DNA from: a virus
Strand: one strand, 5' to 3'
DNA: 33,110 bases
IMG/VR virus record: IMGVR_UViG_3300017917_002758
Location: 1-33,110 of that record
In this document: one piece after another, positions 1 to 33,110 of the stretch
Position numbering within the stretch: position 1 is the first letter of the stretch
Layout of the letters: every line of letters begins with the position of its first letter
Position numbers and translations under genes: made by a program
The notes under the pieces: model-generated
What the model was told of the DNA's origin: nothing
Databases searched by the model: none
Seen by the model: only the letters and a program-made list of their open reading frames with translations

Positions 1-37
1 ACGCAATATAAAAAACGAAAATTCAATTTTAAATATC

Positions 38-277
38 ATGAATACAATTCAATTCAATCTCTCAAGTCCGCTACCTTACTTGAATACGCAAATTACAAAA
101 GGTAGTTTTATCGTGTCTTATCCGAGTGGCCTATCTTACTGGCAGCTAGAGGATGAGAAAGGTAAAGTATTAGATGGCAATTACACATTTAGCCAAGAAA
201 CTTTAAGTCAATGGACAGACTCAGATCAAGTGTTGATTGATGCGTTATTAGAAGCAGAGCCTTGGATAGTGAAGTAA
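38..277 (+). CDS. Small hypothetical phage protein (79 aa)
   Basis: I do not recognise this 79-residue protein. It is acidic, with an aromatic stretch (SYWQLEDEKGK) that looks like a small beta-rich fold. It has no signal peptide or membrane segment. It starts at the only early ATG, behind an A/T-rich leader without a Shine-Dalgarno sequence. It is the first of three small genes ahead of the LamG adhesins, so an accessory role in tail-tip or fibre assembly is plausible, but only from position. Confidence 0.6.
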   Translation: MNTIQFNLSSPLPYLNTQITKGSFIVSYPSGLSYWQLEDEKGKVLDGNYTFSQETLSQWTDSDQVLIDALLEAEPWIVK

Positions 278-303
278 TATATAATATCATCAAGATAATC
301 ACT

Positions 304-313
304 ATATTTATAT
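304..313 (+). promoter_or_regulatory. ATATTTATAT motif, putative late promoter
   Basis: Exact copy of the recurrent 10-mer ATATTTATAT, 24 nt before the ATG at 338 and followed by CAAACA. The same 10-mer stands before many structural genes in this window. Promoter function is inferred from recurrence and position. Confidence 0.5.
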
Positions 314-337
314 CAAACACAATAAAAAACAACAACT

Positions 338-700
338 ATGGCAATTACGTACAATTGGACAATTAACCCATTAGAGGCATATCCAACAGCCTCAAACCAC
401 AACGATGTAGTATTCATCGCACATTGGCAATATCATGCTACCGAGGTAGTAGAAGATAAAACATATACTGCTACTAGCATTGGCACCCAATCCCTACCAG
501 CACCAACTGGTTCTGCATTTACTCCATTTGAAGAACTTACTTTAGAGCAAGTAACAGGATGGGTAACGGATGCTATGGGTGAGGAAAGAGTAGATGCTAT
601 GAAAGCTAGCTTAGCTCAGCAAATAGCAAATCAAATCAATCCTCCAGTAGTGACTTTACAGTCACCATGGTTGCCAACTAATTCTGGTTCTATTATATAA
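338..700 (+). CDS. Small conserved tail-region protein (120 aa)
   Basis: A 120-residue soluble protein that begins MAITYNWTINPLEAYP. It continues with a segment resembling a short phage family I remember from fibre and tail-tip regions: a 'VVFIAHW' strand, then 'PFTPFEELTLEQVTGWV', then 'IANQINPPVV' near the end. No catalytic motif is visible. The N-terminal half looks beta-stranded and the C-terminal half helical. It has its own upstream ATATTTATAT motif and is followed after 15 nt by another very small gene. A structural or assembly role next to the adhesin genes is an inference; the biochemical function is unknown. Confidence 0.65.
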   Translation: MAITYNWTINPLEAYPTASNHNDVVFIAHWQYHATEVVEDKTYTATSIGTQSLPAPTGSAFTPFEELTLEQVTGWVTDAMGEERVDAMKASLAQQIANQINPPVVTLQSPWLPTNSGSII

Positions 701-715
701 TAAAATATATATAAT

Positions 716-886
716 ATGTTTTACATATTAAAACAATTTATACCTGGATCTCAAATTTGGGTAGCGCAGCTTAATCCAGATGATCCAATGTATTCATATG
801 AAACATTAGAGGCTGCTGAGGCAGCATTGCCTGAGGTACAGGCATTATACCCAAATAATGAGTGTAAGGTATCTGACACAAAATAA
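716..886 (+). CDS. Very small hypothetical protein (56 aa)
   Basis: A 56-residue ORF, MFYILKQFIPG... to ...NNECKVSDTK, filling the gap between the 120-residue protein and the first LamG gene. It starts at ATG 716 after an A/T-rich leader and ends at TAA 884-886. The middle part reads like a short helical module (YETLEAAEAALPEVQALYP), a pattern seen in small phage proteins that handle display-type parameters, but I assign no function. Tight packing with neighbours and no other gene in the gap support it as real. Confidence 0.55.
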   Translation: MFYILKQFIPGSQIWVAQLNPDDPMYSYETLEAAEAALPEVQALYPNNECKVSDTK

Positions 887-897
887 TTTAGTTATTT

Positions 898-2487
898 ATG
901 GCTCAGAATTATGGACCCAATACAATAATAGATGGGCTAGTATTAAGTTTAGATGCGGCTGATGTAAACTCATACCCAGGCCCTACTTCAGTTGACGTAA
1001 TGGTTGTAGGTGGTGGTGGTGGAGGAGGAATGGATATGGGAGGAGGTGGAGGTGGCGGTGGAGTAGTCTACCAACAAAATGTTTCTGTTACTCCTGGAAC
1101 TGGAGTGCCAGTAGTAGTAGGTCAAGGAGGATGGGGCGCACCAGCAGGAGGAGGAGCATATAGAGGTGATGGAGTAGGCCCACAACCAAGTTTTCATCAA
1201 TTTACAGTAGGAGCAACAGCAGGTGGAAATTCATCTTTTGGATCTATAACGGCTTTAGGAGGCGGTTTTGGAGCTAGCTCATATTTTCAATATACCCCAA
1301 ACTATGGTACTGGTGGGTCAGGTGGATCTGGTGGAGGAGCTAGTGGATATAGTGATGGAAATACAGGAAGAGGAGGGGCAGGAACACCAGGTCAAGGATA
1401 TAATGGAGGTGGATCAGGCGGACCATACTACTCAGGTGGTGGTGGAGGAGCAGGCGGACCAGGTATAGGTGGAACAAGTAGACCAGATGGAGGCCCAGGA
1501 ATAAGAATCCCTGAAATGAGTCCATTTTACTTTGGTGGTGGTGGTGGTGGAGCCTCTTATAGTTTATCAACTGGAGGAAATGGAGGAATAGGAGGTGGAG
1601 GTGGAGGTGCAGTAGGCGTTACTACTGGTGGAGCCGGTATTGAAGTTTATGGTATAGCCAATAATGGTCTCCCTGGTGGTGGTGGTTCTCCTAATTCACA
1701 AACAAATACACCAGGCGGTAATGCAGGTGCAAACACAGGTGGTGGTGGAGGAGGAGGATCTCATTATAATGCTTTTAACCAAGGAGGAGATGGAGGATCA
1801 GGTATTGTAATTGTACGTTATAAAGGACCTCTAAGTAGTTATAGTGGAGATATTATTCAATCAAGAAATGGATATACATACCATACATTTTTAAGTAGTG
1901 GAACGTTTATGCCTGGTGGGGCTAATCAGTGGTACGATGTTAGCGGCAATGGGTGGATTGGAAACTTAGTTAATGGACCTACATTTACTTCTGCAAATAG
2001 AGGTGGTATTGTTTTAGACGGAACTGATGATGCTATTAGAATATCATCTGTTCTTTTATCAGGAGCTGATAGTTTCACAGTTAATCAATGGATCCAAACA
2101 TCAGCTGGAGAAACCGGAGGAACAACATTTGGAAATTACCCAGCAGGTAATTTGCAAATATTTTATGGAAGTACTTATATGGGAATGTGGTTAGCTAATA
2201 GTAGTACTTATGTTGCATCTCCTGTACCTTTTTTCTCTACTCCTGTTATGATAACAGCTGTTAGATCAGGAACAAATACATATTTTTATCAAAATGGAGT
2301 ATTATTAAAAACAGGAAGTTCTAGTTCATCCATTGGAAGTACTAGTGATTTTAGAATAGGAGAAAATACAATAGCATCAGAAGAATATACAGGTACAATA
2401 TTTACAACTCAGGTTTACAACCGAGCCCTCACTACAGCAGAAATACAGCAAATATATAACTCACAAAAATCAAGATTCGGATTATAA
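898..2487 (+). CDS. LamG adhesin with nested glycine-rich domain
   Basis: 529-residue probable virion adhesin. Residues 1-28 carry the leader seen in phage LamG proteins (IIDGLVLSLDAADVNSYPG). Residues about 32-312 form a glycine-rich domain that opens VDVMVVGGGG and closes GIVIVRYKG. From about residue 343 the LamG part resumes (WYDVSGNG, VLDGTDDAI) and ends with YNRALTTAEIQQIYN and SRFGL. The Gly-rich block therefore sits between the usual YPG and WYD elements of the LamG scaffold. Such Gly-rich blocks occur in phage tip adhesins, where polyglycine helices carry specificity loops. It is the first of three tandem paralogues. A receptor-binding or glycan-binding role is inferred. Confidence 0.8.
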   Translation: MAQNYGPNTIIDGLVLSLDAADVNSYPGPTSVDVMVVGGGGGGGMDMGGGGGGGGVVYQQNVSVTPGTGVPVVVGQGGWGAPAGGGAYRGDGVGPQPSFHQFTVGATAGGNSSFGSITALGGGFGASSYFQYTPNYGTGGSGGSGGGASGYSDGNTGRGGAGTPGQGYNGGGSGGPYYSGGGGGAGGPGIGGTSRPDGGPGIRIPEMSPFYFGGGGGGASYSLSTGGNGGIGGGGGGAVGVTTGGAGIEVYGIANNGLPGGGGSPNSQTNTPGGNAGANTGGGGGGGSHYNAFNQGGDGGSGIVIVRYKGPLSSYSGDIIQSRNGYTYHTFLSSGTFMPGGANQWYDVSGNGWIGNLVNGPTFTSANRGGIVLDGTDDAIRISSVLLSGADSFTVNQWIQTSAGETGGTTFGNYPAGNLQIFYGSTYMGMWLANSSTYVASPVPFFSTPVMITAVRSGTNTYFYQNGVLLKTGSSSSSIGSTSDFRIGENTIASEEYTGTIFTTQVYNRALTTAEIQQIYNSQKSRFGL

Positions 2488-2488
2488 T

Positions 2489-3730
2489 ATGCCAACATCA
2501 TCAGGACCTAGAAATACAGCTAAATCAAATTTAGTATTTGCATTAGACACGTATGACACTAGCAACTGTGTTACTCCATTAGGATGTGGTGGGTGGAATA
2601 ACAGCACCCAGGGTATAAAAGATATATTAACAGGAGTTGCAGCCTTATATCAAAATGGATTAAGAATATCTAATAGAACATTCTATACTGCATTTGGCAT
2701 TTCATATCCAGAAGGAAGTTATGGAGGAGATGCTGCTGGTTGTCAAGGATTATCGTCAGGATATAATGTTAGAACATATGGCAATGTATATGGAGCATCA
2801 CGTTCATTACATTTATGGGTTTGGGATAATAATACTAATACTTGGGTTCCTGATTCTTATTTTAGAGGATTGAGATTAGGAGGACATTGTTACGACAACT
2901 ATGCTGGTGCTGAAATAGGATGGCAAAATGAATTAAATTATTTTAATGGTGATTTTAATATAATTAAACAAGCATTTCCAAATAGTACTTGGATTATTTG
3001 TGGTTCTCACGCTTGTCAAATGTTTGACTCTACTACTATTGATAATATGGTTAGTTTAGGTGCCCCTAGATCTACTATCAGTAGTTGGACAGATGGATCA
3101 CAATGGAGAGAATTTGTACTTGTAGGAAGACCAGGATTAGGAGATAACAATGCCTATGGGTGGGCTTATGAAAATTATTCAACAAACCCAGGACAAGTAG
3201 CACATATGAACTTAAGTGTTACTCCTAGAAATATTGGTGTATTAGAATTTGATGGTACTAATGATTATATTAGTATGCCTTCTTCTAATGTATTTGATGT
3301 TGATGAAGTAACAGTTGAAGTAATAGTAAAACCTAATGGATTATCCCAATTAGGGTTTTGGTTTGAAAAAGGTACAGTTAACACTCAGTATAGTTTATTT
3401 ATGGAAGGATCTAGTATTGTTTGGAGACAAGCAGTAAATAGTCAATATACAGCTACAAGTACAATGACAAACAATGCTTGGAATCATGTAGTTGGAACAT
3501 TTAGATCAGGACAAAGAATAACTTATGTAAATGGAACTGCGAGAACATCAGATTCTTTAGTATATACTTTAAATAAAAATCAAGGAGACCAATATATAGG
3601 ATCGTACAACTCAGGAGGTTATTTTTATAATGGTGCTATAGCTGTTATAAATGTATATAATCGTGCCTTATCATCAGTTGAAATTCAAAATAACTATCGT
3701 CAATATAAAACACGCTTCAATTTACCATAA
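2489..3730 (+). CDS. LamG adhesin with ILEI/FAM3-like domain
   Basis: 413-residue paralogue of the preceding gene, starting 1 nt after its stop. The leader (SNLVFALDTYDTSN) is followed at about residues 45-245 by an insert resembling the ILEI/FAM3 (panderin-like) domain: a 'SRSLHLWVWD' strand, 'NIIKQAFPNSTWIICGSHA', 'IDNMVSLGA', then 'WREFVLVGRPGLG' and 'AYGWAYENY'. The LamG domain runs from about 250 to 405 (GVLEFDGTNDYISMP, WNHVVGTF) and ends YNRALSSVEIQNNY...TRFNLP. ILEI domains are related to carbohydrate-binding stem domains in eukaryotes, so a second glycan-recognition module is plausible. The ILEI call is by eye and moderately sure; the LamG call is firmer. Confidence 0.75.
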   Translation: MPTSSGPRNTAKSNLVFALDTYDTSNCVTPLGCGGWNNSTQGIKDILTGVAALYQNGLRISNRTFYTAFGISYPEGSYGGDAAGCQGLSSGYNVRTYGNVYGASRSLHLWVWDNNTNTWVPDSYFRGLRLGGHCYDNYAGAEIGWQNELNYFNGDFNIIKQAFPNSTWIICGSHACQMFDSTTIDNMVSLGAPRSTISSWTDGSQWREFVLVGRPGLGDNNAYGWAYENYSTNPGQVAHMNLSVTPRNIGVLEFDGTNDYISMPSSNVFDVDEVTVEVIVKPNGLSQLGFWFEKGTVNTQYSLFMEGSSIVWRQAVNSQYTATSTMTNNAWNHVVGTFRSGQRITYVNGTARTSDSLVYTLNKNQGDQYIGSYNSGGYFYNGAIAVINVYNRALSSVEIQNNYRQYKTRFNLP

Positions 3731-4845
3731 TGGCAGTAGGAACAGGATATAGTAAAGTAACAACAGACGGATTAGTATTCGCCTATGATACAGGCGATGT
3801 ATTAAATAGCTATAAGGGACAACCAACTACAAACTTAATATTAGAACCAGATGGTAATGCTAATGTAATAACAACAGACGTTCCTTTTGGAACAAATGTT
3901 ATAGGATATGCTAGTTATGACAGTGGTTACTATGTAAATCCTAGAAACACAATATCAACTCCCGCAGCAGGTAAAACCTTTACCTATTCTGTTTATATGA
4001 GATCTAGAACATCTCCTGCAAGTACATATTTAATGTATGTTTATACAGGAACTGGACCTGATGGAGGTTGGTGGTATTTTGGAGACGGTAGTCTTACCTC
4101 AGATTGGAAAAGATATACATACACAGCAAATGGATTAACAGGAAATGTACAAATAGTGACAGTGTATAGATATAATCAATTAGGAACAATTGAAATAGCT
4201 GCACCTCAATTTGAAGAAAAATCATATGCTACTTTTTTTGTAAAAGGTACTCGCTCAAACACTCAAGGATTATTAGATATAAGTGGTAGAGAAAATACTA
4301 TTACTTTAGTGAATATGACTTATGGTGCTAATAATGCTATTTCATTTGATGGGACTGATGATAGAATAAACACAGGCTTAAGCAATTTAGGTAACAATAT
4401 TACTTATGAAGCTATAGTGAATAGTGCCGGTAATGCTACTACATATAATATGTTTTTTGGACAATTATTGCCGTACATAGGTGTTTATGCTGGAAATACA
4501 ATAATATTCTCAGATAGTATAGGTGGGGCACAACAAACAATATATGGAGGGTCTTTATCTTCTAATATTAATTATCATGTTGTTTGTACTAGATCTTATA
4601 ATGGTTCTAGTTGTACAAACACTATATATGTAAATGGAGTTCAAGTAGGACAAGGAACTTTTACTGGTGCCTATACTGGTGATGCTATATATGGGAATAC
4701 TATTAATGTTGGAGATGGTGCTGGTTTTACTTGGTATCCATTTTATGGTTCTATGCCTGTAGGTAAAATTTATAACCGTCCTTTAACAGTAACAGAAATA
4801 AGAGATAATTATAATCATTATAAAACACGCTTTAACTTACCATAA
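3730..4845 (+). CDS. LamG adhesin with CBM-like jelly-roll domain
   Basis: 371-residue third paralogue. Its ATG shares one base with the preceding stop (TAATG), implying coupled translation. The leader (TDGLVFAYDTGDVLNSYKG) is followed at about residues 33-175 by a domain with the look of a CBM4/9-type jelly roll: NLILEPDGNA, 'KTFTYSVYMRS', 'SDWKRYTYTANG', 'IEIAAPQFEEKSYAT'. LamG then resumes (LLDISGRENTITLVN, ISFDGTDDRI) and ends YNRPLTVTEIRDNYNHYKTRFNLP-like. The insertion site matches that in the two upstream paralogues. Probable glycan-binding tail-tip protein. Confidence 0.75.
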   Translation: MAVGTGYSKVTTDGLVFAYDTGDVLNSYKGQPTTNLILEPDGNANVITTDVPFGTNVIGYASYDSGYYVNPRNTISTPAAGKTFTYSVYMRSRTSPASTYLMYVYTGTGPDGGWWYFGDGSLTSDWKRYTYTANGLTGNVQIVTVYRYNQLGTIEIAAPQFEEKSYATFFVKGTRSNTQGLLDISGRENTITLVNMTYGANNAISFDGTDDRINTGLSNLGNNITYEAIVNSAGNATTYNMFFGQLLPYIGVYAGNTIIFSDSIGGAQQTIYGGSLSSNINYHVVCTRSYNGSSCTNTIYVNGVQVGQGTFTGAYTGDAIYGNTINVGDGAGFTWYPFYGSMPVGKIYNRPLTVTEIRDNYNHYKTRFNLP

Positions 4846-4846
4846 T

Positions 4847-5263
4847 ATGATAGAAAATTTATTTCCCGATCGCCGTTGGTTAATTATACCAACAACAATC
4901 ACTGGTTCAATTGATTTTTCGCAAGTAGAAGAAACATCAATTAATACACTCCGTTTATCAGTAGACGGCACTCAAACATTTGTTAAATACCAAATTACTG
5001 AAATTACAGCATCATATACTCAAAGTTATGTTAATGCTGAAACCAATGAAACAGGTAGTTATATAATAGAAGCAGGCATATATGGTCGCCCATCAATCTA
5101 TACATCTTCATATCAGGAATATACATATCCTGAAATATTAGAGATATTATCCACACCAGAATGGACTGCTCCAATCCCAACAAGACCTGAATCTCCTGTA
5201 GTAGAACCAGTAGTTACATCCTCATATGTAGTACCAGACCCTAATGTGCCATTGCCATCTTAG
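4847..5263 (+). CDS. Small tail-region protein with Pro-rich C-terminus
   Basis: 138-residue protein starting 1 nt after the third LamG gene. It is Thr/Ser/Tyr-rich with repeated 'TGS', 'SYTQSY', 'TSSY' phrases, and its last 35 residues are proline-rich (IPTRPESPVVEP, DPNVPLPS). No membrane segment or catalytic motif is seen. Similar TGS-containing small proteins lie next to tail fibres in environmental phages, so a fibre-associated or chaperone role is possible. It ends with TAG; the 94-nt gap that follows holds an ATATTTATAT motif and a small hairpin. Confidence 0.6.
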   Translation: MIENLFPDRRWLIIPTTITGSIDFSQVEETSINTLRLSVDGTQTFVKYQITEITASYTQSYVNAETNETGSYIIEAGIYGRPSIYTSSYQEYTYPEILEILSTPEWTAPIPTRPESPVVEPVVTSSYVVPDPNVPLPS

Positions 5264-5306
5264 AAAACTTCTACATTGGTTTTGTGTTAGGTAGTGTAAT
5301 ATTTTA

Positions 5307-5316
5307 ATATTTATAT
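5307..5316 (+). promoter_or_regulatory. ATATTTATAT motif before the tail fibre
   Basis: Exact copy of the recurrent 10-mer followed by TAAA, 41 nt before the tail-fibre ATG at 5358. Putative late promoter by recurrence. Confidence 0.5.
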
Positions 5317-5324
5317 TAAACCGC

Positions 5325-5348
5325 ACCTTAGGGATAGTGAACTGAGGT
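5325..5348 (+). promoter_or_regulatory. Small hairpin in tail-fibre leader
   Basis: ACCTTAG (5325-5331) can pair with CTGAGGT (5342-5348), including one G-U pair, around a 10-nt loop. It lies between the putative promoter and the fibre ATG and ends 9 nt before it. It has no T-run, so it is not a terminator; an RNA-stability or translational role is speculative. Confidence 0.25.
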
Positions 5349-5357
5349 AAGATTAAC

Positions 5358-8300
5358 ATGGCTAATGAATTTGTAACTCGCAATGGTCTGTTATCACTAG
5401 ATAACAGCGTAATTTCAGGATCATTAATTGTAACTAATGGTATAACAGGTTCCCTACTCGGAACCTCATCTATATCGGTTAATGCCCTTACTGCATCTTC
5501 CGCAGATAATCTTACCGTCAGAGGTACTCTTACAGCCCAAACCATTGTAGCACAAACCATTACCTCTAGTATTTTATATTCTAGTGGTAGCAATATATTT
5601 GGCAATAGCTTAACTAATACCCAGTCAATGACTGGATCTGTTAGTATTACAGGTAGCCTAACAGTAAATGGCAGCTCAGCTGTGCTAAGCAACCAAACAT
5701 CATCAACGATGTTTGTACAAGGCGGTAATAGTTTTGGATCACAAGCGTTATTAGGTACAAACGATACACAAAATTTAGCATTTGAAACTAGTGGATCCGT
5801 TAGAATGTTTGTTAGTTCTAGTGGTCTTGTTGGCATAGGTACTACATCACCAGTAAGAATTTTTACAATAAATGGAGGATCATCCCCCTCAAGAGTACTA
5901 TTACAAAATACTAATAGTGGATTTACTATTGGAAATGGATTTGATATTATTCTAGATAATTCTGGTAATACTCAAGTATGGAACTATCAGAATGGAGTAA
6001 TGCAATTTGCTACTAATAATACCGAACGTTTAAGAATAACAAGCGGTGGAGATGTAGGGATTGGTACCTCCTCTCCATTTGGAACATCATCTAATAGAAC
6101 TGTACTTTCTGTTAATGGAACAACAGATGTTTCATTAAATGTAGGTTCAGGTGGTACTCAAAGAGCATACTTATATGGCTCATCAACATATGCTGAATTA
6201 GGAACTATTGGAAGTTTACCTTTAACTTTTGCTCCTAATAACACTGAGCGTATGAGAATAACAAGCGGTGGGGATGTTGGTATAGGTACGACTTCGCCAG
6301 GCAGAACTTTGCATGTACTAGGTCAAACTGGAATTGGAACTGTTTTAAAATTAGAAGGTGCATCAGGAACAACTACATATTTACAATTAGCTTATAATGG
6401 TGCAACAAATGCCCAAAGTGGTTATATTGGTTACAATAACAGTAGCCAAATGCAGTTCTTTACAAATGATACTCTTAGAGCAACAATAGACGCCTCCGGC
6501 AATCTCGGCTTAGGCGTTACTCCGAGTGCGTGGTTAAATACATTGAATGCTTTACAAATAGGTGCTGCACATTTATTTGGTCAAACAACAGGAACAGGAA
6601 CAGTATCACTTGGTAATAATGTTTTTTTAAATAGCACACCTGCTTACATTTATCAATACAATGGTAAAGCAACGAGATATTCTCAATATGATGGGCAACA
6701 CGAGTTTTACACCGCCCCATCCGGCACAGCTGGAAACGCTATCACGTTCACTCAGGCAATGACGCTTAACGCTAGTGGAAATTTGGCAATTAATGATACA
6801 ACTACTACATCTGCATCAGGCTATAATTGGATTAGAATAAATGGATCAACTGGCGGTGTTTTAGAGCTTACAAGTGCATCATCTAGAGTAGTTCAACTAC
6901 AATCCAATGGCACAAGTGCGGGAGGGGTGCTACAAACTGTTACCGATTCTCCATTAGCATTTGGTACAAATGGTAGTGAGAAAATGCGGATCACCTCCGC
7001 TGGTAATGTTGGTATAGGTACTACATCACCAGGCCAACTTCTTCAAGTTCATGGTGGAAGTTTATTAGTAAACACTGGTACATCCGCTACTGCTTATCGT
7101 GATATAATGATGGGTGGTATTGGAGGATGGGCTACAGGAGAATCTCATGGTATAGATACTGTATATGGTGGTTCTGCTTCACCTACAACATTTACTAGAA
7201 TAGAAAGTTATTTTGACGGCTCATCAGCTAGTATGTACTTTAGAAATTTCTTTAATTCAAGTTCGCCTCAAACTAGCATTTTAATGACTATTAGAGGTAG
7301 TGGTAATGTTGGTATAGGCGTCACATCACCACAAGCTCCCCTCCATGTTATAGCGGCAAACAGTAGTAATGATGCTTTAATTCAAGAATGGAGTTATACG
7401 GCAGGTACAACTGATGTTTATAGTTTAATGCTAAAACAAACAGTTACTGCTAACGTTGTACGTTACAACTTTTCAATGGTTAATAACAGCACAGCATATA
7501 ATGATGTGTTGGTATTGGATAGAGGTAATGTTGGTATAGGTACTACATCCCCAGGAGAAAAATTACATGTTGTTGGAAAAGTAAGAATATTTGATGCTGG
7601 TTATCCATATATAGACTTAGGTATAAACACATCTAACTACTGGAGAATTATAAATGATAATCCAAGTGATACTTTTGTTATTGGTAAAAATGGTACAACA
7701 CAATTTACAATAACAAGTGGAGGTAATGTTGGTATAGGTACTACATCACCATCAGCTAGATTATTTGTATCTGGTTCAACTAATGTAGTTGGAGTTCAAG
7801 GATCAGGCAGTGCAGCCCCGTTAATGTTTGTTGATGGAGCAAACGGCCGCTTGTTTGAAGTAACAGATGATCTATCCAATTCTCTATTCTCAGTTAATAC
7901 AATAGCTGGTTTACCTGTTATTGAAGCATTTGCTAACAATTGTGTTAGTATGGGTCAATTTGGTGGACATAAATTTGAGGTAACTTGTACATCAATTAGA
8001 GGAGGTAAGTGTACATCCGCTAGTGGATATCTCACTTTTGTTGGGGGAGGTAAATGTAATACAGCATCAGGATATTATTCTTTTATAGGAGGAGGAGGTA
8101 ATAATTGCGCTACAGGTACTCGCTCATTTATAGGAGGAGGATATAATAACACAACTAGTGGAATTTATTATTATTCAACCATTGTTAATGGTGAAGGAAA
8201 CTGTTCTACAGGAGCAGCTTCTTTTATAGGAGCTGGTGTTTTAAACACAGCATCAAGTAACTGTTCTGCAATTGTAGGTGGGGCTTGCAACCAAGCAACA

Positions 8301-8984
8301 TGTAATTTTAGCACAGTAGGAGGTGGTTCAGGCAATTGTGCAACAAATTTCTTTTCTACTGTAGGAGGAGGATGCACCAATAGAGCTCAGGGAACCCGCT
8401 CTACTATAAGTGGTGGTGATAACAATATAGCATCAGGGCAATATTCATTCGTTGGAGGTGGATTTATTAATACAGCTTCAGGGTATATGTCTTCAGTTTT
8501 AGGAGGTAGAAATAATAATATTAATGGATATACTAACTCTCATATAGTAGGATCTTGTATTGGAGCATCTGCTGATAACTACACTTATGTAAATAATCTT
8601 TGCCAAACAGGTGGCGGTATATCTGATTGTCGTGTTAAAAATACTATTCAACCACTTGAATTTGGTTTAGATCATATTACAAAATTACAACCAGTTAGTT
8701 TTTGTTGGAATGGTGATGTTTCTTGCCATAAAAAATATGGATTTATAGCACAAAATGTACAACAAGCTATGTCTTGTGTTGTTACATGCAACCCCCTCCA
8801 TAAACTATCTCCATTTGGTACCCAAGAGGTTGGTGGTGTTGGTGAATCACTTCTTGAATTTGAAAAAGATGCTGTGTACGCCTCATATGTAAATGCATTC
8901 AAGGATTTGAAAGCAGAAAACGATGCTTTAAAACAGCGTATAGATATTATAGAAAATATATTAAAACAAAACGGATTACTATAA
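5358..8984 (+). CDS. Long tail fibre with S74 auto-cleaving chaperone
   Basis: 1208-residue fibre. Residues about 1-860 carry recurrent fibre phrases (GNVGIGTTSPG..LHV, TERMRITSGG). Residues about 862-1080 form a YadA-head-like array of GGG..N.ASG.YS repeats. The C-terminus from Ser1089 (SDCRVKNTIQPLEFG, then KYGFIAQNVQQ) is the peptidase_S74 intramolecular chaperone, followed by a closing coiled coil. In this family the chaperone trimerises the fibre and is cut off just before the SD.R.K motif. All 18 cysteines lie after residue 860. A patch at 6490-6785 differs in base composition and looks imported. Host recognition is the likely role. Confidence 0.88.
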   Translation: MANEFVTRNGLLSLDNSVISGSLIVTNGITGSLLGTSSISVNALTASSADNLTVRGTLTAQTIVAQTITSSILYSSGSNIFGNSLTNTQSMTGSVSITGSLTVNGSSAVLSNQTSSTMFVQGGNSFGSQALLGTNDTQNLAFETSGSVRMFVSSSGLVGIGTTSPVRIFTINGGSSPSRVLLQNTNSGFTIGNGFDIILDNSGNTQVWNYQNGVMQFATNNTERLRITSGGDVGIGTSSPFGTSSNRTVLSVNGTTDVSLNVGSGGTQRAYLYGSSTYAELGTIGSLPLTFAPNNTERMRITSGGDVGIGTTSPGRTLHVLGQTGIGTVLKLEGASGTTTYLQLAYNGATNAQSGYIGYNNSSQMQFFTNDTLRATIDASGNLGLGVTPSAWLNTLNALQIGAAHLFGQTTGTGTVSLGNNVFLNSTPAYIYQYNGKATRYSQYDGQHEFYTAPSGTAGNAITFTQAMTLNASGNLAINDTTTTSASGYNWIRINGSTGGVLELTSASSRVVQLQSNGTSAGGVLQTVTDSPLAFGTNGSEKMRITSAGNVGIGTTSPGQLLQVHGGSLLVNTGTSATAYRDIMMGGIGGWATGESHGIDTVYGGSASPTTFTRIESYFDGSSASMYFRNFFNSSSPQTSILMTIRGSGNVGIGVTSPQAPLHVIAANSSNDALIQEWSYTAGTTDVYSLMLKQTVTANVVRYNFSMVNNSTAYNDVLVLDRGNVGIGTTSPGEKLHVVGKVRIFDAGYPYIDLGINTSNYWRIINDNPSDTFVIGKNGTTQFTITSGGNVGIGTTSPSARLFVSGSTNVVGVQGSGSAAPLMFVDGANGRLFEVTDDLSNSLFSVNTIAGLPVIEAFANNCVSMGQFGGHKFEVTCTSIRGGKCTSASGYLTFVGGGKCNTASGYYSFIGGGGNNCATGTRSFIGGGYNNTTSGIYYYSTIVNGEGNCSTGAASFIGAGVLNTASSNCSAIVGGACNQATCNFSTVGGGSGNCATNFFSTVGGGCTNRAQGTRSTISGGDNNIASGQYSFVGGGFINTASGYMSSVLGGRNNNINGYTNSHIVGSCIGASADNYTYVNNLCQTGGGISDCRVKNTIQPLEFGLDHITKLQPVSFCWNGDVSCHKKYGFIAQNVQQAMSCVVTCNPLHKLSPFGTQEVGGVGESLLEFEKDAVYASYVNAFKDLKAENDALKQRIDIIENILKQNGLL

Positions 8985-9024
8985 AATAAACATTACATTT
9001 ATTAATACAAATAAAACAAATAAT

Positions 9025-9363
9025 ATGATTTTTGGAAAAATTGATCCTATAGCTTCTGTAATCCAACAGACTAGCCCATTCCAAACAACAACTATTACTG
9101 GTTCTTACATGACAGCTATTGCTCGTCCTTATGTATTAGGTACTAATGAAGTTAACTTCCAAGTTATATATGGAAACGTAATATTTAATGAAAGTGGTAG
9201 CGTAACCAACTTCCAGCAGATATTCAGTGATAATGTATTATTAACAGGAAGTGCTATTTCAACTTGGGGTGAAGATGACTCAGTTATCTTAAACGCTATT
9301 GCTACTCAACAAGGAACTACAGTAATAGAAGTAGTATCTGGAAGTAATGGAATGTTTTATTAA
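9025..9363 (+). CDS. Small tail-fibre-associated hypothetical protein
   Basis: 112-residue protein with Thr/Ser-rich beta-like sequence (TTTITGSYMTA, VNFQVIYGNVIF, VLLTGSAISTWGEDD). No signal peptide or catalytic motif. Its TGS phrases resemble those of the 138-residue protein before the fibre, suggesting a related structural or fibre-attachment role. It stands 40 nt after the fibre gene behind a weak ATTTATTAAT element, and 42 nt before the glycan cassette. Function unknown. Confidence 0.6.
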   Translation: MIFGKIDPIASVIQQTSPFQTTTITGSYMTAIARPYVLGTNEVNFQVIYGNVIFNESGSVTNFQQIFSDNVLLTGSAISTWGEDDSVILNAIATQQGTTVIEVVSGSNGMFY

Positions 9364-9405
9364 TAAACATTTGGATACTTAAAAGGTTTTTATTAAATTT
9401 AAGTT

Positions 9406-10278
9406 ATGAATATTATATTTCAAATTAACGGTGGTATTGGCAAATGTGTGATGGCCACGGCTGTATGTGAAGCGATTAAAAAGAAGTATCCTAAATCCAA
9501 TCTAATAGTAGTATCGGGTTATGCCGATGTATTTTTGAATAATCCCTATGTTTATAGATCCTATCAATATGGGGGTATCTCTTATTTTTATGATGAATGG
9601 ATTGATGGAAAAGAATTTAAGATATTTGCTCACGATCCATATTTAGAAACCTCTCATATCAAACAAGAAGAACACCTTATTGAAACGTGGTGTAAAATGT
9701 TTGATATTCCTTATAATGGGGAGCAACCAAAAATCTATTTAACTGCTCGTGAAGAAAAATTCTTCTCTAATAAATTTTCCTCAGACCGTCCAATATTAGT
9801 ATTACAAACCAATGGTGGTGCTCAAACTGAGCACAAATATTCTTGGGCAAGAGATATTCCTTCATCTATAATTGTTAAAATAATTGATTATTTTAGATAT
9901 GACTATAATATAGCTCATATTAGAAGAGAGGATCAATTGTCGTTTGAAGGAACATTTACTGTAACTGATACTTTTAGAGCACTATGTGTTTTATTAGCAA
10001 TGAGTACTAAACGTTTGTTAATTGATAGTTTTGCACAACATGTAGCAGCATCTTTAAATATACCTTCAACAGTATGTTGGATTGCTAACAAACCAGAGGT
10101 ATTTGGTTACAAAATCCATGATAATATTTTATCAACCCCATTCACTACAAAACCAGAGCTAAGAAATAGCTATTTTAGTAAATTTAATATTGCTGGAGAT
10201 TTAATTGAATTTCCTTATAATAGTGAGGATGAAATATTTGATGTGGATAAAATAATAAAGTCTATAGAACAACAATGA
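9406..10278 (+). CDS. GT9-like (heptosyltransferase-type) glycosyltransferase
   Basis: 290-residue GT-B-fold protein resembling glycosyltransferase family 9. The N-terminus has the family's nucleotide-binding start (FQINGGIGKCVMATAVCEAI, then KYPKSNLIVVSG and NNPYVYRS). The C-terminal domain has LVLQTNGGAQ, and the donor-site segment 'RLLIDSFAQHVAASLNIPSTVCWI', equivalent to the D(S)..QH.A..L motif of GT9. It would move a sugar from a nucleotide donor onto a lipopolysaccharide-type or virion glycan acceptor; donor and acceptor cannot be told from sequence. It is the first gene of a seven-gene, almost gapless run ending at 13369. Confidence 0.75.
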   Translation: MNIIFQINGGIGKCVMATAVCEAIKKKYPKSNLIVVSGYADVFLNNPYVYRSYQYGGISYFYDEWIDGKEFKIFAHDPYLETSHIKQEEHLIETWCKMFDIPYNGEQPKIYLTAREEKFFSNKFSSDRPILVLQTNGGAQTEHKYSWARDIPSSIIVKIIDYFRYDYNIAHIRREDQLSFEGTFTVTDTFRALCVLLAMSTKRLLIDSFAQHVAASLNIPSTVCWIANKPEVFGYKIHDNILSTPFTTKPELRNSYFSKFNIAGDLIEFPYNSEDEIFDVDKIIKSIEQQ

Positions 10279-10901
10279 CAATAAATGAATGTTTTGATAA
10301 AGTATATTATCTTAATCTAGCTAAAGACACAGATCGAAATCAACATATTTTAGATCAATTTGCTAAATTTAATATTATCAATTTTGAAAGAATTGAAGGT
10401 ATAGTTTATGATTCTATACCTGATCCTTATTTATGGAGAAATTTTAATAAGGATAAACTTACTGAAAAATACATTATTGGATCTGTAGGTTGTAGAACTA
10501 CTCATATTAAAGCAATTAAGAAAGCAAAAGAAGATGGTCATAAGAAAGTTCTTATATTTGAAGACGATATAAAGTTTTTATCTAATCCTAATAATTTATT
10601 GCAACGAAATGAAATACAATTAAATAAAAATTGGGATATGCTTTATTTTGGTGGTATGATAGAACACCATTTTAGAGGTCAGATAGTAGGTGGGTATGCT
10701 TACGCAGTAAAAGAAACACTATTTGACGAAATAATTTATATGGCCGAGGCATCAGGTATGGAAATAGATAATTTCTATGCTAAAATAATCCACCATATGA
10801 GTTATAATTATAATGTTAGTGGAAGATATGATATTGGTATATTGCAACCGTTTAGAACAATAATAGTTGATGACTTCAAATCAAATATACAAAATGATTA
10901 G
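10275..10901 (+). CDS. GT25-like glycosyltransferase
   Basis: 208-residue protein resembling glycosyltransferase family 25 (LOS/LPS galactosyltransferases and collagen-type transferases). Diagnostic parts are 'KVYYLNLAKDTDRN' at the start, 'GSVGCRTTHIKAIKKA' in the middle, and the metal-binding 'FEDD' at residues 95-98, followed by 'WDMLYFGG'. The ATGA overlap with the preceding stop implies coupled translation. Likely adds a hexose to a surface glycan, together with its GT9-like neighbour. Family call is fairly secure; specificity is unknown. Confidence 0.8.
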   Translation: MTINECFDKVYYLNLAKDTDRNQHILDQFAKFNIINFERIEGIVYDSIPDPYLWRNFNKDKLTEKYIIGSVGCRTTHIKAIKKAKEDGHKKVLIFEDDIKFLSNPNNLLQRNEIQLNKNWDMLYFGGMIEHHFRGQIVGGYAYAVKETLFDEIIYMAEASGMEIDNFYAKIIHHMSYNYNVSGRYDIGILQPFRTIIVDDFKSNIQND

Positions 10902-11568
10902 TGAGTATATAAACTATATTATATCTAATACTAAATTAAATCCAAAAAATTTTCTTGAAATTGGATCTAGAGATGGAATAGATGCTCATAAAATATCTAA
11001 AAGGTTTGGTATATCTGCTAATAAAATATATTTAGTTGAACCTTATCCTTACCATATTGGTAAAATTAAAGATAATTTCCCTCAGTATCAATTATTTGAA
11101 TGTGGGATTTATCATCAAAAAGGAAAATTTAGATTTTACGGAATACACCTAGAAAACAAAGAACATTCAGGTGTAAGTTCGTTTTTAGATAGAAATGATG
11201 ATCTTTATCAACAAGCTAAAGACCTTAATGCTTTAGAAATTTTAGAATTAGAAACTATAACAGGTAAAGATTTATTAGATCAGATAGGAGAGGAAACAAT
11301 AGACTTATGTGATTTAGACGTAGAGGGAGTAACTTATGAAGTATTATTATCTTTTGAAAATGATATAAGCAAAATAAAAACATTACATTTTGAATGTGAA
11401 ACAACTCAGATATGGAAAGATCAACTTTTATATCAAGATATTAAACAATATTTAGAAAGTAAAAATTTTATAGAAGTACATAATAAACCTATATACCATA
11501 CCCAACTAGATTTAATTTATATAAATAAAACATATGGAGAAACTATTTCACCAATCATCAATGCCTAG
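10894..11568 (+). CDS. FkbM-family methyltransferase
   Basis: SAM-dependent methyltransferase of the FkbM type, commonly O-methylating sugars or lipid-linked glycans. The SAM-binding first strand and loop are 'NFLEIGSRDGIDAHKIS'; the second acidic strand is 'KIYLVEPYP'. 'HSGVSSFLDR' and 'DLCDLDVEGVTYEVLLSF' match the FkbM core (usually ..KIDVEG.E..VL.G). I chose ATG 10894, overlapping the previous stop as ATGATTAG; an in-frame ATG at 10870 or TTG at 10867 would add 8-9 residues with no recognisable content. Lies between glycosyltransferases and the sulfotransferase, suggesting one glycan is built, methylated and sulfated. Confidence 0.78.
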   Translation: MISEYINYIISNTKLNPKNFLEIGSRDGIDAHKISKRFGISANKIYLVEPYPYHIGKIKDNFPQYQLFECGIYHQKGKFRFYGIHLENKEHSGVSSFLDRNDDLYQQAKDLNALEILELETITGKDLLDQIGEETIDLCDLDVEGVTYEVLLSFENDISKIKTLHFECETTQIWKDQLLYQDIKQYLESKNFIEVHNKPIYHTQLDLIYINKTYGETISPIINA

Positions 11569-12352
11569 AGCAGGTAGCACATTACTACAAAATATACTAG
11601 CACAAAACCCAGACATATACGCTACACCAACATCAGGTGTATTAGAATTGATATTTGCTGCTAGAGGTAATTATACTGATTCATCAGAATTTAAAGCACA
11701 GGATCCTGAATTAATGCGAACAGCATTTTTGTCTTTTTGTACTAGTGGAATGAAAGCATATTATGAATCAATTACTAATAAAAAATATGTAGTAGATAAA
11801 TCTAGGGGATGGGGTATTCATTATGATTTTTTAAATCTACTAAACCCGCAACCTAAAATTATTTGTATGGTAAGAGATCTTAGAGACATATTCGCCTCTA
11901 TGGAAAAAAATTACCGCAAAACACCAGAAAAACAAGATCCAATTTTAAATTGGGCAACTATGCAAGGAACATCAGTACCAAAACGTATTGATATTTGGGC
12001 TCAAAACCCCCCAGTAGGAATGGCAATTGAACGTTTATCTGAAATCCATAGAATGGGGATTGATAAACATATATTGTTTGTTAAATTTGAGGATTTATGT
12101 TTATATCCTGAACAACAAATGAAACGAATATACAACTATTTAGGTATTCCTTATTTTGAACATGATTTCGATAACATTGAACAAGTAACAAAAGAAGATG
12201 ATGAAGTATATGGGGCGTTTGGTGATCATGTCATCAGAAAAAAACTAGAACCAGTACCATCAAAAGCAAATATATTATTAGGCAGAGATGTAACTGATTG
12301 GATTTATAACACATATAAATGGTATTTTGATCAATTTGGGTATAAAAAATAA
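11534..12352 (+). CDS. PAPS-dependent sulfotransferase
   Basis: 272-residue sulfotransferase. Residues 8-17 (SSMPRAGSTLL) are the P-loop-like 5'-phosphosulfate site, and 'ICMVRDLRDIFASM' around Arg114 is the 3'-phosphate-binding segment of the PAPS sulfotransferase superfamily. 'ILFVKFEDLCLYPEQQM' and 'RIYNYLGIPYFE' are the usual C-terminal elements. ATG 11534 overlaps the methyltransferase by 35 nt; the next ATG (11561) would cut the cofactor loop, so 11534 is preferred. It would transfer sulfate from PAPS to a hydroxyl, most likely on a carbohydrate given the neighbours, but protein tyrosine cannot be excluded. The APS-kinase-like gene follows 3 nt later. Confidence 0.85.
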   Translation: MEKLFHQSSMPRAGSTLLQNILAQNPDIYATPTSGVLELIFAARGNYTDSSEFKAQDPELMRTAFLSFCTSGMKAYYESITNKKYVVDKSRGWGIHYDFLNLLNPQPKIICMVRDLRDIFASMEKNYRKTPEKQDPILNWATMQGTSVPKRIDIWAQNPPVGMAIERLSEIHRMGIDKHILFVKFEDLCLYPEQQMKRIYNYLGIPYFEHDFDNIEQVTKEDDEVYGAFGDHVIRKKLEPVPSKANILLGRDVTDWIYNTYKWYFDQFGYKK

Positions 12353-12355
12353 TTT

Positions 12356-12787
12356 ATGATTATAGCTTTATTCGGTCAACCACATTGCGGCAAATCAACA
12401 TTAGCTAAGGAATTAGAAGGACACAATATTGATGGCGATAAACTAAGAGAAATATTCCAAAATAAAAATTTTACTCGTGAGGGCCGCATCCAGAATCTTA
12501 ATAGAGCAAGTGATATAGCTCATTATCTTAACAGTAATAACACTAATATTGTGCTATCCTTAGTTTATCCATATAAAGAGGCGAGAGAATATCTTAATAG
12601 TTTAACTGATCAAGTGGCTTGGGTATATCTAACATATGAGGGTGAAAGAGGAAGAGAAAAATTCCACGTACAAGACTTTGAAACACCAGATCAAGAGCAT
12701 ATATTACATTTAGATACATCTAAATTAACAATAGAGGAATGTATTAATAAAATTAAAAACTATGTGGGAGAAAAAAGTACACGTTAA
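12356..12787 (+). CDS. APS-kinase-like P-loop kinase
   Basis: 143-residue kinase resembling adenylylsulfate kinase (CysC), which makes the sulfate donor PAPS from APS and ATP. Visible are the Walker A loop GQPHCGKST (7-15), the substrate-binding DGD at 26-28 followed by KLR, 'EGRIQNLNRASDIAHYL' matching the family's R..N.RR..E.A..L helix, and 'VLSLVYPYKEAREYL' matching its S.I.PY...R. It is shorter than typical CysC (about 180-200 residues), and the usual lid (KGLYKKAR-like) is replaced by a short 'GREKFHVQDFETPDQEH'. Its place directly after the sulfotransferase strongly suggests PAPS supply; another small-molecule kinase activity remains possible. Confidence 0.72.
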   Translation: MIIALFGQPHCGKSTLAKELEGHNIDGDKLREIFQNKNFTREGRIQNLNRASDIAHYLNSNNTNIVLSLVYPYKEAREYLNSLTDQVAWVYLTYEGERGREKFHVQDFETPDQEHILHLDTSKLTIEECINKIKNYVGEKSTR

Positions 12788-13160
12788 ATCATCATTGCCT
12801 AAAAAAGATGACCAATGGTCTTTATTTATAGGTCGTTGGCAACCTTTACATGAAGGACATAAACAATTGTTTAGACAAGTAATAAATGAAGGTGGTAAAG
12901 TGTGTGTTGCCATTAGAGAGGTAGAACCAGATGAGAAAAACCCATTTACCCCTCATCAAATTATGCTCAATATATTTGAGCAAATGAAACCTGAGGTAGA
13001 ATCAGGCAAATTAAAAGTTATAACTATTCCTGATATCTGCTCAGTTGAATTTGGACGTGGAGTTGGATATGATATTATAGAACATATTCCACCACAAGAG
13101 GTAGCTGATATATCAGCAACTAAAATACGTGAGCAAATGAAAGCAGAAGGTAAACTATGA
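12762..13160 (+). CDS. HxGH nucleotidyltransferase (cytidylyltransferase-like)
   Basis: 132-residue member of the HxGH nucleotidyltransferase superfamily. 'FIGRWQPLHEGHKQLF' holds the HEGH motif (30-33); 'ISATKIRE' near residue 118 is the second conserved motif. Relatives attach AMP or CMP to phosphorylated substrates (NMN, phosphopantetheine, glycerol-3-phosphate), and ATP sulfurylase shares the fold. The ATG at 12762 overlaps the kinase gene by 26 nt. Possible roles are activating a sugar or alcohol phosphate for the nearby glycosyltransferases, NAD synthesis (NadM-like), or an unconventional step in sulfate activation. The motifs favour the NadM/cytidylyltransferase branch; the substrate is open. 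Confidence 0.75.
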   Translation: MWEKKVHVKSSLPKKDDQWSLFIGRWQPLHEGHKQLFRQVINEGGKVCVAIREVEPDEKNPFTPHQIMLNIFEQMKPEVESGKLKVITIPDICSVEFGRGVGYDIIEHIPPQEVADISATKIREQMKAEGKL

Positions 13161-13369
13161 TAGTAACTAAAAAACGACATATTGCTAAAACAATCAGTTA
13201 TCGCGTTATTAGTACCCTTATTGGATTTGCTATTATGTGGGCTGTTAGTGGATCTATTAAAGTAGGAGCTGCGTTTGGTGTTGCTGAATTGGTATATAAA
13301 CCTTTACAATACTATATTCATGAACGGGTATGGTATCGTTACATAAAATATGGTTTAAAGAAAGATTAG
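13157..13369 (+). CDS. DUF2061 small membrane protein
   Basis: 70-residue membrane protein matching DUF2061 as I know it: 'RHIAKTISYRVISTLIGFAIMWAVSG', then 'IKVGAAFGVAELVYKPLQYYIHERVWYR'. There are two hydrophobic segments, about residues 15-32 and 36-52, and a basic C-terminus. The function of the family is unknown. The ATGA overlap with the nucleotidyltransferase makes it the last member of the glycan/sulfation run. A membrane anchor or transport-related partner for the cassette enzymes is a guess from context. Confidence 0.75.
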   Translation: MIVTKKRHIAKTISYRVISTLIGFAIMWAVSGSIKVGAAFGVAELVYKPLQYYIHERVWYRYIKYGLKKD

Positions 13370-13386
13370 TTTTTTAATCCTTTGAT

Positions 13387-13396
13387 ATATTTATAT
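13387..13396 (+). promoter_or_regulatory. ATATTTATAT motif
   Basis: Exact copy of the recurrent 10-mer, 20 nt before ATG 13417, followed by ACGAAAC. It marks a likely new transcription unit after the glycan cassette. Confidence 0.5.
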
Positions 13397-13416
13397 ACGA
13401 AACAAAAAATAAAATC

Positions 13417-13692
13417 ATGTTAACAATCATTATTGCTTTAGTAATTGCAGCAGCGATTGCTTTTGTATTGACAAAAAAAGGTAAAATTAAAGACGAAAAC
13501 AACAATAACATTCCTGATGCTATTGAAAACGTAGCAGCTAAAGTAAAGGAAGAAGTTAAAGAAACTGTTGCTGACGTTAAAGAAGCAGCTAAAAAAGTTG
13601 TTGTAAAGAAAAAAGAACAAGCACCTAAAATGGAGGCTAAACCAAAGTCTAAAAAACCAGCTGCTAAAAAACCTGCTAAAAAAGACAAATAA
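13417..13692 (+). CDS. Membrane-anchored Lys/Ala-rich protein
   Basis: 91-residue protein with one N-terminal transmembrane segment (MLTIIIALVIAAAIAFVLT). A charged helical middle follows (VAAKVKEEVKETVADVKEAAKKV), then a Lys/Ala/Pro tail (KPAAKKPAKKDK) like that of histone-H1-type or nucleoid-binding proteins. It may tether the basic tail to the inner membrane or bind DNA or polyanions; neither is proven. YtxH-like stress proteins have a similar layout. It opens a small-gene group (13417-14667) before the tail sheath. Confidence 0.65.
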   Translation: MLTIIIALVIAAAIAFVLTKKGKIKDENNNNIPDAIENVAAKVKEEVKETVADVKEAAKKVVVKKKEQAPKMEAKPKSKKPAAKKPAKKDK

Positions 13693-13695
13693 TAT

Positions 13696-14154
13696 ATGGA
13701 AAAAGTTACATTGAAGTTGCATGAATTCTACGCTTTAGAAGCTGAACTTAATGGTGTGGTTAACACTCAAACTGGTGAAGTTCTTGCCAAAGGTTTGTTA
13801 ACTGAAAAAATTAAGTTAACTACTAAATATTGGCTAACAGAATTAGCAAAGAAAGTTGCTGCTGAAAAAGAAGCTGTAGAAAAATTGAAAGAAGAGTTAA
13901 TTAAAAAACACGGTGAGGAAGACGAAACAGGTAGTATTGGTATTCCAATGTACATCAACATCGTTAAAAACGAAGAAGGTGAAGTTGTTTCACGTGAAAT
14001 CAATCCTAAATTCGTAGAGTTCCAAAACGATTTTAATGCTCTTTTACAAGAAGAAAAAGAAGTTGAACACAAAGAATTCAAATTAGAAGAATTTGATAAT
14101 GTTGAATCAGAAGGTGTTTACCCAGTTTTCTTCAAATTAGTAAAACCAGAGTAA
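13696..14154 (+). CDS. Conserved-looking charged phage protein
   Basis: 152-residue acidic protein. Residues 1-40 (VTLKLHEFYALEAELNG, LLTEKIKLTTKYWL) look globular; residues about 50-80 form a charged coiled coil (AEKEAVEKLKEELIKKHGEE). Its C-terminal half contains 'IGIPMYINIVKNEEGEVVSREINPKFVEFQNDFNALLQEEKEVE'-like text, read here only in part. I do not recognise a named family, though the pattern looks like a phage-conserved protein. It starts 3 nt after the Lys/Ala-rich gene and ends 3 nt before the next. Function unknown. Confidence 0.65.
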   Translation: MEKVTLKLHEFYALEAELNGVVNTQTGEVLAKGLLTEKIKLTTKYWLTELAKKVAAEKEAVEKLKEELIKKHGEEDETGSIGIPMYINIVKNEEGEVVSREINPKFVEFQNDFNALLQEEKEVEHKEFKLEEFDNVESEGVYPVFFKLVKPE

Positions 14155-14157
14155 TCA

Positions 14158-14391
14158 ATGCTCAAAATAGTAGAAATAGCTAAAGCATGGATAGCCGCTG
14201 CTGACCCTACTGAAGAACAACAACGAATAGCTGAGTATAGGGCAAGTGTTTGTGATGCTTGCCCTGAAAAAGCTTATAATCAAACTATTGATTTATATTA
14301 TTGTAGTAATTGTGGCTGTCCACTATCTAAAAAAATATTTAGCCCACTACCAGGTAAACAAGCTTGCCCATTAGCTAAATGGGAAAAATAA
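14158..14391 (+). CDS. Small zinc-ribbon-like Cys-rich protein
   Basis: 77-residue protein with clustered cysteines: VCDACPEKA, then YYCSNCGCPLSKK, then QACPLAKW. The CxxC, CxxCxC and final C spacing suggests a zinc-binding ribbon or knuckle; the ordered 'GCPLSKKIFSPLPG' is typical of small phage Zn-ribbon proteins. It could bind nucleic acid or mediate protein contacts. The N-terminal 30 residues are helical (IVEIAKAWIAAADPTEEQQ). Confidence 0.65.
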   Translation: MLKIVEIAKAWIAAADPTEEQQRIAEYRASVCDACPEKAYNQTIDLYYCSNCGCPLSKKIFSPLPGKQACPLAKWEK

Positions 14392-14400
14392 AATTACGTT

Positions 14401-14667
14401 ATGGCAAATCTTACACAAGACGAAATTCAACAAATTAAAGATCTTCAACAAAAATATGATCAAACTATTTTTGAATTAGGATCATTAGAAGCACAAATCA
14501 TTGTACTTAACACCCAAATTGATAAAATCAACGAGGATAAACGTGGTTTAACATCAGATCTTAACACATTAGGTAAACAAGAATCAGAACTAATCAAGTC
14601 GCTTCAGGAAAAATACGGTCAAGGTAGTATAAATATAGAAACAGGAGAGGTTATATCGGCTCAATAA
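14401..14667 (+). CDS. Small coiled-coil protein
   Basis: 88-residue protein that is almost entirely predicted coiled coil (DEIQQIKDLQQKYDQTIFEL, then ITLNTQIDKINEDKRGL-type heptads). It resembles the many short coiled-coil ORFs placed before tail genes in T4-like phages, whose function is unknown. It ends just before the gap preceding the sheath gene, which carries a variant late motif. Confidence 0.6.
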   Translation: MANLTQDEIQQIKDLQQKYDQTIFELGSLEAQIIVLNTQIDKINEDKRGLTSDLNTLGKQESELIKSLQEKYGQGSINIETGEVISAQ

Positions 14668-14695
14668 TAACCTTGCGTTTTATAATGATTTTTGG

Positions 14696-14705
14696 ATATT
14701 TATTA
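14696..14705 (+). promoter_or_regulatory. Variant late motif (ATATTTATTA) before tail sheath
   Basis: ATATTTATTA differs from the recurrent ATATTTATAT only in its last two bases. It lies 41 nt before the sheath ATG, and the same variant precedes the tube gene. Confidence 0.45.
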
Positions 14706-14746
14706 TTAGGTCAATCCTATTAAATTTTCAAAAACAATAATATAAA

Positions 14747-16465
14747 ATGGCAGAAAAAATTTTATCTCCTGGTGTATTCCAAAATGAATCTGACCAATCA
14801 TTAGTTGAAAGAGGTATTCAAGGTACTGCGACAGCAATTGTTGGTCCAACTGTGTTGGGTCAACCATTCATTCCTACCTATGTTACTTCTTACAGTGAGT
14901 ACGTGTCAAAATTCGGAGAAACATTCAAAAGTGGCAGCTACTTTTATGAATATTTTACTTCATTAGCTGCTAGAGACTTTTTTGATAATGGTGGTCAAAC
15001 ATTATTAGTTACCAGAATTATTTCTGGAAGTACTAATGTAAGCACATATTCTAATGCTGCTGTTCCTGCTTCTGCATCTGGTGTAACATCTTTTACTCTT
15101 GAAACATTAGCTTGGGGTGATCAAATGAATAATACCTCAAGTATAACTGCTGGTGCTTTAGCTAGTGGTAGTGCAATTAATGTTCGTTGGGAAGTAACAC
15201 AAGTAAATACAGGTAGTGGTACATTTACTTTAGGTATTCGTCAAGGTAACGATAATACATCTCAGCCTAACTATTTAGAAACATGGCCTAACTTATCATT
15301 AGATCCATCATTACCAAACTTTATTTCTCGTGTAATTGGTGATTACAAACCAGTATACAAATTAGACTCAGATAATGTTCCATACATCGAAATTACTGGT
15401 TCTTATGCTAATGCTTCTCAGTACGTACGTATTAAATCTGTAACAGCACAACCAGATTCTATTGATAATAATGGTAACTTTAAAGTAACTCAATACAGTG
15501 GATCATTACCTCAAGTAGGAAGTGGTTCATATGGTGGTTCATTTGCTGGTGGTGTTGCAGCAACAAATGCTGTTCAATTGATGAATGAAAATATCACAAA
15601 TGCCAACATTCAAGGATTTGATTCAGCTTCTTATATTACTGCTTTCAATTTATTATCAAATAAAGATGAATTCCAGTTTAATGTATTATTAGCTCCTGGT
15701 ATTACTTTAAGTGGCAATGCAGCAAGTACAATGATTTCTCTTTGTGAGAATAGAGGTGATGCAATAGCAGTAATAGATACAACATTATATGGTAGTGCAA
15801 TATCTTCAGCTGCTGGCGCTGCTGCTGGTTCAACAAGCAACTACGCTGCAACTTATTGGCCTTGGGTTCAATTACAATCATTATCATTAGGTAAAGCAGT
15901 TTGGGCCCCAGCTTCTGTAGTAGTAGGTGGTGCTTATGCTTTTAACGACTCAGTTGGTGCTGAATGGTTTGCTCCTGCAGGTTTAAACCGTGGTGGTGTT
16001 CCTTCAGTATTACGTGTTGAAAGAAAATTAACTCAAAATGATCGTGATGTATTATATGAAGCAAATGTTAACCCAATAGCTACATTCCCTGGTGAAGGTG
16101 CTGTAATATTTGGTCAAAAGACATTACAGAAAAAACAAACATCCCTTGATCGCGTAAACGTTCGTCGTTTGTTGATTGCATTAAAAGACTTTATTGGTCA
16201 AGTTGCAAACAATTTAGTGTTCGAACAAAACACAGCTGTTACTCGTAATAGATTCTTATCTCAAGTTAACCCTTATTTAGAATCAATAGTACAACGTCAA
16301 GGTTTATTTGCTTACAGAGTAGTAATGGATGAATCAAACAATACTCCTGATGTAATCGATCGTAACCAATTAGTAGGTCAGATTTATATTCAACCAACTA
16401 AGACAGCTGAATTCATTATATTGAACTTCAACATATTACCAACTGGCGCTACATTCCCTGCATAA
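14747..16465 (+). CDS. 18: Tail sheath protein (T4 gp18-like)
   Basis: 572-residue contractile tail sheath subunit, somewhat shorter than T4 gp18 (659). The N-terminus has the sheath signature 'LSPGVFQNESDQS', 'GTATAIVGPTVLGQP' and 'FFDNGGQTLLVTRI'. The C-terminal domain, which forms the inter-subunit mesh, reads 'KDFIGQVANNLVFEQNT' and 'RNRFLSQVNPYLESIVQRQG', ending 'TAEFIILNFNILPTGA'. Sheath subunits polymerise around the tube and contract to drive it through the envelope. The middle (about 120-330) is the variable surface domain. The tube gene follows after 50 nt with the T4 order sheath-tube. Confidence 0.93.
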   Translation: MAEKILSPGVFQNESDQSLVERGIQGTATAIVGPTVLGQPFIPTYVTSYSEYVSKFGETFKSGSYFYEYFTSLAARDFFDNGGQTLLVTRIISGSTNVSTYSNAAVPASASGVTSFTLETLAWGDQMNNTSSITAGALASGSAINVRWEVTQVNTGSGTFTLGIRQGNDNTSQPNYLETWPNLSLDPSLPNFISRVIGDYKPVYKLDSDNVPYIEITGSYANASQYVRIKSVTAQPDSIDNNGNFKVTQYSGSLPQVGSGSYGGSFAGGVAATNAVQLMNENITNANIQGFDSASYITAFNLLSNKDEFQFNVLLAPGITLSGNAASTMISLCENRGDAIAVIDTTLYGSAISSAAGAAAGSTSNYAATYWPWVQLQSLSLGKAVWAPASVVVGGAYAFNDSVGAEWFAPAGLNRGGVPSVLRVERKLTQNDRDVLYEANVNPIATFPGEGAVIFGQKTLQKKQTSLDRVNVRRLLIALKDFIGQVANNLVFEQNTAVTRNRFLSQVNPYLESIVQRQGLFAYRVVMDESNNTPDVIDRNQLVGQIYIQPTKTAEFIILNFNILPTGATFPA

Positions 16466-16475
16466 GGGAGTGTAG

Positions 16476-16498
16476 TTGCTAATATTTATTAATAGCAA
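16476..16498 (+). repeat. Inverted repeat enclosing variant late motif
   Basis: TTGCTA (16476-16481) and TAGCAA (16493-16498) are perfect 6-bp inverted arms. The variant late motif ATATTTATTA (16482-16491) occupies nearly all of the loop. There is no T-run behind it, so it is not an obvious terminator. Confidence 0.35.
16482..16491 (+). promoter_or_regulatory. Variant late motif before tail tube
   Basis: ATATTTATTA, the same variant as before the sheath gene, 24 nt before ATG 16516. Confidence 0.45.
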
Positions 16499-16515
16499 TT
16501 AAACACTAATATAAA

Positions 16516-17001
16516 ATGGCTGTATTATCACCAAATGAAATAATGTTCACAGCGTTTGAACCAAAAGTTCAGAATCGCTTTATCATGTATATCGACGGTA
16601 TTCCTGCATACTTGATTAAAAAAGCATCTGCTCCTGGATTTGAAGCTGGAGAAATTATTTTAGATCACATCAACGTTTACCGTAAAGTTAAAGGTAAAGT
16701 ACGTTGGAATGATATGTCTTTAGAATTATACGATCCTGTGACACCAAGCGGCGCTCAATCAGTAATGGAATGGGCTCGTCTAGCACACGAATCAGTAACT
16801 GGCCGCGATGGTTATTCTGACTTTTATAAGAAAGACTTAACTTTAGATATTTTAGGACCAGTAGGTGATGTAGTAGGTGAATGGATTATCAAAGGAGCTT
16901 ATGTAAAAACAGCAACCTTTGGTGAATATGATTGGAGCACAGATTCCGCTATCAGCTTATCTGTATCAATCGCTATGGATTATTGCGTACTTAACTTCTA
17001 A
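16516..17001 (+). CDS. 19: Tail tube protein (T4 gp19-like)
   Basis: 161-residue tail tube subunit, close to T4 gp19 (163). Recognisable elements are 'VQNRFIMYIDGIPAYLIKKA', 'KVRWNDMSLELYDPV' and 'SVMEWARLAHES' in the middle, and the closing 'FGEYDWSTDS...LSVSIAMDY'. It would form the inner tube through which DNA passes, capped by the sheath. A strong intrinsic terminator lies 27 nt after the stop, ending the sheath-tube unit. Confidence 0.93.
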   Translation: MAVLSPNEIMFTAFEPKVQNRFIMYIDGIPAYLIKKASAPGFEAGEIILDHINVYRKVKGKVRWNDMSLELYDPVTPSGAQSVMEWARLAHESVTGRDGYSDFYKKDLTLDILGPVGDVVGEWIIKGAYVKTATFGEYDWSTDSAISLSVSIAMDYCVLNF

Positions 17002-17027
17002 TTCCCTCTTCATATTTCTTTTTCAAA

Positions 17028-17060
17028 GGCGTCTGCTATGCAGACGTCTTTCTTCTTTTA
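17028..17060 (+). terminator. Intrinsic terminator after tail tube
   Basis: GGCGTCTGC (17028-17036) pairs with GCAGACGTC (17040-17048) around a 3-nt loop, nine pairs including one G-U. A T-rich stretch (TTTCTTCTTTT) follows. It separates the abundant sheath/tube transcript from the repeat-protein gene. Confidence 0.8.
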
Positions 17061-17070
17061 ATATTTATAT
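17061..17070 (+). promoter_or_regulatory. ATATTTATAT motif abutting a start codon
   Basis: Exact recurrent 10-mer directly after the terminator T-run and only 2 nt before ATG 17073. If it is a -10-like element, the transcript would be leaderless or start inside the ORF, which is odd compared with the 12-41-nt spacing elsewhere. Confidence 0.4.
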
Positions 17071-17072
17071 CC

Positions 17073-18461
17073 ATGGGAAGTTTATTGAATTCATTTAGCA
17101 TTACAAATCTAGACTTAGAGAATTCAAGGCCTAGTGGTTTTTTTATACTAGATACTGTTACAAGATATGGTTCTTTAACAACGGGTACACCTACTACTAC
17201 TGCTAATCCTGGTAAATCTGTTAATTTTCTTCAAAAATTCCTACCAAGAAATACTTATTTATTTAATGTTCCTATTAAAAGTAATAATAGTAGATTATCC
17301 AAAATATTAGATATAACTAATTTTGATATAACTCATCCTGGTGTAGATGGTGGTATTCCTTATAAACAAGATAAAGATCCAACAGTATATCCTAGATATA
17401 CAACAGGTACTCCAACCCCTTTATCAGTTCCTGGTGCTCCTGGTAAATTTTATCAGAAATATGATCCAAAATATGTTTACCTAGAAAGAAATGAAATAAT
17501 CAGGCGAACTACAACTCCAGTAGGTAATTTATTTGTTGTGAGTGGAGGTGTACTAAATTTAATAAGTACTTTATCTTATACTAATCTTGATGTTGAAGAT
17601 CCAAAACCAAATGGTGGCATTCCCTATAAAACATATAACGATCCAACATCATATCCTAAAACAACAACAGGTACACCAACAACATCTGCTAACCCAGGTC
17701 CATTTGCTAAATTTAATCATGTATATAATCCAAAAAATACTTATTTAGATACTGGAGCTAAAGGTAAACTAGCTAGTACAGTAGCCAATACTAATCTTGA
17801 TGTTGAAGATCCAAAACCAAATGGTGGTATCCCATACAAAACAGATAAAGATCCAACTGTATTCCCTAAATATGTAAGTGGTACACCAACAACATCAACC
17901 AACCCAGGTGCACCAAATAAATTCAACCAGGTTTATAATCCTAAAAAGGTTTATGTAGATGATGTTACTAGAACTAAAAGTAAATTAGCAAGTACATTAA
18001 GAATAACTAATTTTGATGTTGAAAACCCAGGTGTAAACGGTGGTATTCCTTATAGAATAGATACAGATCCTACAGTATATCCTACAACTAATACAGGTAC
18101 ACCTAGCAACACTGCAAACCCTGCATCACCAACAAAGTTCTACCAAAATTTTATACCAGCTAATACTTATCTTCAATATATTAAGGATTTAAAAAATAAA
18201 AGTAATTTATTAAATTTAGATAGTGGTGGTGATCAACCTTATACAATATTTGATGCTACTAACTTAGATGTTGAAAAACCAGGAGTAGACGGTGGTATCC
18301 CATATAAAAAAGAAAAAGACCCAACAGTATATCCTATAACAACACAAAGAGTATCATCAACAAGAGGATTTTATCCAATAACTGGAAAAGAAGCAACTAA
18401 ATTTGATCAGATATTTAATCCTACAAAAACATACGAGGCATTTATTAAGAAATATTTGTAA
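17073..18461 (+). CDS. Six-repeat protein between tube and chaperone genes
   Basis: 462-residue protein built of six imperfect repeats of about 65-85 residues, starting near residues 10, 81, 169, 238, 311 and 395. The consensus is TN.DVE.P..GGIPYK..DPT.YP...TGTP...NPG...KF.Q.Y.PK.TYL. Units 3 and 4 share nearly identical DNA (around 17579 and 17789), indicating recent duplication. No catalytic motif, signal peptide or membrane segment is visible; the sequence is Pro/Gly/Thr-rich and basic. I do not recognise the family. Its place between tube and baseplate/chaperone genes, with its own motif and terminator in front, suggests a tail or virion-surface structural protein, perhaps a decoration. 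Confidence 0.7.
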   Translation: MGSLLNSFSITNLDLENSRPSGFFILDTVTRYGSLTTGTPTTTANPGKSVNFLQKFLPRNTYLFNVPIKSNNSRLSKILDITNFDITHPGVDGGIPYKQDKDPTVYPRYTTGTPTPLSVPGAPGKFYQKYDPKYVYLERNEIIRRTTTPVGNLFVVSGGVLNLISTLSYTNLDVEDPKPNGGIPYKTYNDPTSYPKTTTGTPTTSANPGPFAKFNHVYNPKNTYLDTGAKGKLASTVANTNLDVEDPKPNGGIPYKTDKDPTVFPKYVSGTPTTSTNPGAPNKFNQVYNPKKVYVDDVTRTKSKLASTLRITNFDVENPGVNGGIPYRIDTDPTVYPTTNTGTPSNTANPASPTKFYQNFIPANTYLQYIKDLKNKSNLLNLDSGGDQPYTIFDATNLDVEKPGVDGGIPYKKEKDPTVYPITTQRVSSTRGFYPITGKEATKFDQIFNPTKTYEAFIKKYL

Positions 18462-18479
18462 TTGTTCTTTATCTTTCGT

Positions 18480-18489
18480 ATATTTATAT
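18480..18489 (+). promoter_or_regulatory. ATATTTATAT motif
   Basis: Exact recurrent 10-mer 22 nt before ATG 18512 of the gp26/51-like gene. Confidence 0.5.
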
Positions 18490-18511
18490 ATATAAAATTA
18501 TAAAACAGTTT

Positions 18512-19255
18512 ATGGCAGAATTAAAAATCCCAACGGAAATAGTTACGTTACCTTCAAAAGGTCTACTATACCCAGAAACATCACCACTATCTAAAGGTGA
18601 AATTGAAATGAAATACATGACAGCAAAGGAAGAAGATATTCTTACCAACGCTAATTTTATTCGTCAAGGTACTGTAATTGATAAATTATTACAAGCATTA
18701 ATTGTTACACCAATTGATTACAATGAATTGTTGATTGGTGATAAAAATGCAATATTAGTTGCTGCTCGTGTATTAGGCTACGGTAAAGATTATGCATTTC
18801 AATACAATAATAAAGAATATACTATTGATTTATCAACATTGGAAGATAAAGTAGTTGATACATCATTATATAAACGTGGTGTAAATGAATTTGCTTTTAC
18901 TTTACCACATTCAAGCAATAATGTTACATTCAAATTATTAACACACGGTGACGAACAGAAAATTGATGCTGAAATTAAAGGCTTACAAAAAGTAAATCCA
19001 AATGTAACTACAGATATTACTACTCGTTTAAAACACATGATCACCTCAGTTGAAGGTAAACGTGATGCTAAAGACATTCGTGATTTTGTAGACAACTATT
19101 TAATTGCTAAAGACGCAAGAGCATTGCGTGAATATTACAGCAAAATCCAACCAGATATTAATTTAGTCTACAAACCAGAAGACGAAAATTATGTAGGGGA
19201 GGGCATAGCAGTACCTATTTCTTTAAACTTTTTTTGGCCTGACGCAGGAATATAG
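18512..19255 (+). CDS. T4 gp26-like baseplate/tail assembly protein
   Basis: 247-residue protein of the T4 baseplate (gp26-type) family. The diagnostic start is 'IPTEIVTLPSKGLLYPETSPLSKGEIEMKYMTAKEEDILTN'-like, seen here at residues 5-46; 'YDELL'-type 'DYNELLIGDKNAILVAARVLGYG' follows, and a 'KLLTHGDEQKID' segment appears later. The zero frame ends 'SLNFFWPDAGI' at TAG 19253. A further conserved-looking ORF continues in the +1 frame across this stop, so a longer frameshift product is likely. It acts in baseplate hub or tail-tube assembly, and its place before the tape measure matches tail-assembly chaperones. Confidence 0.82.
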   Translation: MAELKIPTEIVTLPSKGLLYPETSPLSKGEIEMKYMTAKEEDILTNANFIRQGTVIDKLLQALIVTPIDYNELLIGDKNAILVAARVLGYGKDYAFQYNNKEYTIDLSTLEDKVVDTSLYKRGVNEFAFTLPHSSNNVTFKLLTHGDEQKIDAEIKGLQKVNPNVTTDITTRLKHMITSVEGKRDAKDIRDFVDNYLIAKDARALREYYSKIQPDINLVYKPEDENYVGEGIAVPISLNFFWPDAGI

Positions 19256-19499
19256 ACCTATACTATTTTCTCAAATACATGATATAGTATTTCATGGAAA
19301 TGGTGGTTATGATTGGGATACTGTTTATAATATGCCTATTTGGTTGCGTTTATTTACGTTCAATAAAATGAAGGAGCATTATGATAAACAAAGAGAAGAA
19401 CAAGAAAAACAACAAAATTTACTTAAAAACAATTCAAATAAAGAAGTTGCACGACCAAACGTAACACCAACATACACAGCGAAGGCCCCACGAAAGTAG
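19227..19499 (+). CDS. +1-frame extension ORF (gp51-like), frameshift product
   Basis: An open frame of 90 codons after the TAA at 19224-19226, overlapping the end of the gp26-like gene in the +1 frame and ending at TAG 19497. It has no early ATG; the first is at 19332, inside apparently conserved text. The translation includes 'EYRPILFSQIHDIVFHGNGG', 'YDWDTVYNMPIWLRLFTFNKM', and then a charged tail. This resembles the C-terminal region of gp26/gp51-type proteins as I recall them. The overlap contains seven T (19229-19235) and the junction FFWPDA. Most likely it is expressed by a programmed +1 (or -2) shift, giving a long and a short form. Reinitiation at 19332 is the alternative. Confidence 0.65.
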   Translation, partial: TFFGLTQEYRPILFSQIHDIVFHGNGGYDWDTVYNMPIWLRLFTFNKMKEHYDKQREEQEKQQNLLKNNSNKEVARPNVTPTYTAKAPRK

Positions 19500-19510
19500 G
19501 GGCTTTTTTT
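19484..19510 (+). terminator. Intrinsic terminator after the frameshift ORF
   Basis: GGCCCC (19484-19489) pairs with GGGGCT (19499-19504) around a 9-nt loop, followed by a run of seven T (19504-19510). The stop codon of the extension ORF lies in the hairpin. It isolates the gp26/51 unit from the inserted HNH gene. Confidence 0.78.
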
Positions 19511-19518
19511 CTTTTGTT

Positions 19519-19528
19519 ATATTTATAT
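19519..19528 (+). promoter_or_regulatory. ATATTTATAT motif before HNH gene
   Basis: Exact recurrent 10-mer followed by TAAA, 12 nt before ATG 19541. The inserted endonuclease thus carries or uses a copy of the phage's own motif. Confidence 0.45.
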
Positions 19529-19540
19529 TAAATATATATT

Positions 19541-20146
19541 ATGAAAAAATGTATAAAATGTAACCAAGAAAAAAAATTAAATGAATTTTATTCTTCAAAA
19601 TCTTATAAAGATGGAAAAATGGGAACTTGTAAAATATGTTTTTCATTAATATCTAGTGCTAACAAAGAATATAGAAAAAAGTATAGTAAAACTTATAACG
19701 AAAATAATAAACAATCTAAAAAAGAGTATAATATAAATTGGAAAAATAATAATCAACATTATCATAAATTATGGTATCAAAACAATAAAAATAAAATAAA
19801 TGAATATCAAAGAATAAAAAAATCAAAAGATGTTATTTATAAAATAAGTAGTAATATTAGAACAAGAATAAGTCAATCTATAAGTGGATATTCAAAATCG
19901 AAAACAACTTTGCAAATATTAGGTGTAAGTAATTTTAATGATTTTAAAAAATATCTTGAATCATTATTTACTGAAGGAATGACATGGACCAATTATGGAT
20001 ATGGACCTAATAAATGGGTTATAGATCATCGCAAACCCCTAGCATCTGCTATTACAGAACAAGACATATATGATTTAAATCATTATACTAACCTTCAACC
20101 TATGTGGTGGGATGAAAATATGATAAAAGGTATAAAAATATTATAA
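19541..20146 (+). CDS. HNH homing endonuclease
   Basis: 201-residue free-standing HNH-type endonuclease. The N-terminus has a CxxC...CxxC zinc finger (KCIKCNQEKK, then GTCKICFS); the middle is extremely Lys/Asn-rich. The C-terminal HNH core reads 'WVIDHRKPLASA' (DH), 'DLNHYTNLQPMWWDENMIKG' (N..NLQP.W...N). Such genes cut intergenic sites in related phages and spread by repair. It lies between a terminator and the tape-measure gene, splitting an assembly-chaperone/tape-measure neighbourhood that is usually contiguous. Its codon use, far richer in AAA/AAT than flanking genes, supports recent arrival. Confidence 0.85.
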   Translation: MKKCIKCNQEKKLNEFYSSKSYKDGKMGTCKICFSLISSANKEYRKKYSKTYNENNKQSKKEYNINWKNNNQHYHKLWYQNNKNKINEYQRIKKSKDVIYKISSNIRTRISQSISGYSKSKTTLQILGVSNFNDFKKYLESLFTEGMTWTNYGYGPNKWVIDHRKPLASAITEQDIYDLNHYTNLQPMWWDENMIKGIKIL

Positions 20147-20150
20147 TTTA

Positions 20151-20160
20151 ATATTTATAT
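20151..20160 (+). promoter_or_regulatory. ATATTTATAT motif before tape measure
   Basis: Exact recurrent 10-mer 19 nt before ATG 20180. Confidence 0.5.
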
Positions 20161-20179
20161 GATGTAATACTAATAATAA

Positions 20180-22222
20180 ATGACGCCAGAAGAATTACAA
20201 AAACTTAATGATGAATTTGATGCCTTAGAGGCGAAAATATCCGGACTTTCTGGTCAACTACGTACAGCTTTTATACCTAATATAACTGCGGCTACTAATC
20301 AGGCCCGCGATTTAACAAATAGCTTTAGCGAAGGAGTAGATATTACTAAAAAGTTAGACTCAGAAATGAGGAAACTTAAAAATGCTATAGATAGTTCATA
20401 TAATTTAGAAGCAAAACTTAATGAGGAATTAACTAAGCAATTAACTTCTACTAGAAGAGGGGCAGCAGCAAAAGCAGATAATATAAGGAGTCAAATAATT
20501 CAGATTCAGAATGAGAGGAATTTAAATTCTGAATTAGAATATCAACTAAGACAATTAGAAAAGGCCAATGATGCTCAAAAAGAATCTGAAAAGGCTTTAA
20601 ATGAACAAGTTAAATCTACTTTAGCTTTTCAAAAAATATTACCAAATGCTATTTCATCTCTTCTCTCAATAGAAGGATTATTTACAGCTATAGTACAGTC
20701 TGTTCTTAGTATTAATACCCAAGTCACAAATCTTAGCAGATCATTAGGCATAAGTTATGAATCAGCAAAGGGTATAAGAGATGAAATGGAATCTTTTGCT
20801 AAAGCTTCTAGTGATGGTTTCACCACAGTAGAAAGACTAGTAAAAGCACAAGCTGACTTAACTGAACAACTAGGAATTGCTGTTGATTTTGGTAATGAGG
20901 AAAGGCAACAATTCTCTAAATTAACAGAACTAGTAGGATTATCAGCAAGTGAAGCTGGTAAATTAGCCAGTTTTTCAGCATCAGCAGGAGTATCAACTAG
21001 TAACTATTTAAAAAGTGTACGTTCAGCTGCTTTTGCCTCTCAACAAGCTAATAAAATTCATATTAGTGATAAGCAGTTATTACAAAGTATATCTGCTTTA
21101 AGTGCAGGGATATTAGTTAAATTCCAAAACAATCCTAAAGCACTAGCTGAAGCTGTAGTACAAGCTAAAAAGTTTGGTGTAACATTAGAACAAATAGATA
21201 AAACAGGTGAATCGCTTTTAGATTTTGAATCTTCAATTGAAAATGAATTAAAAGCTGAATTATTAACTGGTAAACAATTAAATTTTGAAAGGGCTAGAGC
21301 AGCAGCATTAACAGGAGACCAAGCTACATTAATGCAAGAAATGGTTTCACAAGCAGGTTCATTAGAAGAATTCCAAAATATGAACGTCATAGCTCAAAAA
21401 TCATTAGCTGAAGCATTTGGAATGAGCAGAGAAGAAATGGCTGATATGTTAATGAAACAAGAAGCTATTAACAAATATGGGGATAAGGCAGCAGAATTAA
21501 ACGCTCAACAGTTAGCCGATATGGAAAAACAAGGCTTAACAGTAGATGAATACTTAAAGAAACAAGCAGAACAAGTATCTATCCAGGAAAAATTTAATAC
21601 TGCTATGATTCGCTTACAAGAAATTTTAGGTAATCTAGCAGCGGGTCCTTTAGGTACAATACTTGGATTTTTTGCTGATATGCTTAGTCATGCTGAATCT
21701 TTATCATTTATATTAGGTGGAGTAATGGTAATGAACCTTTTGAAAATGATTACTGTTCTTAGAGAAGCTAAAAAAGTATCATATGCAAGTGCTGTAATAG
21801 AAATTATAAGTTCTGCATTTAAATCTGTGGGAGGATTACCTGGAGTGGGTATGATTTTAGCAGGTGGAGCAGCAGCCGCTGGTATAGCTTATTTAGCGAC
21901 TCAATCACAAAAAGTAGAAGATGGTATGGCACCTCCAGGAAAAGGTCCTTTTACTATTACTGATAAATTTGGTGCTACTGCAGTAACAGCAGCTGGTGAT
22001 GGTATTGCCGTATCTCCTAATATTAATAAAGGAGGAAATACACCAGATAATTCTGTATTAGTATCCGCAATCAACGAATTAAGAAATGCAGTAAACGCAC
22101 TAGCTAATAAACCAATGCCAGCTGTTGCACTTAATGTGAGCGGCCAGAAATTAGGTGAAGTTGTTGGAAGACAACCAGAAACTGGTACAAATCAATACCA
22201 AAACGCATATAGACTAGCTTAG
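20180..22222 (+). CDS. Tail tape measure protein
   Basis: 680-residue tape measure, setting tail length. Residues 1-160 are coiled coil (LNDEFDALEAKISGLSGQL, RQLEKANDAQKES). Residues about 165-470 are Ala/Ser/Gln-rich helices with repeated tape-measure phrases (AKASSDGFTTVERLVKAQ, EAGKLASFSASAGVS, 'NVIAQKSLAEAFGMSREEMADML'). Hydrophobic segments at about 490-530 (LGTILGFFADML, FILGGVMVMNLLKM) and 555-575 (GVGMILAGGAAAAGIAYLA) are typical of tape measures that insert in the membrane during ejection. Length is somewhat above T4 gp29 (590). It directly follows the gp26/51-type unit once the HNH gene is discounted. Confidence 0.85.
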   Translation: MTPEELQKLNDEFDALEAKISGLSGQLRTAFIPNITAATNQARDLTNSFSEGVDITKKLDSEMRKLKNAIDSSYNLEAKLNEELTKQLTSTRRGAAAKADNIRSQIIQIQNERNLNSELEYQLRQLEKANDAQKESEKALNEQVKSTLAFQKILPNAISSLLSIEGLFTAIVQSVLSINTQVTNLSRSLGISYESAKGIRDEMESFAKASSDGFTTVERLVKAQADLTEQLGIAVDFGNEERQQFSKLTELVGLSASEAGKLASFSASAGVSTSNYLKSVRSAAFASQQANKIHISDKQLLQSISALSAGILVKFQNNPKALAEAVVQAKKFGVTLEQIDKTGESLLDFESSIENELKAELLTGKQLNFERARAAALTGDQATLMQEMVSQAGSLEEFQNMNVIAQKSLAEAFGMSREEMADMLMKQEAINKYGDKAAELNAQQLADMEKQGLTVDEYLKKQAEQVSIQEKFNTAMIRLQEILGNLAAGPLGTILGFFADMLSHAESLSFILGGVMVMNLLKMITVLREAKKVSYASAVIEIISSAFKSVGGLPGVGMILAGGAAAAGIAYLATQSQKVEDGMAPPGKGPFTITDKFGATAVTAAGDGIAVSPNINKGGNTPDNSVLVSAINELRNAVNALANKPMPAVALNVSGQKLGEVVGRQPETGTNQYQNAYRLA

Positions 22223-22229
22223 TAATTAA

Positions 22230-22239
22230 ATATTTATAT
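22230..22239 (+). promoter_or_regulatory. ATATTTATAT motif
   Basis: Exact recurrent 10-mer followed by TAAACA, 15 nt before ATG 22255. It probably serves the baseplate run from 22255 to 28972, which has no further exact copy. Confidence 0.5.
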
Positions 22240-22254
22240 TAAACAATAAATCAC

Positions 22255-22503
22255 ATGGGATTATTAGACAAATTAAAACAAGGCATTTTAGGTTTAAAAG
22301 GTGAAAAACCTACAAACTTTGGTGTTAACCCTGTCCCACCAGACTCATTACATCTTAACTATTCTACAGATGGTAAACCAAATGTAAAATGGAGAACAAT
22401 TAGCGGTGAGGGTATGAAACCATTACCATCACGCCTAGATATTGGTGAAACTAAAGACCAATGGAAACCAAATAAAAAATACTCAGATAATAAACCTAAA
22501 TAA
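22255..22503 (+). CDS. Small basic hypothetical protein (82 aa)
   Basis: 82-residue protein, basic and Pro/Gly-rich: MGLLDKLKQGILGLKGEKP at the start, an amphipathic helix, then a mostly extended 'PPDSLHLNYSTDGKPNVKW' and 'PSRLDIGETKDQW'. No catalytic motif; not recognised. The TAATG junction couples it to the large baseplate gene that follows, so it may be a small tail-tip partner. Confidence 0.6.
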   Translation: MGLLDKLKQGILGLKGEKPTNFGVNPVPPDSLHLNYSTDGKPNVKWRTISGEGMKPLPSRLDIGETKDQWKPNKKYSDNKPK

Positions 22504-24554
22504 TGCCACTAATTGACCTTAAAACGGACTTAACATCAATTAAGTACGGGCAGGATAGGCCTGGAGGGGGAGATAGTGGTCAACCTTTCATAGTAACAAC
22601 CCCAAGTGGTGGTACTAGTGTTACTATTGGTCCTAATAATGTTTTACGTATATTAGGAATAAACCGTATTCCTACTATTCCAAATATATCTACTCAATTA
22701 AGTAGAAGTAGAATAGGACAAGTAATCAATCAAGTAGGTTATGATGATAGTTTAATTAGAGGTGGAGTATTAGGGGCTGCACAATCATCTTTAAATGATT
22801 TTTTTCGTATTGGAGCTTATCTAGCTACAGTTCCTAAAGGTCCTATATTCATAGCTAAACAAGTTGGTTTACAACTTTCTAACCCTAGATTAGAGGTAAA
22901 AAAAGGAGGAAGAGGAATATTATCAGGACTACTTAACTTTGGAGGATTATTAGGTACTCTTACTGGAGGTATTTTAGGCCCTACCCGAGTATATAATTTA
23001 GGTATTAACACTTTAGCTCAAGTACCAGTAAATGCTTTTGGAGGTCATATTACTAGACATGGTATATTACCAATTCAAAGTAATGATACTAAATACGAGG
23101 CTGTAGTTACATTTAATAATGAAAGTGATAATTCACAAAATAATAGATTAGTAGGATTAGTTAAAAAGTTTGAATTAGGTGATAATCAATTTGAAGCATC
23201 TCGACTGTTTAATTTAGGTTTAGCAAGAAAGCAAAATAGACAATCTAATAGAGCAGGAAGACAAATAAATAGAGCAAAAAATAGAAAGCGTAAACTCCCA
23301 CCAGAGGGATTACAAGTTTTAACTTCATTCCCAAATCCTTTCTTACTTCCTCCACCACCAAGAACTAAATTTAAAAGACAAAAATTAGATACTACTTCAT
23401 TAACAGTAGATAGCTATATTGGAGGACCAGGTTCATTATATGGTGTTGGTTTAACTGTTATTAACAGATATAGTTTTACTGAGGATAAATTAAAAATAGA
23501 TGAGGCTTTTGAGAATGCTTCAAATTATTCAGGAAGATCTAGATTAGATGCTCTTACTCCAGATTATGTAAAAGCACTAAGTACTAATAACCAATTCCAA
23601 CCATCTGAGTATGCTATTAGTGAATATGGACCTGATATACCTGTATCTAGTTCTGGTATAACACCTGCTATAGATCAAGGAGCTTATAAAGTATATTCTT
23701 TATTAAAAAATGCTGTTGATGATACAACTAATATAACTCAAGCAATACCTTTTGTATCTGGTGGATATACTCCTTCAACCTATACTTCCACTATATCAAC
23801 AAATGGAAATATTGGTTTAAACAGAGGAGCAGCAGGTGCTAAATATTATGGAAATGGATCTTCACCAGCAGAATATAGTGGTAGTAGAATAGAATATAAT
23901 AATACAGATACATTCGCTAGACAAGACTCAGCAATATTAAGTGTTGTATTTAGGGCAGTAAATCCTTTTAGTGCCCCTCCTGGCAACACAGAAACTTGGA
24001 TATTCCCAGCATATATGACTGGTTTTAAAGATGGTTTTGATGCTAGTTGGAATGAAACAAATTATGTTGGTAGATCTGAAAGCTTTTTTATTTATAGTAG
24101 ATTTAAACGTAATGTATCTTTTAATTTAAAAATACCTTGCTTTAACAAAATCCAATTATTTGAAAAACACAGAGCATTAGGTCAATTAGCATCAGTAACT
24201 GCTGGTGCTTATAATCAAGCTCCTAACGGAAGTGTATTAGGTGGTGTTTTACTTAAAATAAATGTTGGTAATTATTTAGTAGGTGAATATGCTGTTTTAA
24301 ACAGTGTTAGCTATAGTATACCTGATGATGCTTCATGGGATGTATCAAATGATGCTTTGTTATCAATGTATATTGATGCAAATTTTAATATGACTATAGT
24401 ACATAAAGAATTACCAAGATATCAACAAAGTAGTAAAACTGTTCTTAATAATGGATTCTATGGATATTTACCAAACCCAGTAAATACCCAACAACAAACT
24501 AGAACAGGATTTATTACACCACAAGAAGTTGTTAACAAATTTACAAAAGACTAA
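22503..24554 (+). CDS. Baseplate/tube-cap protein (tentative gp48/gp54 class)
   Basis: 683-residue structural protein. The first 280 residues include Gly-rich hydrophobic stretches (GILSGLLNFGGLLGTLTGG) and a basic Arg/Lys segment (SNRAGRQINRAKNRKRK, about 255-265). The C-terminal third resembles baseplate tube-attachment domains: 'ETWIFPAYMTGFKDGFDASW', 'YSRFKRNVSFNLKIPCFN', 'LLKINVGNYLVGEYAVLNSV' and 'SYSIPDDASWDV'. Position before the LysM gp53-like gene and the hub supports a baseplate or tube-initiator role. I cannot separate gp48, gp54 and other baseplate classes by eye. Confidence 0.6.
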   Translation: MPLIDLKTDLTSIKYGQDRPGGGDSGQPFIVTTPSGGTSVTIGPNNVLRILGINRIPTIPNISTQLSRSRIGQVINQVGYDDSLIRGGVLGAAQSSLNDFFRIGAYLATVPKGPIFIAKQVGLQLSNPRLEVKKGGRGILSGLLNFGGLLGTLTGGILGPTRVYNLGINTLAQVPVNAFGGHITRHGILPIQSNDTKYEAVVTFNNESDNSQNNRLVGLVKKFELGDNQFEASRLFNLGLARKQNRQSNRAGRQINRAKNRKRKLPPEGLQVLTSFPNPFLLPPPPRTKFKRQKLDTTSLTVDSYIGGPGSLYGVGLTVINRYSFTEDKLKIDEAFENASNYSGRSRLDALTPDYVKALSTNNQFQPSEYAISEYGPDIPVSSSGITPAIDQGAYKVYSLLKNAVDDTTNITQAIPFVSGGYTPSTYTSTISTNGNIGLNRGAAGAKYYGNGSSPAEYSGSRIEYNNTDTFARQDSAILSVVFRAVNPFSAPPGNTETWIFPAYMTGFKDGFDASWNETNYVGRSESFFIYSRFKRNVSFNLKIPCFNKIQLFEKHRALGQLASVTAGAYNQAPNGSVLGGVLLKINVGNYLVGEYAVLNSVSYSIPDDASWDVSNDALLSMYIDANFNMTIVHKELPRYQQSSKTVLNNGFYGYLPNPVNTQQQTRTGFITPQEVVNKFTKD

Positions 24555-24556
24555 AA

Positions 24557-24865
24557 ATGAATCGCTACGAAAATTCAACTATATTAAAAACAGATAATAC
24601 AAATCGTCCGTATTATAAAGGTAGATTTTACCCAAACATACCTTTATCTGATACAGATGAATATATTATTACAACTGTTGGAGATAGACTTGATTCCCTA
24701 GCTTTTTCTTATTATCGTGATGCTACCTTATGGTGGATAATTGCGGCAGCAAATAATAATATTACTAAAGGAGCATTATACCCAGCTCCTGGCACCCAGT
24801 TAAGAATACCAATCGATATAAATAATGTTTTAAATTTATATAACCAATTTAACAACGCTAGGTAA
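24557..24865 (+). CDS. LysM baseplate wedge protein (T4 gp53-like)
   Basis: 102-residue protein resembling the gp53-type baseplate wedge/LysM family: 'PYYKGRFYPNIPLSDTDEYI', then the LysM core 'TVGDRLDSLAFSYYRDATLWWIIAAANN', and a final 'GTQLRIP'. In T4 gp53 links wedges to the hub; LysM folds can also contact peptidoglycan. It is shorter than T4 gp53 (196) but matches the single-domain forms common in environmental T4-like phages. It sits between the baseplate and hub genes with 2- and 5-nt gaps. Confidence 0.82.
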   Translation: MNRYENSTILKTDNTNRPYYKGRFYPNIPLSDTDEYIITTVGDRLDSLAFSYYRDATLWWIIAAANNNITKGALYPAPGTQLRIPIDINNVLNLYNQFNNAR

Positions 24866-24870
24866 ATGTT

Positions 24871-27800
24871 ATGTCAATATTTAGAGATACTTTCCAATCA
24901 GATATTAAAACAGAATTAGATAAACGCCAAGATGCGATGCTTGGTAGTAATCGTACTCCTGATGTTATTCAATATTTAAATTCTCGTAATGCTTGGGTTA
25001 GAATGACCTCTAGTGTTAATGTTAATGGAAGCCCTGAGTTAGCAAAGGATTATGTTTTAATGGGAGGAACTTTAAATAAAACTACTTTTACTCCTCCCCA
25101 AGGAACAAAACCAGTAACTATATACACACCTAAGTCAGGTGTTGGTAATAATAAAGAGGCATACAGTACAAAAACACCCCATGGTACTAATCATAGATTA
25201 GGAATAAAACCAATGCCTGGTATCACTAATGTAGAAATTAGATCTAAATCTGCATATGGTTCATTAAGGGAAGCAGTAGTAAACTTCCAGTGTTGGGACA
25301 TTCGCCAATTAGAGGAACTAGAACTTCTTTATATGCGCCCAGGCTATACTGTGCTTGTTGAATGGGGTTGGTTACCTTATTTAGATAGTAATAAAAAAAT
25401 AGTAACTACTCCTCCTTCATTTTATGATATACTAACTAAAGGAGTAACACCTAGAACAAAAATATTTAAAGATTTATATGATAGATGTACTAAATCTGGT
25501 GGTAATTATGATGCAATGTTTGGGTACATTAAAAATTATCAGTGGTCAGCTCGTGAAGATGGAGGATATGATTGCCAAACAACAATAATATCAACTGGTG
25601 AAATTATTGAATCACTAAAAGTAAATTTTGTTTTACCTGACTTAACTAAACTTAATAGTACAACAGCAACTGGGGTAGGAGAAGTAGATAGTGAATTTTC
25701 TAATCAAGGAACTTTACCACCTAATACATGGAAAGAACACTATGAAAAAAATATATTAGCTGGTGTTTGGGCAGAAATATATAGTAAATTAACCCCAGGT
25801 CAAGCTTCTTTAAATTCAAATTCTATTTTAAAGGATAAAAATATTCCTATGAATTTTTCTTCTTTAGCAACTATTAATTCAAATGATCCTAATAGTTTAA
25901 CTAAAGGAAATCAAACACAAATATATATTACTTTAGAAGCCGCTTTTGATGTTATTCAAAAATATGTAATACCTAAAGATAGTGCTGGTGAACCCTTAAT
26001 TAAATTATCTTTATACACAGAAGAATATGCAGGAAAAAAAGAACCTTTATTGTGTGTAGCACATCCAACCCAAATATCGGTAGATCCATCAGTATGTTTA
26101 ATTAAAAGTCCTATTTGGTATGATAAGGGTGGTATATTAAGTGCTGTAAGTGGAGCTGTACAATCATCAACAAGTGCCGGTAATGCACCACAAATAGCAA
26201 ATGAATTAAAAACAGCAGTTTCTACATTTGTTAATGGTGCTAAAAATACAGGTATAGCAGATTTTTATACTGCTTTACAAAAAATAAAAGACATTACTAC
26301 TTATGTTGCTGTTGAAATACTTTTATCAGGACCTGGATCTATACAGAATTACTTAAGTAATGGTTCTCCAACAGGAATAGGAAAAACATTTCAATCTGAA
26401 TATGTTAATATTATTGCTTATTTAAAAACATTATTAGGAAACAATAATGTACAGGATACGTATACAACATTAGTAACAGGTGGTGGTTTTCCCGGGGTAC
26501 CACAAGTAACTAGCTATTTTTTAAATACAGTCACTATAACATTACCTACTACCTCCGCTGTAACTTCAGTAGCACAAACTGTATCTAGCCTTCCACAAGC
26601 TATCACTAATATACAAGTCTTGGATACACTCCCACAAAATTATTTTTCAGGTAATGTTAATGGTTATGATGAATTAGGAATTATAAAAAACATATTTGTT
26701 AATTTAGATTTTCTTTATAAACAATCTGTTAATTCAAATATTGAAGCATCAGATAATAAAGAAAAAAATGAAATTAGTTTGTATAAGTATTTAAAAAATA
26801 TAATGTCTGCTATACAAACAGCAATTGGTAATGTTAGTAATTTTGAAATACATGTTGATCCTGTAGATAGTGTAGCAAGAGTAATAGATATTAATTATAC
26901 TTCTAAAGAAAGTAAATCTAATCTATTTGAACTGCAAGTACATAATACAAAATCAGTTGTAAGAAAATATTCATTACAATCCCAAATATTTCCAGAACAA
27001 TCAGCTATTGTAGCTATTGGTTCACAGGCAAAAGGAGGTCAATTAGGTATTCAAAATAATACTATGATTGATTTTAACAAAAATCTAGAAGATAGAATTA
27101 TAAAAGATAAATTATTCCCTAATGGAACTAATGTACCTGATATAAATAATAATTCATCTCCTATAGCAAGTCTTTTAGGAAGTATAATAGCATTATTTGG
27201 AAGACTAGCAGACCCTAATTCCACAGTATCTGTTCCTGTTCCTCCAACCCCAACACCACTTCCACCATTCCCCTTACCAACACCCCCAACACCACCAACA
27301 CCATCACCAGGATCTCCATTCCCTTTTCCTACTCCTTTACCTGGCCAAGGTGGAGGATTTTTTCCAGGAGGTCCTTGGGGAGGTGCACAACCATCACCAT
27401 CACCTGTTCCATTTCCGAATACTCAAACAACTAGTAATGTAACCACAACTACAACAGCTGTTCCATCAACCTCAACTACTTCAACAAGTACAGTGGCACA
27501 AAATCCTGGAGTTGATTTAAATACTTTATTTACTAGAAGCAAAAGCAGTCTAAGAGATTTAATTGTATACTTCCAGTCTATAACTAAATCAGATGGCGCT
27601 AATAGAAATATTATCCCAATTAAATTTTCATTTGAAATGGATGGTATTGGTGGTTTAGTAATAGGAAATTTATTTACTATAAATGATGATATATTACCTA
27701 AAGGATATAAAAGTGCTAACTTAGCCCAAACAGTAACAGGTATAGGACATACTATTGGAAATGGAGATTGGGTAACTAAAGTAGATGCTTTAAATATTAT

Positions 27801-28479
27801 TCTAGATAGAAGAAGTTCAGGTACACCTTTTAGTCAATTAGATTTAAAGAAAATAGTCCAACAATCATTCCAAAGTGTATTGTTTCCTACTGCTACCGGT
27901 GGTACTGGTGGTTCTATTATATCAACAGGTAAGGGCACTTGTACCACTCCTTATATAGATAAAAATTTATTACCTGGTGGATGGTTAGGTAAACAAGTAC
28001 CTATTGTAACAACTGTTATTGATCCTGCTATAGAAGGGCCAAAATTAGTTCAACAATATGGTAAAACTTTAGCCCAATCTATACTTGCTGTTATAAAGAA
28101 AGAGCAAAGTTTTAGAGGATTTAATTGGAATTTAGGTGGGTTTGATATTACTAGTGGTAGATGGAAATTTGATCCTATATATCATGTTGGGTATGTAGTA
28201 GCAAGAGAAGGAGGAACCAACTTATGTAAAGCTTACGTTGCTTTTAAAGATTTTCAATCATTTATTGTTTACAAAGCAAATATATTTAAACAAAGAGGAT
28301 TTGATAAAATAACCTCACCTTCAGACTTTGCTCAAACATGGTATATAAAATGGAATGGTAGGGGAGCTTTAAAAAAGGCCAAAAACCCAAATGATAAAGT
28401 TGAATTGGCTGCTCTAGAAAAGGCTGCTTTAGCAGCAGCAGCACAAGCATGGAATGATGTGGCACAATATGTAAAATAA
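24871..28479 (+). CDS. Large baseplate hub protein with Pro-rich linker
   Basis: 1202-residue probable hub/spike protein. The N-terminal part (to about residue 260) has 'FQCWDIRQLEELELLYMRPG' and 'TVLVEWGWLPYLD', patterns of hub-type tail proteins. A Pro/Thr/Ser/Gly-rich linker spans about residues 787-877. Residues about 885-1000 read 'IPIKFSFEMDGIGGLVIGNL', 'LPKGYKSANLAQTVTGIGHTI' and 'WVTKVDALNIIL', as in gp27-type hub domains. The C-terminus (about 1060-1200) contains 'IKKEQSFRGFNWNLGGFD' and 'GYVVAREGG', suggesting a lysozyme- or glucosaminidase-like wall-degrading domain (low confidence). Fusing hub and lytic functions would parallel T4 gp27/gp5. Confidence 0.7.
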   Translation: MSIFRDTFQSDIKTELDKRQDAMLGSNRTPDVIQYLNSRNAWVRMTSSVNVNGSPELAKDYVLMGGTLNKTTFTPPQGTKPVTIYTPKSGVGNNKEAYSTKTPHGTNHRLGIKPMPGITNVEIRSKSAYGSLREAVVNFQCWDIRQLEELELLYMRPGYTVLVEWGWLPYLDSNKKIVTTPPSFYDILTKGVTPRTKIFKDLYDRCTKSGGNYDAMFGYIKNYQWSAREDGGYDCQTTIISTGEIIESLKVNFVLPDLTKLNSTTATGVGEVDSEFSNQGTLPPNTWKEHYEKNILAGVWAEIYSKLTPGQASLNSNSILKDKNIPMNFSSLATINSNDPNSLTKGNQTQIYITLEAAFDVIQKYVIPKDSAGEPLIKLSLYTEEYAGKKEPLLCVAHPTQISVDPSVCLIKSPIWYDKGGILSAVSGAVQSSTSAGNAPQIANELKTAVSTFVNGAKNTGIADFYTALQKIKDITTYVAVEILLSGPGSIQNYLSNGSPTGIGKTFQSEYVNIIAYLKTLLGNNNVQDTYTTLVTGGGFPGVPQVTSYFLNTVTITLPTTSAVTSVAQTVSSLPQAITNIQVLDTLPQNYFSGNVNGYDELGIIKNIFVNLDFLYKQSVNSNIEASDNKEKNEISLYKYLKNIMSAIQTAIGNVSNFEIHVDPVDSVARVIDINYTSKESKSNLFELQVHNTKSVVRKYSLQSQIFPEQSAIVAIGSQAKGGQLGIQNNTMIDFNKNLEDRIIKDKLFPNGTNVPDINNNSSPIASLLGSIIALFGRLADPNSTVSVPVPPTPTPLPPFPLPTPPTPPTPSPGSPFPFPTPLPGQGGGFFPGGPWGGAQPSPSPVPFPNTQTTSNVTTTTTAVPSTSTTSTSTVAQNPGVDLNTLFTRSKSSLRDLIVYFQSITKSDGANRNIIPIKFSFEMDGIGGLVIGNLFTINDDILPKGYKSANLAQTVTGIGHTIGNGDWVTKVDALNIILDRRSSGTPFSQLDLKKIVQQSFQSVLFPTATGGTGGSIISTGKGTCTTPYIDKNLLPGGWLGKQVPIVTTVIDPAIEGPKLVQQYGKTLAQSILAVIKKEQSFRGFNWNLGGFDITSGRWKFDPIYHVGYVVAREGGTNLCKAYVAFKDFQSFIVYKANIFKQRGFDKITSPSDFAQTWYIKWNGRGALKKAKNPNDKVELAALEKAALAAAAQAWNDVAQYVK

Positions 28480-28480
28480 A

Positions 28481-28972
28481 ATGAGAGTACCTATAAATAA
28501 AATACAAACAGGTAAATATACTTCCGGTAATGAATTTGTAGAAAAAATAACAAATACTCCTTACCAGGGATATTATTATGAATTAAGTAATAAATTTTAT
28601 GTTGGTAAAGAGTTTAATCCTAATGCAGTTGAAATTATTAGGATTCAACAACAAAATCAATTATATAATTTATCTCAAGATGCTGCTTTATTTTCATTCC
28701 TATCAGGAATTACATCTCAGGCATTAACTCAACGCCGTGTTTTTAGTGTTCCTTTTCAAGAAGTATCCCCTCCAATATATCTTGATATTGATACAAGATA
28801 TTTTTCTCAAAAAGTAAACACAAATCCTATTCTTATAAAAGAAGTAAATAAAGAAACTTATGATTCTCTGCAAGGAAATTCTTTATACAAAACTACATTT
28901 ATAGGACCAAACCAAGATATAGACCAAGCAGATCAACAAATGCCTGGTTTAAAAACTTGGTTGTTAGGCTAA
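28481..28972 (+). CDS. Hypothetical baseplate-associated protein (163 aa)
   Basis: 163-residue protein starting 1 nt after the hub gene. The sequence has a compact N-terminal segment (TPYQGYYYELSNKFYVGKEF) and a C-terminal beta-like half (PIYLDIDTRYFSQKV). No catalytic motif, membrane segment or signal peptide. Not recognised. Close linkage to the hub gene suggests a small baseplate component; it is the last gene of the tail block before the replication genes. Confidence 0.6.
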   Translation: MRVPINKIQTGKYTSGNEFVEKITNTPYQGYYYELSNKFYVGKEFNPNAVEIIRIQQQNQLYNLSQDAALFSFLSGITSQALTQRRVFSVPFQEVSPPIYLDIDTRYFSQKVNTNPILIKEVNKETYDSLQGNSLYKTTFIGPNQDIDQADQQMPGLKTWLLG

Positions 28973-28980
28973 AAAATCTG

Positions 28981-28997
28981 TCTTATATTTAATATTA
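28981..28997 (+). promoter_or_regulatory. Second-class promoter-like motif before polymerase
   Basis: TCTTATATTTAATATTA matches the element before the SSB gene (30759-30775) at 14 of 17 positions. It includes TATATTT, close to the Bacteroidota -7 box TAnnTTTG. It replaces the ATATTTATAT motif at the junction between tail and replication genes. Confidence 0.4.
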
Positions 28998-29012
28998 TAA
29001 AGGTTATGAAAT

Positions 29013-30311
29013 ATGTTTTACATTGTAGAAAGGTCAGATCAATTACCACCATTTAGTTTTGGGGATTGTTTTATTAGATTTATATCTAAAAACGATAATT
29101 TCCATCCTGCACTTACAGATTTAAGTTTAGTTTATATCCGTCCACTAGAGGATAAAAAAGGATATATACTGTGTATCAATCATTCTGAATCCTTAGGGAT
29201 TAAGAAACAAGAAGTACTAGAGTGGCTATCTGTTAACACAGATAAATTGTGGGTAATAAATAAAAAGGAGGCAATGCATTTTGCTCCTCAATTATCAGAA
29301 AAATTATTTGACGTCCATTTATTAGATTTTGTTGATTTAACCGAGGCATTAGGTAATAGGTGTATTAGTTATTACTATAACAATCTCACTCATTTACCTA
29401 ATGTCAATTGTTTAATTCCAATTAGCAAACATTATGAGGAATGTGAGGCAATATTTGGTGCTGTATTATCTACAATTAAGAAATACACATTATCAAATGC
29501 ACAATTCCAATTCCAGAATTTCCGTACTACAAATGTATTTTACCAAATAGAAAAAAATGGCATAAATGTTGATAAAAATTGCTTTATTGACTTTTATGGG
29601 GATAAGTTAAAATATCCACAATTTAATTTATTTAAAGGTAAAATATACACTCAATATAATTTATATACAACTACCTCACGCCCTTCAAACACATTTAATG
29701 GTACTAATTATGCGGCTTTAAATAAAGATAATGGTGAGAGAGCCTGCTACAGACCATCAAATGATAGGTTTATAGAAATGGATTTTCAGGGATATCATCC
29801 ACGTTTGATTGGTGAAATAGTAGGATTTGATTTTCCTAAAGATAGAAATACATACGAATATCTAGGTGAGATATTAGGTGTATCACAACAAGAGGCTAAA
29901 GAATTAACATTTAAGCAATTATATGGTGGTGTTTGGGCTGAATATGTGGATAAGCCGTTCTTTAAACAAGTAAATATGTTTATAGATGATATGTGGGACA
30001 TGTATCAATATGGAAAATTATATTCCACATCAAATAAAATATTTATATGTGGTGATGAGGATATAACTCGTAATAAATTATTTAATTATATTATCCAAAG
30101 CACCGAAACATCAACTAATGTTGAATTATTAGAATTGGTATTAGATTACTTAAAAGATAAAAAAACTAAACTAGTATTATATACTTACGATGCATTTTTA
30201 TTTGACTATAGTAAAGAAGATGGTCAAATATTACAAGACATAGTTAATAAACTGGAATACCCAGTAAGCATTAAGCAAGGTAAGACATATCATGGTTTAG
30301 AAAAAATTTAA
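29013..30311 (+). CDS. Small family-A-type DNA polymerase
   Basis: 432-residue polymerase with PolA-palm motifs. Motif A is 'EMDFQGYHPRLIGEIVG' (Asp257); motif B is 'EAKELTFKQLYGG' (294-306, with Lys296, Phe300 and Tyr304); motif C is 'LVLYTYDAFLFDY' (Asp393). 'TTTSRPSNTFNGTNYAALNK' precedes motif A as in family-A enzymes. Both metal-binding aspartates are present. The first 220 residues resemble a reduced 3'-5' exonuclease domain without a clear DEDD set. This is roughly half the usual size (T7 gp5 about 700). It may replicate or repair phage DNA alongside the SSB and UvsX genes; a family-B gp43 is not in the window. Confidence 0.75.
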   Translation: MFYIVERSDQLPPFSFGDCFIRFISKNDNFHPALTDLSLVYIRPLEDKKGYILCINHSESLGIKKQEVLEWLSVNTDKLWVINKKEAMHFAPQLSEKLFDVHLLDFVDLTEALGNRCISYYYNNLTHLPNVNCLIPISKHYEECEAIFGAVLSTIKKYTLSNAQFQFQNFRTTNVFYQIEKNGINVDKNCFIDFYGDKLKYPQFNLFKGKIYTQYNLYTTTSRPSNTFNGTNYAALNKDNGERACYRPSNDRFIEMDFQGYHPRLIGEIVGFDFPKDRNTYEYLGEILGVSQQEAKELTFKQLYGGVWAEYVDKPFFKQVNMFIDDMWDMYQYGKLYSTSNKIFICGDEDITRNKLFNYIIQSTETSTNVELLELVLDYLKDKKTKLVLYTYDAFLFDYSKEDGQILQDIVNKLEYPVSIKQGKTYHGLEKI

Positions 30312-30317
30312 ATATTT

Positions 30318-30737
30318 ATGACAGACAATATATTTTACGATTTGAACAAATTATTCTGTACATTTACCTCGAAGGACAGTCTAGATACAACGGTTGCTAC
30401 TATTAATCGCCGTTATTCAATATTATACAATAAGATATTCATTCTCGAATCCCCACAAAGTGAAGAGTTAATGTGTACTTACAATATTGATATGGGTAAT
30501 GTGTCTGAATTACCTCTCCCAAATACAATATTATTACACCGTAAGAAAGAATCAAATACATTATATACAATTAATGCTCTTAATACATTAATTAAATCAT
30601 TAAATGGTGGTGTATTAGATACAAAATATATCGTTAATTGGCATGACTATAAAAATAGTATATTGCTAACTAACGGACCAGATCTCCGCAAATTAGATAC
30701 TGCAATCTACAAAATAGTAGATTTATCTATTCACTAG
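30318..30737 (+). CDS. Hypothetical protein in replication block (139 aa)
   Basis: 139-residue soluble protein: 'NRRYSILYNKIFILESPQSE', then 'LPLPNTILLHRKKESNTLYT', then 'NALNTLIKSLNGGVLDTKYI'. Mixed alpha/beta pattern, no known catalytic motif. Its ATG overlaps an AATATTTATG stretch, so it may be read by an unusually short leader. Placed between the polymerase and SSB genes, it could be a replication accessory, but no family is recognised. Confidence 0.6.
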   Translation: MTDNIFYDLNKLFCTFTSKDSLDTTVATINRRYSILYNKIFILESPQSEELMCTYNIDMGNVSELPLPNTILLHRKKESNTLYTINALNTLIKSLNGGVLDTKYIVNWHDYKNSILLTNGPDLRKLDTAIYKIVDLSIH

Positions 30738-30758
30738 TTTGGTGGTCTAAATAAAGGT

Positions 30759-30775
30759 TCTTATATTCAATTCTA
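30759..30775 (+). promoter_or_regulatory. Bacteroidota-like promoter element before SSB
   Basis: TCTTATATTCAATTCTA. A TTTG at 30738-30741 lies 20 nt upstream of its TATATT (30762-30767), close to the known Bacteroidota layout TTTG-N19-21-TAnnTTTG. The SSB ATG is at 30789. Confidence 0.45.
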
Positions 30776-30788
30776 AAATATAACAGTT

Positions 30789-31622
30789 ATGGATTTAAAT
30801 TTGGCTAAGCAGAAGTTGGCCGCTGCTCAAAACAAGGGAAATCAAACCCGTGAAAAAATTGATTATACTAAAATTTTCTTTAAACCAAAACCAGGCAAGT
30901 ACCAAGTACGTATCCTACCTAACAAGTATGATAAGGCATGGCCTATTCGTGAGGTACAATTCCACTACGGATTTGCTAAAGGACCAATTTTGGCTCTTAC
31001 CAATTGGGGTGAAGCTGATCCTATTGCTGACTTTGCAAAACAACTGCGTAAATCAGCTGATAAGGAAGATTGGCAATTAGCTAAAAAAATCGAACCTAAA
31101 TCTCGTTATTTTGCTGCTGTAGTAGTACGTGGCGAAGAACATTTAGGAGCTCGTTTGTGGGAATTTGGTAAATTAACTAATGATCAATTAGTAGGAATTG
31201 CTGCTGATGATGATTATGGTGATTTTACTGATATTACAGATGGTAGAGACTTTACAATTGAGGCTACTGAAGATGTAATTGCTGGTAGAAAAGGTATTAA
31301 GTGTAACATTCGTGTTAAACCTAAAACAACTCCTATTTCTGAAGATGCTGCATTAGTAGACAAATTACTCAATGAGCAACCAGATATTTTAGGTATTAAT
31401 CGTAAATATTCTTACGATCAACTTAAAGAAACATTAACTAAGTGGTTAAATCCTGAAGATGAAGCTGCTACTGAAACTCCAATCGCATCTAAAGATGAGG
31501 ATGAAGATAGTGAAGATTTCATTGCTGAAATGAACAAACCAGTAGCTCCAGCTTACACTTTAGAAAACAACGCTGCTAAAACTAGCAACGCAGATAAATT
31601 TGACAACTTATTTAATGACTAA
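30789..31622 (+). CDS. 32: T4 gp32-like ssDNA-binding protein
   Basis: 277-residue single-stranded DNA-binding protein similar in layout to T4 gp32 (301). The N-terminus is basic and helical (MDLNLAKQKLAAAQNKGN), as needed for cooperative binding; the OB-like core includes 'KPKPGKYQVRILPNKYDKAW' and 'REVQFHYGFAKGPILAL'. The C-terminal tail is acidic (SKDEDEDSEDFIAEM) and ends 'DKFDNLFND', like the partner-recruiting tail of gp32. I see no Cys/His zinc site, unlike T4 gp32. It stands directly before uvsX, matching its role in recombination and replication. Confidence 0.85.
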   Translation: MDLNLAKQKLAAAQNKGNQTREKIDYTKIFFKPKPGKYQVRILPNKYDKAWPIREVQFHYGFAKGPILALTNWGEADPIADFAKQLRKSADKEDWQLAKKIEPKSRYFAAVVVRGEEHLGARLWEFGKLTNDQLVGIAADDDYGDFTDITDGRDFTIEATEDVIAGRKGIKCNIRVKPKTTPISEDAALVDKLLNEQPDILGINRKYSYDQLKETLTKWLNPEDEAATETPIASKDEDEDSEDFIAEMNKPVAPAYTLENNAAKTSNADKFDNLFND

Positions 31623-31624
31623 TT

Positions 31625-32707
31625 ATGGCAAAAAGTAAAGACAGTTTAACATCAGTAGTTTCTGAATCGTTAAAAAAATCCTTTGATATTGACGCTTTCA
31701 AGAAATCTAAATTCTTAGATCAATCTGTAAAGTTTAAACCTCAAAAGTGGATCCCACTTTCGAAAGCGTTCCAAGATGTACTGTCTATACCTGGTATTCC
31801 GATGGGTCACATAACTCTGTTACGTGGCCACTCGGATACAGGTAAAACAACAGCAATGCTTGAGGCAGCAGTAGCAGCACAAAAAATGGGTGTATTGCCT
31901 ATTTTCATTGTTACTGAGATGAAATGGAATTGGGAGCATGCAATGCAAATGGGATTTGAAATGGAACCTGTAGTAGATAAAGAAACAGGTGAAGTTATCG
32001 ATTATAAAGGATTCTTCGTCTATGTTGATAGAGGATCACTTAATACAATCGAAGATGTAGCAGCATTTATAGCTGATCTACTTAATGAACAAGCAAAAGG
32101 TAAATTACCATTTGATTTATTGTTCCTATGGGATTCAGTTGGTTCAGTACCTTGTCGTTTGTCTGTTGAATCGAATAAGAATAACAACGAATGGAATGCT
32201 GGAGCTATGTCTCAACAATTTGGTAATTTTATCAATCAAAAAATTATCTTATCACGTAAAGAAAATCAACCATACACTAACACCTTCGTTGCTGTAAATA
32301 AGGTTTGGGTTGCTAAACCAAACACACCAATGGAAATGCCTAAATTGAAAAATAAAGGTGGTGATACTATGTTCTTTGATTCTTCATTTGTAATTACATT
32401 TGGTAACGTAACCAATAGTGGTACAAGTAAGATTAAAGCAACTAAAGATGGTAAAGACGTTGAATTTGCTAAACGTACTAAAATATCTGCTGATAAAAAC
32501 CACGTTACAGGTGTACAAACAAAAGGAACTGTAGTAATGACAGTTCACGGCTTTATTGAAGACGATAAAAAAGCAATTGATACTTACAAGAAAGAACATT
32601 CAGCAGAATGGTTACAAATCTTAGGATCAGCTGACTTTGATGTTGTTGAAGAAAGCGAAATGGAAGAAAATATTAAAGATATAATTGAAACGGATGTCGA
32701 AGAGTAA
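31625..32707 (+). CDS. uvsX: UvsX/RecA-like recombinase
   Basis: 360-residue strand-exchange protein, RecA superfamily, close to T4 UvsX (391). Walker A is GHSDTGKT (68-75) after 'IPGIPMGHITLLR'; the region after it ('MLEAAVAAQKMGVLPIFIVTEMKWNW') places the catalytic Glu-bearing strand. Walker B reads 'DLLFLWDSVGSVP'. The C-terminus is acidic (EESEMEENIKDIIETDVEE). UvsX coats ssDNA with gp32 and drives recombination-dependent replication. It starts 2 nt after the SSB stop. Confidence 0.92.
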   Translation: MAKSKDSLTSVVSESLKKSFDIDAFKKSKFLDQSVKFKPQKWIPLSKAFQDVLSIPGIPMGHITLLRGHSDTGKTTAMLEAAVAAQKMGVLPIFIVTEMKWNWEHAMQMGFEMEPVVDKETGEVIDYKGFFVYVDRGSLNTIEDVAAFIADLLNEQAKGKLPFDLLFLWDSVGSVPCRLSVESNKNNNEWNAGAMSQQFGNFINQKIILSRKENQPYTNTFVAVNKVWVAKPNTPMEMPKLKNKGGDTMFFDSSFVITFGNVTNSGTSKIKATKDGKDVEFAKRTKISADKNHVTGVQTKGTVVMTVHGFIEDDKKAIDTYKKEHSAEWLQILGSADFDVVEESEMEENIKDIIETDVEE

Positions 32708-33110
32708 ATATGAACAATTACTCTCCAACGTACAACCTGATATACGCAAAGAACTTAATTCCATATTGATCGTAGACGGCCTTAATACATTCTTAAGGTC
32801 GTTTACAATGATCAATCATATAAATCCTGATGGACATCATATTGGTGGTTTAACTGGATTTTTAAAATCAGTAGGATATGCTATCCGCATGACTGATCCT
32901 ACTAAAGTAGTTATCGTATTTGACGGTGTTGGAGGTTCAAACGCAAGAAGAAACTTATTTCCTGATTACAAAGCTAATCGAAATGCAAATCGAATGACTA
33001 ATTACTCTATATTCCAGTCAAAAGACGAGGAGCAAGAGAGTATTAACAATCAGATGGAGCGTTTGATTCAGTATTTAAAATGTTTGCCTGTTACTGTTAT
33101 CAGCATTGAT
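32694..33110 (+). CDS. 5'-3' exonuclease (T4 RNase H/FEN1-like), partial
   Basis: The first 139 codons of a gene that runs off the window. ATG 32694 overlaps the uvsX end by 14 nt. 'SILIVDGLNTFLRSF' gives the first acidic metal ligand; 'KVVIVFDGVGGSNARRNLFPDYKANR' (here read in pieces) is the family's VFDG.G...R....YKA.R signature. Such enzymes remove RNA primers or degrade 5' ends during lagging-strand maturation, consistent with the UvsX/SSB/polymerase neighbours. The active-site Asp-rich C-terminal half is outside the window. Confidence 0.85.
   Translation, partial: MSKSKYEQLLSNVQPDIRKELNSILIVDGLNTFLRSFTMINHINPDGHHIGGLTGFLKSVGYAIRMTDPTKVVIVFDGVGGSNARRNLFPDYKANRNANRMTNYSIFQSKDEEQESINNQMERLIQYLKCLPVTVISID

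Follow-up and report, generated by a model that had tools for sequence, protein, structure and literature searches.

A tandem array of phage LamG genes with inserts and cores replaced inside one lectin fold

Evolved Dit proteins of lactococcal 936 phages and other siphophages carry a carbohydrate-binding module inside a virion protein (PMC6669499 and a 2018 study cited there). The inserted module adds a second host-binding function to its carrier, the distal tail hub. Adhesin swaps between conserved motifs are reportedly described in parts of the older T-even literature. In the S16/T2-type gp38 tail-fibre adhesins, glycine-rich motifs are combined with hypervariable segments (PMC6630733), and the reshuffling of segments between conserved motifs yields chimeric adhesins. 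In another study, Smug et al. found fragment sharing among otherwise different proteins to be strongest in receptor-binding proteins (Smug et al., 2023; PMC10684548). The LamG/ConA-like fold is itself known from virion structural proteins of the cyanophages S-PM2 and S-SKS1 and from "uncultured Caudovirales phage" proteins, for example A0A6J5NRD5.

The locus described here, an array of three LamG genes in a 33,110-nucleotide viral window (IMG/VR record IMGVR_UViG_3300017917_002758), resembles each of these systems in part. As in evolved Dit, an inserted carbohydrate-binding module may add a host-binding function; however, Dit families are absent from Pfam matches to the array up to E 1, the inserts do not sit in a Dit hub, the slot takes several unrelated modules and the lectin body itself is exchanged. 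The alternation of conserved motifs with exchanged segments recalls gp38, as does the composition of the glycine-rich insert of gene 1, but the array is built on a ConA-like lectin fold, comprises several paralogous genes per phage and has replaced segments that measure ~120-160 aa for cores and 150-310 aa for inserts. Near-identical N-termini with exchanged C-terminal domains are shared with the mosaics of Smug et al.; here, unlike there, a switch point falls within a single lectin fold, flanked by conserved stretches, and each protein varies at two positions. Searching the text of that paper for LamG or concanavalin turned up no such case, and the literature searched describes no slot or exchange in the S-PM2, S-SKS1 and A0A6J5NRD5 proteins. 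Mosaicism of phage receptor proteins was thus known before, and what is new is the two-slot, intradomain array; literature searches, which took in few subscription papers, returned no published account of such a slot or exchange.

Three LamG genes with a slot inside one lectin fold

The three genes are adjacent ORFs on one strand (Table 1), confirming the three tandem LamG genes that an earlier note, made from the sequence alone, placed at 898-4845. The C-terminal part of each protein matches Laminin_G_3 (PF13385), at 51, 77 and 44 bits for proteins 1, 2 and 3, against a curated cut-off of 27.6. A compact profile built from insert-free relatives was used to place leader, slot, core and tail; with hhalign, it bore out the shared leader and tail described in the note, and it identified the leader as a lectin fold's first strand, with leader and core belonging to one and the same fold. 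For gene 2, the profile matches columns 1-23 and 47-233, with the leader reaching column 30 by hhalign. On account of these column matches, the insert entry point is common to all three genes (columns ~28-32), whereas exit points are spread over as much as ~15 columns; the common insertion site proposed in the note therefore holds for entry and not for exit. The DLSGNG stretch has been lost or overwritten in gene 2. A position ~25 residues further downstream for its insert, termed M2, was ruled out by hhalign, which gave the same departure column with only the exit shifted.

Structure prediction with AF2 yielded a model of protein 3 with pLDDT 82.6 and pTM 0.82 and a moderate model of protein 2 (pLDDT 68, pTM 0.60). 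The chain 5hon_A, a single contiguous lectin domain of 206 residues, aligns across the insert in both: 186 residues over positions 11-362 of protein 3 (Z 18.9) and 188 over positions 10-404 of protein 2 (Z 21.8). Therefore, the proteins are not linear chains of separate domains, in keeping with the note's picture of an insert within a scaffold. The complete lectin sandwich, first strand included, was traced by model in proteins 2 and 3 and by sequence only in protein 1. The best Foldseek match to the protein 3 model is A0A6J5NRD5 (E 7e-19, 421 alignment columns). Matches to clostridial neurotoxin binding domains reflect the common lectin-like sandwich and have no bearing on toxicity.

The window's phage is related to a phage infecting Flavobacterium. 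In Flavobacterium phage immuto, LamG relatives lie between the tail fibres and the sheath, and two of them were annotated "structural protein" by the depositors. The array proteins would accordingly be placed on the tail or baseplate of the virion. No reverse transcriptase of diversity-generating type (RVT_1) was found in the window or in the L004, L035, L007, L014 and L038 records, some of which are fragments.

Table 1. Features of the LamG array and neighbouring genes (positions in the window).
Feature	Position	Strand	Basis
LamG protein 1 (529 aa), Gly-rich insert	898..2487	+	ORF; Laminin_G_3 E 2e-13; Gly_rich_2 E 4e-8
Protein 1 leader, first lectin-fold strand	898..981	+	Compact-profile columns 1-28
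Protein 1 Gly-rich insert, ~310 aa, edges approximate	982..1911	+	Pfam and compact profile
Protein 1 remaining LamG fold; LDGTDD anchor 2014, tail from 2416	1912..2487	+	Compact-profile columns 27-233; motif positions
LamG protein 2 (413 aa), M2 insert	2489..3730	+	ORF; Laminin_G_3 E 2e-21
Protein 2 leader	2489..2578	+	Compact-profile columns 1-30 (profile and hhalign)
Protein 2 module M2, ~215 aa	2576..3223	+	Family profile aligns 30-245
Protein 2 exchanged LamG core, from FDGTNDY codons TTTGATGGTACTAATGATTAT	3248..3655	+	Identity to L007
Protein 2 tail (YNRALS...KTRFNLP)	3656..3730	+	Motif positions
LamG protein 3 (371 aa), CBM4-type insert	3730..4845	+	ORF; Laminin_G_3 E 2e-11; AF2 model
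Protein 3 leader (strand 15-20, pLDDT ~90)	3730..3831	+	Compact profile; AF2 model
Protein 3 CBM4-type insert	3832..4272	+	Strands 59-162 in AF2 model; family profile matches CBM4 structures
Protein 3 remaining LamG fold; FDGTDD anchor 4345, tail from 4771	4273..4845	+	Compact-profile columns 34-233
Tail fibre, C-terminal endosialidase-type chaperone, downstream neighbour	5358..8984	+	Peptidase_S74 E 8e-11; PHROG tail fibre E 7e-46
Genes for tail sheath and tail tube, phage-relatedness baseline	14747..17001	+	Tube identities to L004 and L007
UvsX-like recombinase	31625..32707	+	PHROG 97 E 1.5e-14

Occupants of the slot

A survey of related phages, as the note had suggested, found varied occupants. 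Among 119 distinct proteins, ~40 have an empty slot (insert-free forms of ~220 aa), 58 carry a CBM-type module, 15 carry M2, 3 are Gly-rich and 3 hold other modules. The glycine-rich module that the note recognized in gene 1 is Gly_rich_2 (PF21722; 34.1 bits against a curated cut-off of 24.3). Its GC content is 46.8%, against 33.1% across the window, and a scan using protein 1 found no relatives. For the insert of gene 3, the CBM-like assignment was confirmed at family level as a CBM4/9-type module: the family profile matches two CBM4 modules of solved structure, 1k42 (E 1.1e-6) and 1gui (E 2.3e-6), and Pfam CBM_4_9 (PF02018) was detected in 5 of 42 relatives, with no match in protein 3 by itself.

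The third assignment, an ILEI/FAM3-like module in gene 2, found no support. FAM3/ILEI (PF15711) gave no match at E 10 in the window and ten related records, nor did it appear when 11 inserts were scanned against Pfam at the same threshold, and M2 yielded no credible hit against Pfam, PHROG or PDB profiles. That no FAM3 chain stands among the fold matches listed is uninformative because the lectin domain fills these lists; the M2 part was modelled only moderately. All 15 distinct copies of M2 in viral contigs occupy the same slot of a LamG protein, more than chance would give. No M2-type protein was found in bacterial genomes and no M2 module in isolate phage records. Among the loci, L012 was set aside as a chance match.

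Replacement of cores and inserts among related phages

The relatives compared are metagenomic contigs, except for the immuto phages. Where inserts are at least 60% identical (65 pairs, which are not phylogenetically independent and come from loci found by searches favouring conserved stretches of inserts and of protein 3), the core is below 40% identity in 60 pairs, at least 60% in 5 and between 40 and 60% in none. Thus, the LamG core is usually the replaced part, and for most pairs the polarity proposed in the note, a constant core with a changing insert, is reversed. A raw set of 1051 "mosaic" pairs was excluded as evidence, since it includes distant pairs with just a short conserved leader or tail.

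Individual pairs illustrate both kinds of replacement. For example, L031 and L034 are identical in the leader, 95% identical in the insert and 93% in the tail, with cores at 24%. In L033 and L039, the leader (86%), joint (95%) and tail (89%) are retained, the insert (37%) and core (16%) are replaced, and the flanks show 93-98% DNA identity. Conversely, the core was kept at 92% in L013/L014 (leader 48%), at 95% in L026/L030 (leader 94%, insert 40%) and at 87% in the second gene of L033/L039 (leader 91%, insert 54%), which shows that replacement does not always fall on the core. In the clearest pairs, what stays alike is a short leader together with the FDGTDDY joint and tail, and the insert and core between them are exchanged; in more distant pairs, leader and tail are only 40-60% alike.

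In gene 2 of the window, a donor lineage is visible. Against the close relative L004, identity is 79% before the FDGTNDY motif and 35% after it. Residues 254-413 are instead 79% identical to a CBM-type protein of L007, and the core DNA matches L007 5192-6349 at 81% over ~480 bases, starting at 3248, exactly at FDGTNDY. The tail tube of L004 is 95% identical to that of the window and the tail tube of L007 58%; judged by these identities, the gene 2 core is of foreign origin, with L004 the nearer phage kin and L007 carrying the nearer core. For the cores of proteins 1 and 3, the loci compared offered no close donor (best ~35% and 46%). AU tests rejected a single clade for the cores of M2 proteins (p-AU 1e-4) and for those of Gly-rich proteins (6e-5), and the cores of the Gly-rich proteins in L014 and L004 pair with those of empty-slot proteins (support 100/100 and 100/99). 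Within one phage, only 1 of 196 core pairs exceeds 36% identity.

Competing explanations and a proposed mechanism

As in the note's reading, the LamG scaffold could be constant, with the insert alone interchangeable and receptor-binding. The slot does exist, filled by several kinds of module or left empty, and in L026/L030 and the second gene of L033/L039 only the insert differs strongly, leader and core having been retained; the 60 conserved-insert pairs with changed cores contradict this as a general rule, gene 2 of the window itself has a replaced core, and the explanation appears quite unlikely. The note's observation was partly confirmed, and its interpretation of an interchangeable slot is supported for the slot and its occupants but not for a constant core. 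Adhesin tips often evolve fast, and unrelated core pairs mostly lie within a single cloud of 20-40% identity, as expected if cores merely diverged by point mutation under host pressure. That account is scarcely credible: core identities are bimodal without intermediates, unreplaced cores being 92-99% identical where inserts are 80-93%; cores match proteins of other insert classes at 61-84%, with switches sharp at FDG in several cases; class clades are rejected by the AU tests; and convergence on the DNA identity shared with L007 is very unlikely.

Chimeric metagenome assembly or misalignment might also produce mosaics, given the metagenomic origin of nearly all contigs. However, DNA identity recovers to ~90% or higher past the core in L033/L039 and L031/L034, making the replacement two-sided, and many contigs, derived from different samples, show the same pattern with reading frames open throughout, so an artefact is very improbable. 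More weight, if still on the unlikely side, falls to virion decoration or glycan degradation in place of host adhesion. PHROG 8510 puts related LamG domains in a family labelled "head and packaging: virion structural protein", and the top fold matches of proteins 2 and 3 include the carbohydrate-binding domain of an arabinanase. Against this, Pfam found no catalytic domain in the LamG proteins, the genes are located between tail genes, and wholesale surface replacement is typical adhesin behaviour.

The favoured explanation is that the array probably encodes virion adhesins that bind glycans, do not duplicate one another and are diversified as cassettes are exchanged within the lectin fold. 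The tandem proteins, all on one ConA-like/LamG fold, are each a mosaic of leader strand, optional insert, FDGT(N/D)DY joint, core and C-terminal tail (strand and helix). Among the clearest relatives, the insert and, more often, the core have been replaced wholesale, with breakpoints at the joint or close to it and hence within the fold. Phages would have made these replacements by homologous recombination with one another; conserved DNA of the joint and tail may serve as recombination sites, and the UvsX-like recombinase is a possible agent. The attachment frame would be kept at each array position as glycan-binding surfaces change, and one phage would therefore carry several different lectins simultaneously. 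A stronger version, offered tentatively, is a dedicated diversification system in which leader, FDGTDDY and tail act as recombination sites, core and insert are traded independently, and each phage draws a non-redundant lectin set from a pool shared across genera.

Docking and receptor binding are putative functions of the array, and the trading of inserts and lectin bodies is likely a means of changing which host sugars are gripped. In the locus, nature offers a clear case of putative host-recognition parts exchanged mid-fold, with donor and recipient lineages both visible. The conserved leader, joint and tail mark natural points of module exchange. If glycan binding is confirmed, pairs of the L031/L034 type, which differ almost only in the core, would allow the determinant of host recognition to be tested in phages of aquatic Bacteroidota.

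Architecture of the insert slot

Each of three adjacent ORFs in the 33.1-kb virus record carries a C-terminal Laminin_G_3 domain (see table). Among viral contigs, about 40 distinct insert-free relatives of about 220 aa each were found, which follow the course GLVLALDAxDxNSYPGSGTTWxDLSGNGNNGTLTNGPTF...FDGTNDYI. On their profile, the three window proteins leave the fold after the leader at column 28-30 and re-enter it at column 29 (Gly-rich), 34 (CBM) or ~43-47 (M2, the gene 2 insert); all three inserts thus lie at one point, as the earlier note had proposed. Two of its module labels also held: the gene 1 insert matches Gly_rich_2, and the CBM-type family profile of the gene 3 insert matches CBM4 structures. 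The ILEI/FAM3-like label for gene 2 was not borne out. For M2, a well-conserved domain of 215 residues, no credible match emerged in Pfam, PHROGs or PDB sequences, nor any to ILEI; all 15 copies found occupy this LamG slot. Among 119 distinct proteins, the slot holds a CBM-type module in 58 (a few last-added proteins being so labelled by length, without a profile match), M2 in 15, a Gly-rich module in three and another in three; it is empty in 40.

AlphaFold2 models were good for protein 3 (pLDDT 82.6, pTM 0.82) and moderate for protein 2 (pLDDT 68.1, pTM 0.60). In both, 5hon_A, a single uninterrupted carbohydrate-binding domain of 206 residues, matches the model from leader strand through to the end, with 186 residues aligned over 11-362 of protein 3 (Z 18.9) and 188 over 10-404 of protein 2 (Z 21.8). 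Since residues 240-404 of protein 2 number only 165, at least 23 aligned residues precede 240. The models therefore place the leader as the first lectin strand and the insert within the lectin domain, in a shared scaffold rather than the separate, linearly arranged domains that would have refuted the earlier note.

Exchange of inserts and cores

The proposal of a constant LamG scaffold with an interchangeable insert stood for the slot and its varied contents but not for the core: segment-wise comparison (leader, insert, FDGT(N/D)DY joint, core, tail) reverses the polarity. Protein 2 is 79% identical to its counterpart in the related locus L004 up to residue 245 and 35% thereafter (tail tubes, 95%). 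Its core is instead 79% identical (81% in DNA) to that of a CBM-type protein from L007, a locus whose tail tube shares just 58% identity with the window's; the core similarity begins at the FDGTNDY codons TTTGATGGTACTAATGATTAT. Likewise, insert and core are 65% and 24% identical between gene 1 and L004, and 71% and 29% between gene 3 and L013. Compared with L035, a close relative, gene 3 has retained leader and tail (81% each) but differs in both insert (33%) and core (32%).

Across relatives, 65 pairs, not independent of one another, had insert identity of at least 60%; they come from metagenomic contigs gathered via conserved stretches of M2 and protein 3. Core identity was below 40% in 60 of these, 40-60% in none and at least 60% in five (92-99%). 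Cores are either kept or replaced; fast point mutation fits worse than recombination. Replacement is two-sided in L031/L034 (leader 100%, insert 95%, core 24%, tail 93%) and in L033/L039 (leader 86%, insert 37%, joint 95%, core 16%, tail 89%), the latter within flanking DNA 93-98% identical; assembly chimeras, too, provide a poorer fit. Conversely, L026/L030 share the core (95%) and not the insert (40%), and L013/L014 the core (92%) and not the leader (48%).

In the core tree, several M2 cores adjoin CBM-type cores, and the L014 and L004 Gly-rich cores adjoin empty-slot cores (support 100/93 to 100/100), the M2 and Gly-rich groups having been named ahead of the tree and some neighbours picked as close from prior searches. 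Single-clade hypotheses for the M2 and the Gly-rich cores were rejected (p-AU 1.1e-4 and 5.9e-5, respectively). Within one phage, cores are nearly always dissimilar (1 of 196 pairs above 36% identity). A diversity-generating retroelement also accounts less well for these data.

Gene neighbourhood and C-terminal extensions

The nearest named relative found, Flavobacterium phage immuto (tail tube 66% identical), has three LamG genes between tail fibres and sheath, two annotated as 'structural protein'. The spread of one kinase profile over two window ORFs in different frames suggests a split or frameshifted APS-kinase-like gene. Sheath frames of L004, L035, L038, L026 and L039 span 709-723 aa and align piecewise to the window sheath, as if ~140-150 aa were inserted in its N-terminal third.

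In some LamG proteins the body is followed by a C-terminal extension of ~120-240 aa, which in L013 matches Fibrinogen_C. Body and extension switch independently of each other (39% and 81% identical, respectively, between L004 and L035), and the extension is possibly a third exchange position.

Features of the window and of related loci
Locus	Position	Feature
Window	898-2487 (+)	LamG gene 1
Window	2489-3730 (+)	LamG gene 2
Window	3730-4845 (+)	LamG gene 3
Window		Tail fibre with S74 chaperone, downstream of LamG genes
Window	10275-13160	GT25, sulfotransferase, APS-kinase-like genes, between tail fibre and sheath
Window	12356-12787	phrog_10255, profile 2-95
Window	12762-13160	phrog_10255, profile 134-229
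Window	14747-16465	Tail sheath (572 aa), past APS-kinase-like gene
Window		Then tail tube, baseplate hub, endonuclease VII, SSB, UvsX-like gene
L004	7810-9555	LamG with C-terminal extension
L013	2025-3896	LamG with C-terminal extension
L025	2230-4047	LamG with C-terminal extension
L026	6001-7470	LamG with C-terminal extension
L029	2575-3780	LamG with C-terminal extension
L032	6001-7803	LamG with C-terminal extension
L035	4186-5991	LamG with C-terminal extension
L007	G011:C1:23362-26875	Two neighbouring genes resembling tail sheath (identity to window sheath, 54% and 49%)
L044	7276-9318	680-aa protein, two to three LamG domains per chain (elsewhere one-domain genes)
L061	2-8747	Tandem set, at least nine LamG genes, six insert-free

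Relation to known systems

Related designs are known: evolved Dit proteins carry a CBM inserted into a virion protein (PMC6669499), gp38 adhesins reshuffle variable segments between Gly-rich motifs (PMC6630733), and domain mosaicism is general in receptor-binding proteins (PMC10684548). In none of the three, as described, do tandem genes have both a slot with several kinds of occupant and an exchangeable host fold, as the LamG arrays do.

Fold, CBM4 similarity and gene neighbourhood point to glycan binding and a position on the virion. One switch point would lie midway through the lectin fold, and homologous recombination may act via conserved DNA at joint and tail, which the UvsX-like gene in the window makes plausible. 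The simplest account is a lectin-type virion adhesin set in which recombination would renew the surfaces lying between conserved leader, joint and tail.

Follow-up and report, generated by a model that had tools for sequence, protein, structure and literature searches.

Sulfotransferases need PAPS, which APS kinase makes from APS. The phage locus described here resembles PAPS synthase, which combines ATP sulfurylase and APS kinase, and the CysNC and CysDN-CysC systems in that an APS-kinase homologue adjoins, or is fused with, a nucleotidyltransferase (NT) beside sulfotransferases, but differs from them in that the NT is a 132-aa HxGH protein with no PF01747 (Sat) match and no similarity to CysD, and in that the kinase is shortened. 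Viral genomes are already known to carry cysC, cysH and cysNC, which are regarded as unvalidated genes of assimilatory sulfate reduction (PMC12713726). Our locus shares with these auxiliary metabolic genes the presence of an APS kinase in a viral genome; unlike viral cysC, however, this kinase is accompanied by a sulfotransferase and a glycosyltransferase, which suggests sulfation rather than assimilation.

Sulfotransferases of the family found here, Sulfotransfer_3, are carried by cyanophages S-SKS1, S-SCSM1 and S-SRM01 and by OM43 phages; the function of phage sulfotransferases has been called unclear (PMC10580990), and they have been described without a function (PMC8290583). Our sulfotransferase is 27-30% identical to the cyanophage enzymes, and in three cyanophage and three single-cell virus records we found no member of the NT family and, in the flanks read, no kinase match. 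The kinase-cytidyltransferase fusion phrog_10255 of Stenotrophomonas phage DLP_6 and Xanthomonas phage AhaSv is the same kinase-NT pair in one protein, but those phages have no annotated sulfotransferase nearby and their kinase carries SAR11-like substitutions. In the TibC and AAH systems, GT-B enzymes resembling WaaC glycosylate repetitive adhesin autotransporters (PMC4358343). By analogy, the GT9-like enzyme and the sulfotransferase of our locus may act on a repeat fibre, although here the enzymes are phage-encoded, the glycosyltransferase is distantly GT9-like and paired with a sulfotransferase, and the activity is a prediction. A literature search, incomplete in coverage and therefore weak as evidence of novelty, found no paper on a PAPS-supplied sulfation cassette in phages and no description of sulfated glycans on virions.

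The window (33,110 bases) spans an entire IMG/VR virus record. Its genes are those of a phage with a contractile tail, among them a tail sheath at 14747, a baseplate hub at 18512 and an S74 fibre at 5358. A first-pass annotation, made from the sequence alone, had described seven tightly packed genes between 9406 and 13369; all seven ORFs are present on the plus strand in the order given, spaced by -35 to +3 nt, and the domain names stand, with six ORFs above their Pfam cut-offs and the GT9 label resting on relatives of the window protein. The first gene (9406..10278) encodes this GT9-like, heptosyltransferase-type glycosyltransferase, which adjoins the sulfotransferase in most loci. The window protein has no Pfam match, 6 of 27 relatives match PF01075 (best 9e-5), a PDB profile search with the alignment found nothing, and structure prediction from the single sequence reached a pLDDT of 34. 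A GT25-type glycosyltransferase (10275..10901; PF01755, 2.4e-12) and an FkbM-family methyltransferase (10867..11568; PF05050, 1.6e-10, with TIGR01444 also above cut-off) follow. The sulfotransferase (11534..12352; PF13469, 6.6e-20) carries PRAGST (5'-PSB-like) and RDLRDIFAS (3'-PB-like) motifs, of which PR.GST and R...S are conserved as PAPS-site motifs in 90 sequences. Behind it lie the short APS-kinase-type kinase (12356..12787; PF01583, 2.1e-9, 38 bits against a gathering cut-off of 21.1), the NT (12762..13160; PF01467, CTP_transf_like, 9e-7, 29.6 bits against 21) and a small DUF2061 membrane protein (13157..13369; PF09834, 3e-16, 60 bits against 23.1) that is syntenic with the kinase-NT pair in phages.

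We scanned IMG/VR separately with the kinase, the NT and the sulfotransferase, which gave 185 loci from which profiles were built. These loci were retrieved by their own members, and co-occurrence is therefore read per query that found the locus. A core of GT9, sulfotransferase and kinase, often with NT and DUF2061, recurs in about 100 dereplicated contigs. The order GT9-sulfotransferase-kinase-NT-DUF2061 is found in 40 of 121 dereplicated loci, with permuted forms in many others, and its recurrence in dozens of dereplicated viral contigs excludes chance. GT25 was seen in 6 of 187 loci and FkbM in 33 of 187, so we regard both as optional. The first-pass view of all seven genes as one cassette thus holds for the core, while GT25 and FkbM are variable insertions.

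Among 42 dereplicated loci found by the sulfotransferase and having at least 4 kb downstream, 38 carry the kinase and 32 the NT; the first-pass annotation had made its sulfate-donor proposal depend on such co-occurrence of kinase and sulfotransferase, a test that the proposal passes. Two of the 38 (L158, L167) have the kinase upstream of the NT in permuted order. No NT without a kinase occurs among the 42 loci, and six have a kinase without an NT, five of them as minimal GT9-sulfotransferase-kinase cassettes followed by tail genes (L152, L154, L155, L161, L178). Searching nine whole records of sulfotransferase phages that have no local NT found none elsewhere; in one further record (L148) the NT lies far from the sulfotransferase. 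Such nested loss, with some loci keeping the kinase without the NT and the reverse not seen in the loci where it could be judged, is the pattern expected if the NT made APS, the kinase turned it into PAPS and the sulfotransferase used it. Of 38 loci found by the kinase or the NT, 30 include this sulfotransferase family and 8 have none nearby. One of the eight (L101) has an adjoining Sulfotransfer_2 gene, the only Pfam-confirmed case; candidate sulfotransferase ORFs in three of the eight had no Pfam match. Sulfotransferase-like ORFs near kinase-only loci (L057, L059, L060, L063) gave no Pfam match and were left uncounted.

Sequence comparison identifies the kinase as a homologue of APS kinase in shortened form. 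Its PDB matches are APS kinases, and the P-loop, the DGD motif and the APS-site residues R31, F/Y39, R44 and N47 (which we take to correspond to R66, F75, R80 and N83 of the Penicillium enzyme) are kept in 98 of 98 viral kinases, which agrees with the earlier reasoning that it would supply PAPS. It misses the NCBI APS-kinase equivalog model TIGR00455 (36 against 138.7 bits); some 25 residues are missing from its lid region, and its APS-kinase domain match stops near residue 90.

With middling confidence, we read the cassette as a phage-encoded sulfation module whose product is likely placed on the phage's own fibre. In this scheme the NT would use ATP and sulfate to form APS, the short kinase would phosphorylate APS to PAPS, and the sulfotransferase would transfer the sulfate to a sugar that the GT9-like enzyme had added, with GT25 and FkbM possibly adding optional sugar or methyl groups. 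The acceptor would likely be the YadA-like tail fibre encoded just upstream, and the modification might serve adhesion, stability or shielding. What we observe directly is the gene content, the conserved order, the nested gene loss, the conserved motif residues, the complementarity in cellular genomes and the link to repeat fibres; from there we infer the enzymatic activities, the fibre target and the benefit.

The large fibre gene (5358..8984, plus strand) has a Peptidase_S74 chaperone end (PF13884, 8e-11) and YadA/UspA1-like head repeats (UspA1_rep, 0.002) in a block that starts at residue 896. Between it and the cassette lies a gene for a 112-aa protein (9025..9363, plus strand); in 10 of 38 loci a homologue of it immediately precedes GT9. 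We searched for repeat fibres with the window's own head-repeat block, taking sheath-matched loci without GT9 or sulfotransferase as controls. A repeat fibre precedes 32 of 37 dereplicated GT9-first cassettes and none of 23 controls (Fisher p = 4e-12, uncorrected for phage relatedness); a regular-expression version of the search counted 31 of 38 cassettes and 0 of 22 controls. Since the GT9-sulfotransferase pair usually follows a YadA-like repeat fibre, sulfation is most likely directed at the fibre that the phage itself encodes. The first-pass annotation had left the choice between host envelope and own fibres undecided, and this association leans to the fibres.

The motif TATTTATA occurs on the plus strand 11-50 nt upstream of many plus-strand genes, including the fibre gene (5308..5315), where it is a possible late promoter, and the next gene after the cassette at 13417 (motif at 13388..13395). 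The copy before the fibre gene could also serve the cassette by read-through; a motif before the fibre and after the cassette, with none between the cassette genes, fits transcription with the fibre. The earlier statement that no late motif interrupts the cassette is right for the intergenic spaces and for the motif that follows, but an exact TATTTATA lies inside the NT gene at 12823, and a TATAAATA at 11520 precedes the sulfotransferase start by 14 nt.

Phages are well known to encode glycosyltransferases that modify the surface glycans of their hosts. The target of the module might instead be the envelope of the infected host and not the virion, with sulfation or glycosylation serving, for instance, to block other phages. 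The DUF2061 membrane protein would suit this role, and some cassettes stand apart from fibres: in the sulfotransferase-GT9-kinase order, a repeat fibre is in view in one of nine loci. We nevertheless consider a host-envelope target unlikely, given that the commonest arrangement is directly behind the repeat fibre and before the sheath, and that the intergenic spaces of the cassette are free of TATTTATA, consistent with late read-through.

The HxGH enzyme, to which the first-pass annotation gave no role, now looks like the APS-forming step. H30, H33, S118, T120 and R123 of its HxGH and ISxT..R motifs are invariant in 93 viral sequences, and the NT-specific R99, G102 and Y103 are invariant in these 93 and about 80 cellular aligned sequences. 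Structure prediction gives it an HxGH core resembling NadM and PPAT over about 80 aligned columns; yeast ATP sulfurylase is a weaker match.

A genome scan with the NT as query detected the family in SAR11, Marinimicrobia, Marinoscillum, Flavobacteriales and one marine group III archaeon. In 68 of the 80 cellular loci a kinase gene immediately precedes the NT, and some SAR11 genomes have open frames of about 260-290 aa in which the two are probably fused. Gene names read from translations place aprB and aprA after the NT in one SAR11 locus (L304) and metK upstream in the archaeon (L293), and two sulfotransferases follow in a Crocinitomicaceae MAG (L276). With NadD as completeness control (33 of 36), the 36 NT genomes include Sat in 2, CysD in none and Sulfotransfer_3 in 28, which makes the NT a candidate ATP sulfurylase. 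The 19 non-SAR11 genomes give Sat 2, CysD 0, Sulfotransfer_3 16 and NadD 16. Within a sample of the phylum Marinimicrobia the differences are marginal (p ~0.05 each), with Sat in 0 of 7 genomes with the NT against 54 of 142 without it, and sulfotransferases in 7 of 7 against 87 of 142. The NT-sulfotransferase association in SAR11 is weak, vanishes when only strong matches are counted, and was given no weight. The APS-site residues are invariant or F/Y in 18 of 18 non-SAR11 cellular kinases, whereas SAR11 kinases are changed at D26, G27, N47, S68 and Y73 among the positions checked. The SAR11 pair therefore appears to be a diverged branch of uncertain substrate, and may act on another substrate there.

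We propose that the NT makes APS on the basis of its complementarity with Sat and CysD, its fold, its invariant residues and the accompanying kinase. It might instead not be an ATP sulfurylase, with the host providing APS, the kinase topping up PAPS and the NT doing something linked, such as activating another group. The phages that have sulfotransferase and kinase without NT could be explained in this way, as could the resemblance of the fold to NadM and PPAT. We judge this improbable, since almost no genome with the pair has Sat or CysD, although these genomes carry sulfotransferases, and since the kinase gene adjoins the NT gene or is fused to it.

A NadR-like NAD salvage pair (ribosylnicotinamide kinase and NMN adenylyltransferase), unrelated to sulfation, is suggested by the closest solved sequences and folds to the NT, which are NMN adenylyltransferases, but is very improbable. 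The NT falls below the NadM models (NF002243, 35 against 127 bits; TIGR01527, 28 against 181) and lacks the second, NMN-binding half of those enzymes, the kinase resembles APS kinases down to its APS site, and minimal cassettes pair the kinase with the sulfotransferase only. NadD in nearly all NT genomes also removes the need for another NMN adenylyltransferase, and we rejected NAD salvage as the main reading on this ground. Least probable of all is that the pair makes another 3'-phosphonucleotide donor whose group the 'sulfotransferase' moves, as might be suggested by the APS-kinase-like Cj1415, which acts in this way for the Campylobacter capsule phosphoramidate, by APS-kinase homologues with such a role in capsule clusters, and by the 26 of 164 loci that have HAD-like ORFs near the NT. 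Against this, the transferase belongs clearly to Sulfotransfer_3 and its PAPS-site motifs are conserved, the Campylobacter nucleotidyltransferase has another fold, and among the loci read we noticed neither an amidotransferase nor a glutamine kinase.

The NT is thus a candidate new ATP sulfurylase, a predicted functional analogue of Sat, rather than an NMN adenylyltransferase. We tentatively suggest that it represents a new, minimal ATP sulfurylase family with no sequence relationship to Sat or CysDN and, with the kinase, a two-gene PAPS synthase of streamlined marine bacteria, an archaeon and large phages, which would use it to sulfate their own adhesin-like tail fibres. Donor synthesis together with a fibre-type neighbourhood gives phage sulfotransferases a testable role in forming sulfated virion glycans. 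If the NT makes APS, it would supply a missing step in abundant ocean bacteria, in which sulfotransferases are present and no ATP sulfurylase is recognised, and would correct the reading of viral cysC as a sulfate-assimilation gene.

Many plus-strand genes in the window are preceded, at a distance of 11-50 nt, by the motif TATTTATA, with sites at 305, 5308, 13388, 17062, 18481, 19520, 20152 and 22231. It is probably a promoter motif of this phage and reads in the opposite sense to the T4 late motif TATAAATA. A conserved small protein (9025-9363), for which Pfam and PHROG gave no match, is encoded directly upstream of the GT9 gene in 10 of 38 loci.

Other loci carry additional genes beside or near members of the cassette. 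In L148, the core sulfotransferase gene is directly preceded by a second, different one (7410-7988; Sulfotransfer_4, PF17784, 8e-31). An HAD-like phosphatase ORF of 115 aa, carrying DIDGT, lies between or alongside the kinase, nucleotidyltransferase and DUF2061 genes in 26 of 164 loci; it occurs at L063:8396-8743, at L101:7655-8008 and in 24 more viral loci, and it might serve in PAP recycling. In a SAR11 genome, genes that read as the beta and alpha subunits of APS reductase (L304:11035-13364) lie near the kinase-nucleotidyltransferase pair.

Three viral loci (L057, L060 and L063) hold alternative cassettes at the same site upstream of the sheath gene, in which a carbamoyltransferase gene adjoins kinase, nucleotidyltransferase and DUF2061 genes, SGNH-hydrolase-like and epimerase-like ORFs are also present, and GT9 and sulfotransferase genes are absent. 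The interval from fibre to sheath looks like a hypervariable surface-modification site.
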